Shown in pieces: positions 1 through 64,000 of a DNA stretch of 64,000 bases (positions within the stretch are counted from its first letter, which is position 1; every line of letters begins with the position of its first letter). Source of the DNA: Methanoculleus methanifontis (lineage in GTDB: Archaea; Halobacteriota; Methanomicrobia; Methanomicrobiales; Methanoculleaceae). The position numbers were made by a program, and so were the translations under genes. Where the stretch lies: assembly GCF_030464365.1 (NCBI RefSeq), contig NZ_VCYI01000007.1, positions 62,001-126,000 on the forward strand. The letters run 5' to 3'. The notes below the pieces were generated by a model that worked only from the letters and a program-made list of their open reading frames with translations, was not told where the DNA came from and made no database searches.

Positions 1-88
1 CTATGAGGAGTTTTATCCGTGCATCCAGCCGGTGGATGATGCTTGTTCGGTAAGCATACCTCTCGATGAAGTAGAGGTCGTCGATCAT
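1..88 (-). CDS. cbiQ: CbiQ/EcfT-type ECF transporter transmembrane protein, N-terminus only
   Basis: This is the first 29 codons of a minus-strand gene that runs off the left edge of the window. The ATG at 86-88 overlaps the TGA stop of cbiO (85-87) in an ATGA junction, so the two are translationally coupled. The translation begins MIDDLYFIERYAYRTS and continues IHRLDARIKLL, which matches the start of CbiQ/EcfT proteins (an acidic, IDxYAY-like opening, then LHxLDPRxKLL). CbiQ is the membrane coupling subunit that links the CbiO ATPase to the substrate-binding membrane component in cobalt or nickel uptake. The family call rests on a short stretch plus the position next to cbiO. Confidence 0.75.
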   Translation of the reverse strand, partial: MIDDLYFIERYAYRTSIIHRLDARIKLLI

Positions 89-918
89 GCTCTTCTCACG
101 TAGGCGTCGAGGAACGACTTCTTCGCGTCCTCGTAGGTGTAGGCCATCTCGATGGCGACGCCGTTCTCCCGGAGCGACCGGATCAGTTTCGGTATGGGCG
201 GCACGTCGAGCCTTGTCCGGGTGAGGAGTTCCGGCCGGGTGAAGACCTCTTCGACCGTCCCGGAGCCCACGATCGTTCCCCTATCCATTACGTAGATGTA
301 GTCCGCCATCTCCGCAACGAGGCCGAGATGATGGGTCGAGAAGACCACCGTCATACCGTACTCCTCGGGCAGCCGGTTGACGAACGCCACGAGATCGGCG
401 ACACCCTGCGGATCGAGCCCCGCGGTCGGTTCGTCGAGCACCAGCACCTGCGGCTCCATCGCGAGGATGCCGGCAATGGCAACCCGTTTCTTCTCGCCGC
501 CCGAGAGGTGGTGCGGCACGCGCTCGCGCAGGTCCTCGATCCCGAGGAGGTGCAGGGCCTCCTCGATGCGGTGGGTGACCGTCTCGTCGTCGAGACCGAG
601 GTTCGTCGGGCCGAACGCAACGTCCTGCTCCACGGTGGGGGAGAAGATCTGGTCGTCGGGGTTCTGGAAGACAAGCCCGACAAGTTTGCGCACCTCGCGG
701 ACGTTCTCCCTCGTGATAGGCTCGCCCCTGACCAGCACCTCGCCGGACGTGGGTTTGAGGATGCCGTTGAAGTGCTTGAAAAGCGTGCTCTTCCCTGCAC
801 CGTTCGGCCCGATGACGGCGATGCGGGACTTTCGCTCCGCAACGAAGTTCACGCCCTCGAGGGCGCGGACGTCGCCGCGGTAGATATGGGTGAGGTCGCG
901 AGTCTCGAGCAGGTGCAT
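85..918 (-). CDS. cbiO: Cobalt/nickel ECF transporter ATP-binding protein CbiO
   Basis: A 277-residue ABC ATPase that energises metal (Co2+ or Ni2+) uptake from the cytoplasmic side of the membrane. Walker A GPNGAGKST is at residues 37-45, a Q-loop FQNPDDQIF near 84-92, the signature LSGGE at 138-142, Walker B VLVLDEPTAGLD near 158-169, and the switch histidine in STHHLGL near 195. The FQNPDDQ Q-loop and the roughly 280-residue length are typical of CbiO/EcfA. Methanogens need cobalt for corrinoids and nickel for F430 and hydrogenases. The gene precedes cbiQ with overlapping start and stop. Its usual upstream partners cbiM and intact cbiN are absent, and a damaged PDGLE-type gene sits at 946-1245. 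The substrate cannot be fixed from this subunit alone. Confidence 0.93.
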   Translation of the reverse strand: MHLLETRDLTHIYRGDVRALEGVNFVAERKSRIAVIGPNGAGKSTLFKHFNGILKPTSGEVLVRGEPITRENVREVRKLVGLVFQNPDDQIFSPTVEQDVAFGPTNLGLDDETVTHRIEEALHLLGIEDLRERVPHHLSGGEKKRVAIAGILAMEPQVLVLDEPTAGLDPQGVADLVAFVNRLPEEYGMTVVFSTHHLGLVAEMADYIYVMDRGTIVGSGTVEEVFTRPELLTRTRLDVPPIPKLIRSLRENGVAIEMAYTYEDAKKSFLDAYVRRA

Positions 919-945
919 GATGGCAAAATGTGGGTTTTCAGGTAT

Positions 946-1245
946 CTAGTTATCGGGCCGTGCGGAGACCCTGGCAACGGTGAATACCAGCACCAGCGCC
1001 AGAATCGTGCCGATCACGGCCGCAAGCATTTATCCGGGCTTATCCATGCCGGGGATGTTGTAGTCTGGTATGAACGCTTCGTACGAGAAGTCGTTCTCGG
1101 TCGCGGCGATTGCCTGCTCCTCTGCGGTGCCGGCGGCGACCACGGCGACCACGGCGACCACCGGTATCTTCTCCTCTCCCACCGAACGCCGTGGCCACCG
1201 CCGGGCGAGAGCGATGAAGATGAGGGCGATGACCCATTGGTATAA
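946..1245 (-). pseudogene. Broken PDGLE/CbiN-like small membrane subunit
   Basis: On the minus strand one reading frame encodes a segment ending AEEQAIAATENDF, SYEAFIPDYNIPG and MDKPG, then an in-frame TAA (1030-1032). It resumes directly at ATG (1027-1029) with MLAAVIGTILALVLVFTV and ends at a TAG (946-948). PDYxxPG followed by a glycine-containing transmembrane helix is the end of PDGLE-domain/CbiN-like subunits, so the two parts appear to be one domain cut by a stop codon. The N-terminal helix WVIALIFIALA runs into arginine-rich sequence before a 9-base triplication, suggesting a further frame change. It lies 28 bases upstream of cbiO, where this subunit belongs. A sequencing error or translational coupling across TAAATG is possible. 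Confidence 0.6.
1135..1161. repeat. Three perfect tandem copies of a 9-base unit
   Basis: The unit GGCGACCAC occurs at 1135-1143, 1144-1152 and 1153-1161. It is in-frame and encodes repeated Val-Val-Ala on the minus strand inside the broken PDGLE-like gene. It is a likely slippage expansion. Confidence 0.85.
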
Positions 1246-1319
1246 ATGCGTCAGGATATGCTCAGTGCACCTGATTGTATTGCTTCTTTGTGCAAATACT
1301 GTCAGGCAATACGCCAGCA

Positions 1320-2486
1320 TCAATCAGTGAGAATCCGGCGTACCCCTGATGCGAAAAGTATGCCCATTGCCCTGGCCAATGCGGGTTTCAGGGCGAGTTT
1401 GCGGAGCAGGGTGCCCGGCCGATCCATGTCGCCGTGCTCCACGATCGTCCTGATGAGGTCCGGGTTGTCGAGGGCCCGGCAGAGGCGGTCGATATCCTCC
1501 GGGGTCATCTTCTGCCGCATGCGAAGCGCCTTCATCCCGATATCGAGTTCTTTCCCGAAATCATCCTTCCAACGCCGCTCGTAGTCGCGGAGGCTCCCGT
1601 CGTCGAACGCCCCGCGCGCTACGCACTCCGCCGCGACGGCGGCGGCGTGTTTCGCCGACCGGATGCCGGTGTAGACCCCTCCGCCCGACGTGGGCTTCGC
1701 GAACCCCGCCGCGTCGCCGACGAAGAGTGCCCGGCGGCCATAGGTCTGCGGCATGACTCCGAGCGGGATGACTCCGCTCGCGAGGTGGAGCGAATTTTGC
1801 CCGTACCGGGAGATGAACCGGTCGAAGTGGTCTTTCGCGTGCTCCCGGGCACAGAGGCCGATACGTGCCCGGGTCGCCGAGACCGGGATCACCCACCCGA
1901 AGAAATCGGGCGAGGCGTTGGGGTGGAGTTCCACGTAGCGCGGGTCCATCTCGTGGGGAACCTCCGCCTGCACCCCGGCGAGGTAGAGCACAGGGCGCTG
2001 CAGGCCAAGCATGCGGGCGACGGAACTCCGCGGCCCGTCGGCGGCGATCAGGAGGCGGAACGGGATCTCCTCGCGCCCGCGGACGCCCCGGGTCAGGAGT
2101 GAGGAGCCGCTGATGCCCGACGCGCTGGTCTTCAAGCGGAACTCCACCCCGGCGTCCGCCGCCTTTTTTGCCATCTCCCGGTCGAGGAGGCACCGGTCGA
2201 CGACGTAGGCCTTTGTGACCCCCGCATCGAAGAGGAGTTCCCCCCCAAGACCCGAGACCATCCGGGCGCCGGTCACCTCGTTTGTGATCGGGCGTTTCGA
2301 AACATCGCATTCGGTAAAAGCAGATGCGGAGAGCAGTCCCGCGCACTGCACGGGGTAGCCGATCGTTCCGTGCTCCTCGATACAGATCGTCTTGAGCCCC
2401 TCCTCCGCGCACGCCCGCGCCGCGGCGCTCCCGGCAGGCCCCGCGCCCACAACGACAACATCCCAGACCAGAGTATCATGCCCCAC
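1320..2486 (-). CDS. Geranylgeranyl reductase family flavoprotein
   Basis: A 388-residue FAD-dependent reductase of the digeranylgeranylglycerophospholipid reductase/GG-reductase superfamily, which saturates the isoprenoid chains of archaeal ether lipids. The dinucleotide-binding motif VVGAGPAGSAAA is near residues 12-23. An ExHxxIGxPVQCAGLL segment with the family cysteine is at 37-52 (Cys48). FFGWVIP near 195 corresponds to the conserved substrate-cavity motif, and FVGDAAGFAKPTSGGG near 255-270 is the second FAD motif. The C-terminus (KLALKPALARAMG) is probably amphipathic. Several paralogs are usual in methanogens, so the exact substrate (archaeol precursor, menaquinone-like or dolichol chain) is not fixed. 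The start at 2484-2486 gives a canonical N-terminus a few residues before the Rossmann fold. Confidence 0.85.
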   Translation of the reverse strand: MGHDTLVWDVVVVGAGPAGSAAARACAEEGLKTICIEEHGTIGYPVQCAGLLSASAFTECDVSKRPITNEVTGARMVSGLGGELLFDAGVTKAYVVDRCLLDREMAKKAADAGVEFRLKTSASGISGSSLLTRGVRGREEIPFRLLIAADGPRSSVARMLGLQRPVLYLAGVQAEVPHEMDPRYVELHPNASPDFFGWVIPVSATRARIGLCAREHAKDHFDRFISRYGQNSLHLASGVIPLGVMPQTYGRRALFVGDAAGFAKPTSGGGVYTGIRSAKHAAAVAAECVARGAFDDGSLRDYERRWKDDFGKELDIGMKALRMRQKMTPEDIDRLCRALDNPDLIRTIVEHGDMDRPGTLLRKLALKPALARAMGILFASGVRRILTD

Positions 2487-2584
2487 ACACGTGAGTTTCC
2501 GGTGCCGGTTGCCTGTCCCTGTGGTGCAGGCCGGCGGGCCGGTTCCTGAGTAGAGTGGACGTTCGGTGACTTAAAAGGGAGCGG

Positions 2585-3080
2585 ATGGGGTGGGGACGTT
2601 ACATGTCACATCCAGGCATGCGATCCATAGGGAGTGCGACGCCTGGGAACGCAATAGACCGGTCGCCCGAAATAGGGGGAGGTCTTCGTTTTTTTGTGGG
2701 TATTAGCGGGAAGATAAACCGTGGGAAATCCCGTAGAGTGGATCTTGGGAATATCGCCGTTGGGGGGTGGGGACAGGGGAGGGGGGGCATGCCCCCCTCC
2801 CCGTCAGCCCCTCCCCTATGGCGATATCCAATGGAAATCCGTGTACTGGGGTTTGCAATGTTCCAACGAACGGCTGGAGTATATAGGCACAACCCCCTCT
2901 GGTCCCTCGCTGCACGGCTCTCCACATGGCCTAGAGAGGTGCGATCGTGTGCCCCCCGCCCCCGCACCTTCGGTGCTCCTGCTCCGTTCCGTCGGAACGT
3001 CGCACCCTCCGGCCCATCGCACCCCATGGCCCGCCAACCTCGTCTCCACAGCTGCGTATTTGACGGATCATGCCCCAAGT
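2585..3080. repeat. Modular hairpin intergenic element, copy A
   Basis: This gene-free stretch between two divergent genes carries a near-symmetrical block around 2745-2832. ATATCGCC and GGCGATATCC arms flank a perfect palindrome of six G, CATG and six C at 2782-2797. The core TATGGCGATATCC followed by ATGGAAATCCGTGTA (2817-2845) recurs in copies D and E. Hairpin GCACCTTCGGTGC (2964-2976) is followed by linker CTCCTGCTCCG and hairpin GTTCCGTCGGAAC (2986-2998). Translations here are low-complexity shadows in all frames. The promoter for the downstream pth2 gene must also lie in the last part of this stretch. Confidence 0.7.
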
Positions 3081-3088
3081 AGTACGAA

Positions 3089-3451
3089 ATGCCTGATATA
3101 CGGGAGTTCAAGTGGAAGCAGTGCCTGATCGTGCGCGGCGACATCAAGATGAGTTGCGGCAAGAAGTGCGCGCAGATCGCTCACGCCGCCATCGGGGCAT
3201 ATGAGAAGGCCGACAAACTTGCGAGGAAGGCCTGGTTCGACGAGGGGCAGAAGAAGGTGGTGCTGAAGGCTTCGGCCGAGCGGCAGCTTTTTGAACTCAA
3301 GACGATCGCGGATCGGGCGGGCATACCCGCGTCGATCATCCAGGACGCCGGGATGACCGAGATCCCGCCGGGAACCGTGACGGCGCTCGGCCTCGGCCCC
3401 GCCCGCTCCGAAGACCTCGACCGGATCACCGGAGACCTCTCCCTGCTATGA
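3089..3451 (+). CDS. pth2: Peptidyl-tRNA hydrolase, archaeal Pth2 type
   Basis: A 120-residue cytoplasmic enzyme that cleaves peptidyl-tRNA released from stalled ribosomes. The sequence follows the Pth2 pattern: KQCLIVRGDIKMSCGKKCAQ near residues 10-29, AHAAIGAYEKA after it, KVVLKA near 56, and DAGMTEIPPGTVTALGLGP near 86-104. Length and the C-terminal GLGPA segment match the archaeal and eukaryotic family, not bacterial Pth. The stop overlaps the start of truD (ATGA), so the two form a translationally coupled tRNA-related operon. The ATG at 3089 is the only start consistent with the usual short N-terminus. Confidence 0.95.
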   Translation: MPDIREFKWKQCLIVRGDIKMSCGKKCAQIAHAAIGAYEKADKLARKAWFDEGQKKVVLKASAERQLFELKTIADRAGIPASIIQDAGMTEIPPGTVTALGLGPARSEDLDRITGDLSLL

Positions 3452-4719
3452 TGCCCTCACCCCATCCTCTCGAGCAGGACCTCGGGATGCGCTACTACGC
3501 GTCCGATGCTCCCGGTATCGGCGGGCGGCTCCGGGCCAGCCCCGCCGACTTCGTCGTCGATGAACTCCCGCTCCCGATCGCCGACCCGGACGGCCCCTAC
3601 CTCATCTGCAGGCTCACCAAGACGAACTGGGAACTCCAGCGGGCGGTCAAGGAGATTGCAAAGCGGCTCAGCGTCAGCCACCGGCGGATCGCCTGGGCAG
3701 GGACGAAGGACAAGAACGCGGTGACCACCCAGCTCATATCGATCTACAACCTCACGCCGGAGGCCGTCGGACAGGTGCACCTTGCGGACATCTCGCTCGA
3801 GGTCGTCGGGCGGTCGCAGCACGCGCTTTCCCTCGGCAGCCTCGCGGGCAACCGGTTCGATATCGTCATCCGCGACTGCATCGAAGACGGCCTCCCGGCG
3901 CGGGTGCAGGCGGCGACGGAGGTGGCGTCCACCGGGATACCGAACTACTACGGGCTGCAGCGGTTTGGCGTCGTCCGGCCGGTCACGCACCTGGTCGGTG
4001 AGAGGATCCTCAAGGGCGACTACGAAGGCGCCGTGGTCACGTATATCGGCCGGGCCTACCCCCGGGAGCCGGAGGAGGTCGGGCGCGCCCGGACGCATTT
4101 TGCCGAGACCCGCGATGCACGAGCGGCGCTCGCCGACCTCCCCGTCCGGATGACCTACGAGCGAGCGATGGCGAACCACCTCGTCGCGAACCCCGGCGAC
4201 TACGCCGGCGCGCTCCGGGTGCTCCCCCCGAAACTCCTCTCGCTCCTCGTGAGCGCATACCAGTCCTACCTCTTCAACCGCGCACTCTCTTCGCGCATAG
4301 ACGCCGGCATGTCGCTCACCGAGCCTGAACCTGGCGACCGGCTCCTCTTTTCAGGCGGCCGCGAGGATATCGTCTCCGTGCGGAACCGGCAGGCGGCCCT
4401 GATGCATGTTCGCCGCGGTCGGTGCCGGATCGCCCTGTTCATCCCCGGAGCCGAACCGGTAGTATCGCACGGGCCGATGGATGAGATCCTGCAGGAACTG
4501 ATGACCGAGTCGGGCATCGATGCCGGGGACTTCGAACGCGCCTCCCGGTTCGTGAAGACGGCGTTTGCCGGTGTTCTGAGACCGATCAGCCTCTCCGCCG
4601 ACGTGGAGACGGACGTGTCCGGTGTGGACGTCCGGCTCAAATTCACGCTCCCTCCCGGCCACTACGCGACGACGGTCTGCCGGGAGTACATGAAGGCCGA
4701 TCCGTACGTGATGATCTAG
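3448..4719 (+). CDS. truD: tRNA pseudouridine(13) synthase TruD
   Basis: A 423-residue pseudouridine synthase that modifies U13 of tRNA. The catalytic aspartate lies in AGTKDKNAVTTQ (Asp88), and NYYGLQRFGVVRPVTHLVG near 170-188 is the TruD signature. The inserted TRUD domain and the C-terminal LPPGHYATTVCREYMK motif are present, so the protein appears complete. The start ATG overlaps the pth2 stop by four bases. A second in-frame ATG follows immediately, so the true N-terminus may be one residue shorter. Confidence 0.95.
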   Translation: MMPSPHPLEQDLGMRYYASDAPGIGGRLRASPADFVVDELPLPIADPDGPYLICRLTKTNWELQRAVKEIAKRLSVSHRRIAWAGTKDKNAVTTQLISIYNLTPEAVGQVHLADISLEVVGRSQHALSLGSLAGNRFDIVIRDCIEDGLPARVQAATEVASTGIPNYYGLQRFGVVRPVTHLVGERILKGDYEGAVVTYIGRAYPREPEEVGRARTHFAETRDARAALADLPVRMTYERAMANHLVANPGDYAGALRVLPPKLLSLLVSAYQSYLFNRALSSRIDAGMSLTEPEPGDRLLFSGGREDIVSVRNRQAALMHVRRGRCRIALFIPGAEPVVSHGPMDEILQELMTESGIDAGDFERASRFVKTAFAGVLRPISLSADVETDVSGVDVRLKFTLPPGHYATTVCREYMKADPYVMI

Positions 4720-4730
4720 GCTTCAGTGTC

Positions 4731-4736
4731 AAAAAA
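4731..4736 (-). terminator. T-run after the RibD-like gene
   Basis: Six consecutive A on the plus strand, read as T6 on the minus strand, lie 18 bases after the stop of the minus-strand reductase and within the 34-base gap to convergent truD. Archaeal termination commonly uses such U-tracts without a strong hairpin. Confidence 0.45.
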
Positions 4737-4753
4737 GGATTATTCGTGGGGGA

Positions 4754-5434
4754 CTAGGTGGAATACAACACGTCCCACTCGGTGACCAGGTTGCTCCCGC
4801 ACATGAAGTGGCGCTTTAAGGAGAGCCGGAACATCTCATCTTCGGTCTCGATATGCATGCCCCCGACGAGCGACGGGGTGTCGGCGCCGCCGACGATGAA
4901 CGGCAGGTGAATCAGGCGTATCTCGTCGACGAGGCGGTGGTTCAGCATCGACCAGTTCAGCGTCGGCCCTCCCTCGATCATCATTCGGTCGACGCCGTAG
5001 TCTCTTTTCAGACTGCTCATCAGTTCCGGCAGGTCGACGTCTTTCTCGCCAACGACGACGACGTCGACGCCGCGTTCGCGGAGCCGGGCAACATTCTCCG
5101 CCGGCGCGGCCTCGCTGACGGCGACGACCGTTTTTGCGTCAGGCCCGAGGACGTTTGCGTCCGCCGGGATATCCGCCCGGCTGCTCGGAATGACGCGGAG
5201 CGGGCTTTTTCCCTCGACTAGCCTGACCGTCAGGAAGGAGTTGTCGATCCTGATGGTGTTTGCCCCTACCATGATGGCGTCGTATTCCGCCCGGGTCCGG
5301 TGAAGGAGGAGTTCGGTTTCAGGAGCCATATACTTCATGAGGATCTTGCTCGAAGCCCCGCGTTTCAGGGTGAGTTTCCCGTCGACGGTGATCTCCGACA
5401 TCATGAGCACGTGCGGCCTGTCGTGTTCTGGCAT
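4754..5434 (-). CDS. 2,5-diamino-6-ribosylamino-pyrimidinone 5'-phosphate reductase (RibD reductase-like)
   Basis: A 226-residue single-domain NADPH-dependent reductase of the RibD C-terminal family. It reduces the ribosyl side chain of the diaminopyrimidinone phosphate on the way to riboflavin and F420. Family marks are MMSEITVDGKL near residues 10-20, YDAIMVGANTIRIDNSFLTVR near 51-71, and MIEGGPTLNWSML near 150-162 followed by VDEIRLIHLPFIVGG. There is no N-terminal deaminase domain, which is normal in archaea. It is convergent with truD and divergent from the phosphatidyltransferase gene. DHFR-like RibD paralogs with other roles exist, so the pathway step is inferred from family and size. 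Confidence 0.88.
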   Translation of the reverse strand: MPEHDRPHVLMMSEITVDGKLTLKRGASSKILMKYMAPETELLLHRTRAEYDAIMVGANTIRIDNSFLTVRLVEGKSPLRVIPSSRADIPADANVLGPDAKTVVAVSEAAPAENVARLRERGVDVVVVGEKDVDLPELMSSLKRDYGVDRMMIEGGPTLNWSMLNHRLVDEIRLIHLPFIVGGADTPSLVGGMHIETEDEMFRLSLKRHFMCGSNLVTEWDVLYST

Positions 5435-5577
5435 TGGAATTCGTTCCCGGTGATCTATCTGGCGGGAGCGTTTATGAATTTGGTGATTTTAGCCCGTAAA
5501 CGGTATTCCGGGTGAAGTGTTGCGCTCTCGTCCATCAGAGCAAAGGTTAAACTCCTTTCGAGCAGATAAAATATGCG

Positions 5578-6210
5578 ATGAATATAACCTCCCTGCGGCC
5601 GAAATTCATCAAATATACGGAGCCAATCGCGTCGTTTTTTATACGGCTGGGTGTTACGCCGAACCAGGTCTCGGTGCTCTCCGTGCTCTTCGGTTTTTCG
5701 TGCGCACTTGCCTTTGCCGGTCGGCACTTCCTCGCAGGCAGCCTGCTCCTGTTCGTCTCGGCGATCCTCGACCTGGTGGACGGCAACGTCGCCCGGAAGA
5801 ATCACACTGAGAGCCGGTTCGGGGCGGTCTTCGACTGGATCGCCGACAAATACGTCGACGCGGCGGTCATCCTCGGCGTGGGGTTCTCCGGCATCCCCAT
5901 TGTCAGCCATCTCATCGACGTCCCGCCGGTTGCCGACTTCGGTGTCGTGGGGCTGGCGCTCGCGGGATCGCTGATGAACACCTTCATCAAGCCGGTCACA
6001 TACGCGGAGATCGGGTATTCCGAGAGGATCGCCGGGAAGATCGAGGATCCCCTTGAAGGAGTCGGTTTCTTCGGCAGGCCCGAGACGATCCTCGTGCTGG
6101 TTCTCGGCGGCGTGACCGGACTCCTCTGGGTCTCGGTGCTCCTCATCGCGGTTTGCACGAACCTCTCCGCGATCCAGCGGGTCTTCTACCTCTACCGGCG
6201 GTATTCCTGA
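5578..6210 (+). CDS. CDP-alcohol phosphatidyltransferase (archaeal phospholipid head-group synthase)
   Basis: A 210-residue integral membrane enzyme with about six helices that transfers a phospho-archaeol-type group from a CDP-lipid to an alcohol such as inositol phosphate. The full catalytic signature is visible: Asp65-x2-Asp68-Gly69-x2-Ala72-Arg73, then Gly82-x3-Asp86-x3-Asp90 (DLVDGNVAR ... GAVFDWIAD). The substrate is uncertain; archaetidylinositol phosphate synthase is the nearest likely role at this length. A TATA-like GATAAAATATGCG directly precedes the ATG at 5578, so a longer leader is unlikely unless the promoter is further upstream. Confidence 0.88.
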   Translation: MNITSLRPKFIKYTEPIASFFIRLGVTPNQVSVLSVLFGFSCALAFAGRHFLAGSLLLFVSAILDLVDGNVARKNHTESRFGAVFDWIADKYVDAAVILGVGFSGIPIVSHLIDVPPVADFGVVGLALAGSLMNTFIKPVTYAEIGYSERIAGKIEDPLEGVGFFGRPETILVLVLGGVTGLLWVSVLLIAVCTNLSAIQRVFYLYRRYS

Positions 6211-6239
6211 CCGGCTCGCAGATCTTTTTTGGGCCTTGA

Positions 6240-6525
6240 GGAAGCGTGGCGGATGGGCGTTGCAGCCCGCATCCCGACGCTGCTCAAACTGTGCCCCTTC
6301 AACTTTCGCGGCTTCGCGTTCTTCGAAGACCTTCGGTCTTCTCAAACTCCGGATGTCCCATCCGTCGCACTTCGCGTGAGGCCGTATCATCGCCTATAAA
6401 CTGTTAGCTCACGCGAAGTGCGACTGGCCGAAGGGTGCGACTGCCGGAACGGCAGGAGCATGAGAAAACGCGAAGCGTTTTCGGGGCAGGAGCATGAGAA
6501 GACCGAAGGTCTTCGAAGAACGACA
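6240..6525. repeat. Nested inverted repeat with hairpin-linker modules, copy B
   Basis: This stretch lies between the convergent phosphatidyltransferase and artA genes. A perfect 28-base inverted repeat pairs 6317-6344 with 6495-6522. Inside it a perfect 17-base inverted repeat pairs 6364-6380 with 6408-6424 and contains CACTTCGCGTGAG. Further hairpins are CTGCCGGAACGGCAG (6441-6455) and AAAACGC-GAA-GCGTTTT (6465-6481). The linker CAGGAGCATGAG occurs at 6453-6464 and 6487-6498. No coding frame is credible. Confidence 0.8.
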
Positions 6526-6561
6526 CTCAGGATGCGGCTGCCGGGCACTTCCCGCCCGGCA

Positions 6562-7386
6562 TCAGCGTTTGGTCTTCCCAGCATTTGGCCGGACAATCCG
6601 CTCCACTTCGTCGCGGTAGAGCCGGTAGAGGTTCTCGGCGAGGGTGCCGAGCTGGGGCAGGATCATGAAGAGAGCGTACGCGAGGATCACGAGAAAGATG
6701 AGCGCCCCAAGTTCTGCCATGACGTTGTGCGCCCAGAAGAAACTCTCGTACCCGAATTCACCGTTGCCGGCGATATCGGGGAGGTAGGGGAACCACTGTT
6801 CGGTGTAGGCCGTGATCACGAAGACGTTCCGTACGATATTGAGGATGTAGATCGTCGGGAAGACAATGAAGAAGCCGGCGATCTTCTGCTTCAATGTCGA
6901 CTGCACGCCCCAGGCGACCCCGAGCATGATCGCGATGCTCTGGATGCCGGTGCAGGCAAGGATGATCTCGGTCTGGAACCCGTTGCGCTCCATCAGGTTC
7001 CAGGCCTGGAAGGTTACGGGGTAGCCGACCGCTGCGAGCGCCGCCGAGGTCTGGTCGGAGACGACAGCAATCAGCCAGTCCCCGAGTGCAGGTATGTAGC
7101 CGAAGGGAGCGTAGATCAGGAATGCTACGGCAGCTATCGTCGAGATCTGCATCACCCGGGGGTCATCACGGAGCAGGTATTTTCCGGTGATGTAGAGGAA
7201 GGGTACCGAGAGGACGGCTATCGCCGGGTACATGAAGTTATTGAGGGAGAAGTAGTGGGGGAGTTCGAGGAAGAGATATCCGACGATACTTGCCCACCCG
7301 CCGAGTGCAAAGTACTTCCTGAACCTGCCCGGGATGAGAAAGACGAGAAAGCAGATGCAGGAGATCAGCACCAGGTAATCCTTCAT
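6562..7386 (-). CDS. artA: Archaeosortase A
   Basis: A 274-residue polytopic membrane protein of the exosortase/archaeosortase family. It cleaves PGF-CTERM surface proteins and attaches them to membrane lipid on the outer face. The catalytic residues are visible: Cys145 in ILACTGIQS, Arg186 in NIVRNVFV and His220 in FFWAHNVMAE. Seven or eight hydrophobic segments surround them. The start is supported by AAGGGTAAAGG just upstream of the ATG and a TATA-like AAATAATTATAG further up. It is divergent from tfs. Two proteins near 57.4-59.3 kb carry C-terminal PGF signals and are likely substrates. No dedicated neighbour points to a special variant. Confidence 0.93.
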   Translation of the reverse strand: MKDYLVLISCICFLVFLIPGRFRKYFALGGWASIVGYLFLELPHYFSLNNFMYPAIAVLSVPFLYITGKYLLRDDPRVMQISTIAAVAFLIYAPFGYIPALGDWLIAVVSDQTSAALAAVGYPVTFQAWNLMERNGFQTEIILACTGIQSIAIMLGVAWGVQSTLKQKIAGFFIVFPTIYILNIVRNVFVITAYTEQWFPYLPDIAGNGEFGYESFFWAHNVMAELGALIFLVILAYALFMILPQLGTLAENLYRLYRDEVERIVRPNAGKTKR

Positions 7387-7514
7387 CCTTTACCCTTCGG
7401 CGTATCCGGCTATAATTATTTGTGCACCAGTTCAGCCCGGGTCGCCTGTCGTGCAAACTGATCGTGCGGCATGACCAAGAATTAATTGCGATTGCCGCCC
7501 TATTCATTATAATG

Positions 7515-7826
7515 ATGTTCTGTCCACAGTGCAAAGGTCTGATGATATCGTCTGGTGGTCAGCTGAAATGCAAAAAATGTGGCTATATTCGGGATATTGA
7601 TGACTCGGACCGGTTAAAGAAGACAGACAAACGCGTGGAGAAAGAGATCACCATCGTCGACGAAGAGGACAAGATAGCGACCCTCCCTACCGCGACCATC
7701 AAGTGCCCGGAGTGCGACTGCACGACGGCTTTCTGGTGGCTGCGACAGCTGCGTGCGGCGGATGAGAGCGAGGTCAGGTTCTTCCGGTGCACCGCCTGCG
7801 GCAAGACCTGGCGCGAGTACGATTAG
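7515..7826 (+). CDS. tfs: Transcription factor S (TFIIS/RPB9-like RNA cleavage factor)
   Basis: A 103-residue archaeal transcript-cleavage factor that inserts into the RNA polymerase funnel and rescues backtracked complexes. The N-terminal zinc ribbon has Cys3, Cys6, Cys19 and Cys22 (CPQC, CKKC). The C-terminal zinc ribbon has Cys64, Cys67, Cys92 and Cys95 (CPEC, CTAC). The acidic tip Asp83-Glu84 in QLRAADESE is the pair that coordinates catalytic Mg2+, so cleavage activity is expected. ATG codons at 7512 and 7515 are adjacent; the second gives the usual MFCPQC start. An AT-rich stretch just upstream suggests a short leader. Confidence 0.94.
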   Translation: MFCPQCKGLMISSGGQLKCKKCGYIRDIDDSDRLKKTDKRVEKEITIVDEEDKIATLPTATIKCPECDCTTAFWWLRQLRAADESEVRFFRCTACGKTWREYD

Positions 7827-7849
7827 GCTGGAGCCGTTTAATTGATGTT

Positions 7850-7871
7850 GCCCCTTTAGGGGCGTATTTTT
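7850..7871 (+). terminator. Hairpin plus T-run after tfs
   Basis: GCCCC-TTTA-GGGGC (7850-7863) is followed within four bases by T5 (7867-7871), 24 bases after the tfs stop. This is a good intrinsic-terminator shape. Confidence 0.7.
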
Positions 7872-8160
7872 CTTCCGATCGCGGTTTGTACTATGTAGCG
7901 GCATCTGTCCCGCGAACCCATTTTCCTACAGGTTCCACTTTTCACTCGCGCATCACATTCTGCTTTCGGGAGCCACCTGTTGTTCGCCTGCATCGTTCTC
8001 AGGGATTCTGCGGCGCGCGGGCCCGTTAGGATGCCCGCGTCCACGAGCGCATCAAGTATCCACAATGTCCCGTGGCATTCCCCTCCTCCTGGTGCGGTCC
8101 CGGCAATCATTCCCGGCCACGACCGCTCTGCCGAATCCGTCCTCTCAACCAGAATGTTGA
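7872..8160. other. Gene-free leader region before acs
   Basis: About 290 bases with no credible reading frame on either strand. The left part holds nothing recognisable. The right end becomes AT-rich and runs into the acs promoter and palindrome. Confidence 0.6.
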
Positions 8161-8167
8161 TATATAA

Positions 8168-8189
8168 TATACATTATTAATAATGTATA
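8168..8189. promoter_or_regulatory. Perfect 22-base AT palindrome in the acs promoter
   Basis: Half-site TATACATTATT is followed immediately by its reverse complement AATAATGTATA, 14 bases before the acs ATG at 8204. A TATA-like ATATATAATATAC lies at its left edge, and GAGGT sits between palindrome and start as a ribosome-binding site. The position covers the core promoter, so a dimeric regulator bound here would probably block or modulate acs transcription. This is inference from symmetry and position only. Confidence 0.65.
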
Positions 8190-8203
8190 ATTGAGGTACA
8201 CGG

Positions 8204-10102
8204 ATGGCGGAAAATTTTGATATCAAACTCGAGGAGGCGAAGTACTATACCCCCCAAGCCCACTGCAGGGAACAGTCCTGGATCGGGGACTACAACCAGG
8301 CCTACCAGGAGTTCCTTGCGGACCCTGACGGGTTCTGGGACTGCGTCGCCAGAGAGTTAGAGTGGTTCCAGCCCTGGGATCGGGTGAAGGAATGGAACTA
8401 CCCCTACGCCAGGTGGTTCCTCAACGGCAAACTCAACATCACCCACAACTGCCTGGACCGCCACGTCTACGATCAGCGGCGCAACAAGGTCGCGATCATG
8501 TGGCGGGGAGAGACCGAAGAGGAGGAGCGGATCCTCACCTACCGCCAGCTCTTCCAGGCCGTCTGCCGGTTCGCAAACGGCCTGAAGCGTCTCGGTGTCG
8601 GGAAGGGCGACCGCGTCTGCATCTACATGCCGGTGGTGCCCGAACAGATCGTCGCCATGCTCGCCTGCGCCCGGATCGGGGCGATCCACACGGTCGTCTT
8701 CGGCGGGTTCGGCGTCAGTGCACTCAACCAGCGCATCACGGGCACCGATGCAAAGGTGGTCGTCACCGCCGACGTCACCTACCGGCGCGGTAAGGCAATT
8801 CCGCTCAAGAATATCGTCGAGGAGGCGGTCGTCAACGCGCCCTCCGTCGAGCGGATCGTCATCCTCCGGCGCGACGACGACAAGCCCGTGGAGCTCCACC
8901 CTGAGATGGAGGTGGACTACTACAACCTGATGGAGGGCGTCGAGCGGGAGTGCCCGGCCGAACCGATGGATGCGGAAGACCCACTCTTTATCCTGTATAC
9001 GAGCGGCACCACCGGATCCCCGAAGGGCATCGTCCACACCTGCGGGGGCTACATGGTCGGCACCTACTACACCACCCGCAACGTCTTCGACGTCAAGGAC
9101 AACGACATCTACTGGTGCACCGCCGACCCCGGATGGATCACCGGCCACAGTTACGGCGTCTACGGCCCGCTCCTGAACGGCGCCACCTCCCTCATCGCCG
9201 AGGCCACCCCTGACTACCCGGACCCGGGCACCTACTGGGACCTCATTGAGGAATACGGCGTCACCATCTTCTACACCGCCCCGACCGCCATCCGGATGTT
9301 CATGCGGGTGGGCGAAGAGTGGCCGAACCGCTACAACCTCTCGTCGCTCCGCATCCTCGGGTCGGTCGGCGAACCGCTCAACCCGGAAGCGTTCGAGTGG
9401 TACTACCACATCATCGGCAAAGGCCGGTGCCCGATCGTGGACACCTGGTGGCAGACCGAGACCGGGATGCACATGGTGACCACAATGATCGGCGAGCCGA
9501 TGCGTCCCGGATTCGCCGGAAAGCCGATCCCGGGCGTCGTCGCGGACGTCGTCGATATGGCGGGCAACCCGTGTCCGCCGGGCACGGGCGGCCTCCTGGT
9601 CGTTAAGGAGCCCTGGCCGTCGATGATGCGGACGATCTGGAACGACGACGAGCGGTACTGCAAGTACTGGAACACCATTCCCGGATGCTACACCGCGGCC
9701 GATCTCGCGGTGAAGGACAAAGACGGCTACATCATGGTGATCGGGCGCTCCGACGATCTGATCGTCGTCGCCGGGCACAACATCGGGACGGCCGAGGTCG
9801 AGAGCGCGCTTGTCTCCCACGAAGCCGTGGCGGAGGCCGCCGTCATCGGGAAACCCGATGCCCTAAAGGGGAACAGCATCAAAGCCTTCGTCATCCTCAG
9901 GAACGGTCGCGATCCGGGTGAGAAACTGAGAAACGATCTCGTCTACCACGTCAGGATGACGCTCGGTCCCATCGCCATCCCTTCCGAGATTGACTTCGTC
10001 GAGTCGCTCCCCAAGACCCGGAGTGGTAAGATCATGAGGCGAGTCTTAAAAGCACAGGAACTGGGTATGGACCCGGGTGATATATCGACCCTGGAGGAGT
10101 AG
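8204..10102 (+). CDS. acs: Acetyl-CoA synthetase (AMP-forming)
   Basis: A 632-residue cytoplasmic ligase that makes acetyl-CoA from acetate, ATP and CoA through acetyl-adenylate. The adenylate motif YTSGTTGSPKGIVH is near residue 265. DTWWQTETGMH near 416 is the acetate-specific A5-type motif, and the C-terminal PKTRSGKIMRR carries catalytic Lys609, the residue often regulated by acetylation. Full length matches the Acs family, and the N-terminal ACAS domain (YNQAYQEFLADPDGFW) is present. The gene is monocistronic in appearance, with the palindromic promoter upstream and tbp 42 bases downstream with its own TATA box. In a hydrogenotrophic methanogen the role is acetate assimilation. Confidence 0.94.
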   Translation: MAENFDIKLEEAKYYTPQAHCREQSWIGDYNQAYQEFLADPDGFWDCVARELEWFQPWDRVKEWNYPYARWFLNGKLNITHNCLDRHVYDQRRNKVAIMWRGETEEEERILTYRQLFQAVCRFANGLKRLGVGKGDRVCIYMPVVPEQIVAMLACARIGAIHTVVFGGFGVSALNQRITGTDAKVVVTADVTYRRGKAIPLKNIVEEAVVNAPSVERIVILRRDDDKPVELHPEMEVDYYNLMEGVERECPAEPMDAEDPLFILYTSGTTGSPKGIVHTCGGYMVGTYYTTRNVFDVKDNDIYWCTADPGWITGHSYGVYGPLLNGATSLIAEATPDYPDPGTYWDLIEEYGVTIFYTAPTAIRMFMRVGEEWPNRYNLSSLRILGSVGEPLNPEAFEWYYHIIGKGRCPIVDTWWQTETGMHMVTTMIGEPMRPGFAGKPIPGVVADVVDMAGNPCPPGTGGLLVVKEPWPSMMRTIWNDDERYCKYWNTIPGCYTAADLAVKDKDGYIMVIGRSDDLIVVAGHNIGTAEVESALVSHEAVAEAAVIGKPDALKGNSIKAFVILRNGRDPGEKLRNDLVYHVRMTLGPIAIPSEIDFVESLPKTRSGKIMRRVLKAQELGMDPGDISTLEE

Positions 10103-10113
10103 AAAACCAACTC

Positions 10114-10121
10114 TTTATATA
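10114..10121 (+). promoter_or_regulatory. TATA box of tbp
   Basis: TTTATATA lies 24 bases before the tbp ATG at 10145, the distance expected if transcription starts at or beside the start codon. The tbp mRNA is therefore probably leaderless, and no purine-rich ribosome-binding site is seen. A T-run (10124-10130) between them may also help terminate acs transcripts. Confidence 0.6.
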
Positions 10122-10144
10122 CCTTTTTTAAGCATGCTATATAT

Positions 10145-10708
10145 ATGAATGAGCACAGACCAGAGGAGTCCCTCAAGATAGAAAATATCGTCGCTTCCGC
10201 GAAAGTGACGGAATCCCTTGATCTGCCTTCTCTTGCGTCCCGGCTGAAGGACGCGGAATACAATAAAAAGCGGTTCCCCGGCGTCGTTCTCCGGATGCAG
10301 GACCCGAAGATCGCCGCGCTCGTCTTCGGTTCCGGTAAGGTCGTCCTGACCGGTGCGAAGAGCATCGACAGCCTCTCGCGCGGCCTGGATATCCTCGCCG
10401 ACCAGTTGCGGGCGCTCGGCATCGACATCCCCGAGAACCCGGAGTATAAGATCCAGAACATCGTCACATCCGCAGACCTCGGGACGCCGATCAACCTCAA
10501 TAAGATTGCCGTGGGCTTCAACCTGGACAAGATCGAGTACGAGCCCGAGCAGTTCCCCGGGCTCGTCTACCGGCTCGACGATCCCAAGGTGGTCGTCCTC
10601 CTGTTCGGGTCCGGCAAACTGATCATCACAGGCGGCAAGGTTCCTGAGGATGCCCAGCGTGCGGTACAGCGGATTCTCTCCGAACTATCCAGTCTCGGTC
10701 TTATCTGA
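10145..10708 (+). CDS. tbp: TATA-box-binding protein
   Basis: A 187-residue general transcription factor that bends promoter DNA and recruits TFB. It shows the two direct repeats of the saddle fold. IENIVASAKV, FPGVVLRMQDPK and LVFGSGKVVLTGAKS form the first. IQNIVTSADLG, FPGLVYRLDDPKV and LLFGSGKLIITGGK form the second, about 90 residues later. The C-terminus lacks the long acidic tail seen in some archaea. It stands alone between acs and a winged-helix regulator, followed by a T7 terminator. Confidence 0.97.
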   Translation: MNEHRPEESLKIENIVASAKVTESLDLPSLASRLKDAEYNKKRFPGVVLRMQDPKIAALVFGSGKVVLTGAKSIDSLSRGLDILADQLRALGIDIPENPEYKIQNIVTSADLGTPINLNKIAVGFNLDKIEYEPEQFPGLVYRLDDPKVVVLLFGSGKLIITGGKVPEDAQRAVQRILSELSSLGLI

Positions 10709-10728
10709 AACCCGTTCGATAGCCCTCC

Positions 10729-10735
10729 TTTTTTT
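10729..10735 (+). terminator. T-run after tbp
   Basis: T7 lies 21 bases after the tbp stop and is preceded by C-rich sequence without a strong hairpin. It is a typical archaeal U-tract terminator. Confidence 0.55.
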
Positions 10736-11048
10736 AAATGATTATAAGGGCCTCCGGGCCGTTGGTGCCCCCCAAGGGCCGTTTCGGATCCCGACGGAAC
10801 CGGGTAGCCACTGTTTTACCGGCCGGTGACTTGACCGCTGTCTTTTGGCCTCCCTGCCATCCCGTTCGCCATCTCTCTTCTCCGGAGAGCGCCGTCTTAC
10901 TGCCTACGAAAGGGCGATCCGGTGAAGAAAAGACCGTTCTCACAGGTTTGATGGTTCATCTATTCACTTAAAACAAACACAATCGCCGGATCTCCCATTG
11001 AAATAATAATATTTTTATAGTTAGATTTAAAACAATAGATAACTATCT
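10736..11048. other. Gene-free region with regulator promoter
   Basis: No credible gene in about 310 bases. From about 10970 the sequence becomes AT-rich and includes AATAATATTTTTATAG (11006-11021), a likely TATA region for the next gene. A small inverted repeat AGATA-AC-TATCT lies at 11037-11048, just before the regulator start, where autoregulation would act. Confidence 0.5.
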
Positions 11049-11060
11049 GATGGTGAATGG

Positions 11061-11441
11061 ATGAGGTCCGATAAGGTACGGTATTTTACACCACGCGATG
11101 AAGAACTCGCCGAACTCCTGATGGGTATCGGTATCAAACGAAACGTCTCCAAAGTGCTCGTATACCTGGCAAATACCGAGGAAGCGACATCCCGGGACAT
11201 CGAGCGCGGCACCGATCTCCGCCAGCCCGAAGTCAGCATCGCCATGCGCTACCTCAAAGAATGCGACTGGATCGATACCCGCGAGAGCAAGTCGGAGAGC
11301 AAGGGAAGGCCGGTGAAGATCTACACGCTCTCGCGCTCAATAACGGAGATCATGGATACAATCGAGAAAGAAAAGAAGAAGGAAGCCCGGCATCAGTTAG
11401 ACCTTATCCAGAAGATGCGGGAATGCATCTCAATGCAGTGA
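11061..11441 (+). CDS. Winged-helix transcriptional regulator
   Basis: A 126-residue DNA-binding protein. Residues about 15-80 form a winged helix of the ArsR/TrmB/MarR-like type: ELAELLMGIGIKRNVSKVLV, then TSRDIERGTDLRQPEVSIAM as the helix-turn-helix, then SKGRPVKIYTLS as the wing. The charged C-terminal helix MDTIEKEKKKEARHQLDLI probably dimerises. No ligand or metal site is obvious. Two earlier ATGs (11050, 11057) are in other frames and hit stops at once, so 11061 is the start, with GGTGA just upstream. It follows tbp on the same strand and overlaps the convergent rpiA 3' end by 12 bases. The target genes are unknown. Confidence 0.82.
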   Translation: MRSDKVRYFTPRDEELAELLMGIGIKRNVSKVLVYLANTEEATSRDIERGTDLRQPEVSIAMRYLKECDWIDTRESKSESKGRPVKIYTLSRSITEIMDTIEKEKKKEARHQLDLIQKMRECISMQ

Positions 11442-12113
11442 CACGACACTGCAACCCGTCTCCTCACCGACAATAACCGTTATCTTTTTTCCGTAGGCAC
11501 AGAACAGGCCGCACTCCAGTGCACCGGGGATCGAGGCGATCTCTGCCTCCAGGTGTCCGGGGTCCGCGATCGTCCCGAAACTGCAGTCGACGATGAAGTT
11601 GCCGTTGTCGGTGACGACCGGTCCGTCTTTCTTCACCCCTTCCCGGAGGACCGGGTCGGCGCCGAGCGCCGCAATCCGGCGCGAGACCGCCTCCACGGCG
11701 AACGGGAGCACCTCGACCGGCACGGGCGCGTCCAGGGTCTCCACCATCTTTGTCCCGTCGACGACGATGACCGCTCTTTGTGCCGCGTCGCAGACACACT
11801 TCTCCCGCAGAAGCGCGGCTCCGCGCCCCTTGATCAGGCGGAGAGCCGGGTCGATCTGGTCGGCGCCGTCGATGGCGATATCGAGTTCGGGGTGCTCGTC
11901 GAGGCTCGTGAGGGGGATGCCGTACCGGCGTGCCCGGATGGCCGCCTGGTAGGACGTCGGGACGCCGGCAATGGCAAGCCCGTCCTCTGCTATCCGCTCG
12001 CCCAGCCGTTCCATCGCGAAGAAGACGGTCGACCCGGTGCCAAGCCCGACGACCATCCCGTCCTCGACCTCTTCCGCCGCCCGGTAGCCTGCGTTCCGCT
12101 TTGCTGCACTCAT
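11430..12113 (-). CDS. rpiA: Ribose-5-phosphate isomerase A
   Basis: A 227-residue enzyme interconverting ribose 5-phosphate and ribulose 5-phosphate, needed to supply ribose in methanogens. Family motifs are VVGLGTGSTVFFAMERL near residues 21-37, the DEHPELDIAIDGADQID segment near 72-88 with the catalytic acid region, and IKGRGAALLREKCV near 94-107 including the catalytic lysine region. VTDNGNFIVDCSF near 167 is also conserved. It lies 21 bases downstream of surE on the same strand and the two probably form an operon. Its 3' end overlaps the convergent regulator gene by 12 bases. Confidence 0.95.
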   Translation of the reverse strand: MSAAKRNAGYRAAEEVEDGMVVGLGTGSTVFFAMERLGERIAEDGLAIAGVPTSYQAAIRARRYGIPLTSLDEHPELDIAIDGADQIDPALRLIKGRGAALLREKCVCDAAQRAVIVVDGTKMVETLDAPVPVEVLPFAVEAVSRRIAALGADPVLREGVKKDGPVVTDNGNFIVDCSFGTIADPGHLEAEIASIPGALECGLFCAYGKKITVIVGEETGCSVVSLH

Positions 12114-12134
12114 GCTGTACTCTTCTCCTCCCGT

Positions 12135-12926
12135 TCAGATATGCATGCCGTCGAAGATGGCCTTGAGTTCGTCCGCGGCGGCATACGCCGTGCAGTCGAG
12201 GGTGATCGGCGTGATGGAGACGTTGCCCCTCTGCACCGCGTGCACGTCGGTGCCCTCCTCCGCATCCTCGTACAGCGGCCCGTCGATCCAGTAGTAGGGA
12301 CGGCCGCGCGGGTCGAGGCGCTCCTCCACGCCGGTGTAGAAGAGTTTCTCGGCAAGGCGGGTGATCTCGTATCCGCCGCGCACCTGTGCCGGGATATTCA
12401 CATTGATGACGTGAGCTTTTCCAGGGAACCCGTTTGCAAGCACCCTCTCGCAGGTCTCGCGAACCACCCGCTTCGCGTCGGAGTACCGGTCGGTGATCCG
12501 CGAGGGGTCGTCGAACTTGTCGCCCTGATCCTCCACCTGGAGCGAGAAGGCAAGGGACGGCACCCCCTGGTTCGACGCCTCGAGCGCGGCCCCGACGGTT
12601 CCCGAGGTCATGATCGACTCGAACGAGAGGTTCTCGCCGATGTTGACCCCGCTGACCACGAGGTCGGGGTTCAGGTGCAACGCGAACAGCCCGATGATCA
12701 CGGCATCGGTCGGTTTCCCGCCGACCGAGTAGGCGGTCACGCCGTTCATCGTCACCTTTGTCGCGCGTATCGGCTCGAAGATGGAGATGGACCTTCCTAC
12801 GGCGCTCTGCTGGGTGGCGGGCGCGACCACGGTGACGTCGGCAATCGGCGCGAGCGCGTCGTATGCCGCCCAGAGTCCCGTAGAGGTTATCCCGTCGTCG
12901 TTGGTGAGCAGAATCTTGGGCTTCAT
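12135..12926 (-). CDS. surE: 5'-nucleotidase SurE
   Basis: A 263-residue divalent-metal phosphatase acting on nucleoside monophosphates. The start MKPKILLTNDDG carries metal ligands Asp10 and Asp11. Ser41 lies in APATQQSAVGRS, and PDLVVSGVNIGENL near 88-101 contains the asparagine ligand. SGTVGAALEA follows, as in the family. The full length is present. It precedes rpiA, so the operon joins nucleotide dephosphorylation with ribose phosphate interconversion. A divergent gap of 83 bases separates it from mfnD. Confidence 0.95.
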   Translation of the reverse strand: MKPKILLTNDDGITSTGLWAAYDALAPIADVTVVAPATQQSAVGRSISIFEPIRATKVTMNGVTAYSVGGKPTDAVIIGLFALHLNPDLVVSGVNIGENLSFESIMTSGTVGAALEASNQGVPSLAFSLQVEDQGDKFDDPSRITDRYSDAKRVVRETCERVLANGFPGKAHVINVNIPAQVRGGYEITRLAEKLFYTGVEERLDPRGRPYYWIDGPLYEDAEEGTDVHAVQRGNVSITPITLDCTAYAAADELKAIFDGMHI

Positions 12927-13009
12927 CCTTGTCTATAGGGATGGTTTCCGCGCATCAAAAACCTGCCCGATCGTCAGGGTCAAGTTCTTTGTAGCTAACC
13001 ACTACTGCA

Positions 13010-13897
13010 ATGAAGGTCTTTCTCGCCGAATACTCCGTATGCAACGACCCCGAGCTTGCGCCCGAGGGCGCCGCCATGCTCGCCGCCATAAGCGGGAGTT
13101 TTGAGCGGTGCGGCTACGATGTGGTGACGCCCGAGCGCCCCGACTTCGAGGGCGAGATCAAAAGACTCGCGCCGGAGTGCGACGTAGGCATGGTCATCGC
13201 GCCGGATCACCTCCTCTTCCGGTACACGCACCTCCTCGAACAGTTTACGCATAATGTCGGGTGCGGGAGCATGAACGCGGCGGTCTGCGCCAACAAACAG
13301 CGGACGGCAGATATACTCTCCCGGAACGGTATGGACGTCCCTCCCGCTGCCGGGGAAGGGAAGAGAGTCGTCAAACCGATCACGGGCTGCGGCGCCCTGG
13401 GTGTCCGGCTGACGGATGAGGAGCCGGGAGCCGGCGAGTTCGCACAGGCATACGTCGAAGGAGAGGCGCTGAGCGTGAGCCTGGTGGGGAGCCGGGTGAC
13501 CGGCAACGTCTGCGAGTTCTACACGGGCGCCCCGCCGCTCCTGCTCGCCGTCAACCGGCAGGATATCTTCGTTGCGGACGACGGGAGGTTCCTCTACCGG
13601 GGGGGAGAGACGCCTGTTCATCCCGACCGCGAGGAGGAGATCGTTGATGCCGCTGTCCGGGCGATGAACGTCCTCGGGTGCCAGGGGTATGCCGGGATCG
13701 ACGTCGTCGTCGGTGACCGGATCTACGTCGTGGACGTCAACCCGAGGCCCACGACCAGTCTGGTCGGCATCGCGGCCGTCATGGAGGAGGAGATCGCCGA
13801 TATCCTCGTCAAAGCATCGCACGGCGGGGCCCCGGCGGAGGTGCACCTCTCCGGGAGGGTGCGGTTCGACAAGGACGGGGGGCTTCACCGGCTATGA
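13010..13897 (+). CDS. mfnD: Tyramine-L-glutamate ligase (methanofuran biosynthesis)
   Basis: A 295-residue ATP-grasp ligase that adds the first glutamate to tyramine in methanofuran assembly. ATP-grasp marks are CANKQRTADILSRNGMDVP near residues 91-109, VVKPITGCGALGVRL near 120-134, YVEGEALSVSLVGS near 150, and the metal-binding GYAGIDVVVGDRIYVVDVNPRPT near 225-247. The start MKVFLAEYSVCNDPELAPEG resembles MfnD proteins. Its start-stop overlap with mfnF (ATGA) strongly supports the pathway assignment. Other ATP-grasp functions are possible but unlikely in this context. Confidence 0.9.
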   Translation: MKVFLAEYSVCNDPELAPEGAAMLAAISGSFERCGYDVVTPERPDFEGEIKRLAPECDVGMVIAPDHLLFRYTHLLEQFTHNVGCGSMNAAVCANKQRTADILSRNGMDVPPAAGEGKRVVKPITGCGALGVRLTDEEPGAGEFAQAYVEGEALSVSLVGSRVTGNVCEFYTGAPPLLLAVNRQDIFVADDGRFLYRGGETPVHPDREEEIVDAAVRAMNVLGCQGYAGIDVVVGDRIYVVDVNPRPTTSLVGIAAVMEEEIADILVKASHGGAPAEVHLSGRVRFDKDGGLHRL

Positions 13898-14823
13898 TCG
13901 GGATCGATATCGGCGGCGCGAACCTCAAGATCATCGACGGCGCCGGCGTGCATATCCACTACTGCCCGCTCTGGCAGGGCGCACCGCTCGCCGAGCTCCT
14001 CAAGCAGTATGCCGGAAATCCCGCCGCTGTGGTGATGAGCGGGGAACTCGCCGACTGCTTTGCGAGCAAGATGGACGGCATCCGGTGGATCGTCGAGGCG
14101 GTGCAAGAGGTTCTCCCCGGCGCCGTCTTCTACGGCACCGATGCAGCGTTCCACACCCGGCCGATTCCTGCCCTTGCCGCCGCAAACTGGCTGGCGTCGG
14201 CCGACTACCTGCGGGGGGACTACGCCGACGCGGTGCTCCTCGATGTGGGGAGCACCACCGCCGACGTCATCCCCTTAAACCGTTTTGAGGACCTCAGGGG
14301 GCTGACCGACACCCGGCGGCTGCAGGAACAGTACCTCGTCTACACCGGCATGCTCCGGACGAACGTCGCGACGCTGGTCTCATCGGTCACGCTCGACGGG
14401 ATAGTGACCCCGGTGAGCACCGAGTACTTCGCCGCAAGCGCCGACGCCCACCTCGTGCTTGGCCACATCTCTCCGGAGGACTACACTGCTCCTGCGCCCG
14501 ATGACGGCGAAAAGACCTCTGAAGCGGCACTACGGAGGCTTGCCCGGGTGGTCTGTGCCGATCTCGACGAGATCGGGAGAGATGGGGCGCTAGCGGTCGC
14601 CCGGGAGTTCTGGGATGTCCAGCGAACGCTGATCGCCCGTGCAGTAGAGCAGGCAGTATCCCGGAGCGGTGCCGGGCGGGTGATCACAGCCGGGATTGGA
14701 GCGGACCTCTTTGCCCGTGAACTCGGCGGCGTTACGCTTTATGAGGAGATCGGAGAGGTCTCGGACGCGCTGCCGGCATACGCTGTCAGGGAGGTGGCGC
14801 TACGGCGTTCCGGTGGAGACTGA
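13894..14823 (+). CDS. mfnF: MfnF, furanylmethanamine-forming synthase of methanofuran biosynthesis
   Basis: A 309-residue ASKHA/hydantoinase-like protein that joins the tyramine-glutamate unit to the furan unit. The fold is shown by MIGIDIGGANLKIIDG at the start, VLLDVGSTTADVIPLN near residues 114-129 and RVITAGIGADLFARELG near 265-281, which are the phosphate and nucleotide loops. RLQEQYLVYTGMLRTNVATL near 143-162 is typical of the H4MPT-linked C1-transfer-associated family. It is coupled to mfnD by a four-base overlap. Together they imply de novo methanofuran synthesis. Confidence 0.88.
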   Translation: MIGIDIGGANLKIIDGAGVHIHYCPLWQGAPLAELLKQYAGNPAAVVMSGELADCFASKMDGIRWIVEAVQEVLPGAVFYGTDAAFHTRPIPALAAANWLASADYLRGDYADAVLLDVGSTTADVIPLNRFEDLRGLTDTRRLQEQYLVYTGMLRTNVATLVSSVTLDGIVTPVSTEYFAASADAHLVLGHISPEDYTAPAPDDGEKTSEAALRRLARVVCADLDEIGRDGALAVAREFWDVQRTLIARAVEQAVSRSGAGRVITAGIGADLFARELGGVTLYEEIGEVSDALPAYAVREVALRRSGGD

Positions 14824-14837
14824 CCCTTCTTCTGCTT

Positions 14838-15062
14838 GTGGTATCGATCGCCGTCACGGCCGTATCGCTGGCGTCAGGATTCCCGTTCTTCTTTCTTTTC
14901 CTGTTCATACCGGTGATCCCGCTCTTTGGGAGATCCCCTGCTGTGAAACGCTGCCCGGCCTGCGGGTGGGAAACCGCAGGCGGCGAGCGCTTCTGCCCCT
15001 ACGATGGGACGCCGCTCACGGTCGAGGGTGAAGGTGGCAAGGTTCAGCAAGGAGAGCGGTAA
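14838..15062 (+). CDS. Small membrane protein with C-terminal zinc ribbon
   Basis: A 74-residue protein of unknown function. Residues about 2-31 form one or two transmembrane helices (SIAVTAVSLASGFPF, FLFLFIPVIPLFG). They are followed by a single zinc-ribbon half pattern CPACGWETAGGERFCPYDG with three cysteines near residues 40-57. It starts with GTG 14 bases after mfnF, so it probably shares that transcript. Hydrophobic codons continue in frame upstream of the GTG, so the N-terminus could be longer. It lies antisense to the end of the minus-strand transposase-like frame; the zinc-ribbon pattern makes this strand the better coding candidate for the overlap. Confidence 0.65.
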   Translation: MVSIAVTAVSLASGFPFFFLFLFIPVIPLFGRSPAVKRCPACGWETAGGERFCPYDGTPLTVEGEGGKVQQGER

Positions 15063-15473
15063 CAGGAAACCGAAGAGGTCGGTTGCGGGGATCGTCCCGA
15101 AGTTGCGGGAGGCGTAGTTTCGGATCGTTCCCCGGTCGACGACGATCCCCATCGCCCGGAGGTGTTGCGCCACCTGGTTGAAGGGCATCTGCTGCGAGAG
15201 GAGGAGGCAGAGATCGACAATGGGCGACGCGAGACGGGTTTCGGGGTAGAACGGGGCGTCCGCATAGCAGAGGGCGCCGCAGTCCTGGCAGTAGAACCGT
15301 TTTACGAAGACCCGGATAGTGCGTTCTCTCCCGTTATCGAGTATGACGGCAAACCGCTTCGCTCGCATATCGTGCCCGATCACCTGACCCCTGCACGACG
15401 GACAGGCATCGAGATCGGCGAATATCACGCCGTCCATCGACGCGAGGGCGTTTCCCACCAGGTCGACGAGCAT
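14874..15473 (-). CDS. Zinc-ribbon/HTH transposase-like protein, probably a remnant
   Basis: The frame encodes MLVDLVGNALASMDGVIF, then a CPSC...CQDC zinc ribbon (ACPSCRGQVIG, RFYCQDCGALCYAD), then an HTH-like QMPFNQVAQHLRAMGIVVDR and GTIRNYASRN. This layout resembles the DNA-binding front half of transposases, where a zinc finger precedes an HTH, but no DDE catalytic domain follows. The last 60 or so codons are antisense to the zinc-ribbon gene and look non-native, so the 3' part was probably lost. The open frame continues upstream to 15722 without good coding character; the ATG at 15473 is the first sensible start, and a start up to about 15530 is possible. Confidence 0.5.
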   Translation of the reverse strand: MLVDLVGNALASMDGVIFADLDACPSCRGQVIGHDMRAKRFAVILDNGRERTIRVFVKRFYCQDCGALCYADAPFYPETRLASPIVDLCLLLSQQMPFNQVAQHLRAMGIVVDRGTIRNYASRNFGTIPATDLFGFLLPLSLLNLATFTLDRERRPIVGAEALAACGFPPAGRAAFHSRGSPKERDHRYEQEKKEERES

Positions 15474-15843
15474 CGGCGGGATCGGTACTGTCTTCTTTGC
15501 TATGGCAATTCTCTCCCGTGCAATTGTATGAGTGGGTATGCATCCACCGATAATAACATCTCCCGTCAAACGGGAGCGGGCGGCATGGTGGATAGGTGCA
15601 ACCCGCAGGAGAGAGCCCCGAAGAGGGGCCGGTTTTGCTCTCCCGCCGCCCTGGTTTTGGTCCCGGTACAATCGGGCTCTTGAGCGCCCGGAAATGCCGC
15701 TGATCAGGCGTGAGTTCAGCACTTATATTTGGTTCAGATCCTGATCGGGGCCGAAGTTTTACTGATTCTCATGCGTGTAAATTCCCGGCTAACGGATTTG
15801 GATTGACATTTATCCGCCAATAGTTCTGGGAAATGGTGGGTAA
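15474..15843. other. Gene-free stretch with a small hairpin
   Basis: No gene is supported. CTCCCG-TCAAA-CGGGAG (15560-15576) is a perfect 6-base-stem hairpin upstream of the transposase-like frame. The rest is undistinguished until the AT-rich fdhA promoter begins. Confidence 0.4.
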
Positions 15844-15848
15844 ACCTG

Positions 15849-15905
15849 GTTAACTAATATAATTTAAGTAACTTAACACCAGATATTCGGCTTGCCATAG
15901 AGGTG
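15849..15905 (+). promoter_or_regulatory. Promoter, palindrome and ribosome-binding site of the first fdhA
   Basis: TAATATAATTTAA (about 15856-15868) is a TATA-like region. TTAAGT-A-ACTTAA (15864-15876) is a perfect palindrome overlapping it, and GTTAAC (15849-15854) is a shorter one. GAGGTG follows about 10 bases before the ATG at 15916. The palindrome could be an operator; this is inference. Confidence 0.5.
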
Positions 15906-15915
15906 TGGTAAAATT

Positions 15916-17982
15916 ATGACGTTGAAGTATGTTGCCACAACGTGCCCTTACTGCGGTACCGGCTGCAGTTTCAACCTTGTCGTCCAGGACGGCAAAGTTG
16001 TTGGAACGGCACCGTACCGCCGCTCACCCGTGAACGAGGGAAAGGTCTGCCCCAAGGGGACCTACGCTCACGAGTTCGTGAACAGCCCGGACCGCCTCAC
16101 GAAGCCGCTCATCAAGAAGGACGGCAAATTTGTCGAGGCGACCTGGGATGAAGCATACGACCTGATCGCACAGAAATTCAAGTCGTACAAGCCCGATGAG
16201 TTCGCGGCGCTTGCATCGGCCCGTGTCTCCAACGAAGAGAACTACCTGCTGATGAAGTTCACCCGCGGTGTGATGAAGTCCCGCCACATCGACCACTGCG
16301 CCAGGCTCTGCCATGCATCCACGGTTGCGGGCCTCGCCGCCTCGTTCGGCTCCGGTGCGATGACCAACTCCATCGGTGACATCGCCGAGTCGAAGTGCGT
16401 CTTTATCCTCGGGTCCAACACATTCGAGCAGCACCCGCTCATCGGGCGCAGGGTGATGCAGGCCAAGAAAAACGGCGCGAAGATCATCTACGCCGATCCG
16501 CGCTACACCGCGACCGCGAAGCAGGCCGATCTCTACATGCCGTTTGTGTCCGGCAGTGATGTCGCCATCCTCAACTGCATGATGCAGGAGATCATCAAGA
16601 ACGGCTGGGAAGACAAGGAGTTCATCGCCAACCGGACCAAGGACTACGAGAAACTCAAGGAAGTCGTCATGAAAGACACTTACAGCCTTGAGAACGTCTC
16701 GAAGATCTCCGGTATTCCCGCCGAGAGCCTCAAGACCGCTGCCGAGTGGTTCGGTACCGCCGAGTCCGCCGCGCTCCTCTACTCGATGGGTATCACCCAG
16801 CACACCGTCGGCGTCGACAACGTCCGGTCGACCGCCAACCTCCAGATGCTCACCGGCAACCTGGGCAAGCGCGGCGGCGGCGTGAACGCGCTCCGTGGCC
16901 AGAACAACGTCCAGGGCGCCTGCGACATGGGTGCGCTCCCGGTCGTCTTCACCGGCTATCAGAAGGTCATCGACGAGTCCGCCCACAAGAAGTTCGCCGA
17001 TGCCTGGGGTTTCCCCGACGGCATCTGCGAGCCGAAGAACGGGTATGAGGTCACCGTCATGATGGACGTCCTGACCGACAACCCCGGCGAGCTCAAAGCG
17101 ATGTACATCATGGGCGAGAACCCGATGCTCTCCGACCCGGACCTGACCCACGTCAAGCACGCCATCGAGAGCCTGGAGTTCCTGGTCGTCCAGGACATCT
17201 TCCTGACCGAGACCGCCGAACTCGCCGACGTCGTGCTGCCTGCGGCATGTTACGCCGAGCGCGACGGCACCCAGACCAGCACCGAGCGGCGCGTCCAGAT
17301 GTGGCGCAAGGCCCAGGACCCGCCTGGCGAGGCGAAGGTCGACTGGCAGATCATCAGCGAGCTCGCCGCGAAGATGGGTTACGCCGACCAGTTCCCCTAC
17401 CAGAGCGCCGAGGAGATCTTCGACGAGATGGCCGCCGTCACGCCGTCCTACCACGGCATGAACTACGAGCGGCTCAACCGGCCCGAAGCACTCCACTGGC
17501 CCTGCCCCGCAGTCGACCACCCCGGCACCCCCATCCTGCACATCGGCAAGTTCTCGCATCCCGACGGCATGGGTGTCTTTGCGCCCCTCGAGTGGAAACC
17601 GCCGGCGGAAGTTCCCGACGCGGAGTATCCGTTCGTGCTCACGACCGGCCGTGTCCTCTGGCACTGGCACACCGGCACCATGACCCGCCGGTCTGCAACC
17701 CTCGACCATGAGGTCCCCACCGGCTGGATCGAGATCAACCCCGAGGACGCGCAGGCACTCGGCATCAAGGACAAGGAAATGATCCGTGCCATCACCCGCC
17801 GTGGGTCCGTCGACGTCCCCGCGAGGGTGACCAGAGACATCATGAAGGGTGTCATGTTCATGCCGTTCCACTTCAAGGAATGTGCTGCGAACGTCCTGAC
17901 GAACAACGCACTCGATCCCGTAGCAAAGATCCCCGAGTTCAAGGCCTGTGCTGTGAAGGTCGAGAAGATTACGGAGGCCTGA
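15916..17982 (+). CDS. fdhA: Formate dehydrogenase, alpha subunit (copy 1)
   Basis: A 688-residue molybdopterin (Mo or W) oxidoreductase subunit that oxidises formate to CO2. The N-terminal 4Fe-4S site uses Cys10, Cys13, Cys17 and Cys45 (CPYCGTGC, VCPKG). The metal ligand is cysteine, Cys132 in ARLCHASTVAG, not selenocysteine. The molybdopterin-guanine-dinucleotide domains follow, with SNTFEQHPLIGRR near 175-187 and the C-terminal aspartate-decarboxylase-like domain (GWIEINPEDAQALG, HFKECAANVLTNNALDP). It is followed by fdhB after two bases. A close paralog lies at 19350. FdhAB reduces F420 or feeds electrons to the heterodisulfide reductase complex. Confidence 0.97.
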   Translation: MTLKYVATTCPYCGTGCSFNLVVQDGKVVGTAPYRRSPVNEGKVCPKGTYAHEFVNSPDRLTKPLIKKDGKFVEATWDEAYDLIAQKFKSYKPDEFAALASARVSNEENYLLMKFTRGVMKSRHIDHCARLCHASTVAGLAASFGSGAMTNSIGDIAESKCVFILGSNTFEQHPLIGRRVMQAKKNGAKIIYADPRYTATAKQADLYMPFVSGSDVAILNCMMQEIIKNGWEDKEFIANRTKDYEKLKEVVMKDTYSLENVSKISGIPAESLKTAAEWFGTAESAALLYSMGITQHTVGVDNVRSTANLQMLTGNLGKRGGGVNALRGQNNVQGACDMGALPVVFTGYQKVIDESAHKKFADAWGFPDGICEPKNGYEVTVMMDVLTDNPGELKAMYIMGENPMLSDPDLTHVKHAIESLEFLVVQDIFLTETAELADVVLPAACYAERDGTQTSTERRVQMWRKAQDPPGEAKVDWQIISELAAKMGYADQFPYQSAEEIFDEMAAVTPSYHGMNYERLNRPEALHWPCPAVDHPGTPILHIGKFSHPDGMGVFAPLEWKPPAEVPDAEYPFVLTTGRVLWHWHTGTMTRRSATLDHEVPTGWIEINPEDAQALGIKDKEMIRAITRRGSVDVPARVTRDIMKGVMFMPFHFKECAANVLTNNALDPVAKIPEFKACAVKVEKITEA

Positions 17983-17984
17983 AC

Positions 17985-19136
17985 ATGGTAACTAAAGGCG
18001 ATATGTTCTACACATGGGCGGCAGACGCCGATGTGCTGAAAAAGGGGGAGTGCGGGGGTGCGATCACCGCCCTGCAGCAGTATGCCCTGAAGTCCGGCAT
18101 GGTGGACGCCGTCCTTGCCGTCAAGAAGGGTGCAGACCTCTACGACGCGGTGCCGACCGTGATCACCGATCCTGCGGAGATCGCAGAGACGGCGGGATCG
18201 CTCCACTGCGGAACGCTCCTGCTCTCGAAACTGGTGAAGGACTATCTCGATAACAACAAGACCGCGAAGCTCGGCGTCACCGTCAAGGGCTGTGACACGA
18301 TGGGCCTTATCGAGCTCGCGAAGCGGAATGCGGTCGATATGGATCGCCTCCTCCTGCTCGGTGTGAACTGCGGCGGCTCCGTCAGCCCGGTCCTGGCCCG
18401 GAAAATGATCGCCGACAAGTTCGAGGTCGACCCCGACCTGGTTCACAAAGAGGAGATCGACAAGGGCCAGTTCATCATCGAGTATGAGGGCGGCCATAAA
18501 GGGATCAAGATCGACGACCTCGAGGACGAGGGCTACGGCCGCCGCAGCAACTGCCGCCGGTGCCTCTACAAGGTCCCGCGCCAGGCTGACCTCGCCTGCG
18601 GGAACTGGGGCGTCATCGGCGATAAGGCCGGTAACGCCACGTTCGTCGAAGTCTGCTCCGACAAAGGCGCGAACCTTCTCGACGCCGCCGCAAAAGCCGG
18701 TGCCGTCGCCACCGAGGCCGCGAACCCGAAGGGTATCGAGATCCGCGGCAAGGTCGAAGGCGCCATGCTGAATCTCGGCAACAAGTGGCGGAGGAAGGAC
18801 TTCGAAGCGCTTGCCTCCGACCTCTGGGGAACCATCGCCCGCGAGACCGGCCGGTGCATCAAGTGCTACTCCTGCATCGAGAACTGCCCGGTCTGCTTCC
18901 CGGTAGCGGACGAACTCAAAGGAAACTCCCGGATGGTCACTTCAGGAGAGGTTCCGCCGAACCCGATGTTCCATCTTCGCAGGTTTGCGCATATCTCGGA
19001 CTCCTGCATCAACTGCGGCCAGTGCGAGGAACTCTGCCCGATGGATATCCCGCTTGCGCTCTTCTCCCACGCCGTCAGGACCGAGGGCGACACTACGTTC
19101 GAGCCCAAACTCGGAAAGGCACCCTACACGAACTAA
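17985..19136 (+). CDS. fdhB: Formate dehydrogenase, beta subunit (copy 1)
   Basis: A 383-residue F420-, flavin- and iron-sulfur-containing subunit that passes electrons from FdhA to coenzyme F420. The FrhB-like domain has GDMFYTWAADAD near the start, AGSLHCGTLLLSK near 69, CGGSVSPVLARKM near 128, and YGRRSNCRRCLYKVPRQADL near 184. Two 4Fe-4S motifs follow: CIKCYSCIENCP near residues 290-301 and CINCGQCEELCP near 342-353. The start at 17985 directly follows fdhA; longer upstream readings only overlap fdhA. Compared with copy 2, two extra cysteines after the first motif are missing (VCFPVAD versus ICYCVEC), and the C-terminal tail is about 30 residues shorter. Confidence 0.95.
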   Translation: MVTKGDMFYTWAADADVLKKGECGGAITALQQYALKSGMVDAVLAVKKGADLYDAVPTVITDPAEIAETAGSLHCGTLLLSKLVKDYLDNNKTAKLGVTVKGCDTMGLIELAKRNAVDMDRLLLLGVNCGGSVSPVLARKMIADKFEVDPDLVHKEEIDKGQFIIEYEGGHKGIKIDDLEDEGYGRRSNCRRCLYKVPRQADLACGNWGVIGDKAGNATFVEVCSDKGANLLDAAAKAGAVATEAANPKGIEIRGKVEGAMLNLGNKWRRKDFEALASDLWGTIARETGRCIKCYSCIENCPVCFPVADELKGNSRMVTSGEVPPNPMFHLRRFAHISDSCINCGQCEELCPMDIPLALFSHAVRTEGDTTFEPKLGKAPYTN

Positions 19137-19138
19137 CC

Positions 19139-19145
19139 TTTTTTT
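19139..19145 (+). terminator. T-run after first fdhB
   Basis: T7 starts two bases after the first fdhB stop and probably ends the first fdhAB transcript before the second promoter. Confidence 0.55.
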
Positions 19146-19298
19146 CATAATGCTGTATTTCGGGGCGCATCCAGGATCAGGCTGATTTGATGCCCGGGAA
19201 TGCGTGTTCAAAAGAGGATGGCTGATATTTTGCTGGCCGCCCGGTAAAATGTAGGCTCTACCCCACAGATATTCACCAAAAATGGGGATGTTAATCAC

Positions 19299-19342
19299 TA
19301 TAATTAAATATTCTGAACCTAGTACTTCTATGTATCCGAGGT
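19299..19342 (+). promoter_or_regulatory. Promoter and ribosome-binding site of the second fdhA
   Basis: TATAATTAAATA (19299-19310) is a TATA-like box about 40 bases before the ATG at 19350, and CGAGGT (19337-19342) is a ribosome-binding site. Separate promoters suggest that the two fdhAB pairs can be expressed differently. Confidence 0.5.
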
Positions 19343-19349
19343 TTTAACC

Positions 19350-21419
19350 ATGGATCTCAAGTATGTACAAACCACATGCCCGTACTGCGGTACGGGGTGC
19401 AGCTTTAACCTCGTCGTGAAGGACGGGAAGGTTGTCGGCACACAACCTTACAAGCGTTCTCCAGTCAACGAGGGAAAAGTTTGCCCCAAGGGCACTTACG
19501 CTCACGAGTTCGTGAACAGCCCGGACCGCCTCACAAAGCCGCTCATCAAGAAGGACGGCAAGTTCGTCGAGGCGACCTGGGACGAGGCCTACGACCTGAT
19601 CGCACAGAAGTTCAAGTCGTATAAGCCCGATGAAATCGCCTGCCTCTCCTCAGCCCGTGTCTCGAACGAAGAGAACTACCTGCTGATGAAACTGGCACGC
19701 GGCGTCTTCAAGACGCGCCACATCGACCATTGCGCCCGGCTCTGCCACGCATCCACCGTCGCCGGTCTCGCCGCCTCGTTCGGCTCCGGTGCGATGACCA
19801 ACTCCATCCTCGACATCGCCGAGTCGAAGTGCGTCTTCGTCATCGGGTCCAACACATTCGAGCAGCACCCGCTCATCGGCCGCAAGATCGTCCAGGCTAA
19901 GCTGAACGGCGCAAAGGTCATCGTCTTCGACCCGCGCTACACGCCGACCGCCAAGCAGGCTGACCTCTACGCCTCCTTCTACTCCGGCACCGATGTGGCC
20001 GTCCTCAACTGCCTGATGGGAGAGATCATCAGGAACGGATGGGAGGACAAGGAGTGGGTCTCGAAGCGTGCAAAGGGATACGAGGAACTCAAAGCGACCG
20101 TGCTCAAGGATGATTATCTCCCCGAGAACGTCGAGAAGATCTCCGGCATTGCTGCTGCGGACCTCAAGACCGCAGCCGAATGGATCGGTACCGCCGAATC
20201 CTCCGCGCTCCTCTACTCGATGGGCATCACCCAGCACACCGTCGGTGTCGACAACGTCAAGTCGACCGCTAACCTCCAGATGCTTACCGGAAACATCGGC
20301 AGGCGTGGTGGCGGCGTGAACGCACTCCGTGGCCAGAACAACGTTCAGGGCGCCTGCGACATGGGTGCGCTCCCGGTCGTCTTCACCGGCTACCAGAAGG
20401 TCATCGACGAGGCCGTCCACAAGAAGTTCGCCGACGCCTGGGGCTTCCCTGACGGCATCTGCGAGCCGAAGAACGGCTACGAAGTCACCGTCATGTTCAA
20501 CGTCCTGACCGACAACCCCGGCGAGCTCAAGGCGATGTACATCATGGGCGAGAACCCGATGCTCTCCGACCCGGACCTCACCCACGCAGAGCATGCACTT
20601 GAGCAACTCGAGTTCCTGGTCGTCCAGGACATCTTCCTGACCGAGACCGCCCAGCACGCGGATGTCGTGCTGCCCGCCTCCTGCTATGCAGAGAAGGAAG
20701 GCACCCAGACCAGCACCGAGCGGCGTGTCCAGATGTGGCGCAAGGCACAGGACCCGCCCGGCGAGGCGAAGGTCGACTGGCAGATCCTCAGCGAAGTGGG
20801 GGCCGCCATGGGCTACGCCGACCAGTTCCCCTACCAGAGCGCCGAGGAGATCTTCAACGAGATGGCCTCCCTCACGCCGTCCTACCACGGCATGAACTAC
20901 GAGCGGCTCAACCGGCCCGAAGCACTCCACTGGCCCTGCCCCTCCGAGGACCACCCCGGCACGCCTATCCTGCACATCGGCAAGTGTTCGCACCCCGACG
21001 GCATGGGCGTGATGCACCCCATCGAGTGGAAACCCCCGGCGGAAGTCCCCGATGCGGAGTACCCCTACATCCTCACGACCGGCCGCTGCCTCTGGCACTG
21101 GCACACCGGGTCCATGACCCGCCGCTCCGAGACGCTCGATAACGAGGTCCCGACCGGCTGGATCGAGATTAACACAGAGGACGCGCAGGCGCTCGGCATA
21201 GCAGACAAGGAGATGGTCCGGGCGACCTCCCGCCGTGGCACGGTGGACGTCCCCGCGAAAGTGACCGACGAGATCAAGAAGGGTGTCATGTTCATGCCGT
21301 TCCACTTCAAGGAATGTGCTGCGAACGTCCTGACGAACAACGCACTCGACCCGATCGCGAAGATCCCTGAGTTCAAGGCCTGTGCTGTGAAGGTCGAGAA
21401 GATTACGGAGGAGGCCTGA
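19350..21419 (+). CDS. fdhA: Formate dehydrogenase, alpha subunit (copy 2)
   Basis: A 689-residue paralog of the copy at 15916 with the same layout: CPYCGTGC cluster, cysteine metal ligand in ARLCHASTVAG, and the MGD-binding and C-terminal domains. Protein identity looks near 90 percent by eye. Several DNA blocks are identical between copies, for example the last 70-odd coding bases before each stop and the block encoding SYHGMNYERLNRPEALHWPC. Differences cluster between residues about 90 and 280. It is coupled to its own fdhB two bases downstream. The arrangement is a tandem duplication of the fdhAB operon. Confidence 0.97.
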   Translation: MDLKYVQTTCPYCGTGCSFNLVVKDGKVVGTQPYKRSPVNEGKVCPKGTYAHEFVNSPDRLTKPLIKKDGKFVEATWDEAYDLIAQKFKSYKPDEIACLSSARVSNEENYLLMKLARGVFKTRHIDHCARLCHASTVAGLAASFGSGAMTNSILDIAESKCVFVIGSNTFEQHPLIGRKIVQAKLNGAKVIVFDPRYTPTAKQADLYASFYSGTDVAVLNCLMGEIIRNGWEDKEWVSKRAKGYEELKATVLKDDYLPENVEKISGIAAADLKTAAEWIGTAESSALLYSMGITQHTVGVDNVKSTANLQMLTGNIGRRGGGVNALRGQNNVQGACDMGALPVVFTGYQKVIDEAVHKKFADAWGFPDGICEPKNGYEVTVMFNVLTDNPGELKAMYIMGENPMLSDPDLTHAEHALEQLEFLVVQDIFLTETAQHADVVLPASCYAEKEGTQTSTERRVQMWRKAQDPPGEAKVDWQILSEVGAAMGYADQFPYQSAEEIFNEMASLTPSYHGMNYERLNRPEALHWPCPSEDHPGTPILHIGKCSHPDGMGVMHPIEWKPPAEVPDAEYPYILTTGRCLWHWHTGSMTRRSETLDNEVPTGWIEINTEDAQALGIADKEMVRATSRRGTVDVPAKVTDEIKKGVMFMPFHFKECAANVLTNNALDPIAKIPEFKACAVKVEKITEEA

Positions 21420-21421
21420 AA

Positions 21422-22660
21422 ATGGCAGCGAAAGGAGACATGGTCTATGCATGGGCAGCCGACGCCGCCTGCCAGGAGAGGGGCGAGTGTGGTGGAGCGG
21501 TCACCGCTCTGCTGACGCACGCGCTCGAGTCCGGCATGGTGGATGCTGTCTTTGCCATCAAGAAGGGACAGGACATCTACGATGCGGTCCCCACACTCAT
21601 CACCGACCCCGCCGAGATCGCAGAGACGGCAGGTTCGCTCCACTGCGGAACGCTCCTGCTCTCGAAGCTGGTCAAGAAGTACCTGGAAGGCGCCGAGAAC
21701 ATGCGGATCGCTGTTCCGGTGAAGGGCTGCGACGCGATGGGCCTCTACGAGCTCGCGAAGCGCAACCAGGTCAACCTGGACAACATCCTGATGATCGGCC
21801 TCAACTGCGGCGGTTCCGTCAGCCCGGTCCTGGCCCGGAAGATGATCGCCGAGAAGTTCGAGGTTGATCCCGACGACGTCGTCAAGGAAGAGATCGACAA
21901 GGGCCAGTTCATCATCGTCACCAAGGACGGCCAGCACAAGGGCATCTCGATGGACGAGCTCGAGGAAGAAGGCTACGGCCGGCGCAGCAACTGCCGCCGC
22001 TGCAAGATGAAAGTCCCGCGCCAGGCTGACCTCGCCTGCGGGAACTGGGGCGTCATCGGCGATAAGGCCGGTAACGCCACGTTCGTCGAGGTCTGCTCTG
22101 AGAAGGGTGCAAACCTCCTTGATGCAGCCATAAAGGCCGGAGAACTCAAGACCGAGGCCGCGAACCCGAAGGGTATCGAGATCCGCGGCAAGGTCGAGAA
22201 CGCGATGCTGAAGCTCGGCGACAAGTGGCGGGCGAAAGACTTCGAGGCACTCGGCGAGGGCAAGGAGCGCCTGAAGACGATCATGGACGCGACGAGCCGG
22301 TGCATCAAGTGCTACGCCTGCATCGAAAACTGCCCGATCTGCTACTGCGTCGAGTGCAGCACGAAGAAGGCTTACCTGGTCGAGCCCGGTCAGGTTCCGC
22401 CGCCCTTCATGTTCCACCTGATCCGGTACGCCCACATCTCGGACTCGTGTATCAACTGCGGCCAGTGCGAGGAGAACTGCGCGATGGATATCCCGAACGC
22501 GCTCTTCATGCACGCTCTGCAGGTTGACCTCCAGGAGATGTTCGGCCACACCCCGGGTGTGGACATGGAGCTCCCGGTGCTCGCCATGGTCGAGGAGCAG
22601 ACGGAACGCAAGCGTCTCTCCGACACCGGCAGCGACCAGATCTTCAACATCTTCGAGTAA
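21422..22660 (+). CDS. fdhB: Formate dehydrogenase, beta subunit (copy 2)
   Basis: A 412-residue paralog of copy 1 with the F420/flavin domain and two 4Fe-4S motifs, CIKCYACIENCP near residues 293-304 and CINCGQCEENCA near 345-356. It keeps the CPICYCVEC arrangement with two further cysteines and has a longer C-terminal tail (QEMFGHTPGVDMELPVL, then RKRLSDTGSDQ). That tail could support docking to a partner such as the heterodisulfide reductase complex; this is inference. Middle regions share identical DNA with copy 1 (for example the block encoding RQADLACGNWGVIGDKAGNA). Confidence 0.96.
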   Translation: MAAKGDMVYAWAADAACQERGECGGAVTALLTHALESGMVDAVFAIKKGQDIYDAVPTLITDPAEIAETAGSLHCGTLLLSKLVKKYLEGAENMRIAVPVKGCDAMGLYELAKRNQVNLDNILMIGLNCGGSVSPVLARKMIAEKFEVDPDDVVKEEIDKGQFIIVTKDGQHKGISMDELEEEGYGRRSNCRRCKMKVPRQADLACGNWGVIGDKAGNATFVEVCSEKGANLLDAAIKAGELKTEAANPKGIEIRGKVENAMLKLGDKWRAKDFEALGEGKERLKTIMDATSRCIKCYACIENCPICYCVECSTKKAYLVEPGQVPPPFMFHLIRYAHISDSCINCGQCEENCAMDIPNALFMHALQVDLQEMFGHTPGVDMELPVLAMVEEQTERKRLSDTGSDQIFNIFE

Positions 22661-22672
22661 GATCTCCCCCTC

Positions 22673-22680
22673 TTTTTTTT
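22673..22680 (+). terminator. T-run after second fdhB
   Basis: T8 lies 12 bases after the stop, preceded by a C-rich run. It is a probable U-tract terminator of the second fdhAB operon. Confidence 0.6.
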
Positions 22681-22689
22681 GATAGGTTA

Positions 22690-23340
22690 CGGCCCGGCAG
22701 ATGCCGCCTTCTTCTCCGGTCAGCGACTATAGGGGCTCCCATAGTTCGAGGGCCATGCCTGCGGCAGGCTAACCCGGATGCTTTCGTTACGAACCGAATT
22801 ACGTTGCGCATCAACCCGCGTTCATGACAAAAAAATAGCCTGGGGAGAAGATTTCCATTATCGGACCCCTTTGAAGCCCTATTTCGGCTGTCATTCTTCC
22901 CTGACGAGATTGGTGCTGAACTCGGCTCGTCCCGGGACGACTTTTTTTTTCTCGGGCATCTCCGCATGCCGTGGATCGTGGTGGCCTGCGCACCTTCGGT
23001 GCTCGAATTCCCGCCGTGCCGCCGGTCGTTTATCGCCATGGGGGTGGGGCTGACGGGGAGTGCGATGTTCCGATAGGAACGGAGCATGAGCACCAATAGG
23101 TGCGAGGGGGTCTCCCCCTCCCCTGTCTCGCGCGAAGAACCGCATATCTCAGGCTCCACCCCGCCCGCGCTTCGCGCTCCTCCCCCTTCCTGCGGGCGGG
23201 GGCAGTCATGGCGATAAGCGATGGTTCGGAGAACCTGAGCTAGAGCACCGAAGGTGTGAACCCGGTGGAAAGCCGTACCCCGGAGTGCGGCCATCTGGAA
23301 CAAGCAGTGGGGTTCCAACAAAGCTGAAAAAGAGAGATTT
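22690..23340. repeat. Modular hairpin intergenic element, copy C
   Basis: A 680-base gene-free gap between convergent genes. Hairpin GCACCTTCGGTGC (about 22988-23000) is followed by CTCGAATTCCCG. GTTCC-GATA-GGAAC (23067-23080) is joined by GGAGCATGAG to GCACC-AATA-GGTGC (23090-23103). The stretch TTATCGCCATGGGGGTGGGG with TGACGGGGAG (about 23030-23060) is the complement of the shared core seen in copy A. A GAGGGGG/CCCCCTC inverted repeat follows at about 23104-23120. No frame shows coding character. Confidence 0.65.
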
Positions 23341-23344
23341 CTGC

Positions 23345-23839
23345 TCACGCCGTAGCGTGAGAAAGTGCCGGGATGGTACTCTGATCGGAGAAGGTTTCCT
23401 CGTGGCCGTCAGGGAACCGGACCACTGTCAGGTCGGGGGAGAAGTCAGCCTCGACAAGCGGCGCAAACCAGTAACTGTCGAGGATCGCCTGTGCCCCGGT
23501 GAGGTCGAGGCCCGGTGTCGAGTAGGTTTCCCTGTCGTCGACATCACTGGTCTTTGCAAACCTCGTAACAGAGAACGCGGCAACGTCGCTCTCGGCCGAG
23601 GCCACTGTTACGGGAACCCCCAGTGCATCCTCGAGCGCGGCCTTCAGCTCCTGCTCCGGTTCGGCAATCTTGAAGAATACTGCGATCCTCTCGATCCACG
23701 AGAGGGTGTAGTTAAAGGTGATCTCCGCACTCCCGTCCTCTTCCACGACAATCACAAGATTGTCTGCACTAAAAGCCCCGGCCGGTGCCGCCATAAATGC
23801 CAGGACCAGGAGGGAGGCGACCAGAATTTCGCGTCTCAT
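23345..23839 (-). CDS. Secreted protein of unknown function
   Basis: A 164-residue protein with a clear Sec signal peptide (MRREILVASLLVLAFMAAPA, cleavage near AGAFSA) and no later membrane helix. The mature part starts ADNLVIVVEEDGSAEITFNY and contains a segment LSWIERIAVFFKIAEPEQEL that looks like an amphipathic helix. I do not recognise the family. It is probably exported and soluble or surface-associated. It lies 173 bases downstream of the DUF1616-type membrane gene on the same strand. Confidence 0.75.
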   Translation of the reverse strand: MRREILVASLLVLAFMAAPAGAFSADNLVIVVEEDGSAEITFNYTLSWIERIAVFFKIAEPEQELKAALEDALGVPVTVASAESDVAAFSVTRFAKTSDVDDRETYSTPGLDLTGAQAILDSYWFAPLVEADFSPDLTVVRFPDGHEETFSDQSTIPALSHATA

Positions 23840-24012
23840 TCGTGTACCTCAAACAGCCATACGCCGTTTGCATGGATAAATATTTGGAAGAAGCCTCCTC
23901 TATCTCACGGCATCTTCCAGCCGCTTCATCCGCGGGCGGCGGGTGGGAGACCCGGCCCGGACCGCGGGGGCCGCGCCCCGCGAGTCCCTCTCCCGGCAGG
24001 CATCGCTCGCCG

Positions 24013-24984
24013 TCAATGCACCCGCAGCCAGAGGTGCAGGTTGCGGTAACCGGCGTCGGTGAGATTGTTTCTGGGGATGTTTTGGGGCGGCGCCTCCTTG
24101 AAGAGGAGGAACTCGATCCGGTTCGTATCCGGATCCATGATCCGGAAGGTGTAGGGCTGCTCCACGGTCCGGTTGTGCGGCACCGTGACGGAGAACCGGT
24201 CGAGGGGTGCCGCGGAGACGACCGTCGACTGGTTTGTCGCGTTATCGAACCTGCTCTCGACGGCAAACGTCTCCACCGTGTAGGTGATATCGCGGTACTC
24301 GTGGTTCCCGATCCCGATGATGACCGTCTGCGGCGTTCGGGACATGAATTCGGTCGGGTAATCGGCCGCTTTTCCTCGTGGTCCGAGGATGTAGAACTCG
24401 GTAAACTTCTCGCCCTCTTTCGGGACCACGACGATGAAGACCGTCGTCGCGACGGCCACGAGGACGGCGGCAATGAGGACAACGCTCAAGACCCGATCGA
24501 ACCGGAATGTAGAATCTCCGGAGAATTCTTTCCGTATCGAAGTCCGGTGCGTGCTGAAGGGAACTGCAAAACGGCTCTCTTCCGGGAGTTCCCGGCGCCG
24601 GAACTGGGTGATAAGGGCGATGACGAGACTGAACGCCAGGAGGGTGATGGCGAGGGGGTCGAATCGGATGTCCCAGGGCGTGTAGTTGAGCATGAGGGCG
24701 AAGAGCGGTGCGATTGGTATGGAAAGCCCGATCGAGAGGGCGATGCGGTCTAGTCCGGCAAGGTCGCCCCTTGCCGGGAAGAGTGCCGCAGTCAGGAGGT
24801 AGCCGGGGATGAAGAGGATGAACGGCAGGACGAATACCACGCGGAGGAGACTCTCACTAATGAGCGGCGCATGCATGCCTGCAAGGGCGAGCAAGACGCA
24901 CAGGTAGATGCTCTTTAAATCCACCGGGATGGTGCGGGGGTCCAGGGAACCCATGAGGAGCCTTGCGGTGGTTTCGGACGTCAT
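24013..24984 (-). CDS. DUF1616-type membrane protein with large extracellular domain
   Basis: About 323 residues. The N-terminal half has four hydrophobic helices including the family-like VVFVLPFILFIPGYLLTAALFP and RIALSIGLSIPIAPLFALM. A fifth helix (VLSVVLIAAVLVAVATTVFI) leads to a beta-rich domain (FTEFYILGPRGKAADYP, then TVIIGIGNHEYRDITYTVE). The pattern fits DUF1616, found in archaeal surface and cell-envelope contexts, but its function is unknown. The open frame extends 24 codons upstream, but ATG 24984 gives the usual start; a GGGGTAA lies just before it. It is divergent from the archaellin pair. Confidence 0.78.
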   Translation of the reverse strand: MTSETTARLLMGSLDPRTIPVDLKSIYLCVLLALAGMHAPLISESLLRVVFVLPFILFIPGYLLTAALFPARGDLAGLDRIALSIGLSIPIAPLFALMLNYTPWDIRFDPLAITLLAFSLVIALITQFRRRELPEESRFAVPFSTHRTSIRKEFSGDSTFRFDRVLSVVLIAAVLVAVATTVFIVVVPKEGEKFTEFYILGPRGKAADYPTEFMSRTPQTVIIGIGNHEYRDITYTVETFAVESRFDNATNQSTVVSAAPLDRFSVTVPHNRTVEQPYTFRIMDPDTNRIEFLLFKEAPPQNIPRNNLTDAGYRNLHLWLRVH

Positions 24985-25156
24985 TCTGTTACCCCATGAA
25001 AAGCATGCTATAAATAGGTTCTCCGGGCGCAGACTCCTGCTGCAGCAGCCGTCCACTTCGGTTCTGCCTCTACCAGGGCAGTGAGCGGCGTGTTTGCCCG
25101 CACGTTCCGGGAAAAATCAGCATCTTTTAATCGAATCGTGACCAACTCGAATTCAT

Positions 25157-25717
25157 ATGCCCCCGGGAGACTGTGACGATCGGGCGTTCACCGGACTTGA
25201 AGCGGCCATCGTCTTCATCGCCGTTATCGTCGTTGCATCGGTCTTTACGTACGTCGTTCTCGGGATGGGCATGACCACGTCGCAGAAGAGCCAGGAGACG
25301 ATGCATGCCGCTCTCGGCGAAGCCGGTTCCGCCCTCCGCCCGGGACAGTCGGTCATCGCCAAACTGGATAACGATCAGGGTCTCATCAGGTTCTTGGAGT
25401 TCGATCTTGAGACTGCGACCGATCTCGCCGTCATCGATATGGGGAGCATGACCTACACCATCACCACGAAGGATGTCTTCGTCACGTTCCCCCCCGGCGA
25501 CGACCGCGTAACCGTCACCTGGCGGTATCCGGAAGATGGCGGACCCCTCCTGGAGTCGGGGGAGGTTGTCACGGTGAGACTGGAGATGGAAAGCGTGGAG
25601 GTTGGGCGAGGAGATACGTTCACCCTCCAGATAACCGCTGCAGGGGGGGCAACCGCTGCGCTGACCAGAGATGTTCCTGCGGGTATTGCGAAGAATGTCT
25701 ACGTCGAACTCTTCTGA
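25157..25717 (+). CDS. flaB: Archaellin (archaellum filament protein), first of a pair
   Basis: A 186-residue archaellin. A short class III signal peptide is followed by the conserved N-terminal helix FTGLEAAIVFIAVIVVASVF, which packs in the filament core and is cleaved by the prepilin-like peptidase before Phe. The -1 residue is Ala (CDDRA/FTGLE), not the usual Gly. The rest is a beta-rich surface domain typical of small methanogen archaellins (MTYTITTKDVFVTFPPGDD). It overlaps the second archaellin by 23 bases. No other archaellum genes (motor, ATPase or platform) are in the window, so the export machinery must be elsewhere. Confidence 0.85.
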   Translation: MPPGDCDDRAFTGLEAAIVFIAVIVVASVFTYVVLGMGMTTSQKSQETMHAALGEAGSALRPGQSVIAKLDNDQGLIRFLEFDLETATDLAVIDMGSMTYTITTKDVFVTFPPGDDRVTVTWRYPEDGGPLLESGEVVTVRLEMESVEVGRGDTFTLQITAAGGATAALTRDVPAGIAKNVYVELF

Positions 25718-26273
25718 TGCCGGGTTCACCGGCCTCGAGGCTGCGATCGTACTCATCGCGTTCGTCGTCGTTGCAGCCGTCTTTGCGTATGTCGTCCTGG
25801 GGGCGGGCATCCTTTTCTCCGAGGAGAGCCGGTCAACCGTTCATCAGGGCATCCGGGAGGCCGGGTCGAGTATCACCGTGACCGGTACCGTCTACGGCGT
25901 CAGCAAAACCCCTGGAAAGGTAAATTCCATCCTTGTCCCGGTCAGCCTCACTGCCGGTAGCGAGCCGATCGATATCACCACGATATCCGTCCGCCTGATC
26001 GGGTCCTCGCATAAGGAGGTGATTGACCGGAATGAGCCTCTCATCGATGCCGTTCCTATACATGGCCACTGGAGCGTCCAGGAACGGTTCAACGCCGACT
26101 CCGATCACCTTCTCGAGGCTGGAGAGCAGTTCATACTGAATATCACACCGGACGGCAAGTCGGATTGCAAGCCGTATCGGACGTTTGCCGTCGAGATCAA
26201 ACCGGCGGGCAGGGTAGCGCTCCGGGTGGAGAGGACGGTGCCGGGCAGTATCACCGCGATCACCCGGCTTTGA
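25695..26273 (+). CDS. flaB: Archaellin, second of the pair
   Basis: A 192-residue archaellin paralog with signal MSTSNSSDAG and mature start FTGLEAAIVLIAFVVVAAVF. Here the -1 residue is the canonical Gly. A beta-rich domain follows (SILVPVSLTAGSEPIDITTI, EQFILNITPDGKSDC). The start at 25695 places the signal peptide at normal length; the frame is open eight codons further up, but that only overlaps the previous gene. Overlap with the first archaellin indicates translational coupling. The C-terminal VALRVERTVPGSITAITRL is a typical archaellin end. Confidence 0.86.
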   Translation: MSTSNSSDAGFTGLEAAIVLIAFVVVAAVFAYVVLGAGILFSEESRSTVHQGIREAGSSITVTGTVYGVSKTPGKVNSILVPVSLTAGSEPIDITTISVRLIGSSHKEVIDRNEPLIDAVPIHGHWSVQERFNADSDHLLEAGEQFILNITPDGKSDCKPYRTFAVEIKPAGRVALRVERTVPGSITAITRL

Positions 26274-26282
26274 CTAACGGCG

Positions 26283-26969
26283 CTACCCGGCGTACAAGAA
26301 CTCCTGGTACCGTATCACCCCGATAACCCCGACAGCACTCACCGCTGCAAGCAGCAGGTAATTCTCCGGCCCTGCCCCGACCATCAGGATGCTCTCCGGG
26401 CTGCCGGTTGCCCAGGCGAGGAGGGATGCGAGGGCGAGGATTCCGAGGAGCGGGACGGATACGCGGACGAGTGCCGCGGCGAGCCTGGAGATGCCGGGCC
26501 CGAAGCCGCGACAGGCGGCAAGAGCGATCCCGGCCGATGCGGCCAGGAATATCCATTCTGAGAGCGAAGAGATCTCGGCAAGGATTGCCCCGCCGAAGTA
26601 GTTGGTGAACTCGTATGGCTCGTACGGACCGAGGAGCGGGAAGTACCAGGTGACGGGCATCGCCCACATGGCGTCGAGAACCTGATGGGAAAGGACACCG
26701 GCAGTGACGGCGAGGAGCGCAAAGGATTCCCGTCTCCGGTACAGGGCGATGCCCGCAACCGCGAGGATCGTGAGAAAGAGCAGCCCGTGCCCGAAGAGCC
26801 GCCCGGAGTTGAGGGATCCCCCCAGAAGGAGGTGGCCGACCGGCTTATCGATCAGGTCGGGGAGGACGGCCCCGAGAGCAGAGAAGCCGATGAGCCGCCG
26901 GTCACCGAGGCGTCCGGCGATCGCGAGGCCCAGGACCAGGCCGAGGAACAGGTGGCAGGCGACGAACAT
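26283..26969 (-). CDS. Membrane-bound metal-dependent hydrolase, YdjM/DUF457 family
   Basis: A 228-residue polytopic membrane protein with seven or so helices. The family features are an N-terminal histidine (MFVACHLFLGLVLGL), the acidic GAVLPDLIDKPVGHLL near residues 33-48 and the H-bearing GHGLLFLTILA near 60 and LSHQVLDAMWAMPVTWYFPL near 94-113. These His and Asp residues are the presumed metal ligands, as in the LexA-regulated YdjM family. The physiological substrate is unknown. It is convergent with the second archaellin gene with only nine bases between. Confidence 0.8.
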   Translation of the reverse strand: MFVACHLFLGLVLGLAIAGRLGDRRLIGFSALGAVLPDLIDKPVGHLLLGGSLNSGRLFGHGLLFLTILAVAGIALYRRRESFALLAVTAGVLSHQVLDAMWAMPVTWYFPLLGPYEPYEFTNYFGGAILAEISSLSEWIFLAASAGIALAACRGFGPGISRLAAALVRVSVPLLGILALASLLAWATGSPESILMVGAGPENYLLLAAVSAVGVIGVIRYQEFLYAG

Positions 26970-27058
26970 TTTTTATAAAGATGATACGACCGGTTATAAT
27001 CCTGCTGTTCGGGGTAGGGCAAACGATATGAGCGGAGAGAGCCGATAACTCCTGGATT

Positions 27059-27250
27059 ATGGCAACGCTGGACCGGCAGGAGATCCTCATCATCTTCGCC
27101 TCGTTCCTCATCGGCAGCGCGGCGGGGTGGTGGAGCCGCATGCACTGGGATGACGGCCTCATCGCCGTCATAGCGACGCTTGCCGGAACCGTTGCCGGCT
27201 ACCTTATCATCGTAACCGTTCTCCGGGCTGCGGGTCACCCGGTCGGGTAG
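27059..27250 (+). CDS. Small membrane protein of unknown function
   Basis: A 63-residue protein with two predicted helices: EILIIFASFLIGSAAGWW and IAVIATLAGTVAGYLIIVTV, joined by a short charged loop SRMHWDDGL. Glycine patterns in both helices suggest a helical hairpin. No family is recognised. The gene ends 16 bases inside the 3' end of the convergent DUF5714 gene. Its short length makes it less certain, but the two-helix pattern is hard to explain as chance. Confidence 0.55.
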   Translation: MATLDRQEILIIFASFLIGSAAGWWSRMHWDDGLIAVIATLAGTVAGYLIIVTVLRAAGHPVG

Positions 27251-27975
27251 CCGGCGTGGAAGGGGCACTCCTCCCGCAGGCATTCGCGGTTGATATCGCT
27301 GAACTCGCATTGCACCGTTTCCTCTACCGGGAGGTTCACCCCGAACCGCTCGGCAAGGAACGTGACCGCGGTGCGGATGGCAAGCCACGAGTCGCGTTTG
27401 CAGCACCGGGGGCCGCCGTGCCGGCCTATCGTCATCAGGCTGCGTGCGGTCATCTGGTTAGCAAGCGACCATTCCTGCTTTTTTAAGGGCGTTGATCCGG
27501 TGATCAGGCTCACGAAGATGCCGGTGCCGACCGCCGCCCCACAGGTGCCGTGGGTTCCGCAGGCCCCTCCCGGAACCTCGCCGGCCCTCACACGGGCCCG
27601 CCCAAGCAGTTTCCCTTTTCTCCCTGGCTCTCCCCGGTGGTTGCAGTAGGCGGCGATGAGGCACGCGGGCACGAGAAAATGGTGCTCCGGCCCGTGCATC
27701 CTGACTGCCGGATACCGCATCAGGATACAGGCGATGGCAAGCGGATCTTCAAGTTCCGTTGCGATGCAGAACTGCTCGATGAGGTCGAGCGCCTCCAGGC
27801 CGTGGCACCGGTCGCAGACGAAGTGCCCGGCTTCGCAGGCGACCGTGGTGCTCATGACCTCCCCGCAGACGGCGCACGCAAGGTCGCGGGGCTCCTCGCT
27901 GTACACGAGATTCCGGCCGCATATCAGGCATCCTGCCTTATGCTCCATGCCATAGGGTAGGTCGCCGTATCCCAT
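27235..27975 (-). CDS. DUF5714-type cysteine-rich protein
   Basis: A 246-residue cytoplasmic protein of unknown function, rich in cysteine. The N-terminus carries a zinc-ribbon pair, CLICGRNL and CAVCGEVM, then CEAGHFVCDRCHG near residues 48-60. Later motifs are GACGTHGTCGAAVGTGIFVS near 139-158, HGGPRCCKRDSWLAIRTAV near 189 and CEFSDINRECLREECPFH near the end, with many invariant-looking Cys and His residues. The pattern matches proteins annotated as DUF5714 in methanogens, where redox or metal roles are suspected but not established. ATG at 27975 is used; Met10 is an alternative. Confidence 0.75.
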   Translation of the reverse strand: MGYGDLPYGMEHKAGCLICGRNLVYSEEPRDLACAVCGEVMSTTVACEAGHFVCDRCHGLEALDLIEQFCIATELEDPLAIACILMRYPAVRMHGPEHHFLVPACLIAAYCNHRGEPGRKGKLLGRARVRAGEVPGGACGTHGTCGAAVGTGIFVSLITGSTPLKKQEWSLANQMTARSLMTIGRHGGPRCCKRDSWLAIRTAVTFLAERFGVNLPVEETVQCEFSDINRECLREECPFHAGYPTG

Positions 27976-27994
27976 AATCCTCTGGCCCGGCGGA

Positions 27995-29836
27995 TCACGT
28001 GGCCGCGGATTGGCCGGAGCGGCGTATGCGGCCGGTATCGGGTTCCGGCGGGAGATCCGTTCCCTGCTGTTCCCGCACCCGTCCGTCTTCGATCGCGACG
28101 ACGCGGTCGGCGATGGTCAGGAGCGACGGGCGGTGGGTGATGAGAATGGTCGTCCGGTTCCGGACGAGAAGCCGGAGCGTCCGGCAGATCTGCTCCTCGG
28201 TCTGCATGTCGAGCGCGGACGTGGGTTCGTCGAGGATGAGGATGGGCGCGTCTTTGAGGAACGCTCTGGCAATGGCGACTCGCTGCCGCTGGCCGACGGA
28301 GAGCTGCGTTCCGCGCTCCCCGACGATCGTCCGGTACCCCTCCGGGAACCTCATGATCTCATCGTGGATCTGCGCTTTCCTTGCGGCTTTGACGATTTCC
28401 TCGAAGGTGGCCCCGGGCCTGCTGTAGCGGATGTTCTCCTCGATGGTGGTGTGGAAGAGAAAAATATCCTGCGAGACGAGCGACACCTGCCGGCGCAGCC
28501 ACCTCGGATCGAGCGACGCAAGATCGCGGCCGTCGAGGGTGATCGTGCCTTCCTGCGGCGCGAACGCCCGGAGGAGCAGGTTGATCATCGTCGTCTTCCC
28601 GGCACCGGTCCGCCCGACGATGGCGATCACCTCACCTGGATGGATGACGAGGTTTGCGTCAGCGAGAACCGGTTCCGACTCGGTATACCTGAACCAGACG
28701 CTGGAAAGTTCTATCCTGCCCAGCACCGCGGCGGGCACGACCCCGCCGCCGGCCGGCTCCCCGTCCATCGAGAAGAGTTCACGCAGGCGGGCGGCGGACG
28801 TCGCTGCGGGTTGCATGACGACGGGGAATGCGAAGAAGGTGTTGACGGTGGGCGCGAACGTCACGACGTAGACCGCGAACGTGACGAAGTCCCCGACGGT
28901 CATGCCGCCGGCGAGCACCTCGCTCCCGCCGACCCAGAAGACGGCGATCAGCATGAGCGACATCGTGCCGATCCTGAAGTACTCTGAGAGCGCCGAGAGC
29001 ATCGTGTTTCTGATCCGGGCATCGACCATCCGTGCAAGCGTCCCGGAGACCCGGGTCACTTCCCGCTCCTCTGCGGCGTGCGTCTTTACGGTGTCGATGC
29101 CGGAGATCACCTCCTGGATGTCGCGGGAGACGTAGGCCTGCCGTTCGCGCTCCCGGTGGGTGGCGGCGCGGATCCGCCGGATGAAGACGGCGTTGATCAG
29201 CAGGTAGAGCGGGATGAAGGCGGCGATGACGAGGGTGAGTTTCAGACTCAGGATGCAGAGGATGGCAAGGGTGAAAGTGACGTAGAGGCCGTTTGCGACG
29301 ATCAGGGGGAGGTACTGGGAGACGGTGTACTGCAGGATCTGGACGTCGTCGGAGAGACGTGACATGATGTAACCGGTCTGCTGCGACTTGAAGTAGGAGA
29401 GCGGGAAATCCAGGACATGTTCGACGAGGGCGGTCTGGAGGTTGAAGGCGTAGCCTTCCCGGAACCGGGCGGTCCAGTAGTTCCGCAACAGGTCCATACC
29501 GCCGGTGAAGAGCCCGAGCACCAGGAGGGCGGCGATGAGGGTGTCGAGCGACGAGAGGAGCCCGCCTGCCCCTGCGAGGAGTGCGTCGGAGGTTTCTGTT
29601 CCGCCGAGCAGGATGTTGTCGATGAAGAACTTGATGCTGAGCGGGAGCACGGTCTTTGCCGCCGAGACGAGAACGGTCGCTGCGAGGGCCAGTACGCCCA
29701 CGTTCCGGATCGGCCGGGCGAACCGGAGGAAGAAGGCGAGATCAGGGAACCTGAGATCGTTTCTCGCCGTCACTGGCTGGCGCATGGTATCCCGGGTGAA
29801 GGCGACGGCTCTCCGGCAGCAGTCTGCGATGCTCAT
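27995..29836 (-). CDS. ABC exporter, fused permease and ATPase (MsbA/MDR type)
   Basis: A 613-residue half-transporter that should work as a homodimer exporting lipids or hydrophobic compounds. Residues about 40-330 form six transmembrane helices with long cytoplasmic extensions. The C-terminal ATPase has Walker A VGRTGAGKTTMI near 403-414, Q-loop VSQDIFLFH, signature LSVGQ (a variant of LSGGQ), Walker [13 protein letters not shown] and switch histidine ITHRPS. The Ala-Gly-Gly-rich linker near 355 separates the domains. It stands alone between DUF5714 and the amino-acid transporter genes, so the substrate is not indicated. Confidence 0.92.
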   Translation of the reverse strand: MSIADCCRRAVAFTRDTMRQPVTARNDLRFPDLAFFLRFARPIRNVGVLALAATVLVSAAKTVLPLSIKFFIDNILLGGTETSDALLAGAGGLLSSLDTLIAALLVLGLFTGGMDLLRNYWTARFREGYAFNLQTALVEHVLDFPLSYFKSQQTGYIMSRLSDDVQILQYTVSQYLPLIVANGLYVTFTLAILCILSLKLTLVIAAFIPLYLLINAVFIRRIRAATHRERERQAYVSRDIQEVISGIDTVKTHAAEEREVTRVSGTLARMVDARIRNTMLSALSEYFRIGTMSLMLIAVFWVGGSEVLAGGMTVGDFVTFAVYVVTFAPTVNTFFAFPVVMQPAATSAARLRELFSMDGEPAGGGVVPAAVLGRIELSSVWFRYTESEPVLADANLVIHPGEVIAIVGRTGAGKTTMINLLLRAFAPQEGTITLDGRDLASLDPRWLRRQVSLVSQDIFLFHTTIEENIRYSRPGATFEEIVKAARKAQIHDEIMRFPEGYRTIVGERGTQLSVGQRQRVAIARAFLKDAPILILDEPTSALDMQTEEQICRTLRLLVRNRTTILITHRPSLLTIADRVVAIEDGRVREQQGTDLPPEPDTGRIRRSGQSAAT

Positions 29837-29935
29837 GGTATGGGTCCTGGTGAGGAGCGCGCTCCGGTCTTTTGCCGGGTCTCCGTTGCAGTCCCATGCC
29901 TTGCTGGCGTATAATACCTGTGCCCGAAAAAAAGG

Positions 29936-30622
29936 TTACAGCTGGGCCGAGGGGTTTGCCCTGACCGTCCCGGGAACGACCACTCTTTTCTCAAGGATGT
30001 TGACGGCGACGGTCGTGATCGAGACCAGCACAAGGTAGACGACGGCGACGGCCGCAAACGACTCCGTGTAGAGGAAGTACTTCGTCGCCACCTGTTTCCC
30101 CGCCCCGGCGAGCTCGATCACCGTGAGCATGTAGGCGAGCGACGAGTACTTGATCAGGTAGATGAACTCGTTTGAGAGCCCCGGTATCGCCCGGCGGAGC
30201 GCCTGCGGCAGCACAACGCTTCTGATCGCCTGCCACCGGGTCATCCCGAGCGCCTGGGCGGCGACCATCTGGCCTTCCTTGATCGATATAAGGCCGCCGC
30301 GGATGTATTCGGCGTTATACGCACTGTTGCAGAGGATAAAACCGAGCACCGATGCCACGAACGCGGTGAATGTGATCCCGATCGACGGGAGCCCGAAGTA
30401 GAGGATGAAGAGGAGGAGGAGCAGCGGCGTGCCTTTGATGAAAAAGACGTACGTCTTGCAGAGCCAGGAAATGACCGGGTGGCCATACTGCCTTCCCACC
30501 GCAATGGCGACCCCAAGCGCGAGGCCGAACGGGGCGGAGCACGCGATCAGTTGCAATGTCACGATCAGCCCCTGCATCAGCGCCGGGAAGAGAATCTCGA
30601 AGAAGAATGCCGTCTGATCCAT
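29936..30622 (-). CDS. Polar amino-acid ABC transporter permease (second subunit)
   Basis: A 228-residue HisM/GlnP-type permease with five helices. The conserved cytoplasmic EAA-type loop is AAQALGMTRWQAIRSVVLPQ ALR, near residues 140-162, preceded by AEYIRGGLISIKEGQ. The family label is clear; the substrate is not. It is the last gene of a run permease-ATPase-permease on the minus strand, eight bases downstream of the ATPase gene. Two different permeases would make a heterodimeric membrane channel. Confidence 0.92.
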   Translation of the reverse strand: MDQTAFFFEILFPALMQGLIVTLQLIACSAPFGLALGVAIAVGRQYGHPVISWLCKTYVFFIKGTPLLLLLFILYFGLPSIGITFTAFVASVLGFILCNSAYNAEYIRGGLISIKEGQMVAAQALGMTRWQAIRSVVLPQALRRAIPGLSNEFIYLIKYSSLAYMLTVIELAGAGKQVATKYFLYTESFAAVAVVYLVLVSITTVAVNILEKRVVVPGTVRANPSAQL

Positions 30623-30630
30623 GCTGCTCC

Positions 30631-31386
30631 TCAGTCATCCATCCGGGAATCTATCCGACCGATGAAGTCCTTCATCCGGGTAAACTGCGGATCGTGCAGG
30701 AGCAGGTCGGGCGACCCCTGTTCGGCAACCACGCCGTTCTCCATGAAGAGGACCTCGTTTGCAACCGAGCAGGCAAACCCCATCTCGTGGGTGACGACGA
30801 GCATCGTCATCCCGTTCCGGGCCAGTTTCTTCATGACCTCCAGCACCTCCCTCGTCAGCTCGGGGTCGAGCGCAGAGGTGGGTTCGTCGAAGAGGATGAC
30901 ATCCGGGTCCATGGCAAGCGCCCGGGCGATGGATACCCGCTGGGCCTGGCCGCCGGAGAGTTCGGCCGGATAATGGTCAGCCCATTCCTCCAGCCCGACC
31001 TGCCGGAGTTCAGTGAGCGCTTTTTCGTGCGCCTCTGCTTTGCCCATACCCTTGACCTTCAGGAGCGCCAGTTCCACGTTTTTCAGCGCGGTGAGGTGGT
31101 CGAAGAGGAAGAAGTTCTGGAAGACCATCCCGATCTTCTGCCGGAAGTAGTTGATCCGGGCCCCCGAGTTCGTGACTTCCTCCCCGTCGAGCCAGACCTG
31201 CCCGCGGTCGGGCGGCGTCAGCTGGTTGATGCACCGGAGAAGCGTGCTTTTCCCGGTTCCTGAGGGGCCGATGAAGACCTTCGTCTCACCGCAGTGGACG
31301 TCGAACGATACCCCGCGCAGCACCTCGGTGCCCCCGAAGGACTTGTGTATGTCCTCGACTCTCAGCACAATGTCGTTGTCGTTCAT
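30631..31386 (-). CDS. Polar amino-acid ABC transporter ATPase (GlnQ/HisP type)
   Basis: A 251-residue ATPase with Walker [14 protein letters not shown] near 38-50, Q-loop [20 protein letters not shown] near 86-105, signature [19 protein letters not shown] near 143-161 and Walker [15 protein letters not shown]. The DHLTALKNV text after the Q-loop is typical of the polar amino-acid family. It lies between two permease genes with three- and eight-base gaps, so all three are one operon. It should pair with the binding protein at 35484. Confidence 0.95.
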
Positions 31387-31389
31387 ACT

Positions 31390-32067
31390 CTACATCGCTC
31401 CGCTTCCGAATCCCGGAATTTCTATCTTCGCCTCAAGCCTGTGCAGGAGTTTGAGACCCCCGTAGTTCAAGACGATGAAAATCCCCGCTGCAGCGAGGTA
31501 GATTGGTATCGTGATGTGCGTCTGCGTGACGATCCTTGCGGTGATGGTGAGCAGCTCCACGACCCCGATCGCGTAGCAGACCGCCGAATCGGTCAGGATG
31601 TTTGGGTACTCGTTCGACCAGCCCGGGAGCGCTATGCGCACCGCCTGGGGGAGGATGACCGAACGGATGGCGGTGAACCTGCTCATCCCGAGCGACCGTG
31701 CCGCGATCATCTGTCCTTCGCTGACCGACTGGATGGCTCCCCGGAAGATCTGGGACTGGTATGCCGCTCCCCGGAGACCCAGCACGACCGCCCCGACGAC
31801 AAACGCCGAGAGATGGCCGAGCCCGATTGCCGGGAATATGCCGAACCAGAAAAGGAAGAGCAAGATGAGAATGGGGAGGCCCCTGAAGAACCAGACGTAG
31901 ATTCCGACGGCCCACCGAATCGGCCGCGCCCCGTACACCTGGCCGAGCGCCATGGGCAGTCCGAGAAGGACGCCGAGGCCGAGGGCGGCGAAGACAAGAC
32001 CGAGGGTAGAGGAGACACCTGAAAGGAGATACGGTAACCAGTCGATGAGAATCGGTAAAACGTCCAT
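31390..32067 (-). CDS. Polar amino-acid ABC transporter permease (first subunit)
   Basis: A 225-residue HisQ/GlnP-type permease with five helices. The cytoplasmic coupling loop AARSLGMSRFTAIRSVILPQ is near residues 134-153, with FRGAIQSVSEGQ before it. It is the first gene of the three-gene run on the minus strand. The divergent aldolase gene begins 250 bases upstream, so the operon promoter must lie in that gap. Sequence differs from the other permease, as expected for a heterodimer. Confidence 0.92.
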   Translation of the reverse strand: MDVLPILIDWLPYLLSGVSSTLGLVFAALGLGVLLGLPMALGQVYGARPIRWAVGIYVWFFRGLPILILLFLFWFGIFPAIGLGHLSAFVVGAVVLGLRGAAYQSQIFRGAIQSVSEGQMIAARSLGMSRFTAIRSVILPQAVRIALPGWSNEYPNILTDSAVCYAIGVVELLTITARIVTQTHITIPIYLAAAGIFIVLNYGGLKLLHRLEAKIEIPGFGSGAM

Positions 32068-32317
32068 TTGGCTATCCCTGAATCATTGCAGTCTCTCCGA
32101 CGGGAAGAACGACGCCGGGTACTCTACGCATGAATCTGACGGAGAGCAAAATAAACGTTGCCAAATCTGCCTCAGTTGAGCAGGACGGTCGTTCGCCACA
32201 GCGGGATGTTTTTATCCCCGGAGGCGGGTTCGACCGTATCCGCTGCAAACGCTCTCCACGCCACGCTCCAGGGGCTCCAGCAACACTTAAGTATGTGGGC
32301 GAGGGGGAAGGAGGGGT

Positions 32318-33238
32318 ATGCCATCTGCACCCGATATCAGGGTTCCTCTCGATGTGCCCTCCGAGGAACAGGAGAGGTACCGGGAGAACTACCGGAAAAT
32401 CACGCACGGTACCGGGAGGTTGATGCTCTTTGCCGGAGACCAGAAGGTCGAGCACCTCAACGACGATTTCTATGGCGAAGGCATCCACTCCGACGACGCC
32501 GATCCAGAACACCTCTTTCGGATCGCGAGTCGGGCGAGGATCGGGGTCTTTGCGACGCAACTCGGGATGATCGCCCGCTACGGCGAGGATTACCGGGACG
32601 TGCCCTACCTCGTCAAGCTCAACTCCAAGACCCACCTGATCAAAACCGCACAGCGCGATCCGCTCAGCTCGGAACTCCATCTCGTCCGGCAGGTCGTCGA
32701 CCTCCGCGACCGCACGGGGCTTGCAATCCTCGGCGTCGGCTACACGATCTACCTCGGGAGCGAGTACGAACCGATGATGCTCTTCCAGGCGGCGCAGATC
32801 GTCAGCAACGCGCACGCAAACGGGCTCACCACCGTGCTCTGGATGTACCCCCGGGGCAAGGCGGTCAAGGACGAGCGCGATCCTCACCTGGTCGCGGGCG
32901 CGGCCGGGGTCGCGGCGACCCTCGGGAGTGATTTCGTGAAGGTGAATCCCCCGAAGGCGGGCGGCACGATCGACGCCGCGCTGCTCCGGGAGGCGGTGGC
33001 GGCCGGCGGCAGGACGGGCGTCGTCTGTGCGGGCGGGTCGCATGCCGACGCGCCGGAGTTCCTGCAGCAGCTCCACGACCAGATCCACGTCGGCGGCACG
33101 GTCGGGAACGCGACTGGCAGAAACATCCACCAGCGTCCGTTCGACGAGGCCGTCCGGTTCTGTAACGCGATATCGGCGATCACCCTCGACGATGCGGGTG
33201 TCGAGGAGGCGGTCAGGATCTACGGGGGAGGTAAGTGA
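32318..33238 (+). CDS. Archaeal class I fructose-bisphosphate aldolase/DhnA-type aldolase
   Basis: A 306-residue TIM-barrel aldolase of the DeoC/LacD (DhnA) family. FAGDQKVEHLNDDFYG near residues 38-53 matches the family opening, and the Schiff-base lysine lies in DFVKVNPPKAGG near 204-215. The phosphate-binding end is VGGTVGNATGRNIHQRPFD near 266-284. It is followed after four bases by a phosphofructokinase gene, so the pair should interconvert fructose 6-phosphate, fructose 1,6-bisphosphate and triose phosphates. A related archaeal enzyme makes precursors of aromatic amino acids, so that alternative exists. GGAGGGGT precedes the ATG. Confidence 0.85.
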   Translation: MPSAPDIRVPLDVPSEEQERYRENYRKITHGTGRLMLFAGDQKVEHLNDDFYGEGIHSDDADPEHLFRIASRARIGVFATQLGMIARYGEDYRDVPYLVKLNSKTHLIKTAQRDPLSSELHLVRQVVDLRDRTGLAILGVGYTIYLGSEYEPMMLFQAAQIVSNAHANGLTTVLWMYPRGKAVKDERDPHLVAGAAGVAATLGSDFVKVNPPKAGGTIDAALLREAVAAGGRTGVVCAGGSHADAPEFLQQLHDQIHVGGTVGNATGRNIHQRPFDEAVRFCNAISAITLDDAGVEEAVRIYGGGK

Positions 33239-33242
33239 GGGC

Positions 33243-34277
33243 ATGACGACGGTCGCCATACTGACGGGAGGAGGAGACTGCCCGGGCCTGAACGCGGTGA
33301 TCCGGGCGGTCGTACGGACAGGGGCGAAGCACGGGTTCGACGCGGTCGGGATCCGGGACGGATGGCACGGGCTGGTCGCCGGGAACGTCGAGCCCCTCAC
33401 CGATTACTCGGTGACCGGGATCCTCCCGAAGGGCGGAACGATCCTCGGGACGTCGCGGACGAACCCCTTCAAGAACGAGGCCGACGTCCAGCGGTTGCGC
33501 GACAACATCAGGAAGTTCGGGATCGACGCGATCGTCGCGATCGGCGGCGAGGATACCCTCGGCGTCGCGAACAAACTCTCGAAGATGGGCATCCCGGTCG
33601 TGGGTGTCCCGAAAACCATCGATAACGACGTCGGCGCGACTGACTACACCTTCGGATTCGATACCGCCGTCGCCATCGTCACCGAGGCGATTGACCGCCT
33701 CCACACGACGGCGGAGTCGCACCACCGGGTCATGGTCGTGGAGGTGATGGGGCGCCACGCCGGGTGGATCGCGACCGTGGCCGGGATCGCGGGCGGGGCC
33801 GATGAGATTCTCATCCCGGAGATCCCGTTCGATCTCGACGTGGTCACCCACCACCTCCGGCTGCGCTACGAGCGGGGAAAGAAGTTCAGCATCGTCGTGG
33901 TCGCTGAAGGCGCCCAGCCGAAGGGGATGGCGGAGGCGATCGCGCAGTCCGCCCGGACGGATGAGTTCGGCCACGTGACCCTCGGCGGTGTCGGGAACTA
34001 CCTGCGCGACGAACTCGAGAAGAGGCTCGACATGGAGGTGCGGGTGACGGTGCTCGGGCACATCCAGCGCGGCGGGTCGCCGACGGCGCACGACCGGGTG
34101 CTCGCGACCCGGTTCGGGGTGGCGGCGGCGGACCTCATCAAGGAGAAGGACTTTGGGAAGATGGTCGCGCTCCGGGGGAACGATATCGTCGCGGTCCCGA
34201 TCGAGGAGGCGGTGGCGAACCTCAAGACGGTGGATATGGACCTCTACAAGATCGCGAGCATCTTCTACGGAGGGTAA
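33243..34277 (+). CDS. 6-phosphofructokinase, PPi-type signature
   Basis: A 344-residue phosphofructokinase. The start at 33243 gives MTTVAILTGGGDCPGLNAVI directly; upstream in-frame sequence overlaps the aldolase and is not used. Substrate motifs are GTSRTNPF near 69-76, GGEDTLG at 101-107, PKTIDNDVG at 123-131 and VEVMGRHAGWIA near 165. Asp104 and Lys124 in these loops are the residues that characterise pyrophosphate-dependent enzymes, whereas ATP enzymes have Gly at both places. The phosphoryl donor is therefore more likely PPi, though archaeal enzymes of this group can be flexible. It is coupled to the aldolase four bases upstream. Confidence 0.9.
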   Translation: MTTVAILTGGGDCPGLNAVIRAVVRTGAKHGFDAVGIRDGWHGLVAGNVEPLTDYSVTGILPKGGTILGTSRTNPFKNEADVQRLRDNIRKFGIDAIVAIGGEDTLGVANKLSKMGIPVVGVPKTIDNDVGATDYTFGFDTAVAIVTEAIDRLHTTAESHHRVMVVEVMGRHAGWIATVAGIAGGADEILIPEIPFDLDVVTHHLRLRYERGKKFSIVVVAEGAQPKGMAEAIAQSARTDEFGHVTLGGVGNYLRDELEKRLDMEVRVTVLGHIQRGGSPTAHDRVLATRFGVAAADLIKEKDFGKMVALRGNDIVAVPIEEAVANLKTVDMDLYKIASIFYGG

Positions 34278-34295
34278 GCGGCACCCCTGACCTCC

Positions 34296-35389
34296 CTACC
34301 GGCGGTGCAGGTGCCGGTGGTGGATGTCGGGCTGGTGCGGGTGCTCGTGTGCGAGTTCGGCATGGGCGTGAACGTGGGAGTGTTCCCCGGCCGCTGAGAG
34401 CGGCGGGTCACCGGCCTCGTGGTCATGGTCGTGGTGGAGGTCGTCGTGGCGGTGGCGGTGCTCGTGGACGGTTGCCGGGTGCCGGTGAGGATGGGAGTGC
34501 TTCTCGGAGACCATCAGCCAGGCTCCGAGCGCCATGACGGGTAACGCGACGTAAAAAGCGCCCGCCGGGAGTTCGGCGAAGAGCAGGAGCGAGAAGAGGA
34601 CACCGAAGAACGGGGAGACGGCAAGGAGTGAACCCGCCCGGGCTGCGCCGATGCCCCGGAGGGCGAGGAGGAAGAGGATGCTCGTCAGTCCTCCGTAGCA
34701 GAGGAACCCGACGATCATGGCGGCAACAACAGCGGTCGGGGCCGGGAGGTGCTCCCCGGCGGCAACCGCGACGAGGAGCGTGGCGGTGCCGGCCCCGATC
34801 CCCTTTATGACGATGACGAGGAGAGGGTCCTTTGCCGAGAGCCGTTGCCCCAGGTTGTTGTCGACCGCCCAGAAGAGGCAGGTGAGCAGGATGCCGAGAG
34901 CCGGAAGGGAGAGGCCGAGTCCGGCGGCCGGGTTCCAGGTGAGGAGGAGGCACGATGCGGTGATGCACCCGAGCGCAACCCAGACGCGGTGGCTCACCCA
35001 CTCCCCAAAGATGGTCGCGGCAATCAGCGTCGTCGCAACGGCCTCGAAGTTCAGGAGGAGGGCCGCCGTCGCCGCAGGCGTTCCCGGGAGGCTGTATACC
35101 AGGGTGACCGGTGCGAGAATCCCTCCAAAGAGCGTCACGCCGATGAGCCAGGGGATCTCGCTCCTGCCGGGCGGCGCCTCGATGTGACTCCGACGGGTGC
35201 CCGTCGCTGTTCTGGTGAGGGAGAAGAGCAGTGCGCCGCAACCGCTCCCGAGCGAGACGAGTGCGGCGAGAACGAGCGGCCTGATATCGGCGAGGAGGAG
35301 TTTCGTGAACGGGGCGCTCCCGCCGATCAGAATCGCCGTCGCCAGCGCGCAGAGGACGGGTGTCCGGTACTGCGTCAGGGTGGATCCAT
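34296..35389 (-). CDS. EamA/DMT-family transporter with histidine-rich tail, start disturbed
   Basis: The recognisable protein is a ten-helix drug/metabolite transporter. The first ATG, GTG or TTG in frame is a GTG at 35136-35138, but this would remove two helices. The frame stays open upstream and encodes TPVLCALATAILIGG, SAPFTKLLLADIRPLVLAAL and further first-domain sequence back to a CTG at 35376. An ATG at 35387-35389 (MDPP) is out of frame by one base; an extra C in the CCC run at 35378-35380 would join it. A CTG start is the alternative. The C-terminal 70 residues hold about 20 histidines (HSHPHRHP, HRHRHDDLHHDHDH, HQPDIHHRHLH), suggesting metal binding. Confidence 0.75.
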
Positions 35390-35483
35390 TCTCTACGGCG
35401 GCGGGTTTACGCGGGTACAGGAGAGTTGCCTCCGGGATGATTGAATGTCGTGAAAAAGGAGGGACGAATCGTCCCCGGTTACT

Positions 35484-36284
35484 TCAGGTTGTGCTCTCAG
35501 TGAGGTTGTGCTTCTCTTTGAGTTCTTCCCAGTAGGGATCGGCCTGGAGTTCCGCGATCGCCTCGTTCATGAACTCGAGGAGCGCGGTGTCGTCCTTTCT
35601 GATGGCGACGCCGAACTCCTCCATGGTCTCGACGGAGCCGATGGTCTTGACCGGCTTGCCCTTGATGATGTCCTGGATGGAGACGTCGTCGTACATGACT
35701 GCGTCGACCCTGCCTGCCTCAAGATCGTTGACGGCAAGCTGCGTGTTGGCGTAGGTCTTCAGGTTCTCAGCGGGCATCGTCCCGTTCTCGATCAGGTTAT
35801 CCTCGATCCAGGTTGCGGCGGTGCATCCCTGCTGCGCCCCGATGATCACCTCCCCGGCAAGGACGTCCTCAAGCGTCACGTCCGCATCCTCGCGCGTCAC
35901 GACGTCCTGGTTGACGGTCCAGTAGGGGTTGCTGAAGTTGACCGCTTCCTGCCGCGGCGGGGTGATCGACATCCCTGCGTAGACCATGTCGATCTTCCCT
36001 GCCTGGAGCGCGGGGATGATGCCGCTCCATTCCACCGGCAGGAACGTCACTTCGATGCCCTTCTGCTCGGCGATCCACTTCATGGAATCGACATCGAATC
36101 CCTGGGCGTTGCCGTCCTTATCGACGTAACTGTAGGGAGGATACGCATCGTCGATGCCGACGATGTAGGAGTCTTTCAACCCCGCCTCTCCGGTCTGTTC
36201 GGTCGTTCCGGTGCACCCTGCACCTGCGACTGCGAGCACTGCGACGATACATGCAAGCAGTGTGAGAATGCCATGCGTTTTCAT
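35484..36284 (-). CDS. Polar amino-acid ABC transporter substrate-binding lipoprotein
   Basis: A 266-residue family 3 solute-binding protein. A lipoprotein signal with lipobox AGAGC anchors it to the membrane exterior. The mature protein has YIVGIDDAYPPYSYVDKDGN near residues 40-59 and GFDVDSMKWIAEQKG, then MVYAGMSITPPRQEAVNFS near 100, the ligand-lobe motifs of amino-acid binders. It most likely serves the permease-ATPase-permease operon at 29936-32067, but three unrelated genes separate them. No purine-rich ribosome-binding site is seen; a TTAATTTTAC stretch upstream may be its promoter. Confidence 0.92.
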   Translation of the reverse strand: MKTHGILTLLACIVAVLAVAGAGCTGTTEQTGEAGLKDSYIVGIDDAYPPYSYVDKDGNAQGFDVDSMKWIAEQKGIEVTFLPVEWSGIIPALQAGKIDMVYAGMSITPPRQEAVNFSNPYWTVNQDVVTREDADVTLEDVLAGEVIIGAQQGCTAATWIEDNLIENGTMPAENLKTYANTQLAVNDLEAGRVDAVMYDDVSIQDIIKGKPVKTIGSVETMEEFGVAIRKDDTALLEFMNEAIAELQADPYWEELKEKHNLTESTT

Positions 36285-36587
36285 AAGGAAGAATTTAGTT
36301 AGATGAGTAAAATTAACCTTTTGATTTGGCCCTGCCGAAGAGCCTGTTTAGCCGAGAGTCTGTCCAGGAAACTTGCTTGATGGGGATATCCTGTTTATTC
36401 TGCCGCAGGTTGTTTCCGGATTACGCCGGGTGTGTCCTCATCACACATGGTCTACTGGGAATTGCCGCAAGAGTCACGCCGGCTTGTTCGTTCAGAACAT
36501 CTCGCACATCGCTGCTGCGGTGACGATAGGTGTTTATAGTACCGTACCCTGCCCACGGTCGACTCCCTGTGAGGAGCCGGAGATCAG
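36285..36587. other. Gene-free divergent promoter region
   Basis: About 300 bases between the binding-protein gene and the DUF2795 gene. No frame is convincing and no repeat module is present. It should hold both promoters: an AT-rich stretch near 36295-36330 for the minus strand and GGTGTTTATAGTACC near 36530 for the plus strand. Confidence 0.5.
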
Positions 36588-36599
36588 GTGGTGAGGAGC

Positions 36600-36848
36600 A
36601 TGAGAAAAGAGTCCGCCACGAGCGGGATGTCAAAAGTTGCCGGGCCCCTGCAGGAGATCGATCCGCGGGAGATCGAGATGATCATGTCCCGGATCAACTT
36701 CCCTGCATCAAAGAGGGATCTTATTACCCGGGCGCAGGATAGCGGAGCGTCGCAGGCTGTCCTCGAAACGGTGAACCTATTTCAGGAACGTCAGTATAAC
36801 AGCATGGACGAGATCCGATCCGAACTTAAGAGGATCCGGCAGAGATAA
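36600..36848 (+). CDS. DUF2795-type small protein
   Basis: An 82-residue cytoplasmic protein. The segment INFPASKRDLITRAQDSGAS and AVLETVNLFQERQYNSMDEI matches DUF2795, a small helical domain of unknown function in which a Pro-x-x-K-x-x-Leu motif and a spaced Leu-x-x-Leu helix recur. The N-terminal 20 residues are charged and probably disordered. Start is ambiguous: GTG codons at 36588 and 36591, ATG at 36600 and ATG at 36627 are all in frame, with GAGG between the first two. A T8 terminator follows three bases after the stop. Confidence 0.8.
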   Translation: MRKESATSGMSKVAGPLQEIDPREIEMIMSRINFPASKRDLITRAQDSGASQAVLETVNLFQERQYNSMDEIRSELKRIRQR

Positions 36849-36850
36849 CC

Positions 36851-36858
36851 TTTTTTTT
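36851..36858 (+). terminator. T-run after the DUF2795 gene
   Basis: T8 begins three bases after the stop codon. It is a likely archaeal U-tract terminator without a hairpin. Confidence 0.6.
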
Positions 36859-37019
36859 CAGCGGCCCATGTCGAAGGGGGGGTCTGCCGCCGAGTGTGCA
36901 CGAAACCCCCAGAATCCGGCTTAGAACACCTCTTAAACTGTTGGTGGGCCGGTTCTGCCACCAGGCACCCTGGGCCGTGACCGCCAACCTATATCAAATC
37001 CCCGGGCGTATGCCGTGGC

Positions 37020-37694
37020 ATGCTCATCATCGGACACCGCGGGGCGAGGGGTCTCGGGCCGGAGAACACCCTGCTGGCTCTGCGAAAGGGTATGGCGTGC
37101 GCCGATCTCGTCGAGGTCGACCTGCGTCTCACGCGGGACGGCATCCCGGTCGCGATCCACGATGCAACCGTTGACCGGACGACGAACGGAACCGGGCCGG
37201 TCAAGGGGCATACCGTCGAAGACCTGGCCGGACTGGACGCCGGCGAGGGCGAGAGAATTCCGACGCTAGGGGAGGTTCTCGACCTCGTCCGCAACGTTAC
37301 GGGGCTTGTCGTGGAGATCAAGGAGCCCGGGACGGAAGCGATCATCGTCTCGGCGCTCATGGATCGAATGCCGGAACGACTCTTTTTGGTCTCGTTTCAC
37401 TCCGAGAGTGTTGCCACGGCAAAGAGGCTCCTCCCCGGGGCGCAGGCGGGCTTCATCTACTCGGAGGAGACCGGCGATCCCGTCGGGCTCGCCCGCTCGG
37501 TGCAGGCCGATCTCATTCTCCCGAGGTGGGATCGGGTCTCGCACGAACTGGTGGAGGAGGCGCACGCAGCCGGGCTGCTTGTCGTCCCCTGGCTCTTAAA
37601 CACCGAGGACGATATCCGTGAAGCGCTCCGGCTCGGCATCGACGGGTTTTCAAGCGACGATCCCTGCGTTTCCCGGCAATACTTGAGAGATTGA
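37020..37694 (+). CDS. Glycerophosphodiester phosphodiesterase family protein
   Basis: A 224-residue TIM-barrel phosphodiesterase of the GDPD family. The catalytic motif IIGHRGARGLGPENTLLA is at residues 3-20, with Glu and Asp ligands in VEVDLRLTRDGIPVAIHDAT near 34-53, including the HD pair. VVEIKEPG near 97 holds the next acidic metal ligand. All expected active-site residues are present. It may degrade glycerophosphodiesters, possibly including archaeal lipid head-group products. It is convergent with the alpha/beta hydrolase gene. Confidence 0.92.
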   Translation: MLIIGHRGARGLGPENTLLALRKGMACADLVEVDLRLTRDGIPVAIHDATVDRTTNGTGPVKGHTVEDLAGLDAGEGERIPTLGEVLDLVRNVTGLVVEIKEPGTEAIIVSALMDRMPERLFLVSFHSESVATAKRLLPGAQAGFIYSEETGDPVGLARSVQADLILPRWDRVSHELVEEAHAAGLLVVPWLLNTEDDIREALRLGIDGFSSDDPCVSRQYLRD

Positions 37695-37709
37695 CCGGGG
37701 AACGCCCGG

Positions 37710-38417
37710 TCAGACAAGCGTCCCCGGGAGGTGCTTGAGGAGCCACGCCTTCACCTCGACGTAGAGGCTCTCGGCTGTCTCGTCGAGGGTGTGCCCCGCT
37801 CCTTCGTAGATGACCAGCCGTCGGGGTTCGCCGGCACGCCGGTAGACCTCCTCCGAGGCGGTATGGGAGAGAACCGGATCCGCGTCCCCGTGCACCAGGA
37901 GGATCGCCGCACGGCCACCGAGGGCGGCGACCGGTTCGGTTCCGGTGGCCTGGGTGGCGATGGTGACGACGGTCCTGACCGCCGGGACGTTCGCCGCCGC
38001 CTGGATCGTCACCGCTCCCCCGAGTGAGTGCCCGACCACCCCGGCGGCCGCGACGCCCTGGCTCTCGAGATAGCGCAGCCCAAGAACCGTGTCGAAGACT
38101 GATTCCACGAGGTCGGCCGGGTGCCGGTACTGCACCCGGAGAGCGCTGATTCGGTGGTTCGGGAGATCCTGTGCCAGCCGCGGGTAGAGTCCCCGTGCCG
38201 GGGTATCGAACCCGCCGCCGGTTCCGCCTACCATGACGACGCCGGTCCGGGCTCCCTGCGCTTCGTAGTAGCGGCAGACGGTCGTCCCCCGGTCGGTCGT
38301 GATCTCCACGATGTCGTAGACCTCACTGGCCTGCGGCGTTCGCCTGACATCCGTTGGGCGCACGTCGACTCTCGCACCCTCTACTTCGATTGCAGCCGTT
38401 CCGAGCATGGAGGGCAA
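37710..38417 (-). CDS. Alpha/beta hydrolase (dienelactone-hydrolase-like)
   Basis: A 235-residue serine hydrolase. The nucleophile elbow is VVGHSLGGAVTIQA near residues 125-138, the acid is in LLVHGDADPVLSHT near 178, and the histidine is in EGAGHTLDETAESLYVE near 205. The oxyanion region GGTGGGFDTPARGLYP near 63-78 is unusually glycine-rich. No signal peptide is seen, so it should be cytoplasmic. The substrate is unknown. It is convergent with the GDPD gene with 15 bases between. Confidence 0.85.
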   Translation of the reverse strand: MPSMLGTAAIEVEGARVDVRPTDVRRTPQASEVYDIVEITTDRGTTVCRYYEAQGARTGVVMVGGTGGGFDTPARGLYPRLAQDLPNHRISALRVQYRHPADLVESVFDTVLGLRYLESQGVAAAGVVGHSLGGAVTIQAAANVPAVRTVVTIATQATGTEPVAALGGRAAILLVHGDADPVLSHTASEEVYRRAGEPRRLVIYEGAGHTLDETAESLYVEVKAWLLKHLPGTLV

Positions 38418-38559
38418 TAGAGATCGGCCCTATTTGTCTTTTACGGCAGGGAGGTCTCCGCGCGCCCGGGTAGCAAGCAATCCGGCGTAGTCGGAACAAC
38501 GTTGCTTCGTAGACCCGTGCGGAAAGTACATTACTATTAATTACAAAATATAATACACG

Positions 38560-39615
38560 ATGGATAAAATTGGGCACAGACTCTTCCAGCATACCGGAGA
38601 TTCTTCTCAGAAATCCGTTCAAGAAAGGTACGCTACAACCCCCGATTCCGGGGATTCGGATGCCGATCTCCTCGATGCCTACTCTCGCGCCGTCGTCCGG
38701 GTCGTCGAGTCCGTGGGCCCCGCGGTCGTGAGCGTGGTCGTGGGGAAGAACTCCCCCGGGTGGCGCGGCGAGCAGGTGGGAGCGGGCTCGGGCGTGGCTG
38801 TGTCGCCGGAAGGCTACATCCTGACCAACAATCACGTGGTGCAGGGGGCAGGGAGGATCGAGATCCGGACGGCGGATGGAACCTCTCATCCCGCACGCCT
38901 GATCGGCGCCGACCCGGCGACCGACCTCGCCGTGCTCCGCGCCGGTACCAGGGATCTCCCTTACGCATCGTTCGGCGACTCCGGGAAGGTCGCGGTCGGC
39001 CAGCTTGCGATAGCCATCGGCAACCCGCTCGGCTTCGACTCGACCGTCTCGACAGGAGTCCTGAGTGCTCTTGGGAGGGCGTTCCGGAGCCGGGACGGCC
39101 GCCTGATCGAGAACATCATCCAGCACACCGCTCCCTTGAACCCCGGCAACTCCGGCGGCCCGCTGGTGGACTCCCGCGGCCGGGTCATCGGGATCAACAC
39201 GGCCATCATCCCGATGGCGCAGGGCATCTGTTTCTCGATCCCTTCGAACACCGCCTCGTGGGTTCTCCCGCAGCTGGTCGCCGACGGGAGGGTGCGGCGC
39301 GGCTACCTCGGTATCGCCGGCCAGTCGCAGCCGCTCCCGCAGCACCTTGCTCTGCCGCTCGGCCTCGCCGCGAACCAGGCGGTCGAGGTCGTCTCGGTGA
39401 ACAGGGCCAGCCCCGCCGGGAGGGCCGGGCTCAGGCCGGGGGACCTGATCGTGGCGATCAACGATACCTGCGTGACCTGCATCGACGACCTGCACCGGTT
39501 CCTTACCGTCTGGCCTATCGCGGAACCGGCAACCCTGACGATTGTCCGGAACGAGCGGCGGATTACGCTCCCGATCGTCCCGGCGGAAGCGGTCGCGTGC
39601 ACCGCCGCCGGCTAA
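38560..39615 (+). CDS. HtrA/DegP-type serine protease with one PDZ domain
   Basis: A 351-residue trypsin-fold protease. The catalytic triad is His92 (TNNHVVQG), Asp122 (ATDLAVLR) and Ser198 (NPGNSGGPL). The C-terminal PDZ domain covers residues about 250-340 (GYLGIAGQSQ, ASPAGRAGLRPGDLIVAIND). Bacterial relatives carry a signal peptide or membrane anchor; here the first 40 residues are hydrophilic (MDKIGHRLFQHTGDS), so the enzyme appears cytoplasmic. A TATA-like AAAATATAATAC lies about 15 bases before the ATG. Likely role is protein quality control. Confidence 0.9.
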   Translation: MDKIGHRLFQHTGDSSQKSVQERYATTPDSGDSDADLLDAYSRAVVRVVESVGPAVVSVVVGKNSPGWRGEQVGAGSGVAVSPEGYILTNNHVVQGAGRIEIRTADGTSHPARLIGADPATDLAVLRAGTRDLPYASFGDSGKVAVGQLAIAIGNPLGFDSTVSTGVLSALGRAFRSRDGRLIENIIQHTAPLNPGNSGGPLVDSRGRVIGINTAIIPMAQGICFSIPSNTASWVLPQLVADGRVRRGYLGIAGQSQPLPQHLALPLGLAANQAVEVVSVNRASPAGRAGLRPGDLIVAINDTCVTCIDDLHRFLTVWPIAEPATLTIVRNERRITLPIVPAEAVACTAAG

Positions 39616-39639
39616 ACAGAGGCGGAACTCACAACCGAA

Positions 39640-39905
39640 CTGGTCTTCGCGGCTTCGCGTTCTTCGCGTGAGGACCTGTCCTTCTCTTTGTACGTTATCT
39701 CACGCGAAGCCGCGAAGGACGCGAAGAGCGACATTCCGGGGCGCGAGCCCCCCTTCCCCAGGGCGATATCCCCTTGAAATCCGCGTCTGGAACGCAATTC
39801 AAAGTCTCGCATGAGCACTATAGGCGAGAATCGCAACGATTCATGAGTTTGACTGGTGCGAGCATCGTGGGCGGCAGGAGTTTGAGAAGCCGTTAGGCTT
39901 CGAGG
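39640..39905. repeat. Modular hairpin intergenic element, copy D
   Basis: It lies between convergent htrA-like and nitroreductase genes. CTTCGCGTGAG (39662-39672) pairs with CTCACGCGAAG (39699-39709), flanked by more GCGGCTTCGCG-type sequence. The shared core GGCGATATCCCCTTGAAATC is at about 39762-39781 and continues CGCGTC. The linker CAGGAGTTTGAG (39875-39886) overlaps hairpin GAAGCC-GTTA-GGCTTC (39886-39901). GAATCG/CGATTC forms another small stem near 39828-39843. No coding frame is credible. Confidence 0.7.
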
Positions 39906-39954
39906 TGCGAAGTCCGCGATAACTGCTTCCCTTCGCGGTCACTACCGGTCCCGG

Positions 39955-40542
39955 TCAGGAAACCCACGTTATCCGGGGCTCCCGGCGCACCGCTTTCGGT
40001 GACAGGGGACCGGGATACCCGAAGATCAGCGGCGCCACGATCTGGTGGTCGTCCGGAACCTTCAGCGCTGCAAGGAGGTCGGGGTTCTGCTGGACGAGAG
40101 CCGCCGAACCAATCCAGCAACTGCCGATCCCGAGCGCCCAGGCGGCAAGCATCATGTTCTCCGCGCAGAGCGTGCAGTCGAGGATGCTCGAGACAGCTTC
40201 CCGTGCGCCGAGGATCAGGACCAGCACCGGGGCGTTGTAGAAGATGTTGAACCCGGGATTCTTGAGCGCCGCGAGAAACTCCTCCGTCCCCGATCGAGCC
40301 TCCTCTCCGATCTTCTCCACGAGGATCGGCTTACAGTAGTCGGATACCCGCTGCATCAGGTCCCGATCCTTCACGATCACGAACTGCCAGGGCTGAAGCC
40401 CGAGGGCGGTCGGGGCCTGGATGCCCGCAGCGATGATCGCTCTCAGGGCCTCGTCCGGGACATCCCGGTTGGTGTAGTTCCTGATACTCCGGCGTTCCCG
40501 GATCACGGAGAAGATCTCGATGGACTCGGTATCCGTCATCAT
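39955..40542 (-). CDS. Nitroreductase-family flavoprotein
   Basis: A 195-residue FMN-dependent NAD(P)H oxidoreductase. The FMN-phosphate-binding start is VIRERRSIRNYTNRDVP near residues 13-29, followed by APTALGLQPWQFVIVKD near 43-59, and the C-terminal FMN contact region is LAAWALGIGSCWIGS near 132-146. The protein should be a cytoplasmic homodimer. Family members reduce nitro compounds, quinones or flavins; the natural substrate here is unknown. It is convergent with htrA across repeat element D. Confidence 0.88.
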   Translation of the reverse strand: MMTDTESIEIFSVIRERRSIRNYTNRDVPDEALRAIIAAGIQAPTALGLQPWQFVIVKDRDLMQRVSDYCKPILVEKIGEEARSGTEEFLAALKNPGFNIFYNAPVLVLILGAREAVSSILDCTLCAENMMLAAWALGIGSCWIGSAALVQQNPDLLAALKVPDDHQIVAPLIFGYPGPLSPKAVRREPRITWVS

Positions 40543-40783
40543 GGACTCCGGCTATGGCCCGCCGGGGGTATTTATACCTTGGCGAGGCGGCCCTCATGGA
40601 TCTCCCCGCCTGCGGGCTTCTCTCTCAGAACCTCATGCCTGCTTTCCTAAATCCCAGGAGGTGCCGCTAAATCGCCTGTGGGGCTGAGAAAAACCCGATT
40701 TTCACCAGGTGGTCGGATGGTAATCTTTTTAATGTTCCCGGGGCACAACCACTACAGCGACTGTATTTCGGCGTCGGTGGGTA

Positions 40784-42532
40784 ATGACGGACTCGCATCA
40801 GGATCGGGCACCCTTTGATCGCGCGGTGCTCAACGCTCTCGAAGACGGGCTTCTTGTGACAGGCGATGACCGGAAGGTCAGATGGTACAACCCGGCTCTC
40901 GCACGGACCCTCGGCATCCGGCAGACGGACGCCATTGGGATGGAGATGAGTTCTCTTCTCGACGCATACATCCTGCCGATCATCGAGGACGACGATTCCG
41001 TGCGGCTGCTCCGTAATGTCCTTGAGAATGGCGCGGATATGTCTCCTCTCCTCTGCCGTGCCCGAATCCCCGACGGCACCCGGCGCTGGCTCTCGATATC
41101 GAGTAAACAGGCTTTCTCCGTGACCGGGCAGCGGCTTATCAAGATCCGGGACACAACCGCGGATCTGAATGCGCATCATTTCATGGCCGCGCTCGACCAG
41201 TCCCCGGTGGTCGTCTTTGTGCAGGATGAAGAACTCCGTTACATCTGGTCGTACAACCAGCAACTGGGGTCCACGGATACGTCCATCATTGGCATGCGCG
41301 AAGAGGATGCCTTTCCCGAGGACGCCAAACATCTTGCCGCGCTCAAACGGCGGGTTCTTGAGACAGGAGAGACCATCCGGGCTGCGGTGACGTTCACCAT
41401 CGCAGGTGAGCGGCGTGTCCGCGACCTGACGCTCAAGCCGCTTCGGGATGCACAAGGAAAGATTGTTGGTATTGCCGGGACGGCTTTCGATGTGACCGAG
41501 CGGAACCGGGTGGAGGAGGTGCTCCGGGAGAAGACGCACGAACTGAAGAAACGGATGGACGAACTCCAATGTCTGTACACCATCGCGCACCTCGTCGAAA
41601 CGCCCGAGGTGACGCTCGATAGACTCCTGCAGGCGGTTGCCGATACCCTCCCTATGGGGTGGCAGTACCCGAACTATACCGGGGTGCGGATCACCGTTGA
41701 CGGCTGGGATTACTATCAGGGGGATCCGGCAGATTCTCCCTGGAAACAGGAGAGCCCGATCGTCGTCCACGGCACTCGGGTCGGTGAGGTCGAGGTGCGC
41801 TACCTCGCGGAGTTTCCGGAGGGCGGCGAAGGGCCGTTCCTGCCGGAAGAGCAGATGCTGCTCGACTCCATCACGAAGCGTCTCGGCCGGATCATTGAAC
41901 GGATGCGGGTGGAAGCGGCGCTTGAAAAGAGCGAGGAGAAGTTCCGGGGGATTGCTCAGCGGAGTTTCGACCTCATCGTCACGTCGTACCGGGACGGCGG
42001 ACTGAACTACATCTCGCCGGCGATGGAGCGGATACTCGGGTACGCTCCAGAAGAGATGGTGGGAACTGATTGGGAGGACTACATCCTCCCGACGAGCCTT
42101 CTGGTCTGGAAAGAGGGGCGGCGGAGAGTGCTCCGGGGCGAGCAGGTCGAAGGGCTCCAGATCGAGGTCAGGCGGAAGAACGGGGAGACCGCCATACTGG
42201 AACTGAACGAGTCGCCGATCGTCGAGAAGAAAGCGATCGTGGGGTTCCAGGTCGTCGGCAGGGACATCTCCGAACGGATCCTGCACGAACGGCTCCGGGA
42301 GCAGGCGTTCGATATGACCGAACGGAATATCGCTCAGTTCGCCGTCCTTGCCGACCACGTCCGCCACCCGCTCCAGGTGATCATGGGGGTCGCGGATCTC
42401 CTCGAGGACGAGGTGGTCGCGGAGAAACTCCGGGATCAGGTTCGGCGGATCAATGAGCAGATTGGGGAACTCGACCGGGAATGGATGGAGTCACGGAAAA
42501 TCCGGGAGTTCTTGAAGCGGTACGAACTCTGA
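40784..42532 (+). CDS. PAS-domain sensory protein with HisKA-like end but no ATPase domain
   Basis: A 582-residue soluble protein. PAS domains lie at residues about 10-115, 125-250 and 385-500 (FRGIAQRSFDLIVTSYR). Between the second and third is a GAF-like segment with LQCLYTIAHLVETPEV and GWQYPNYTGVRIT, common in archaeal sensor kinases. After the last PAS comes QFAVLADHVRHPLQVIMGVA with His525, which looks like a histidine-kinase dimerisation helix. The protein ends 57 residues later at REFLKRYEL, so no HATPase domain is present. A close architectural relative is at 51726. It stands alone with no response regulator nearby. Confidence 0.88.
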   Translation: MTDSHQDRAPFDRAVLNALEDGLLVTGDDRKVRWYNPALARTLGIRQTDAIGMEMSSLLDAYILPIIEDDDSVRLLRNVLENGADMSPLLCRARIPDGTRRWLSISSKQAFSVTGQRLIKIRDTTADLNAHHFMAALDQSPVVVFVQDEELRYIWSYNQQLGSTDTSIIGMREEDAFPEDAKHLAALKRRVLETGETIRAAVTFTIAGERRVRDLTLKPLRDAQGKIVGIAGTAFDVTERNRVEEVLREKTHELKKRMDELQCLYTIAHLVETPEVTLDRLLQAVADTLPMGWQYPNYTGVRITVDGWDYYQGDPADSPWKQESPIVVHGTRVGEVEVRYLAEFPEGGEGPFLPEEQMLLDSITKRLGRIIERMRVEAALEKSEEKFRGIAQRSFDLIVTSYRDGGLNYISPAMERILGYAPEEMVGTDWEDYILPTSLLVWKEGRRRVLRGEQVEGLQIEVRRKNGETAILELNESPIVEKKAIVGFQVVGRDISERILHERLREQAFDMTERNIAQFAVLADHVRHPLQVIMGVADLLEDEVVAEKLRDQVRRINEQIGELDREWMESRKIREFLKRYEL

Positions 42533-42604
42533 AGGGTTGTTGCGGCCTCATGGTTGTTTTATAGGATTGTAATGGGCATTTCACCGTTCATGTGTGTTCC
42601 GGTG

Positions 42605-43040
42605 CAGATCGCCATCTCACGCGAAGTGCGCGAAGTCCGTGGAATTGTTTCGCCCTCCTTAGCACCTTGACAGTGCTCGAACTCCTTTTCCTGCGGGAAA
42701 GTCGTTCTTCCCGGCTTCGCGTGAGTTGACGGAATGCTACGTAAAATAGGTCGCGGTTTGGGGCATCTCAAGTCCCATGCACGGATTTCAAGTGGATGTC
42801 GCCATTGGGGGAGGGGTTTCAGGGGAGGGGGGCAAGCCCCCCTCCCCTGTCCCCAATTCGCACCTTCGGTGCTCAAACTCCTGTCCTTCGGACAGTCATT
42901 CCCCCCACGGCGATACTCTCACGGTCCACTGCATCGGGATATTTCCTCGCTCCACTCGCTTTGTTTGTCGCATAATGAAGGCTTTCAGCCTTCTCGAACT
43001 CCTGCCTCGGAACCCTTCCAGTTCTCAAGCTCCTGTTCTG
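42605..43040. repeat. Modular hairpin intergenic element, copy E
   Basis: The gap 42533-43166 holds no gene. CTCACGCGAAG (42616-42626) pairs with CTTCGCGTGAG (42715-42725). Four hairpin-linker units follow one pattern. AGCAC...GTGCT (42661-42677) precedes CTCGAACTCCTT; GCACCTTCGGTGC (42860-42872) precedes CTCAAACTCCTG; AAGGCT-TTC-AGCCTT (42979-42993) precedes CTCGAACTCCTG; and a GAAC/GTTC stem precedes CTCAAGCTCCTG (43025-43036). CTGTCCTTCGGACAG (42881-42895) is a further hairpin. A perfect 13-base GC stem with an AA centre lies at 42821-42848, beside the shared core in reverse orientation (42781-42805). Confidence 0.75.
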
Positions 43041-43166
43041 CGAATCATCACGTAACGAATCGTAGCACGTTCCGACAGTCGCAACTCGCATCAAGTGCGT
43101 TCAGGGTGAAAATCCGTGTCCGGAAGCGCACATGAACAGAACGGCATTCCTGGGAACACCTGTTCA

Positions 43167-43526
43167 TCACCACCGCCGCCCTCTCCTGTCGTACACCCCC
43201 GGCATGGCCTCCCGGACGGCGGCGAGCGTCTCCGGCAGGAGCGTGCCTTTCTTTCCGACGACGTCCGCCGTCCGGATGGTGGCTGCGTACGTGGTCAGGG
43301 CGAAACTCTCAGCGAAGAGGTCGAGGCCGCCCCGGGCGAAGTCGTCGAGCGAGAGGGGAACTGAGATTCCGTCGGTGGACGGGCTGCTTGAGACCGGGCA
43401 GATCAGCAGGCTCCCGCTCTCTCCTGCAGAAACAACCACCACCGGGCGCACCTTCCGTTTGCCCCCTCCCCCGAGACGCACGGGGGCTAAAACGACGTCG
43501 CCGCTGGCGTACCGTCCCATGTGCAT
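43167..43526 (-). CDS. MazF/PemK-like toxin-fold protein, solitary
   Basis: A 119-residue protein resembling the MazF/PemK ribonuclease fold: MGRYASGDVVLAPVRLGG near the start, KRKVRPVVVVSAGESGSLLI near 24-43 and CPVSSSPSTDGISVPL near 44-59, as in toxins with the RPxxVLS core and a following CPIT-type strand. It would cut mRNA if active. No small antitoxin frame overlaps it or lies directly upstream; the upstream gene is a PKD protein 90 bases away. It may therefore be an orphan, a non-toxic homolog, or be controlled in trans. Confidence 0.68.
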   Translation of the reverse strand: MHMGRYASGDVVLAPVRLGGGGKRKVRPVVVVSAGESGSLLICPVSSSPSTDGISVPLSLDDFARGGLDLFAESFALTTYAATIRTADVVGKKGTLLPETLAAVREAMPGVYDRRGRRW

Positions 43527-43616
43527 ACAGGTTTACGTCAAAACCGATAAGAGAATTGATCCGGGCCTTTATAGTAACAGGAGGAAAAGGGGAGCGTTCC
43601 CGCCCCCGGTGCGCCG

Positions 43617-44459
43617 TTATGGCGCCCTTCCGTTTGCTTTTCCGTTGGATTTCTGCTGCCCTTCGCGTAACTCCTTCGGATTCTTCACCTTCTCCTTCAC
43701 CATCGCGGTCCGGGCATGCCCGTCACCGTTGTCGAACTTCGCCTCCTTCCCGTTGCCCGGGTTGATCACGGAGACGGCCCCGGTACCGGCGACCGGGATG
43801 GAACCGTTATCCGTCACGGCGCCGCCGGTCACCGTCAGGTTGCCGTCACCGGCGGCGAGGTCGAGGTCCTGCTGCCGATACTTCAGGATGAGCGTGCCGC
43901 CGTCCTTCATGCAGAAGTTGACCTTCTCCGGCGTTGCGTTCCCGATCGCGAACTCCGAGGGGTCCGATACCGTCGTGTTCGCGCTGTCGGTTCCGGTAAA
44001 CCCGAGCCAGTCCGCGATGCTGATAAAGACGGTCATGACCCCGTTGCTCTTCTGGTTCAGGACTCTTGGGGCGACCTTCACCTCCGCTGTCTGCGGGGCG
44101 ACGGTCACGTTCAGGGTGTCGCGGGCGACGACGCCCGTAGCGTTGTTCTTGACCTCCACCGCGACCGTGTAGGTGCCCGTATCGAGGTAGGTGTGGGTTG
44201 CCCGGACGGTGCCGTTCTGCTCGTCGTCCGGCACGATCTCCGCCTCGGTTCTCCCTGTGCCCCAGTCGACGGCGGCTGAGAGGTTCACCGCGTCGAAGAT
44301 GTCCGTGTCGTTGCAGGTCGCGAGGATGGTGACCGGCTCCCCGGCGAGCGCGGTGCGGTCGCCCCCTGCATCGACCGTGAGGGCGGCCTGCGCGGCAGGA
44401 ACCACCACGGCAAGGGCGATGAAGAGGGAGAATACATGGATTGCAGTATCTCGTTTCAT
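43617..44459 (-). CDS. Secreted PKD-domain surface protein
   Basis: A 280-residue exported protein. The signal peptide MKRDTAIHVFSLFIALAVVV is followed by a PKD-type beta-sandwich: LTVDAGGDRTALAGEPVTI near 28-46, WGTGRTEAEIV near 69, and TVRATHTYLDTGTYTVAVEV near 84-103, the classic HTYxxxGxYxVxV end of a PKD repeat. Several N-glycosylation sites (NDT, NLS, NNAT) are present. The C-terminal 60 residues are hydrophilic and basic, with no membrane helix and no PGF-CTERM signal, so it is probably secreted free or held by other proteins. Confidence 0.82.
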   Translation of the reverse strand: MKRDTAIHVFSLFIALAVVVPAAQAALTVDAGGDRTALAGEPVTILATCNDTDIFDAVNLSAAVDWGTGRTEAEIVPDDEQNGTVRATHTYLDTGTYTVAVEVKNNATGVVARDTLNVTVAPQTAEVKVAPRVLNQKSNGVMTVFISIADWLGFTGTDSANTTVSDPSEFAIGNATPEKVNFCMKDGGTLILKYRQQDLDLAAGDGNLTVTGGAVTDNGSIPVAGTGAVSVINPGNGKEAKFDNGDGHARTAMVKEKVKNPKELREGQQKSNGKANGRAP

Positions 44460-44556
44460 GATTGGTTACCTCCGGTAGATACTGGCCCTGCTCCCCTATT
44501 TGACCACATTGAGCTTCCTGGTTCAATCGATTAGCTGGACGGTGGCACATGATCGC

Positions 44557-46686
44557 TCATATCCGGAGCAGCCGGGCATTGATCGCGACGATCACCGTGC
44601 TTGCGCTCATCAGCACCGCCCCTGCCGCCGGGGTGAGAAGGATCCCGGCGCCGATCAAGACCCCGGCGGCGAGCGGGATGGCGACGGTGTTGTAGCCCGT
44701 CGCCCAGAGGAGGTTCTCGAGCATCTTCCGGTAGGTCTTCTTTGCAAGGTCGATGACCGCCGCCGCGTCCCGCGGATCGCTCCTCACGAGCACGATATCG
44801 GCGCTCTCCACGGCTACATCGGTCCCGGCCCCGATGGCGACCCCGAGGTCTGCCTCGACGAGCGCAGGGGCGTCGTTGATCCCGTCGCCCACCATGGCCA
44901 CACGGTAGCGCTGCTGCACCTCCCGGATCTTCTCCGCCTTCTCGTGGGGCAGAACTCCGGCGAAGAACTCATCGAGATCCAGTTCCCCTGCCACCCACGC
45001 GGCGACGTCGCGGTTGTCCCCGGTCAGCATCATACACCGGACGCCCATCTCTTTGAGCCGGCGGATCGCCTCCCCCGACTCCGGCCTGATGATGTCGGCG
45101 AGCGCGAGCGCTCCGGTGAGTCGGTCGTCCTCGAGCAGAAAGACGACGGTCTTGCCCTGCCGCTGGAGCGTCTCAATTCCACTGTTCCCGGTATTGATGC
45201 CCCGCTCCGTGAGGTAACCCGGACCGACCACCCGGACGGTTCGGTCGCCGATCGTCGCCTCGACGCCGACCCCCGGGATTGCCCGAAACCCTTCTACCGT
45301 GAGCAGGGCGATTCCCTGTTCCTCCGCGCTCCGGACGATGCCCCTGGCGATCGGGTGCTCGGAGTGTGCCTCAACCGATGCGGTCGTCCCGACCACGTCC
45401 TCCTCTGCCGCGCCGCCGAAGGCGAGGACGTCCGTGACACCGAATACCCCTGTCGTGAGGGTCCCGGTCTTGTCGAAAACGACCGCCGTGAGGTCTTTTG
45501 CCCGCTCGAACGCACTCCGGTCCCTGATCAGGAACCCCGACTTTGCGGCAAGCGCCGTCGAGACCGCGATCACGAGTGGGACGGCGAGGCCGAGCGCGTG
45601 GGGGCAGGTGATGACCATCACGGTCGCGGCCCGCTCCACCGCAAATCCGGTCCCCTCCCCGAGGGCGAACCATCCCGCGAACGTCACCGCACCGACCGAG
45701 AGGGCGATCACTACCAGGAGGAACGCCGCCCGATCCGCGAGGTCCTGCGTCCGCGACCTGCTCTCCTGCGCCTTCCGTACAAGGTCGATCACCTGCGCAA
45801 GATAGGTCTCCGCACCCGTCCGCTGGACCTCCACGACGATCGAGCCCTCGCCGTTGACCGCCCCGCCGATGACCTCGTCATCCGGGCGCTTCTCCACCGG
45901 GCGAGACTCCCCGGTGAGCATCGCCTCGTTGACGCTCGTCGTGCCCTCGATCACCGTGCCGTCCACCGGTACCTTCTCTCCGGGCCGGACGAGAACCCGG
46001 TCGCCCGGTTCGAGCCGGTCGACGGGCACGTCGTCCGTCCCCCCGTCCCGGAGCAGGTGCGCCTCAGAGGGCATGACCCGGACGAGTTCCTCGAGCGCCC
46101 GCGACGCCCCGAGAACCGAGCGCATCTCCACCCAGTGCCCGAGGAGCATGATGTCGATCAGGGTGGCGAGTTCCCAGAAGAACCCCTCTTCGCCGACGAT
46201 ACCGAGGACGACCGCCGAACTGTAGACGTAGGCGACGGTGATCGCGACGGCGATGAGCGTCATCATCCCGGGCATCCGCGCCCGGAGTTCGCTCACGATG
46301 CCGGTAAGAAACGGACGGCCGCCGTAGAGATAGACCACGGTCGCAAGAGCGAGGAGCAGGTAGTCCGAGCTCGGGAACCGGATGACTATCCCGAGAAGTT
46401 CCTGAACCGGCTCCGAGAGGAGGAGAATCGGAATCGTCAGTATCGTCGAGACGACGAACCGCCGCCGGAAGTCGTCGAGGGCGTGGCGGTGCGTGCCATG
46501 CCCGGGCCGGTGGGTCCCCGGTGGTTTCTGCCGGCTCGCCTCCGCCAGTTGTGTTTCGTGCTGTCGTCCGGCGTGCTCGTGATTGTGGTCCGTATCAATA
46601 CCTCCCTGCGCCTCGAACACCTTTCTTCGTCGGTTCCGCCCCGCGTGCGGCGGTGCCGGAGTTTGTCCGCCGCCTGACGATGGCAT
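44557..46686 (-). CDS. copB: Copper-type P-type ATPase, CopB (CPH) class
   Basis: A heavy-metal efflux ATPase of up to 709 residues. The membrane metal site is CPH ([15 protein letters not shown] near residue 363), the hallmark of the CopB/P1B-3 class transporting Cu or Ag. Phosphorylation motif DKTGTLTTG (near 400), hinge MLTGDNRD and [15 protein letters not shown] are all present. The N-terminus is histidine-rich ([24 protein letters not shown]) and lacks an HMA domain, as in CopB. The start is uncertain: ATG 46686 gives a basic leader, while an internal GTG near 46622 and a GGAGGT nearby suggest a shorter protein. It is two genes away from a ZntA-like ATPase. Confidence 0.93.
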
Positions 46687-46757
46687 CCGCCAGTAGCAGG
46701 AGATGCAGGTCGTTTGGGGATGTAAATATACCGGCTATGGGGGCACGAGAGACCCAC

Positions 46758-46886
46758 ATGAACCCTCGCGTCCCGGGACTGTCGGTCACGGCGCAGCTGC
46801 AAGAGCAGTTGACTCGCGTATCCGCCGCCGGAGAGATCGCAGACCTCCCGGAGGAAATGGACATATTTATAAATTCAGGAGGATAG
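46758..46886 (+). CDS. Possible 42-residue small protein
   Basis: A short frame reading MNPRVPGLSVTAQLQEQLTR and ending in DIFINSGG lies between the divergent CopB and histidine-kinase genes. The middle part (TAQLQEQLTRVSAAGEIAD) would form an amphipathic helix. No ribosome-binding site is strong and no family is recognised, so it may be chance. It is listed because the surrounding 350-base gap otherwise holds no gene. Confidence 0.25.
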   Translation: MNPRVPGLSVTAQLQEQLTRVSAAGEIADLPEEMDIFINSGG

Positions 46887-46902
46887 CATACTGCTCGTAG
46901 CC

Positions 46903-46916
46903 GGATAAATTTATCC
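46903..46916. promoter_or_regulatory. Perfect 14-base palindrome upstream of histidine kinase
   Basis: GGATAAATTTATCC lies in an AT-rich patch 130 bases before the kinase start at 47044. A TATA-like ATATTTATAAATTC is just upstream (46863-46876), and a second AT-rich stretch (46986-47005) is closer to the gene. The palindrome could be a regulator site. Confidence 0.4.
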
Positions 46917-47043
46917 ACAGGAGCAGCAAGTCTCCTCAGATTTCTCTAAAGACGGTCCAGATCCGTTTGAATCGCCTGGGAACATTTTATCTATGTAGAA
47001 TATAGAAGTCCCCTGAGTGTAAATGAGAGGGTGATCCTGGTCA

Positions 47044-49443
47044 ATGCACGTACGCAAGCCCGCATGCGGCGATATTTCTGCGCACACCGCTATTCTGGAT
47101 GCGCTCGATGAGGGGCTGCTCGTCGTCGATTCCGATAACCGGGTAGCCTGCGTCAACAGGCACCTCCGCCACCTTCTCGAAATCGATCAGGACGCTGTCT
47201 GCGGGACGGATGCAGTTCAATTTTTCCGCCGGACGCTGGCGCCCCGAATCTACGAGGATTCAGGGAGGGCAATGATCCTGGCGTCCCTCTCCGACCTCTC
47301 CCGGGCTGCAAACGTCCTGTGCACGCTACGATCGTCCAGCGGTGCAGAAGAGCGGGTCTGCTGCTCATGCAGGGTTGTTGAAGAAGGGCCGTTTCAGGGC
47401 ATGCGGATCATCCGCTTCTCTCCCGAACCCTTCGAGATCCAGGGCTGCCCTGTTCCCGGCGCCCTGGTTCCTCCGGGCGGCGGTCAGGAGAGGCTCATGG
47501 ATACTCCCCAGCAGAGGCGGATGGAAGAGATCCTGCGGGAGAGCGAGGACCGGTACCGGTTCCTCGTCGAGAACCTCAACGAGGCCATCGGGGTGATCAA
47601 CAGGGAGGGCGTTGCGGTCTTTGCTAACCAGAAATTGGCCGAAACCATCGGCTACCCGGTCGCCGAAATCATTGGAGAGCCGGTTTCTCTCTTCGTCGAC
47701 GAGGTGGATGCCGGGTGCCTGGTGGAGTACCTGCAGAACCTGGACCTGAACATGCGCGAGGTCTTTGAGATCGATCTGATCCGTAAAGACGGTGGTCGCG
47801 TACATACGCTGATGGCAACCACCCCGATCGTCGACGCCGACGGCACCTGCAGAGGATTCCTTGCCGGGATTCAGGATATCACCGCCTTAAAGCAGATGGA
47901 GGCAAAACTCCGGGAGAGCGAGGAGAAGTATCGATTGCTCGTTGAACTCTCCGCTGAAGCGACCCTGATTCACCGCGACGGGAAGATCATATTCACCAAT
48001 CCCGCCGGCATGAGGCTCCTCGGCGCTTCACGCCCGGAAGAAGTCCTCGGGAAGGCTATCCTTGATATCGTCCACCCGGACGCCCGGGAGATTGTCGAGG
48101 CCTTCTCCGCGCGGGATCTCCAGGGAGAGGAGACGCCGCTCATCGAGCTGCTGGTTGTCAGGCTTGACGGGACGACGGTCCCCATCGAGGGGAGGGGCAC
48201 CCGAACGGTTTTTGAGGGGCGGCCCGCGGTTCAGGTCGTTATGCGGGACGTCACCTACCGCAAGCAGGCAGAGGAGCAGGTGCAGATACGGAACCGCCAC
48301 CTCCTGCTGCTGAACAGGATCATCGGCACATCAGCATCGGCCCGGACATCCGACGAACTGCTTGAGAAGGCGCTCAACCAGACGCTTGACCTGCTCGATT
48401 ATGACAGCGGCGCCGTTTACCGGATCGATGCCGGGCAGCGGGAGGCAACTCTCCGGTGCCGGCGCAACATGCCGGATGTGTTCCTGGAGCAGGCAGAGGA
48501 GATCCTGGGAGTGTCGTTTGCTGAAACCCTCGCGGCCGGCCTCCCTTGCTACCTTGAGCAGGATCGCGGCCCGAGCGCCTCCGGGTCGCATCTCCTCCGG
48601 GAACTCGGGCTTGCCGCACTCGCCTGCATCCCGCTCGTCGTCGAGTCCGACGTCGTCGGGATGCTCCTCCTCGGGAACAGGGAGAGGGGATCGTTCTCTC
48701 ATGACGAGCACGCTCTCCTCGAAGCGGTCGGCCGGGAGATCGGGATCGGTATCATGCGAGGGATGCTCTACCGGAGGCTTGAGGTGGCGAACCGGGAGGC
48801 GAACCTCTACCTCGACATCCTCACTCATGATATCCGGAACGCCGACAACGTCGCAAACATCTACGCCGATATCCTCATCGACGAGCTCGAGGGGGAGGCG
48901 GCCCGGCATGCCCGGAAGTTGAAGGACGGGATCAGGAAGAGCATCGAGATCACCGCAAACGTCGCTACCATCCGCAAGATCCACGAGACCCGGGCCGGAC
49001 TTACGCCCCTTGATCTCGATAACGTGATCAGGGAGGAACTCGCTCACTTCCCCGACCTCTGTATCCACTACGATGGGGTACCGGTGACAGTTCTCGCCGA
49101 CGATCTCCTGCCCCAGGTCTTCACAAACCTCATCGGCAACGCCACAAAGCACGGCGGGCCGGGTGTCGAGGTCACGGTGGCGGTCGAGGATCTGGATGAA
49201 AGGACCGTCATCGTCACCGTTGCCGACACCGGCCCCGGTATCCCGGAGGACGCGAAGGAGGCGATCTTCTTCCGGTTCGAGCGGGAGGGCGGCCAGCGGG
49301 GGAGCCAGGGCCTCGGCCTCTCGATCTGCCGCATGCTTACTGCACGCTACGGCGGCGGGATCTGGGTCGAAGACCGGGTTCCGGAGCAGGGCGCGGCGTT
49401 CCGGTTCACCCTCAGGAAGGCCGGACGCAGGAAGTGTGCTTAA
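47044..49443 (+). CDS. PAS/GAF sensor histidine kinase
   Basis: A 799-residue cytoplasmic kinase without transmembrane helices. Three PAS domains lie at about residues 12-130, 150-285 (RFLVENLNEAIGVINREG) and 290-410 (RLLVELSAEATLIHRDG). A GAF domain covers about 430-570 (LLEKALNQTLDLLDYDSGA). The phosphoacceptor His595 is in LDILTHDIRNADNVANIYAD. The ATP-binding domain has LPQVFTNLIGNATKHGG near 688-704, DTGPGIPEDAKEAIF and GLGLSICRML. It is complete and should autophosphorylate. No response regulator is present nearby. It sits between CopB- and ZntA-type ATPases, so metal sensing is possible but unproven. Confidence 0.93.
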   Translation: MHVRKPACGDISAHTAILDALDEGLLVVDSDNRVACVNRHLRHLLEIDQDAVCGTDAVQFFRRTLAPRIYEDSGRAMILASLSDLSRAANVLCTLRSSSGAEERVCCSCRVVEEGPFQGMRIIRFSPEPFEIQGCPVPGALVPPGGGQERLMDTPQQRRMEEILRESEDRYRFLVENLNEAIGVINREGVAVFANQKLAETIGYPVAEIIGEPVSLFVDEVDAGCLVEYLQNLDLNMREVFEIDLIRKDGGRVHTLMATTPIVDADGTCRGFLAGIQDITALKQMEAKLRESEEKYRLLVELSAEATLIHRDGKIIFTNPAGMRLLGASRPEEVLGKAILDIVHPDAREIVEAFSARDLQGEETPLIELLVVRLDGTTVPIEGRGTRTVFEGRPAVQVVMRDVTYRKQAEEQVQIRNRHLLLLNRIIGTSASARTSDELLEKALNQTLDLLDYDSGAVYRIDAGQREATLRCRRNMPDVFLEQAEEILGVSFAETLAAGLPCYLEQDRGPSASGSHLLRELGLAALACIPLVVESDVVGMLLLGNRERGSFSHDEHALLEAVGREIGIGIMRGMLYRRLEVANREANLYLDILTHDIRNADNVANIYADILIDELEGEAARHARKLKDGIRKSIEITANVATIRKIHETRAGLTPLDLDNVIREELAHFPDLCIHYDGVPVTVLADDLLPQVFTNLIGNATKHGGPGVEVTVAVEDLDERTVIVTVADTGPGIPEDAKEAIFFRFEREGGQRGSQGLGLSICRMLTARYGGGIWVEDRVPEQGAAFRFTLRKAGRRKCA

Positions 49444-49516
49444 GGTGCCCGGATTTCTCCCAGGGTGCCGGAGAAGGCCCTGATATCTGAATAACTTCGT
49501 CTCTTTTTCCGCGGTT

Positions 49517-51457
49517 TCACGGGGAGCTGCCGGCACCCGACCGGCCTATCCGGAGGGCGTTCGCGATCACCGCAAGCGAGAGCCCCATGTCTCCGAACGC
49601 CACCGCCATCCAGAGGGTGACCAGCCCGAAGACCGCGAGTGCGGCGATGCCGAGTTTCACCACGAGCGCTGCCGTGATGTTCTGCCGGATGACCGCGACC
49701 GTCTTCTCCGAGAGGGCGACGAGGTAGGCGACCCGCGAGATGTCGTCCTCCATCACCACGATATCGGCCGCCTCGATCGCGACGTCTGAGCCTATCGCCC
49801 CCATCGCGACCCCGACGTTCGCCCGTGCGAGCGCCGGCGCGTCGTTCACGCCGTCGCCGACCATCACCACGAGCCCGTAGCGGTCCATCAGCCGCTCGAC
49901 CATCGCCACCTTATCCTCCGGCAGAAGCCCGGCATGGCACTCGTCGATCCCGATTCGGCGGGCCACCGCCTCACCGACACGTTCGTTGTCCCCGGTGAGC
50001 ATCACCGTCCTGATGCCCCGCGCCCGAAGAGTGGCAACCGTCGTTTCTGCATCCTTCTTCACCACGTCCGAGAGAGCGATGAGCCCGATCACCCTTGAGG
50101 GAGTGCCGGCGAGAACGACGGTCTTCCCCTCACTCTCCAGCCGGTCGTACGCTGCCTGCCATGCCTGCTCATCTTCGTCGGCAAAGAGTGCAACGTTCCC
50201 GAGGGCGTAGGCCGCACCGTCGATCTGCCCCTGGACGCCTCTCCCCGCGATCGAGACGAATTCCTCGACATCCCGGAGAATGGCGCCCTCCTCCTCCGCC
50301 CGCCGCCTGATCGCCTCCGCGATCGGGTGGCCGGAGCGTGACTCGAGCGACGCGGCGACGGCGAGCACCTCCGCTTCCAGGACCCCGAACCCGATCACGT
50401 CGTCCACCTCGAGCCTCCCGGTCGTGAGCGTCCCGGTTTTGTCGAAGACGACCACCCGGGCAAGCCCCACGGCCTCGAGCGAGTCCCTGCCCTTGATCAG
50501 CACGCCGTTATGCGCCGCGGTCGTGATCCCCGAGACCATCGAGACCGGGGTGGAGATCGCGAGCGCACAGGGGCAGGCGATGACGAGCAGGATCAGCGCC
50601 CGGTAAAACGCATCAAAGAACGGGACGCCGAAGGCGAGCGGCGGGACCACGACGAGGAGGCCGGCAAGGAGGATGACCGCCGGCGTGTAGTAGCGGGAGA
50701 ACCGCTCGATGAACGCTTCGGTGGGGGAGGTATGGGCCTGGGCCTCCGCGACCAGGGCGGCGACCCGGGCTATCGTGCTCTCTCGTTCCGGTTTCGTCAC
50801 CCGGACCTCGAGGTACCCGTCGACGTTCCGCGTCCCGGCGTAGACACCGTCCCCGACCTCCTTTGCCACCGGGACGCTCTCACCGGTGATCGCCGCCTGG
50901 TCGACCGATGATCCGCCGGCAACGACGATGCCGTCGAGCGGAACGGTGTCGCCCGGTCTGACGATTACAACCTCCCCGACGCCGACGTCGTCGACCGCAA
51001 CGATCACCTCGCTGCCGTCCCGCCTGACCAGGGATGTCTGCGGCGCGAGATCGAGGAGTGAGGCTATCGAGCGTTCGGCCCTCCCGGCCGCGTACTCCTC
51101 CAGGAACTCGGCGACAGCGTAGAGGTAGAGGACGGTCGCCCCCTCAGCAGGGTTTCCGGTCAGGAACGCCCCTGCCGCCGCGATCGTGATGAGCACGGCG
51201 ATGCTGAACCGGAGCCGGATGAGGGCGAAGAATCCGGTTTTCAGGACATCGTAGCCGGATATGACTGCGGCGGCGAGCAGCAGGGCCGTCCCGGCGAAGG
51301 GGTATGGGGTGAAGTACTCGACAAAAATCCCCGCGAGGAGGAGGACGCCCGAAACCCCGAAGACCGCGATCTCCCGGCGGCCGACGACCGCTCTCTGGAC
51401 CGGAGAGGCCCCTAGCCGGCAGCGGGGACAGGACGAACCCTCCTCCTGCTCCGTCAC
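49517..51457 (-). CDS. Zn/Cd-type heavy-metal P-type ATPase (CPC class)
   Basis: A 646-residue efflux ATPase. The metal site CPC is in LVIACPCALAISTPVSMVSG near residue 296, followed by [23 protein letters not shown] and VGDGVNDAPALARANVGVAM. The last helices contain VAFGDMGLSLAVIANALRIG, with an Asp in the position typical of the ZntA/CadA P1B-2 group, so Zn2+, Cd2+ or Pb2+ is the likely cargo. The N-terminus has no HMA domain, only SSCPRCRLG, whose two cysteines could bind metal. It is convergent with the histidine-kinase gene, 73 bases apart. Confidence 0.92.
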   Translation of the reverse strand: MTEQEEGSSCPRCRLGASPVQRAVVGRREIAVFGVSGVLLLAGIFVEYFTPYPFAGTALLLAAAVISGYDVLKTGFFALIRLRFSIAVLITIAAAGAFLTGNPAEGATVLYLYAVAEFLEEYAAGRAERSIASLLDLAPQTSLVRRDGSEVIVAVDDVGVGEVVIVRPGDTVPLDGIVVAGGSSVDQAAITGESVPVAKEVGDGVYAGTRNVDGYLEVRVTKPERESTIARVAALVAEAQAHTSPTEAFIERFSRYYTPAVILLAGLLVVVPPLAFGVPFFDAFYRALILLVIACPCALAISTPVSMVSGITTAAHNGVLIKGRDSLEAVGLARVVVFDKTGTLTTGRLEVDDVIGFGVLEAEVLAVAASLESRSGHPIAEAIRRRAEEEGAILRDVEEFVSIAGRGVQGQIDGAAYALGNVALFADEDEQAWQAAYDRLESEGKTVVLAGTPSRVIGLIALSDVVKKDAETTVATLRARGIRTVMLTGDNERVGEAVARRIGIDECHAGLLPEDKVAMVERLMDRYGLVVMVGDGVNDAPALARANVGVAMGAIGSDVAIEAADIVVMEDDISRVAYLVALSEKTVAVIRQNITAALVVKLGIAALAVFGLVTLWMAVAFGDMGLSLAVIANALRIGRSGAGSSP

Positions 51458-51725
51458 GGCCTGCCTCCGGTCGGAGTCGTTCGGGCGCAGGTGTCTGTCA
51501 TGACCCTACTACCTTAACTGCGTCTCACTTAAAGGGTGTCCGGGTGTATGCCCCGACCTGTCGCCGGCGCGATCGCTCAAATGGGGGTCATCCTTTCACA
51601 GAACAGAATCATTATGAAGAGATCGACCCAATTGATCGGAACGATCACCCCCAGCACAGCATGCCCGGGTGACTGCCTGCCGTCAATCTCCGTCCCCCTC
51701 CCCGACTTCCCTTCAGTGTTAAACC

Positions 51726-54608
51726 ATGCCGTCACAAGACTTCACCGCGACCGCTCCGGATAACCAGGACCAGCCTGCCGACGAGGCAATCCCCTGCAGG
51801 ATCTGGATCAGCGGGCCCGACGGCGTAGCGCCTGCTCTCCGGAAGACGACGCTCGAAGAGCGCTCTGATCCCACATGGGCGGGCAACCTCCATCCGGAGG
51901 ACGCCGAGACGATGCCCGCCCAGTGGGAACGCTGCAACGATGCCGGTCTTCCGTGGAGGTGCAACTACCGTATCCAGGATGCCGACGGTGGATATCGCAC
52001 CATCGCGAGCAGGGGCATCCCGGTCAGGGACGCCGCGGGCAGGGTCGTTCTCTGGGCCGGGGTCGATCTCGATGTCACCGGTCGGGATGAACCCTGCTGG
52101 CAGACGAAGGAACTCTGGACTCTTTCCGCGGTCGCCCGCGCAATCGAGGGCGGAGCCGATGCAGATGAGGTCTTCCGGGAGACGGCCGCCCTTCTGCCCG
52201 GCGGGTTCCGCCACCCGGAACTGGTGTCGGTGCGGATAGTGCCCGGAACGGCGGTTCCGGAACCCGGAAGGATTGTTGCCGGGATTGGTACGGGAGCACG
52301 TTCACCCGCATACCTCGTGGTTGAGTGCCGGAGGGTTCCAGAGGAAGCCGGAGGATTCCGGAGGGTTCCGGAGGAGAGAGACGATCCGTTCCTGCCGCAG
52401 GAGCATGCCCTCATCCGTGCCGTCGCCACGATGCTCGGCGTGGCCGTCGCGCCGGCACAGGCTCCGGCTGCACCAACCGGGCACCAATATCGTCTCCTCT
52501 TCGACCAGATGCCGGACGCCGGCCTTCTTCTCGAGATACTCCGTGATGGCTCGGGGAACCCGACCGGTTTCCGGGTCGTCTGGGTCAATCGCAAAACCGC
52601 CGAAAATCTCGGGCGCCCGCAGGAAGAGGTCGTTGGAGAGGACCTCCTGAAAGCCGTTCCGGCGATCGGCACCTCTGCGCTTGATCTCTTCTACCAGGTT
52701 GCCGCAACCGGGAGGACCGTGCACCGTGAGGTCTCAACTCCTGAAACCGGCTCCTTCTACGAACTGAAGGTGTACCGGCCGCAGCACGACTGGCTCGTTG
52801 TCATCGCAGAAGACGTCACGGAACGACGCAGGGCTGAAGAGATGCTGCGGGAGCAGCGGATAGCCCTGGACAACCGCGTGAGGGAACTTGCGACGCTTTA
52901 CGCCGTGAGCAGCGTCATCGAGCGGTCCGGGACATCGGTTGAAGAGGTTCTCCGGGATGTTGCCGTCATCCTCCCGGCCGGCTGGCTCCATCCAGAGGAT
53001 GCCGCCGCCCGGATCGTGGTCGACGGCCGAGAGTACCGGTCGGCTGGATTTGTCGAAAGCCCGTGGCGGCAGGAGAGCCCGATCGTCGTTAAGGAGCGGA
53101 TCGCCGGGTGGGTGGAGGTCTGTTACCGCCACCCGCGGCCCGAAGACGACGGTGCGGCGTTTCTCGTCGGCGAACGCCGCTTGATCGATGCCGTTGCCGG
53201 TCGGCTCGGCCGGGTCATCGAGCGGATGCGGGCGAACGAGGCTCTCGGGAGGAACGAAAAGAAGTACCGCCTTCTCTTTGAACGGATGCTCGAGAGTTAC
53301 ACCCTCTACGAGGTCGTCCGGGACGACGTCGGGAATCCCGTCGATTACCGTATCAGTGAGCTGAACGAGAAAGCGGCCGAGGTATTCGGCCGCAGCCGGG
53401 AGGAACTGGTCGGACAGCGGCTCTTCGATATCTTTCCGGCGATCACAAAGGGGGCACGTGCGCTCTACGGGGAGGTCGCAGAGACCGGTCTTCCGATGCA
53501 GCGGCGGCTGCAGGAGCCGAGAACCGGACGATGGTACGACCTGCAGATCTACCGGCCGCAGGCCGGGATGCTGGCTGTCACAGGGCAGGATATCACCGAG
53601 CAGAAGAAAGCGGAACTTGCCCTGCGCAAGAGCGAAGAGTGGTTCCGGGGGATCTTCGAGCAGGCAGGCACCGGGATCGCGCTCATCGACCAGAACGGGC
53701 GGATCATGGAGGCGAACCCGGCGCTCGTCCGCATGTTTGGTTACAACGAGGACGAACTGTATAGCATGCGCTCATACGACCTGATCTACCCTCCCGACCG
53801 GGAGGCGGCCGGTTCCCTCCACCAGGAGACCGCTCTGATGAAGGGTATTCGCCAGGAGAAGCGCTACCTGACGAAGGACGGCAAAATCATCTGGGGACGG
53901 CTGACCACGTCGCTGCTTCGCGACTCCGGGGAGGGGGGTCTGGTCATCGCGATGCTGGAGGATATCACCGACTGGCGGGAGATGCAGAATGCTCTTGCGG
54001 AGAGCGAGGAGCGGTTCCGCGAGATAGCGCAGCGGAGTTTCGATATGATCTACACCTGCCATCATGACCGGGGGATAACCTACATCTCCCCGGCGGTGAC
54101 CCGCATCCTTGGCTATACTCCCAATGAACTCATCGGCCACAGGTGTCACGACTATGTCGTCCCCTCGTCTCTCCCCTTCTGGGAGGAGGGGCGAAAGAGG
54201 ATCTCCCGGGGCGAACCGGTCGAGGGGCTTGAGGTCGAGTTCCGCCGCAAAGGCGGGTCGGTGGCGTTCCTCGAACTGAACGAGTCTCCGATCGTGGAAG
54301 ACGGCCTCGTTGTGGGCGTGCAGATCGTTGGTCGGGACGTCTCGGATAGGGTACGCTACGAGGATATGCGACTGCAGGCATTCTACCAGATCGAGCAGAA
54401 TATCGAACAGTTTGCAGTTCTCGCGGACCATATCCGGCTGCCCCTGCAGGTGATCCTCGGCATGGCTGATCTGGCCGACGATGAAGCGATGTCGGCAAAG
54501 ATCCGGGAGCAAGTTGAGCGGATCAACGCGATCGTCAAGCAGCTTGACGAGGGGTGGGTTGAGTCCCGTGATATCCGGGAGTTCCTCCGAAGGAACGAAC
54601 TGGTGTAA
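51726..54608 (+). CDS. Large multi-PAS sensory protein, HisKA-like end without ATPase domain
   Basis: A 960-residue soluble protein. PAS domains lie at about residues 15-120, 255-370 (RLLFDQMPDAGLLLEILRD), 515-630 (RLLFERMLESYTLYEVV), 638-755 (WFRGIFEQAGTGIALID) and 760-880 (RFREIAQRSFDMIYTCH). Two GAF-like segments (LWTLSAVARAIEGGAD; LATLYAVSSVIERSGTS with GWLHPEDAAARIV) intervene. The end is QFAVLADHIRLPLQVILGMA with His902, then ESRDIREFLRRNELV. As in the protein at 40784, no HATPase domain follows. A short duplication gives GGFRRVPEE next to RRVPEEAGG near residues 200-216. It is monocistronic. Confidence 0.88.
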   Translation: MPSQDFTATAPDNQDQPADEAIPCRIWISGPDGVAPALRKTTLEERSDPTWAGNLHPEDAETMPAQWERCNDAGLPWRCNYRIQDADGGYRTIASRGIPVRDAAGRVVLWAGVDLDVTGRDEPCWQTKELWTLSAVARAIEGGADADEVFRETAALLPGGFRHPELVSVRIVPGTAVPEPGRIVAGIGTGARSPAYLVVECRRVPEEAGGFRRVPEERDDPFLPQEHALIRAVATMLGVAVAPAQAPAAPTGHQYRLLFDQMPDAGLLLEILRDGSGNPTGFRVVWVNRKTAENLGRPQEEVVGEDLLKAVPAIGTSALDLFYQVAATGRTVHREVSTPETGSFYELKVYRPQHDWLVVIAEDVTERRRAEEMLREQRIALDNRVRELATLYAVSSVIERSGTSVEEVLRDVAVILPAGWLHPEDAAARIVVDGREYRSAGFVESPWRQESPIVVKERIAGWVEVCYRHPRPEDDGAAFLVGERRLIDAVAGRLGRVIERMRANEALGRNEKKYRLLFERMLESYTLYEVVRDDVGNPVDYRISELNEKAAEVFGRSREELVGQRLFDIFPAITKGARALYGEVAETGLPMQRRLQEPRTGRWYDLQIYRPQAGMLAVTGQDITEQKKAELALRKSEEWFRGIFEQAGTGIALIDQNGRIMEANPALVRMFGYNEDELYSMRSYDLIYPPDREAAGSLHQETALMKGIRQEKRYLTKDGKIIWGRLTTSLLRDSGEGGLVIAMLEDITDWREMQNALAESEERFREIAQRSFDMIYTCHHDRGITYISPAVTRILGYTPNELIGHRCHDYVVPSSLPFWEEGRKRISRGEPVEGLEVEFRRKGGSVAFLELNESPIVEDGLVVGVQIVGRDVSDRVRYEDMRLQAFYQIEQNIEQFAVLADHIRLPLQVILGMADLADDEAMSAKIREQVERINAIVKQLDEGWVESRDIREFLRRNELV

Positions 54609-54811
54609 CGGTCTCTCCGGGATCTCGATCCCCGGACGAGCCAGCCTCCCGGTTGTCTGGATATAATCCCTGTTTTACTTGAAATGTCCCATAAGCGATG
54701 CTTTTTTTACTCGATACATTAATGTTTCATGAAATATATTATTGGTAATATAATACTTGGGCGGGACGTCCGGGAGGCGGCCCGCCGTACCCCACCCCGG
54801 AGCCGGAAACC

Positions 54812-56728
54812 ATGCAGAACAACTTTATGCGGACAGAAACAGCGGCGCATGCAGCCCGGAGCGGAGCGGAGAGCCGATGGGGCCGCATAGAACAGGGGGC
54901 CGCGGAATCCGGCGTCTGGCGTTCGCTCACTCTCCTTACGGTGCTTCTGGTCGCCCTCGCGGCGACGAGCCTGTACAGCTACCTCCTCTTCCACACGATT
55001 GCCGAATTCGTCGCCATCGCGATTGCGTTGGGCGTCTTCATCGTGGCGTGGAACGCCCGGACAATGCGGGAGAACGGCTACCTGCTGGTCGCCGGCACCG
55101 GGCTGCTCTTCGTGGCCGGCATCGAACTGGTTCACACCCTCGCGTATGACGGCATGGGGATCTTCGTCGGCTATGACGCGAACCTCCCGACGCAACTCTG
55201 GATCGCCTCGCGCTACCTCCTCGCCGGGGCGCTGCTTGCCGCGCCCCTCCTGCTCCACAGAAACCCCGGTTCCCGGGGGGTGTTTGCCGCGTTTGCAGGG
55301 GTTACCGTGCTCCTGCTCCTCTCGATCTTCGCCGTTCCGGTCTTTCCCGACTGCTACGTCGAGGGGTCGGGGCTGACGCCGTTCAAGGTCTGGAGCGAGT
55401 ACATCATAGCGGCGCTGCTCGCCCTCGGGGCGGTCGCCGTCTACCGGGTGCGGGACGCATTCTCGCCCCGGGTGGCGGCCCACCTGATCGCGGCCGTCCT
55501 CGTGATGATCGCCTCGGAACTTGCTTTTACACTGTATATCAGCGTCTACGGGCTTTCGAACATGATCGGCCATCTCCTGATGGTACTCTCGTTCGGGCTC
55601 ATCTACGTCGCGTTCGTCGAAACCGGGATCCGGCAGCCCTACGCACTGGTCTTTAGCGGCCTGAAATCGAGCGAAGAGCGGCTCAGGCGGGAGAAGAACC
55701 GGCTCGCACAGTATCTGGACATCGCGGGAGCCCTCTTCGTTGTTCTCGATAAAGACGGGCGGATCGCTCTCATCAACCGCCGTGCGTCCGAGGTCCTGGG
55801 CTGCCCGGCGGATGCGGCCGTGGGCGAGCCCTGGACCGAGCGGTTTATCCCGCCGGTGGAGCGGGAGCGTTTCCGTGCGCTCTTCACGGAACTGATGCAG
55901 GGCGAGATCGGGGTGAACGAGCACGTGAAGATGTTGATCGTCACCGTAGGCGGCGGCGAACGGATCATCGCGTGGCACAACACCGTACTCCGTGACGAAG
56001 ACGGTGCCGTCTGCGGGATCCTGAGCTCCGGAGAAGATATCACCGAGCAGCAGCACGCCGAGGAGGCGCTTGTCAGAGCGAACGCGAAATTGAACCTCCT
56101 CGCCGGGATCACCCGCCACGACATCCTCAACCAGATCACCGTCGCACGCGCCTACATCGAGTTTGCCGGGGAGGACAGCGGGAATCCCGGGCTCCAGACC
56201 TGTCTGGAGCGTGCCCATGCCGCTGTGGACGAGATCCAGAAGCAGATTGAGTTCAGCCGGGACTACCAGGACATGGGCGTCGCGGCGCCCATCTGGCAGA
56301 GGCCACAGGATCTTATCGCGGAGAGCGTCTCCTATCTCGCCCTCCCGGCAGGGATCGACGTCCGCGCCGACCTTTCGGGCCTTGAGATCTACGCGGACCC
56401 GATGGTGAAGAAGGTCTTCTATAACCTCATCGACAACGCCGTCCGCCACGGCGGAAGTGTGACGGAGGTCCGGTTCTCGTGCACGAGGGCCGGGCCGGAC
56501 CTGCTGATCCTCTGCGAGGACGACGGCACCGGCATCCCGGACGGCGAGAAGGAGGCGATATTCCGCGAGGCCTATAAGCGGCGGTACGGCCACGGGCTCT
56601 TCCTGGTCGCGGGGATCCTCGGGATCACCGGGATGACGATCCGGGAGACCGGCAGATCCGGGACGGGTGCCCGGTTCGAGATCACCGTGCCGAACGGGGC
56701 GTACCGGTTCGAGGGCGAGAGGGAATAG
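54812..56728 (+). CDS. MASE3-type membrane sensor histidine kinase
   Basis: A 638-residue kinase. Residues about 35-275 form eight or so helices of a MASE3-like membrane sensor (LYSYLLFHTIAEFVAIAIAL, YLLVAGTGLLFVAGIELVHT, PTQLWIASRYLLAG, FPDCYVEGSGLTPFKVWSEY). One PAS domain follows at about 305-420. The phosphoacceptor His436 is in LLAGITRHDILNQITVARAY, and the ATP domain has KVFYNLIDNAVRHGG near 533-547 and EDDGTGIPDGEKEAIF. The RHDILNQ type is common in methanogens. A TTTCATGAAA palindrome and AT-rich promoter lie 80 bases upstream. No partner regulator is adjacent. Confidence 0.92.
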   Translation: MQNNFMRTETAAHAARSGAESRWGRIEQGAAESGVWRSLTLLTVLLVALAATSLYSYLLFHTIAEFVAIAIALGVFIVAWNARTMRENGYLLVAGTGLLFVAGIELVHTLAYDGMGIFVGYDANLPTQLWIASRYLLAGALLAAPLLLHRNPGSRGVFAAFAGVTVLLLLSIFAVPVFPDCYVEGSGLTPFKVWSEYIIAALLALGAVAVYRVRDAFSPRVAAHLIAAVLVMIASELAFTLYISVYGLSNMIGHLLMVLSFGLIYVAFVETGIRQPYALVFSGLKSSEERLRREKNRLAQYLDIAGALFVVLDKDGRIALINRRASEVLGCPADAAVGEPWTERFIPPVERERFRALFTELMQGEIGVNEHVKMLIVTVGGGERIIAWHNTVLRDEDGAVCGILSSGEDITEQQHAEEALVRANAKLNLLAGITRHDILNQITVARAYIEFAGEDSGNPGLQTCLERAHAAVDEIQKQIEFSRDYQDMGVAAPIWQRPQDLIAESVSYLALPAGIDVRADLSGLEIYADPMVKKVFYNLIDNAVRHGGSVTEVRFSCTRAGPDLLILCEDDGTGIPDGEKEAIFREAYKRRYGHGLFLVAGILGITGMTIRETGRSGTGARFEITVPNGAYRFEGERE

Positions 56729-56840
56729 GAGTCCCGGTTCTTCCCCCGGCCGCGCAATCCTCATATAGCCCGGCGGCCCAGTCTCTTCCACTGAAAACGG
56801 CAGCCGCGCTCCCTGAGGGCTGCTCGGATGGTGGTGAAGG

Positions 56841-57296
56841 ATGGAAGGAAACGGACAACCGGGTAAAACGACGGAAGATCTGGAATGGGGAAGGGGTCCG
56901 TTCTTTGGGGCACTTGTCGTCCTCATCATCCTGTGCGTCATCGGCCTCGGGTTCCTTCACTGGAACAACCTGATCGACGAGACGCACCTTGCTGCGTTTC
57001 CCCGGGAAGCGCCTGTGGACGCCGCTTCCGTGACGCACCTCGCCGAAGCGGACTTCCGGGACCACCCGGCGCTCGGCGCGCTGATCCTCGATGAGAAGCG
57101 TGTCCTGGTCTCGAAAGGCCCCCTCTTCGACGCACTTCTCTGGCTCGATCCCCGTTCATCGTATAGCCCGTTCGGGAAAGAGCACGGGATGTGCAGTTCG
57201 ATTCGCATAACGACGGATGAGATGCAGCAGATCCTCGCAAAGTATGCCCTCTGCGAGTGGAACGGAACCGTCTACGGCGTGGCGCAGAGTGCGTGA
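56841..57296 (+). CDS. Single-helix membrane protein of unknown function
   Basis: A 151-residue protein with a cytoplasmic N-terminus (about 20 residues), one helix PFFGALVVLIILCVIGLGFL near residues 20-39 and an extracellular or cytoplasmic domain of about 110 residues. The domain includes LGALILDEKRVLVSKGPLFD, SSYSPFGKEHGM and ITTDEMQQILAKYALCEWNG near the end. No family is recognised. It lies between the MASE3 kinase and a PGF-CTERM protein on the same strand with gaps near 110 and 70 bases, so it is probably separately transcribed. Confidence 0.68.
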   Translation: MEGNGQPGKTTEDLEWGRGPFFGALVVLIILCVIGLGFLHWNNLIDETHLAAFPREAPVDAASVTHLAEADFRDHPALGALILDEKRVLVSKGPLFDALLWLDPRSSYSPFGKEHGMCSSIRITTDEMQQILAKYALCEWNGTVYGVAQSA

Positions 57297-57367
57297 CGGC
57301 AGGGGGCACCCGATCGGTAGACGGACGGCACAGAAACGATATATGGTGCTCTCCCCTCTCTTCTTTT

Positions 57368-58078
57368 ATGTACCATTCAGCCGGAGGTGCGACGCGAACA
57401 ATCTGCCTCGCGTGCGTCCTCCTCCTTGCCACGGCTCTCCCAGCGGCAGCGGTCGGGGAGGATGATACCGGGCAGTACGTCGTTCACTGGTTCAACGGCG
57501 ACGGTGCGGAGGTCTCCTTCGATGGCGAGTATAAGGGAACGATCGCCGATACCGAACTTGTCGTGGCGGTGGACCCGGCGGCCCCGCCTGCACGGGAGTA
57601 TACCATCCGTGATGGAGAGCGCCTGATGTATACCGGGTTCATCGAACGGGCCCCGGCCGCCGGGGAGACGATCGACCTCTTCCCGCAGTTCTGTCAGGTC
57701 GAACGGCCCGTCCCGGGCGCGGAGGTGAACGAGACCGGCTGGTACCTGATCTACGGCGCTGACGGGGAGGATGTCTACATCGACAACGCGTTTGCGGGCG
57801 TCGTCGAGGGGGGCACCCTCCGGGTCGCGGTGAACACCACGCTCCCGCCTCCGGAAGAGTTCGTCTTCAGAGATAAGGAGAGAGGGACGATGTCGCGGCA
57901 CCAGTTCCCGCCCCTGCCGCCGCCGGGAGGGACGGTTCACGTCTACACCCGGGTGCAGCCGGCACCCTATGCCTCCTCCCTCCCGGCGGAGACATCGCCC
58001 ACCCCGCTCCCCGGATTCGGTGCGGCGGGGGCGATTGCGGGACTGCTGGTTGCCGCGAGATCCCTCCGGCAACGGTAA
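57368..58078 (+). CDS. PGF-CTERM surface protein
   Basis: A 236-residue exported protein. The start at 57368 gives MYHSAGGATRTICLACVLLL as a signal peptide with cleavage near PAAAVGE; the frame is open further up but lacks a signal there. Two related beta-rich segments follow (YVVHWFNGDGAEVSFDGEYK and WYLIYGADGEDVYIDNAFAG), an internal duplication. The C-terminus is a Thr/Pro spacer, then PLPGFGAAGAIAGLLVAARS and RQR, a textbook PGF-CTERM signal, so archaeosortase A should process it. It is convergent with the two genes at 58086-59323. Confidence 0.85.
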   Translation: MYHSAGGATRTICLACVLLLATALPAAAVGEDDTGQYVVHWFNGDGAEVSFDGEYKGTIADTELVVAVDPAAPPAREYTIRDGERLMYTGFIERAPAAGETIDLFPQFCQVERPVPGAEVNETGWYLIYGADGEDVYIDNAFAGVVEGGTLRVAVNTTLPPPEEFVFRDKERGTMSRHQFPPLPPPGGTVHVYTRVQPAPYASSLPAETSPTPLPGFGAAGAIAGLLVAARSLRQR

Positions 58079-58085
58079 ATCCCTT

Positions 58086-58331
58086 TCAGTGCTCTTTTTT
58101 GAGCAGCATCCAGTGATACCCCCAGACAATGAGCCCCACCACGACCTGCGCCACGCTCCCGGGAAGTTCGGGGTAGTAGTGCGGCACCGGGTAGGGCTGG
58201 GGGGCCGGGTAGACGAAGACCTCGACTGCGATAGCAAGGAGGCTCACGCCACCCAGGATCGCGACGATGAGTGCGATGAACGAGACGGCGTAGAGGTAGG
58301 CCTTCCACGCCGTGAGACCCTCAGGCACCAC
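58086..58331 (-). CDS. Small two-helix membrane protein
   Basis: An 81-residue membrane protein. Helices are YLYAVSFIALIVAILGGVSL near residues 12-31 and VAQVVVGLIVWGYHWMLLKK near 60-79, with a proline-rich loop PAPQPYPVPHYYPELPG between them. The GxxxWGYHW end resembles the DUF5671-like family, an assignment made by eye only. It begins two bases after the stop of the PGF-CTERM lipoprotein gene on the same strand, so the two are co-transcribed and may act together in the envelope. Confidence 0.6.
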   Translation of the reverse strand: MVPEGLTAWKAYLYAVSFIALIVAILGGVSLLAIAVEVFVYPAPQPYPVPHYYPELPGSVAQVVVGLIVWGYHWMLLKKEH

Positions 58332-58333
58332 GC

Positions 58334-59323
58334 CTATTTCCTCCGTCTCAAAAACCCGGCGCCGATGAGCCCGGCGGCGGCGAGCCCGACGGTAAACCCG
58401 GGTGAGTACGTCGGTGTCGGCGCACCGCTGCTCTGCACCCTGAACTGCCCGACCTGCGCGGAGGACGGCTTTCCAGGGGTGGGAGCCGGTGTCGAGAGAG
58501 CGACCGGCGATGTGCTCTTCGCGGGGCTGAAGACCGCACCGTCGGCGAGGATCACCTGCGGCGGCGGTGCCAGGGTGATCCGGCCGGTGCTGGTTGCAAA
58601 CGCCGCGCCGTCCTCGACGAGCCGGATGCGGATCTCGTAATCATAGCCGTTCGGCACCGCGATGCTCACCCTTTTTTCGGCGCCCAGGTCACCGGGAACC
58701 GTCCCGAGCGGCCGGGACTCACGGACGGCCGTGATCCCCGTCTGGAGGTTGACCGCCCGGATCTCCATCACGAGGTTCCCGGAAGCGCTGCCGCTGTTCG
58801 CGATCCAGGTGATGATATCGAGCGTGATCGGGTCGGCGTCAATGTCGGGGGTCATGACATCGATCGCGGAGACGGTGAGGAGCGAGTAGGCCAGTCGTTG
58901 CGTGGCGACTGTCCTGTCGGGGAGGAAGACGTTCACCGAACCCGACTCCCGCATACGCCCGTCCTGCCAGATCGTCACCCAGATATCGTAACCCCGGCCG
59001 TTCTCGAGCGTGAGCGTGATCTCCTCCTTCGCCGTCCTCCCCGACGCCAGGGTGCCGATGGAGCGAACCGTCTCCTCGACGACGATATCCGTCCCGGCCT
59101 CTTTTGCAATGACCTGCAGGTCGACGCCGTCTACATCCGCGTAGACCGCGTCGAGGTAGGGGACCGCTGTGACCCGCGTGACGTTCGACGGCGGCTGGCC
59201 GTCCGGGATGCTGATGTCGACGCTCCGAATCGTCACGTAGCCCGCCTGGGGCTGGGATGATACGCATCCGGCTGCGAGCACCAGGAAGAGGAGCACGACG
59301 ACCACACCGAATAACCTTCTCAT
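58334..59323 (-). CDS. Surface lipoprotein with both lipobox and PGF-CTERM signal
   Basis: A 329-residue exported protein. The N-terminus MRRLFGVVVVLLFLVLAAGC ends in a lipobox (LAAGC) at Cys20. The body has repeated immunoglobulin-like strands (YVTIRSVDISIPDGQPPSN, TKEEITLTLENG-type segments, SAIDVMTPDIDADPITLDII). The C-terminus is a Ser/Thr/Pro spacer, then YSPGFTVGLAAAGLIGAGFL and RRRK, a PGF-CTERM type signal. It would be lipid-anchored at Cys20 and also a candidate archaeosortase substrate. It heads a two-gene operon with the small membrane protein. Function beyond envelope association is unknown. Confidence 0.82.
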   Translation of the reverse strand: MRRLFGVVVVLLFLVLAAGCVSSQPQAGYVTIRSVDISIPDGQPPSNVTRVTAVPYLDAVYADVDGVDLQVIAKEAGTDIVVEETVRSIGTLASGRTAKEEITLTLENGRGYDIWVTIWQDGRMRESGSVNVFLPDRTVATQRLAYSLLTVSAIDVMTPDIDADPITLDIITWIANSGSASGNLVMEIRAVNLQTGITAVRESRPLGTVPGDLGAEKRVSIAVPNGYDYEIRIRLVEDGAAFATSTGRITLAPPPQVILADGAVFSPAKSTSPVALSTPAPTPGKPSSAQVGQFRVQSSGAPTPTYSPGFTVGLAAAGLIGAGFLRRRK

Positions 59324-59806
59324 AGCAATCAGGAGAACCTTCAGGCCCGTGAGAGAAAAGGTTTTTGCATTACGACCCTCTCCAGGGGGTCTTAAGGAAG
59401 AAGGTCGGTTGGAAGGCGTGGACGCTCGTTATACAAACCGCTGCCTTGCCGGTTTCCGAACGCCTGCCCCGGGTAGGTTCGATTTTTTTCGTAGTTTACC
59501 ATCGCTTTATCACCCAATCTTCCCTATATTCTGTCGCCAAACGCCGAAACGAGGTTTGAGCATGACCCGTATCCTCGGGGGACATCGCTAGAGGACGTAT
59601 GATTGGTGCCGCGCGAGGACCGATACGCAGTCCAGCGCCTGATTCACGGTACATCTCAGGACTCTGTCGGGATAATCGTAAAACCATAGAGACTGGAATC
59701 GTGATCACTCCCCGAAGTGTAGACGATTGTCACAGAAAACGTTAATAAGAGAGTGTCATAGTCTGCAAGTAAGACACCGCCAGAACAGCACCGGCGGGGG
59801 TGTGAT
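59324..59806. other. Gene-free divergent region before the ABC-2 operon
   Basis: About 480 bases with only short frames of no coding character. The right part is AT-rich (GTTAATAAGAGAG near 59741) and should hold the promoter of the ABC operon; GGGGGTGTGAT lies just before the ATG at 59807. Nothing matching the hairpin-linker modules was found here. Confidence 0.5.
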
Positions 59807-60712
59807 ATGATACGAACGGAAAACCTCACGAAAGTATATAACGGAAAACCGGCCGTCGATGGCCTGGATCTCGAGGTCGGTGAAGGCGAGATATTCGGCT
59901 TCCTCGGCCCGAACGGAGCGGGGAAGAGCACGACGATCCTGATGCTCACCGGCATGATCGAGCCCACCGGCGGCCGGTGCTTCGTCGACGGGATCGAGGT
60001 CGCAAACGACCCGCTGAACGTAAAGAAGACCATTGGCTACCTCCCCGAAGACGTCGGGTTCTACGGGAACATGACCGGCGAGCAGAACCTGGACTACTTC
60101 GCCCGGTTCTACGGAATGGATGCGAAAGCGAGGAAGGAACGGATCGCCGAACTGCTCGAACTCGTCCACCTCGACGGGGTCACCCAGAAGGCCGGGGAGT
60201 ACTCCCGCGGCATGAAACAGCGGCTCGGGCTCGCCCAGGCGCTGATCAACGATCCTAAAGTGCTCTTCCTCGACGAACCGACGGCAAACCTCGACCCCGA
60301 GGGCGTCCGGGAGTACCGGGAACTTGTCGAGCACCTCGCCGGCGAGGGAAAGACGATCTTCGTCTCCTCCCACATCCTCTCCGAGGTCCGGGTGGTCTGC
60401 CGGACCGTCGGGCTCCTCTCAAAAGGGAAACTTGCCGCGCAGGGGACGCTCGAAGAGGTCGCCCGGGCGCTCGCACCCTCAGACGGCGATGCCGTCCGTA
60501 TCGTCGTCGAGACCCGGGAGCACCTGCCGGCGATCGACGACCCCGCGGTCATCGATATCGAGAGGAACGGAAACCGTGCGGTCGTCCGGGCGAAGGCCGA
60601 TATCCGGGACCGGCTTTCCGCGTCCCTCTTCGAGCAGGGACTGCACGTCCGGGAGATGCGCCTCGAGGAGCCTGAGATAGAGGACGTCTTCATGGCGGCC
60701 TACCGGAGGTGA
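59807..60712 (+). CDS. ABC-2 type transporter ATPase
   Basis: A 301-residue ATPase with Walker A FLGPNGAGKSTTILMLTG near residues 34-51, Q-loop GYLPEDVGFYGNMTGEQNL near 77-95, signature YSRGMKQRLGLAQALINDP near 132-150 and Walker B VLFLDEPTANLDPEG, then the switch histidine in SSHILSE. The C-terminal 90 residues form the regulatory extension usual in ABC-2 ATPases. It is the first gene of an operon with the permease (four bases downstream) and NEW3 protein. The operon could export an envelope component or a lantibiotic-like peptide; no sign decides. Confidence 0.93.
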   Translation: MIRTENLTKVYNGKPAVDGLDLEVGEGEIFGFLGPNGAGKSTTILMLTGMIEPTGGRCFVDGIEVANDPLNVKKTIGYLPEDVGFYGNMTGEQNLDYFARFYGMDAKARKERIAELLELVHLDGVTQKAGEYSRGMKQRLGLAQALINDPKVLFLDEPTANLDPEGVREYRELVEHLAGEGKTIFVSSHILSEVRVVCRTVGLLSKGKLAAQGTLEEVARALAPSDGDAVRIVVETREHLPAIDDPAVIDIERNGNRAVVRAKADIRDRLSASLFEQGLHVREMRLEEPEIEDVFMAAYRR

Positions 60713-60716
60713 CAGA

Positions 60717-61811
60717 ATGGCACTCGATCGATTGTTCAACGTAGCACGAAAGGAGTTCTCCGATCACATCACCAGCAGGCGCTTTGTCATCATCCTCGGC
60801 CTGTTCCTCGTGATATCGGCGATCGGCATGCACTCGGGCATCGAGACCTACAACACCATGCTCGAGTCCTACAACCTGCAACTCCAGCACATGCAGGACC
60901 TCGAAGGCCCTTACGCGGGGTGGATGCCTGAAAAACCCTCGATCATGCTCGTCTTCAGCTCCATGATGAGTTACATGACGATGCTCGGCGGCATCCTTGC
61001 CATCGCCATCGGGTTCGACCTGGTTTCAAAGGAGAAAGAGACCCGGTCGCTCAAGTCGCTCCTCTCCCACCCGGTCTACCGCGACGAGATCATCAACGGC
61101 AAGGCACTCGGGGGTGTCGGCGCGCTCGGGTTCGCCATGGCGCTCGCCCTCGCCATCGCCCTTGCCATGCTCCTCCTCTTCTCGGTCGTACCGACGTTGG
61201 AGGAGTTTGCCGCCATCCTGGTCTTCGGGGCGGTCTCGCTCGGGTTCCTGCTCGCCTACTTCGCCATCGCGCTCATGATGTCGACGGTCGCAAAAGAGAG
61301 CGGGAACGCGCTGATCTACACCCTGGTGATATTCTTCACCGTCTCCTCGCTCCTTCCCATGTTCGGGATGATGGCCGCTAATGCTTTCGCGGGCGACCCC
61401 CCCGAGCCGCCCCAGATGCCTCGCATGCCTCAGGAGGTCGTGCGAACCTCGAGCAGCGGGGGGTATTTCACCACCAGCGTCTCGCAGAGCGTGGTACACG
61501 GCGGGACCGAGGACCCGGAGTGGCGGGAGTATGAGGAGGAGATGAAGACCTACATCGAGAAACGGAAGCTCATCAACGATATCTCGAACCTCCTCTCGCC
61601 GCAGAGTAACTACCAGACCATTGCGATAGCGGTGACGCAACCGCAGATCTTCTCGATGATGCAGTCGCCTTACGATACGACACCCGAGGAGACGACCGGC
61701 CTTGCCGGTGCTCTCGGCAAAGTCTGGATGAACATCGCCGCGCTGATCGTCTTCCCGTCGGCCTTCTTCGCCGCCGCCTACGTGAAGTTCATGCGGATGG
61801 ACATCAGGTGA
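60717..61811 (+). CDS. ABC-2 type transporter permease
   Basis: A 364-residue membrane protein. The first helix RRFVIILGLFLVISAIGMHS is near residues 22-41, followed by a large extracellular loop, then a cluster of helices (IMLVFSSMMSYMTMLGGILA; GALGFAMALALAIALAMLLL; EEFAAILVFGAVSLGFLLAY; NALIYTLVIFFTVSSLLPMF) and a last helix near 343-358. A second extracellular stretch of about 90 residues contains a methionine- and proline-rich segment (PPEPPQMPRMPQEVV). It forms a complex with the ATPase upstream. The NEW3 protein begins four bases after its stop. Confidence 0.9.
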   Translation: MALDRLFNVARKEFSDHITSRRFVIILGLFLVISAIGMHSGIETYNTMLESYNLQLQHMQDLEGPYAGWMPEKPSIMLVFSSMMSYMTMLGGILAIAIGFDLVSKEKETRSLKSLLSHPVYRDEIINGKALGGVGALGFAMALALAIALAMLLLFSVVPTLEEFAAILVFGAVSLGFLLAYFAIALMMSTVAKESGNALIYTLVIFFTVSSLLPMFGMMAANAFAGDPPEPPQMPRMPQEVVRTSSSGGYFTTSVSQSVVHGGTEDPEWREYEEEMKTYIEKRKLINDISNLLSPQSNYQTIAIAVTQPQIFSMMQSPYDTTPEETTGLAGALGKVWMNIAALIVFPSAFFAAAYVKFMRMDIR

Positions 61812-61815
61812 GACC

Positions 61816-63237
61816 ATGACCGGCAGAAGAATTCTTTTCATCCTCCTCCTTGCCGTGCTGATCGCCCCGGCGGCGTCGGCTGCAACCGGGGGCGGGACGA
61901 TGCCCACAGAGATCCGGTGCGACTTCCCCGGCGAGGTGATCGAGGCGGGCGACACCGCCGTCTTCGATCTCGCGGTCACGAACCGCGGTGATACCGGGAC
62001 GTGCCTCCTCAACTACTGGACGTTCCGTGGCACCGACAACTGGAAGATCCGGTTCGAGGCCGACGACCGCGAGGTCTACCGGATGCTGATCCCGGCCGGC
62101 GAGACGAAGACCGTCCGGCTGGTGGCCGAGACCTCCGGCCATGCTGCGGAGGGTGAATACCCTATCCGGGTGGGTATCGGCGAAGGCACGATCTGGGTCT
62201 ACATCAAGATCACGAAGACCCACAGCGGTGAGATGGGAACGCTTGAAGCCACTGTGGTGGATAAGGAGGGCAACGTCGTGAAGGGTGCCGACGTGGGTCT
62301 CTATGACCGCGACACCCGGATCGAGGGAATGCTCGCGACCGCTGAAGGCAAGGTCTCCATCGGCGCCCCGATGGGCACCTACACCGTACAGGTCACCCGG
62401 CCCGGCTACCGGGCATGGGAGAAGAAGAATGTCGAGATCCGGATCGGCCGAACGGTCGACCTCGGGATCGTGCCGCTCGATAAAGAGAACTTCTTCGCCG
62501 ATATCCGGGTGAAGTCCCCGTCCCGGGTAGCGGCGATAGGCACCAATCCGCAGTATGAAGTGGCCCTGAAGAACGCCGGCAGAAACGACGATACTTACAC
62601 CCTCTCCATCCAGGGTCTCCCTGAACAGTGGTATGCCCGGTTCAAGGAGAGCAGCAGCGCCACCGAAGAGGTCTCGGAAATCTACATCCCGTCCGGCGAG
62701 GAGAAGACCCTCTACCTCGACCTCATCCCGCCCTACTCGGTGGGTGTCGGCGAATACAACCTCACGGCGGTGATCGGGTCCTCTGCCAGAGAGTACGAGG
62801 AGAACCTGACGCTCCGGCTCCGGGGATCCTACGACATGCGGACCTACGCGAAGAGTTACCGTCACGAGATCAACCGCGGCGACACCCTCACGTTCGATGT
62901 GACGGTTACAAACGCCGGCGTCGGCGGAGCGCTGACCAACATCGGGATCAACATGAGCGCACCGGAAGGATGGCGGGTGACCGTCGACCCGGCGTCGGTC
63001 GCGAGCCTTGAAGCCGGCGAACGGGCGACGGTGCAGGTGACGGTGGTTCCGCCCGCCGATATCGTTGCCGGCGAGTACAAGGTCGTCGCGCTGGCAAAAT
63101 GCGACCAGGACGAAGAGGAGGACGAGTACCGGATCGTGGTGAAGGAACAGTCCTACGTCGCGGTGCTCGGCATCCTGGTGATGGCCGGGATCGGTGCAGG
63201 GCTCTGGTATATGTTCAGGAAATACGGGCGGCGGTAG
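61816..63237 (+). CDS. Membrane-anchored NEW3-domain surface protein
   Basis: A 473-residue exported protein. The signal peptide is MTGRRILFILLLAVLIAPAA with cleavage near ASAAT. The ectodomain repeats a Greek-key beta fold: residues about 30-130 (GEVIEAGDTAVFDLAVTNRG), a carboxypeptidase-regulatory-like repeat near 140-215 (LEATVVDKEGNVVKGADVGL), and NEW3-type repeats near 230-330 and 345-440 (RGDTLTFDVTVTNAGVGGAL). One helix SYVAVLGILVMAGIGAGLWY and a basic tail RKYGRR anchor it to the membrane. It is the third gene of the ABC-2 operon and is likely an extracellular partner of that transporter. No PGF motif is present. Confidence 0.88.
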   Translation: MTGRRILFILLLAVLIAPAASAATGGGTMPTEIRCDFPGEVIEAGDTAVFDLAVTNRGDTGTCLLNYWTFRGTDNWKIRFEADDREVYRMLIPAGETKTVRLVAETSGHAAEGEYPIRVGIGEGTIWVYIKITKTHSGEMGTLEATVVDKEGNVVKGADVGLYDRDTRIEGMLATAEGKVSIGAPMGTYTVQVTRPGYRAWEKKNVEIRIGRTVDLGIVPLDKENFFADIRVKSPSRVAAIGTNPQYEVALKNAGRNDDTYTLSIQGLPEQWYARFKESSSATEEVSEIYIPSGEEKTLYLDLIPPYSVGVGEYNLTAVIGSSAREYEENLTLRLRGSYDMRTYAKSYRHEINRGDTLTFDVTVTNAGVGGALTNIGINMSAPEGWRVTVDPASVASLEAGERATVQVTVVPPADIVAGEYKVVALAKCDQDEEEDEYRIVVKEQSYVAVLGILVMAGIGAGLWYMFRKYGRR

Positions 63238-63257
63238 GGCGAAAACCTGCCGCTCGT

Positions 63258-63263
63258 CTTTTT
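63258..63263 (+). terminator. T-run in a small inverted repeat after the NEW3 gene
   Basis: T6 lies 20 bases after the stop, inside AACCTGC (63244-63250) and GCAGGTT (63266-63272), a seven-base inverted repeat. It probably ends the ABC-2 operon. Confidence 0.45.
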
Positions 63264-63306
63264 TCGCAGGTTGTCACCGTCGTATCGTCGAACTGCGCTG
63301 GTCATT

Positions 63307-64000
63307 TCATCCGTACCGGATGTTCTCCTCTGGAACCGCCATCTCAAACCGTGCCCCTTTCCCGGGCTCGCCTGTCTCCCTGATGGCGATTCCGGTGATC
63401 GAGAGGATCTCTTTCACCAGGAAGAGCCCGAGCCCCGTGTGACTCCCGAAGCCTCGCTCGAATATCCTCTCCTTCTGCTCCGCGGGGACGCCGACGCCGT
63501 TATCCTCCCAGACTATCCGGATCCCGCCGCCGTCCGGCACGGCTGTGACGCGGATCTCGGTCACCGTCCTGCCGTGCCGCACAGCATTCTCTAGAAGGTT
63601 GAAGAAGACAGAAGAAAGGAGCGGATCGGCATAGACGGCGATCCCGTCGAGATCGGTGGATATCTGGATCCCGGTTGGCCGAAGGGCTTTCGAGGCCCCC
63701 ATGACCAGGGGCTCGATGGGGAACCACCGGGGAGCGCGGATGCCGAGATCCTGGTAGTCCCGTGTGAAACCGATCTGCGATTGTATTATCTCGATAGCGG
63801 CCTGCTGCTTATCGAGGGTGTCGGCGACGGCCGGATCGAGCGTCTGTTCCCGAAGGAGGGCGATGTGCCCGAGCACCACCGTGACCTGGTTTAATATATC
63901 GTGGCGCACGATGCTGTTCATCAGGGTGAGTTTCTTGTTGGCCTGGATGAGCGCTGCCTCGGTCTGTTTCCAGGCGTCGATGTCGTGGATCGCGTAATCG
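63307..64000 (-). CDS. Sensor histidine kinase, C-terminal part (gene continues beyond the window)
   Basis: The reading frame stays open to the right edge, where the residues DYAIHDIDAWKQTEAALIQA and NKKLTL precede the core, so the N-terminus lies outside. The phosphoacceptor histidine is in MNSIVRHDILNQVTVVLGH (codon 63901-63903). The ATP-binding domain has SSVFFNLLENAVRHGR, WEDNGVGVPAEQKERIF and HTGLGLFLVKEILSITG. Preceding text looks like the end of a PAS domain. The sequence is closest in type to the RHDILNQ kinase at 54812. It is convergent with the NEW3 gene. Confidence 0.9.
   Translation of the reverse strand, partial: DYAIHDIDAWKQTEAALIQANKKLTLMNSIVRHDILNQVTVVLGHIALLREQTLDPAVADTLDKQQAAIEIIQSQIGFTRDYQDLGIRAPRWFPIEPLVMGASKALRPTGIQISTDLDGIAVYADPLLSSVFFNLLENAVRHGRTVTEIRVTAVPDGGGIRIVWEDNGVGVPAEQKERIFERGFGSHTGLGLFLVKEILSITGIAIRETGEPGKGARFEMAVPEENIRYG

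Follow-up and report, generated by a model that had tools for sequence, protein, structure and literature searches.

The GC clusters of yeast mitochondrial DNA (GC42) are GC-rich palindromic sequences of about 42 nt that are bounded by AG/ACT direct repeats resembling target duplications, differ in presence and absence at orthologous sites, merge and are shuffled; they have no known dedicated enzyme, and the mechanism of their movement is unresolved (PMC4478555). Dispersed intergenic elements made of adjacent hairpins, for which mobility has been proposed, are described for the double-hairpin elements of Allomyces mtDNA and the hairpin elements of sponges (PMC2800124; PMC5910586, in which the Allomyces study is cited). 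The REP, BIME and REPIN sequences with their RAYT proteins are high-copy intergenic hairpins that form dimers and mosaics, and REP/REPIN elements are defined by a GTAG or CGTC tag at the foot of the hairpin (PMC3733652). Finally, Hirao and colleagues report that GNA or GNNA loops, together with at least two G-C pairs, give extraordinarily stable DNA mini-hairpins (PMC4686876).

The window analysed here is a 64,000-nt stretch (G000:C28:62001-126000) of a 2.61-Mb archaeal genome, G000, in which a preliminary description had pointed out five intergenic elements, A to E, said to consist of short hairpins joined by a nearly constant 12-base linker, with at least eight hairpin-linker units visible. 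All five are there, and four of them do lie between convergent genes, the exception being element A, which occupies a divergent gap. The linker CTCRWRCTCCTG has seven matches in the window, one of which (31444) is outside elements A to E, and 64 in the whole genome, well above the 15 of a reversed-pattern control; a single stem type, GAGCACC-N3/4-GGTGCGA, has 147 copies in the genome, with a control of 0, and the units in the intergenic gaps appear to number in the hundreds. With a covariance model of the repeat (R1), nine good matches were obtained in the window (E 3.6e-15 to 1.4e-4), all within elements A to E, plus a weak match at 43010-43083. No Methanoculleus repeat family was found in the literature. 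We think it likely, with a probability of about two in three, that the unit is a non-autonomous mobile double-hairpin which is recognised by its fold and inserts at GANN with a 4-bp duplication.

Parsing of about 1 Mb from seven genomes gave 219 units, 171 of them distinct, and 159 were used in the statistics. On the strand complementary to the linker as it was first written (the GA strand), the unit consists of a 3-nt stem, GA, hairpin H2, GA, the 3-nt stem partner, N, GA and hairpin H1, or x4-GA-H2-GA-y4-GA-H1-GA, and measures 40-49 nt (mostly 41, 42 or 45) when counted from base 2 of x through the last base of H1. Stem-loop 1 is a 3-bp stem, a GA/GA tandem mismatch and a 5-7-bp H2; stem-loop 2 is the 5-8-bp H1. 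The linker does recur genome-wide, but it is not a constant spacer: it is half of a covarying stem across the GA/GA internal loop, and a second junction after H2 (RTCGYWY on the linker's strand) is as constant as the linker and covaries with it. Base x3 pairs with y2 in 142 of the 159 units (shuffle mean 89, max 108) and x2 with y3 in 114 (mean 55, max 73), and the partners vary together as GTGC/GCAT, GAAC/GTTC, GCGC/GCGT, AAGC/GCTC and others. This is a fair test because the linker half, y, was not selected for pairing, and H2 therefore possesses an outer 3-bp stem. AGGAG followed by ATG, with its hint of a Shine-Dalgarno sequence and start codon, is unlikely to be a signal for translation: the ATG is present in only 35 of the 159 units, because these bases pair and change together with the upstream GTGC, GAAC or GCGC.

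An alignment of 30 sequences has 79 two-sided changes, against 24 when shuffled, and a covariation score of 0.533, against 0.154 shuffled and at most 0.065 when the partners are slid by 1-3 columns. The rows were picked almost all without H1/H2 stem mismatches, so that the H1/H2 covariation is biased upward, and the shuffles leave relatedness in; the x-y part is unaffected by this choice. Compensatory change is thus far above both the shuffled and the slid controls, in agreement with the earlier suggestion of selection on structure, and pairing is kept, with different stems, in related genomes.

The folded strand can be told from the stem mismatches, which on the GA strand are 25 G.T and 3 A.C (in stems located through the linker only); the opposite strand would swap these counts, so the GA strand is the folded one. 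Its loops are of the GNA or GNNA form in 137 of 159 H1 hairpins (80 GNA and 57 GNNA) and 104 of 159 H2 hairpins, and the complementary loop rule is satisfied by 0 H1 and 5 H2. Other hairpins have a G..A loop less often: among those in ORF sequence with a closing C-G pair, counted on either strand, it is found in 33% of the triloops and 18% of the tetraloops. A search of other species with a pattern that left the loop free mostly recovered the same loops. The closing pair of H1 is C-G in all 159 units, and 47 of the 57 GNNA loops of H1 carry C or T in third position; these are therefore not RNA GNRA loops, and RNA loops of the GNRA/UNCG kinds are ruled out by these GNA/GNNA forms and their mostly pyrimidine third base. 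The loop rule is shared with DNA mini-hairpins such as d(GCGAAGC) (PMC4686876), where it was learnt from oligonucleotides; here it is the rule of a genomic repeat family. As far as loop sequences can tell, the rule favours folded DNA over RNA. The GA strand is the more stable one in 152 of 159 units with both energy parameter sets, a comparison that cannot separate DNA from RNA because neither set knows GNA loops (the ViennaRNA DNA set gives them no bonus).

The units of the window may be placed as follows. Element A has a unit at 2958..3005 (minus strand; H1 GCACC-GAA-GGTGC; R1 E 1.5e-14). Element B has a 45-nt unit at 6325..6369 (minus; H2 CGGATG-GGA-CATCCG, H1 GAAGACC-GAA-GGTCTTC), which is absent from the relatives G030 and G019, and a composite at 6435..6520 (plus) with H2 CTGCCG-GAA-CGGCAG followed by two H1 hairpins (GAAAACGC and GAAGACC) and repeated linkers. 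Element C has three, at 22984..23031 (minus; R1 E 2.4e-10), 23060..23109 (plus; H2 loop GATA) and 23216..23263 (plus), the last adjoining an TGGCGATA end motif and having a sister copy on contig C12 that is bounded by GATA on both sides. Element D, an insertion at 39616..39954 (no strand assigned), contains one unit at 39856..39907 (plus; H1 GAAGCC-GTTA-GGCTTC). Element E is a mosaic insertion between convergent genes; it had been drawn at 42605-43040, which falls short of its edges, and comparison of relatives puts it at about 42533..43167 (no strand assigned). It holds a complete unit at 42854..42901 (minus; H2 CTGTCC-GAA-GGACAG, H1 GCACC-GAA-GGTGC; GAAT flanks) that is not at that place in G014 and G003, a partly decayed one at 42656..42707 (minus; R1 E 4.6e-10) and a degraded third, the weak match at 43010..43083 (minus; R1 E 4e-4). 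Double-hairpin units are hosted by larger palindromes of mosaic build (2745-2860, 22960-23220 and 42780-42930), the ends of which resemble GCACGGATTTC..GGATATCGCCATTGGGGG; these palindromes are rich in G4 and C4 runs (G-quadruplex-like) and look like a second repeat family.

The earlier suggestion of hairpin-generating mobility is supported by 4-bp target duplications in the flanks, empty sites in relatives and nested copies. The clean case is the 45-nt unit of element B, where the window reads CACGC-GAAG-[45 nt]-GAAG-AACGCG and G030 reads CACGC-GAAG-AACGCG, the two GAAG copies being at 6370..6373 (5' copy) and 6321..6324 (3' copy) on the minus strand. A second filled/empty pair (G014 against G030) again has GAAG doubled, and both of its hairpins have other stems. 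The duplication is unambiguous in these two single-unit pairs only, the remaining events being in G-runs or ambiguous. On a larger scale, 59 of 184 units with distinct flanks carry an identical 4-mer on their two sides in a single register, where shuffles give 28 on average and 42 at most, with counts of 0-2 in the neighbouring registers; the repeated 4-mers are GAAG 47 times, GAGG 8, GATA 2 and GAGC 2. A stricter set, free of neighbouring units and with identical flanks collapsed, still has 16 of 79 (mean 5.9, max 12, 0/5000 shuffles). When the flanks are joined and one repeat copy is removed, the host repeat CGAAGCCGCGAAGAACGCGAAG results, which is uninterrupted at many other loci. Eight copies, representing at least three independent combinations, are nested in hairpins other than their own, where they split a GAA loop and GAAG is doubled, as in CGTTCC-GAAG[unit]GAAG-GAACG and GCACC-GAAG[unit]GAAG-GTGC. 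The gap of element E is 2-85 bp long in many congeners with the same neighbour genes, including most of the distant ones, and 450-620 bp in the closest relatives, and in the closer relatives its arrangements differ, once with the opposite orientation; the 340 bp of element D are lacking in G003 and G014, where the gap has 12 bp. We infer that insertion, and not precise loss, is behind most of these presence/absence differences. The favoured target of the units is a host repeat made up of CGCGAAG words, in which a short spacer separates CTCACGCGAAGCCGCGAAGAACGCGAAG from its complement; this repeat is found in the window at 6306-6320, 6370-6417, 39650-39730 and 42618-42724 and in many copies in G000, G003 and G012.

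Arrays are also reshaped by ordinary recombination, as indicated by tandem arrays and by the composite of element B, from which G030 lacks 34 nt, linker to linker, a difference that recombination between linkers (a 16-nt repeat) would explain. Apparently young tandem arrays of at least three near-identical 45/46-bp units are present at L019 1455-1640 (C5), at G000:C25:105175-105280 (L039) and at L258. At 6320-6370, comparison with G003 and G033 reveals a swap of hairpin cassettes, in which H2 is the same or different and H1 is exchanged among GAAGACC, GCACC and CACACC types; the stems differ among species, and therefore turnover in place also happens. Two other stretches of the window, 7824-8126 and 49427-49513, have roughly 1.4-3.3 kb and 0.9 kb extra, respectively, in all five relatives compared. 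A different tandem repeat (CCGGTGCCCCACCTCCTGGTGAGGCCCTCCGG..) lies at about 61655 in the orthologous region of G003, in a reversed stretch (about 58325-58356 in the window), and is longer than in the compared species.

In the sampled sequence, units are present in 50 of 115 gaps between convergent genes, in 40 of 219 between tandem genes and in 6 of 127 between divergent genes; only the ratios of these counts matter, because genes were called with a simple codon-usage script and the sample was partly picked around units. Such placement fits insertions that are tolerated downstream of genes. Between tandem genes, the strand that folds coincides with the gene strand in 51 cases and is opposite to it in 41, and this lack of a transcription-strand bias speaks against a cis function in mRNA. 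On the chromosome of G003, copies on one strand are interleaved with copies on the other (27 runs, 23 expected), so no replication-strand preference is visible among the matches listed. The GAGCACC-N3/4-GGTGCGA type is found in 31 of 35 Methanoculleus genomes, at a patchy 0-151 copies per genome, and its control has 0 matches in all genomes searched; G013, G017, G018, G020, G025 and G034 are unit-poor. Of the 150 Methanomicrobiales genomes sampled, 42 have units that R1 detects. Among the matches listed, almost every Methanoculleus genome has many, as does one sister genus, and certain genomes from other families have between one and nine, with a best E of 3e-12; in a class-level genome sample the matches listed are inside Methanomicrobiales only. 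Named public contigs with the module likewise belong to Methanoculleus and other Methanomicrobiales. The family is nearly genus-wide and is rare in the rest of the order.

Two explanations that dispense with a mobile DNA element deserve weighing. The folded molecule could be RNA: the units would then be structured modules that stabilise 3' UTRs, serve as processing sites or give small RNAs, and recombination or an RNA intermediate would have spread them. Folding on one strand that admits G.U-type pairs, with which the G.T tolerance would fit too, compensatory stem changes and enrichment at convergent 3' ends speak for RNA, in which tandem GA mismatches are common. On the other hand, the folded and transcribed strands agree no better than the 51 to 41 above, the GNNA third base is unlike that of GNRA, Rfam 15 has 0 matches above the gathering score in the window, and reverse transcriptase (PF00078) is encoded by 3 of 35 genomes only and is missing from several unit-rich ones; we regard an RNA as unlikely. 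Nor need there be any dedicated mobility if template switching, slippage and short-repeat recombination perfect and multiply palindromes. Stems can become perfectly paired again through template switching in replication, with no selection needed, and the 45/46-bp arrays and the 34-bp linker-to-linker difference with its 16-bp repeat speak for this account, but such processes predict neither the exact 4-bp repeat in one register, nor single units in loops and host repeats, nor the loop rule and the G.T/A.C strand asymmetry, and we find this account quite improbable.

A mobile double-hairpin calls to mind known families of movers. That the units are REP/REPIN-type elements moved by an IS200/IS605-like Y1 (RAYT) transposase seems hardly tenable: they are indeed short, high-copy intergenic hairpins in tandem and inverted dimers, but the foot of both unit hairpins is GA (in clustered hairpins and in the covariance-model alignment) and not a GTAG or CGTC tag, and Y1 transposase (PF01797) is absent from G000 and nearly all unit-rich genomes, being mostly in unit-poor ones. 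The unit-free G020 has 19 Y1 matches, the reverse of the unit-rich genomes. The IS110 (PF02371) and IS4-type DDE (PF01609) transposases, like Y1 and reverse transcriptase, are each missing from several unit-rich genomes, and all four were rejected as the mover. MITEs and the BOX elements of Streptococcus are small, non-autonomous, modular and intergenic, as are the units, which also resemble MITEs in a target duplication of fixed length (4 bp, one register); terminal inverted repeats, with at least four matching end bases, were found in 0 of 159 units. With neither these repeats nor Y1, the unit fits none of the enzyme families tested. No similar phage or plasmid record was found that could be a carrier, and the 12 matches of a short unit pattern in viral contigs are at about chance level by a rough estimate.

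Among the hairpin families described at the outset, the units have in common with REP/BIME/REPIN sequences their high copy number, dimers and mosaics, and differ in having no Y1 transposase and no conserved stems (PMC3733652). In behaviour they are like the GC clusters, with similar size, palindromes, short flanking repeats, presence/absence differences and shuffling; those are mitochondrial with AG/ACT repeats, whereas the units sit on an archaeal chromosome with a 4-bp GANN duplication and have stems that vary freely under strict loop and junction rules (PMC4478555). The 13-nt 5' sequence shared by GC clusters, ACTCCTTCGGGGT, has no match in 302 loci. The Allomyces and sponge elements are likewise adjacent, dispersed, intergenic hairpins (PMC2800124; PMC5910586), and the units differ from them in the GA/GA junction of their two stem-loops, in stems that covary and in nesting within loops; a likeness is claimed here, and not homology. 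We have filed the units as a new variant among mobile hairpin elements.

According to our preferred reading, a mobile double-hairpin, the conserved feature of the roughly 45-nt unit would be its fold more than its sequence. The GA strand would fold into stem-loops 1 and 2 with GNA or GNNA loops, and a trans-acting enzyme probably recognises this folded single-stranded DNA. Insertion would be at 5'-GANN, mostly GAAG, with duplication of those 4 bp, and the preferred targets would be a host repeat rich in GAAG (CACGCGAAGCCGCGAAGAACGCGAAG) and, in units already in place, the GAA loops; elements would thus become larger through nesting, and their hairpins would later be reshuffled as units are copied in tandem and recombine where linkers are repeated. 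More tentatively, the main signal for transposition might be how single-stranded DNA is shaped, as a pair of mini-hairpins whose loops have sheared G.A pairs, together with a GA/GA junction, the stem sequence being free. Such a system would target GNA loops, its own among them, and be driven by an enzyme of a class that is not known to move DNA.

The units account for much of the variation among Methanoculleus species in the gaps that were compared. They behave like the GC clusters and double-hairpins of organelles, and they reside in a free-living archaeon. Genomes with from dozens to more than 100 copies, the many relatives already sequenced and a clear rule for the target make it possible to search for the mover and to test it. 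The units also seem to put to use in nature the DNA mini-hairpin rule, which is known mainly from oligonucleotides, and if this is true, folded single-stranded DNA can itself be the selected entity.
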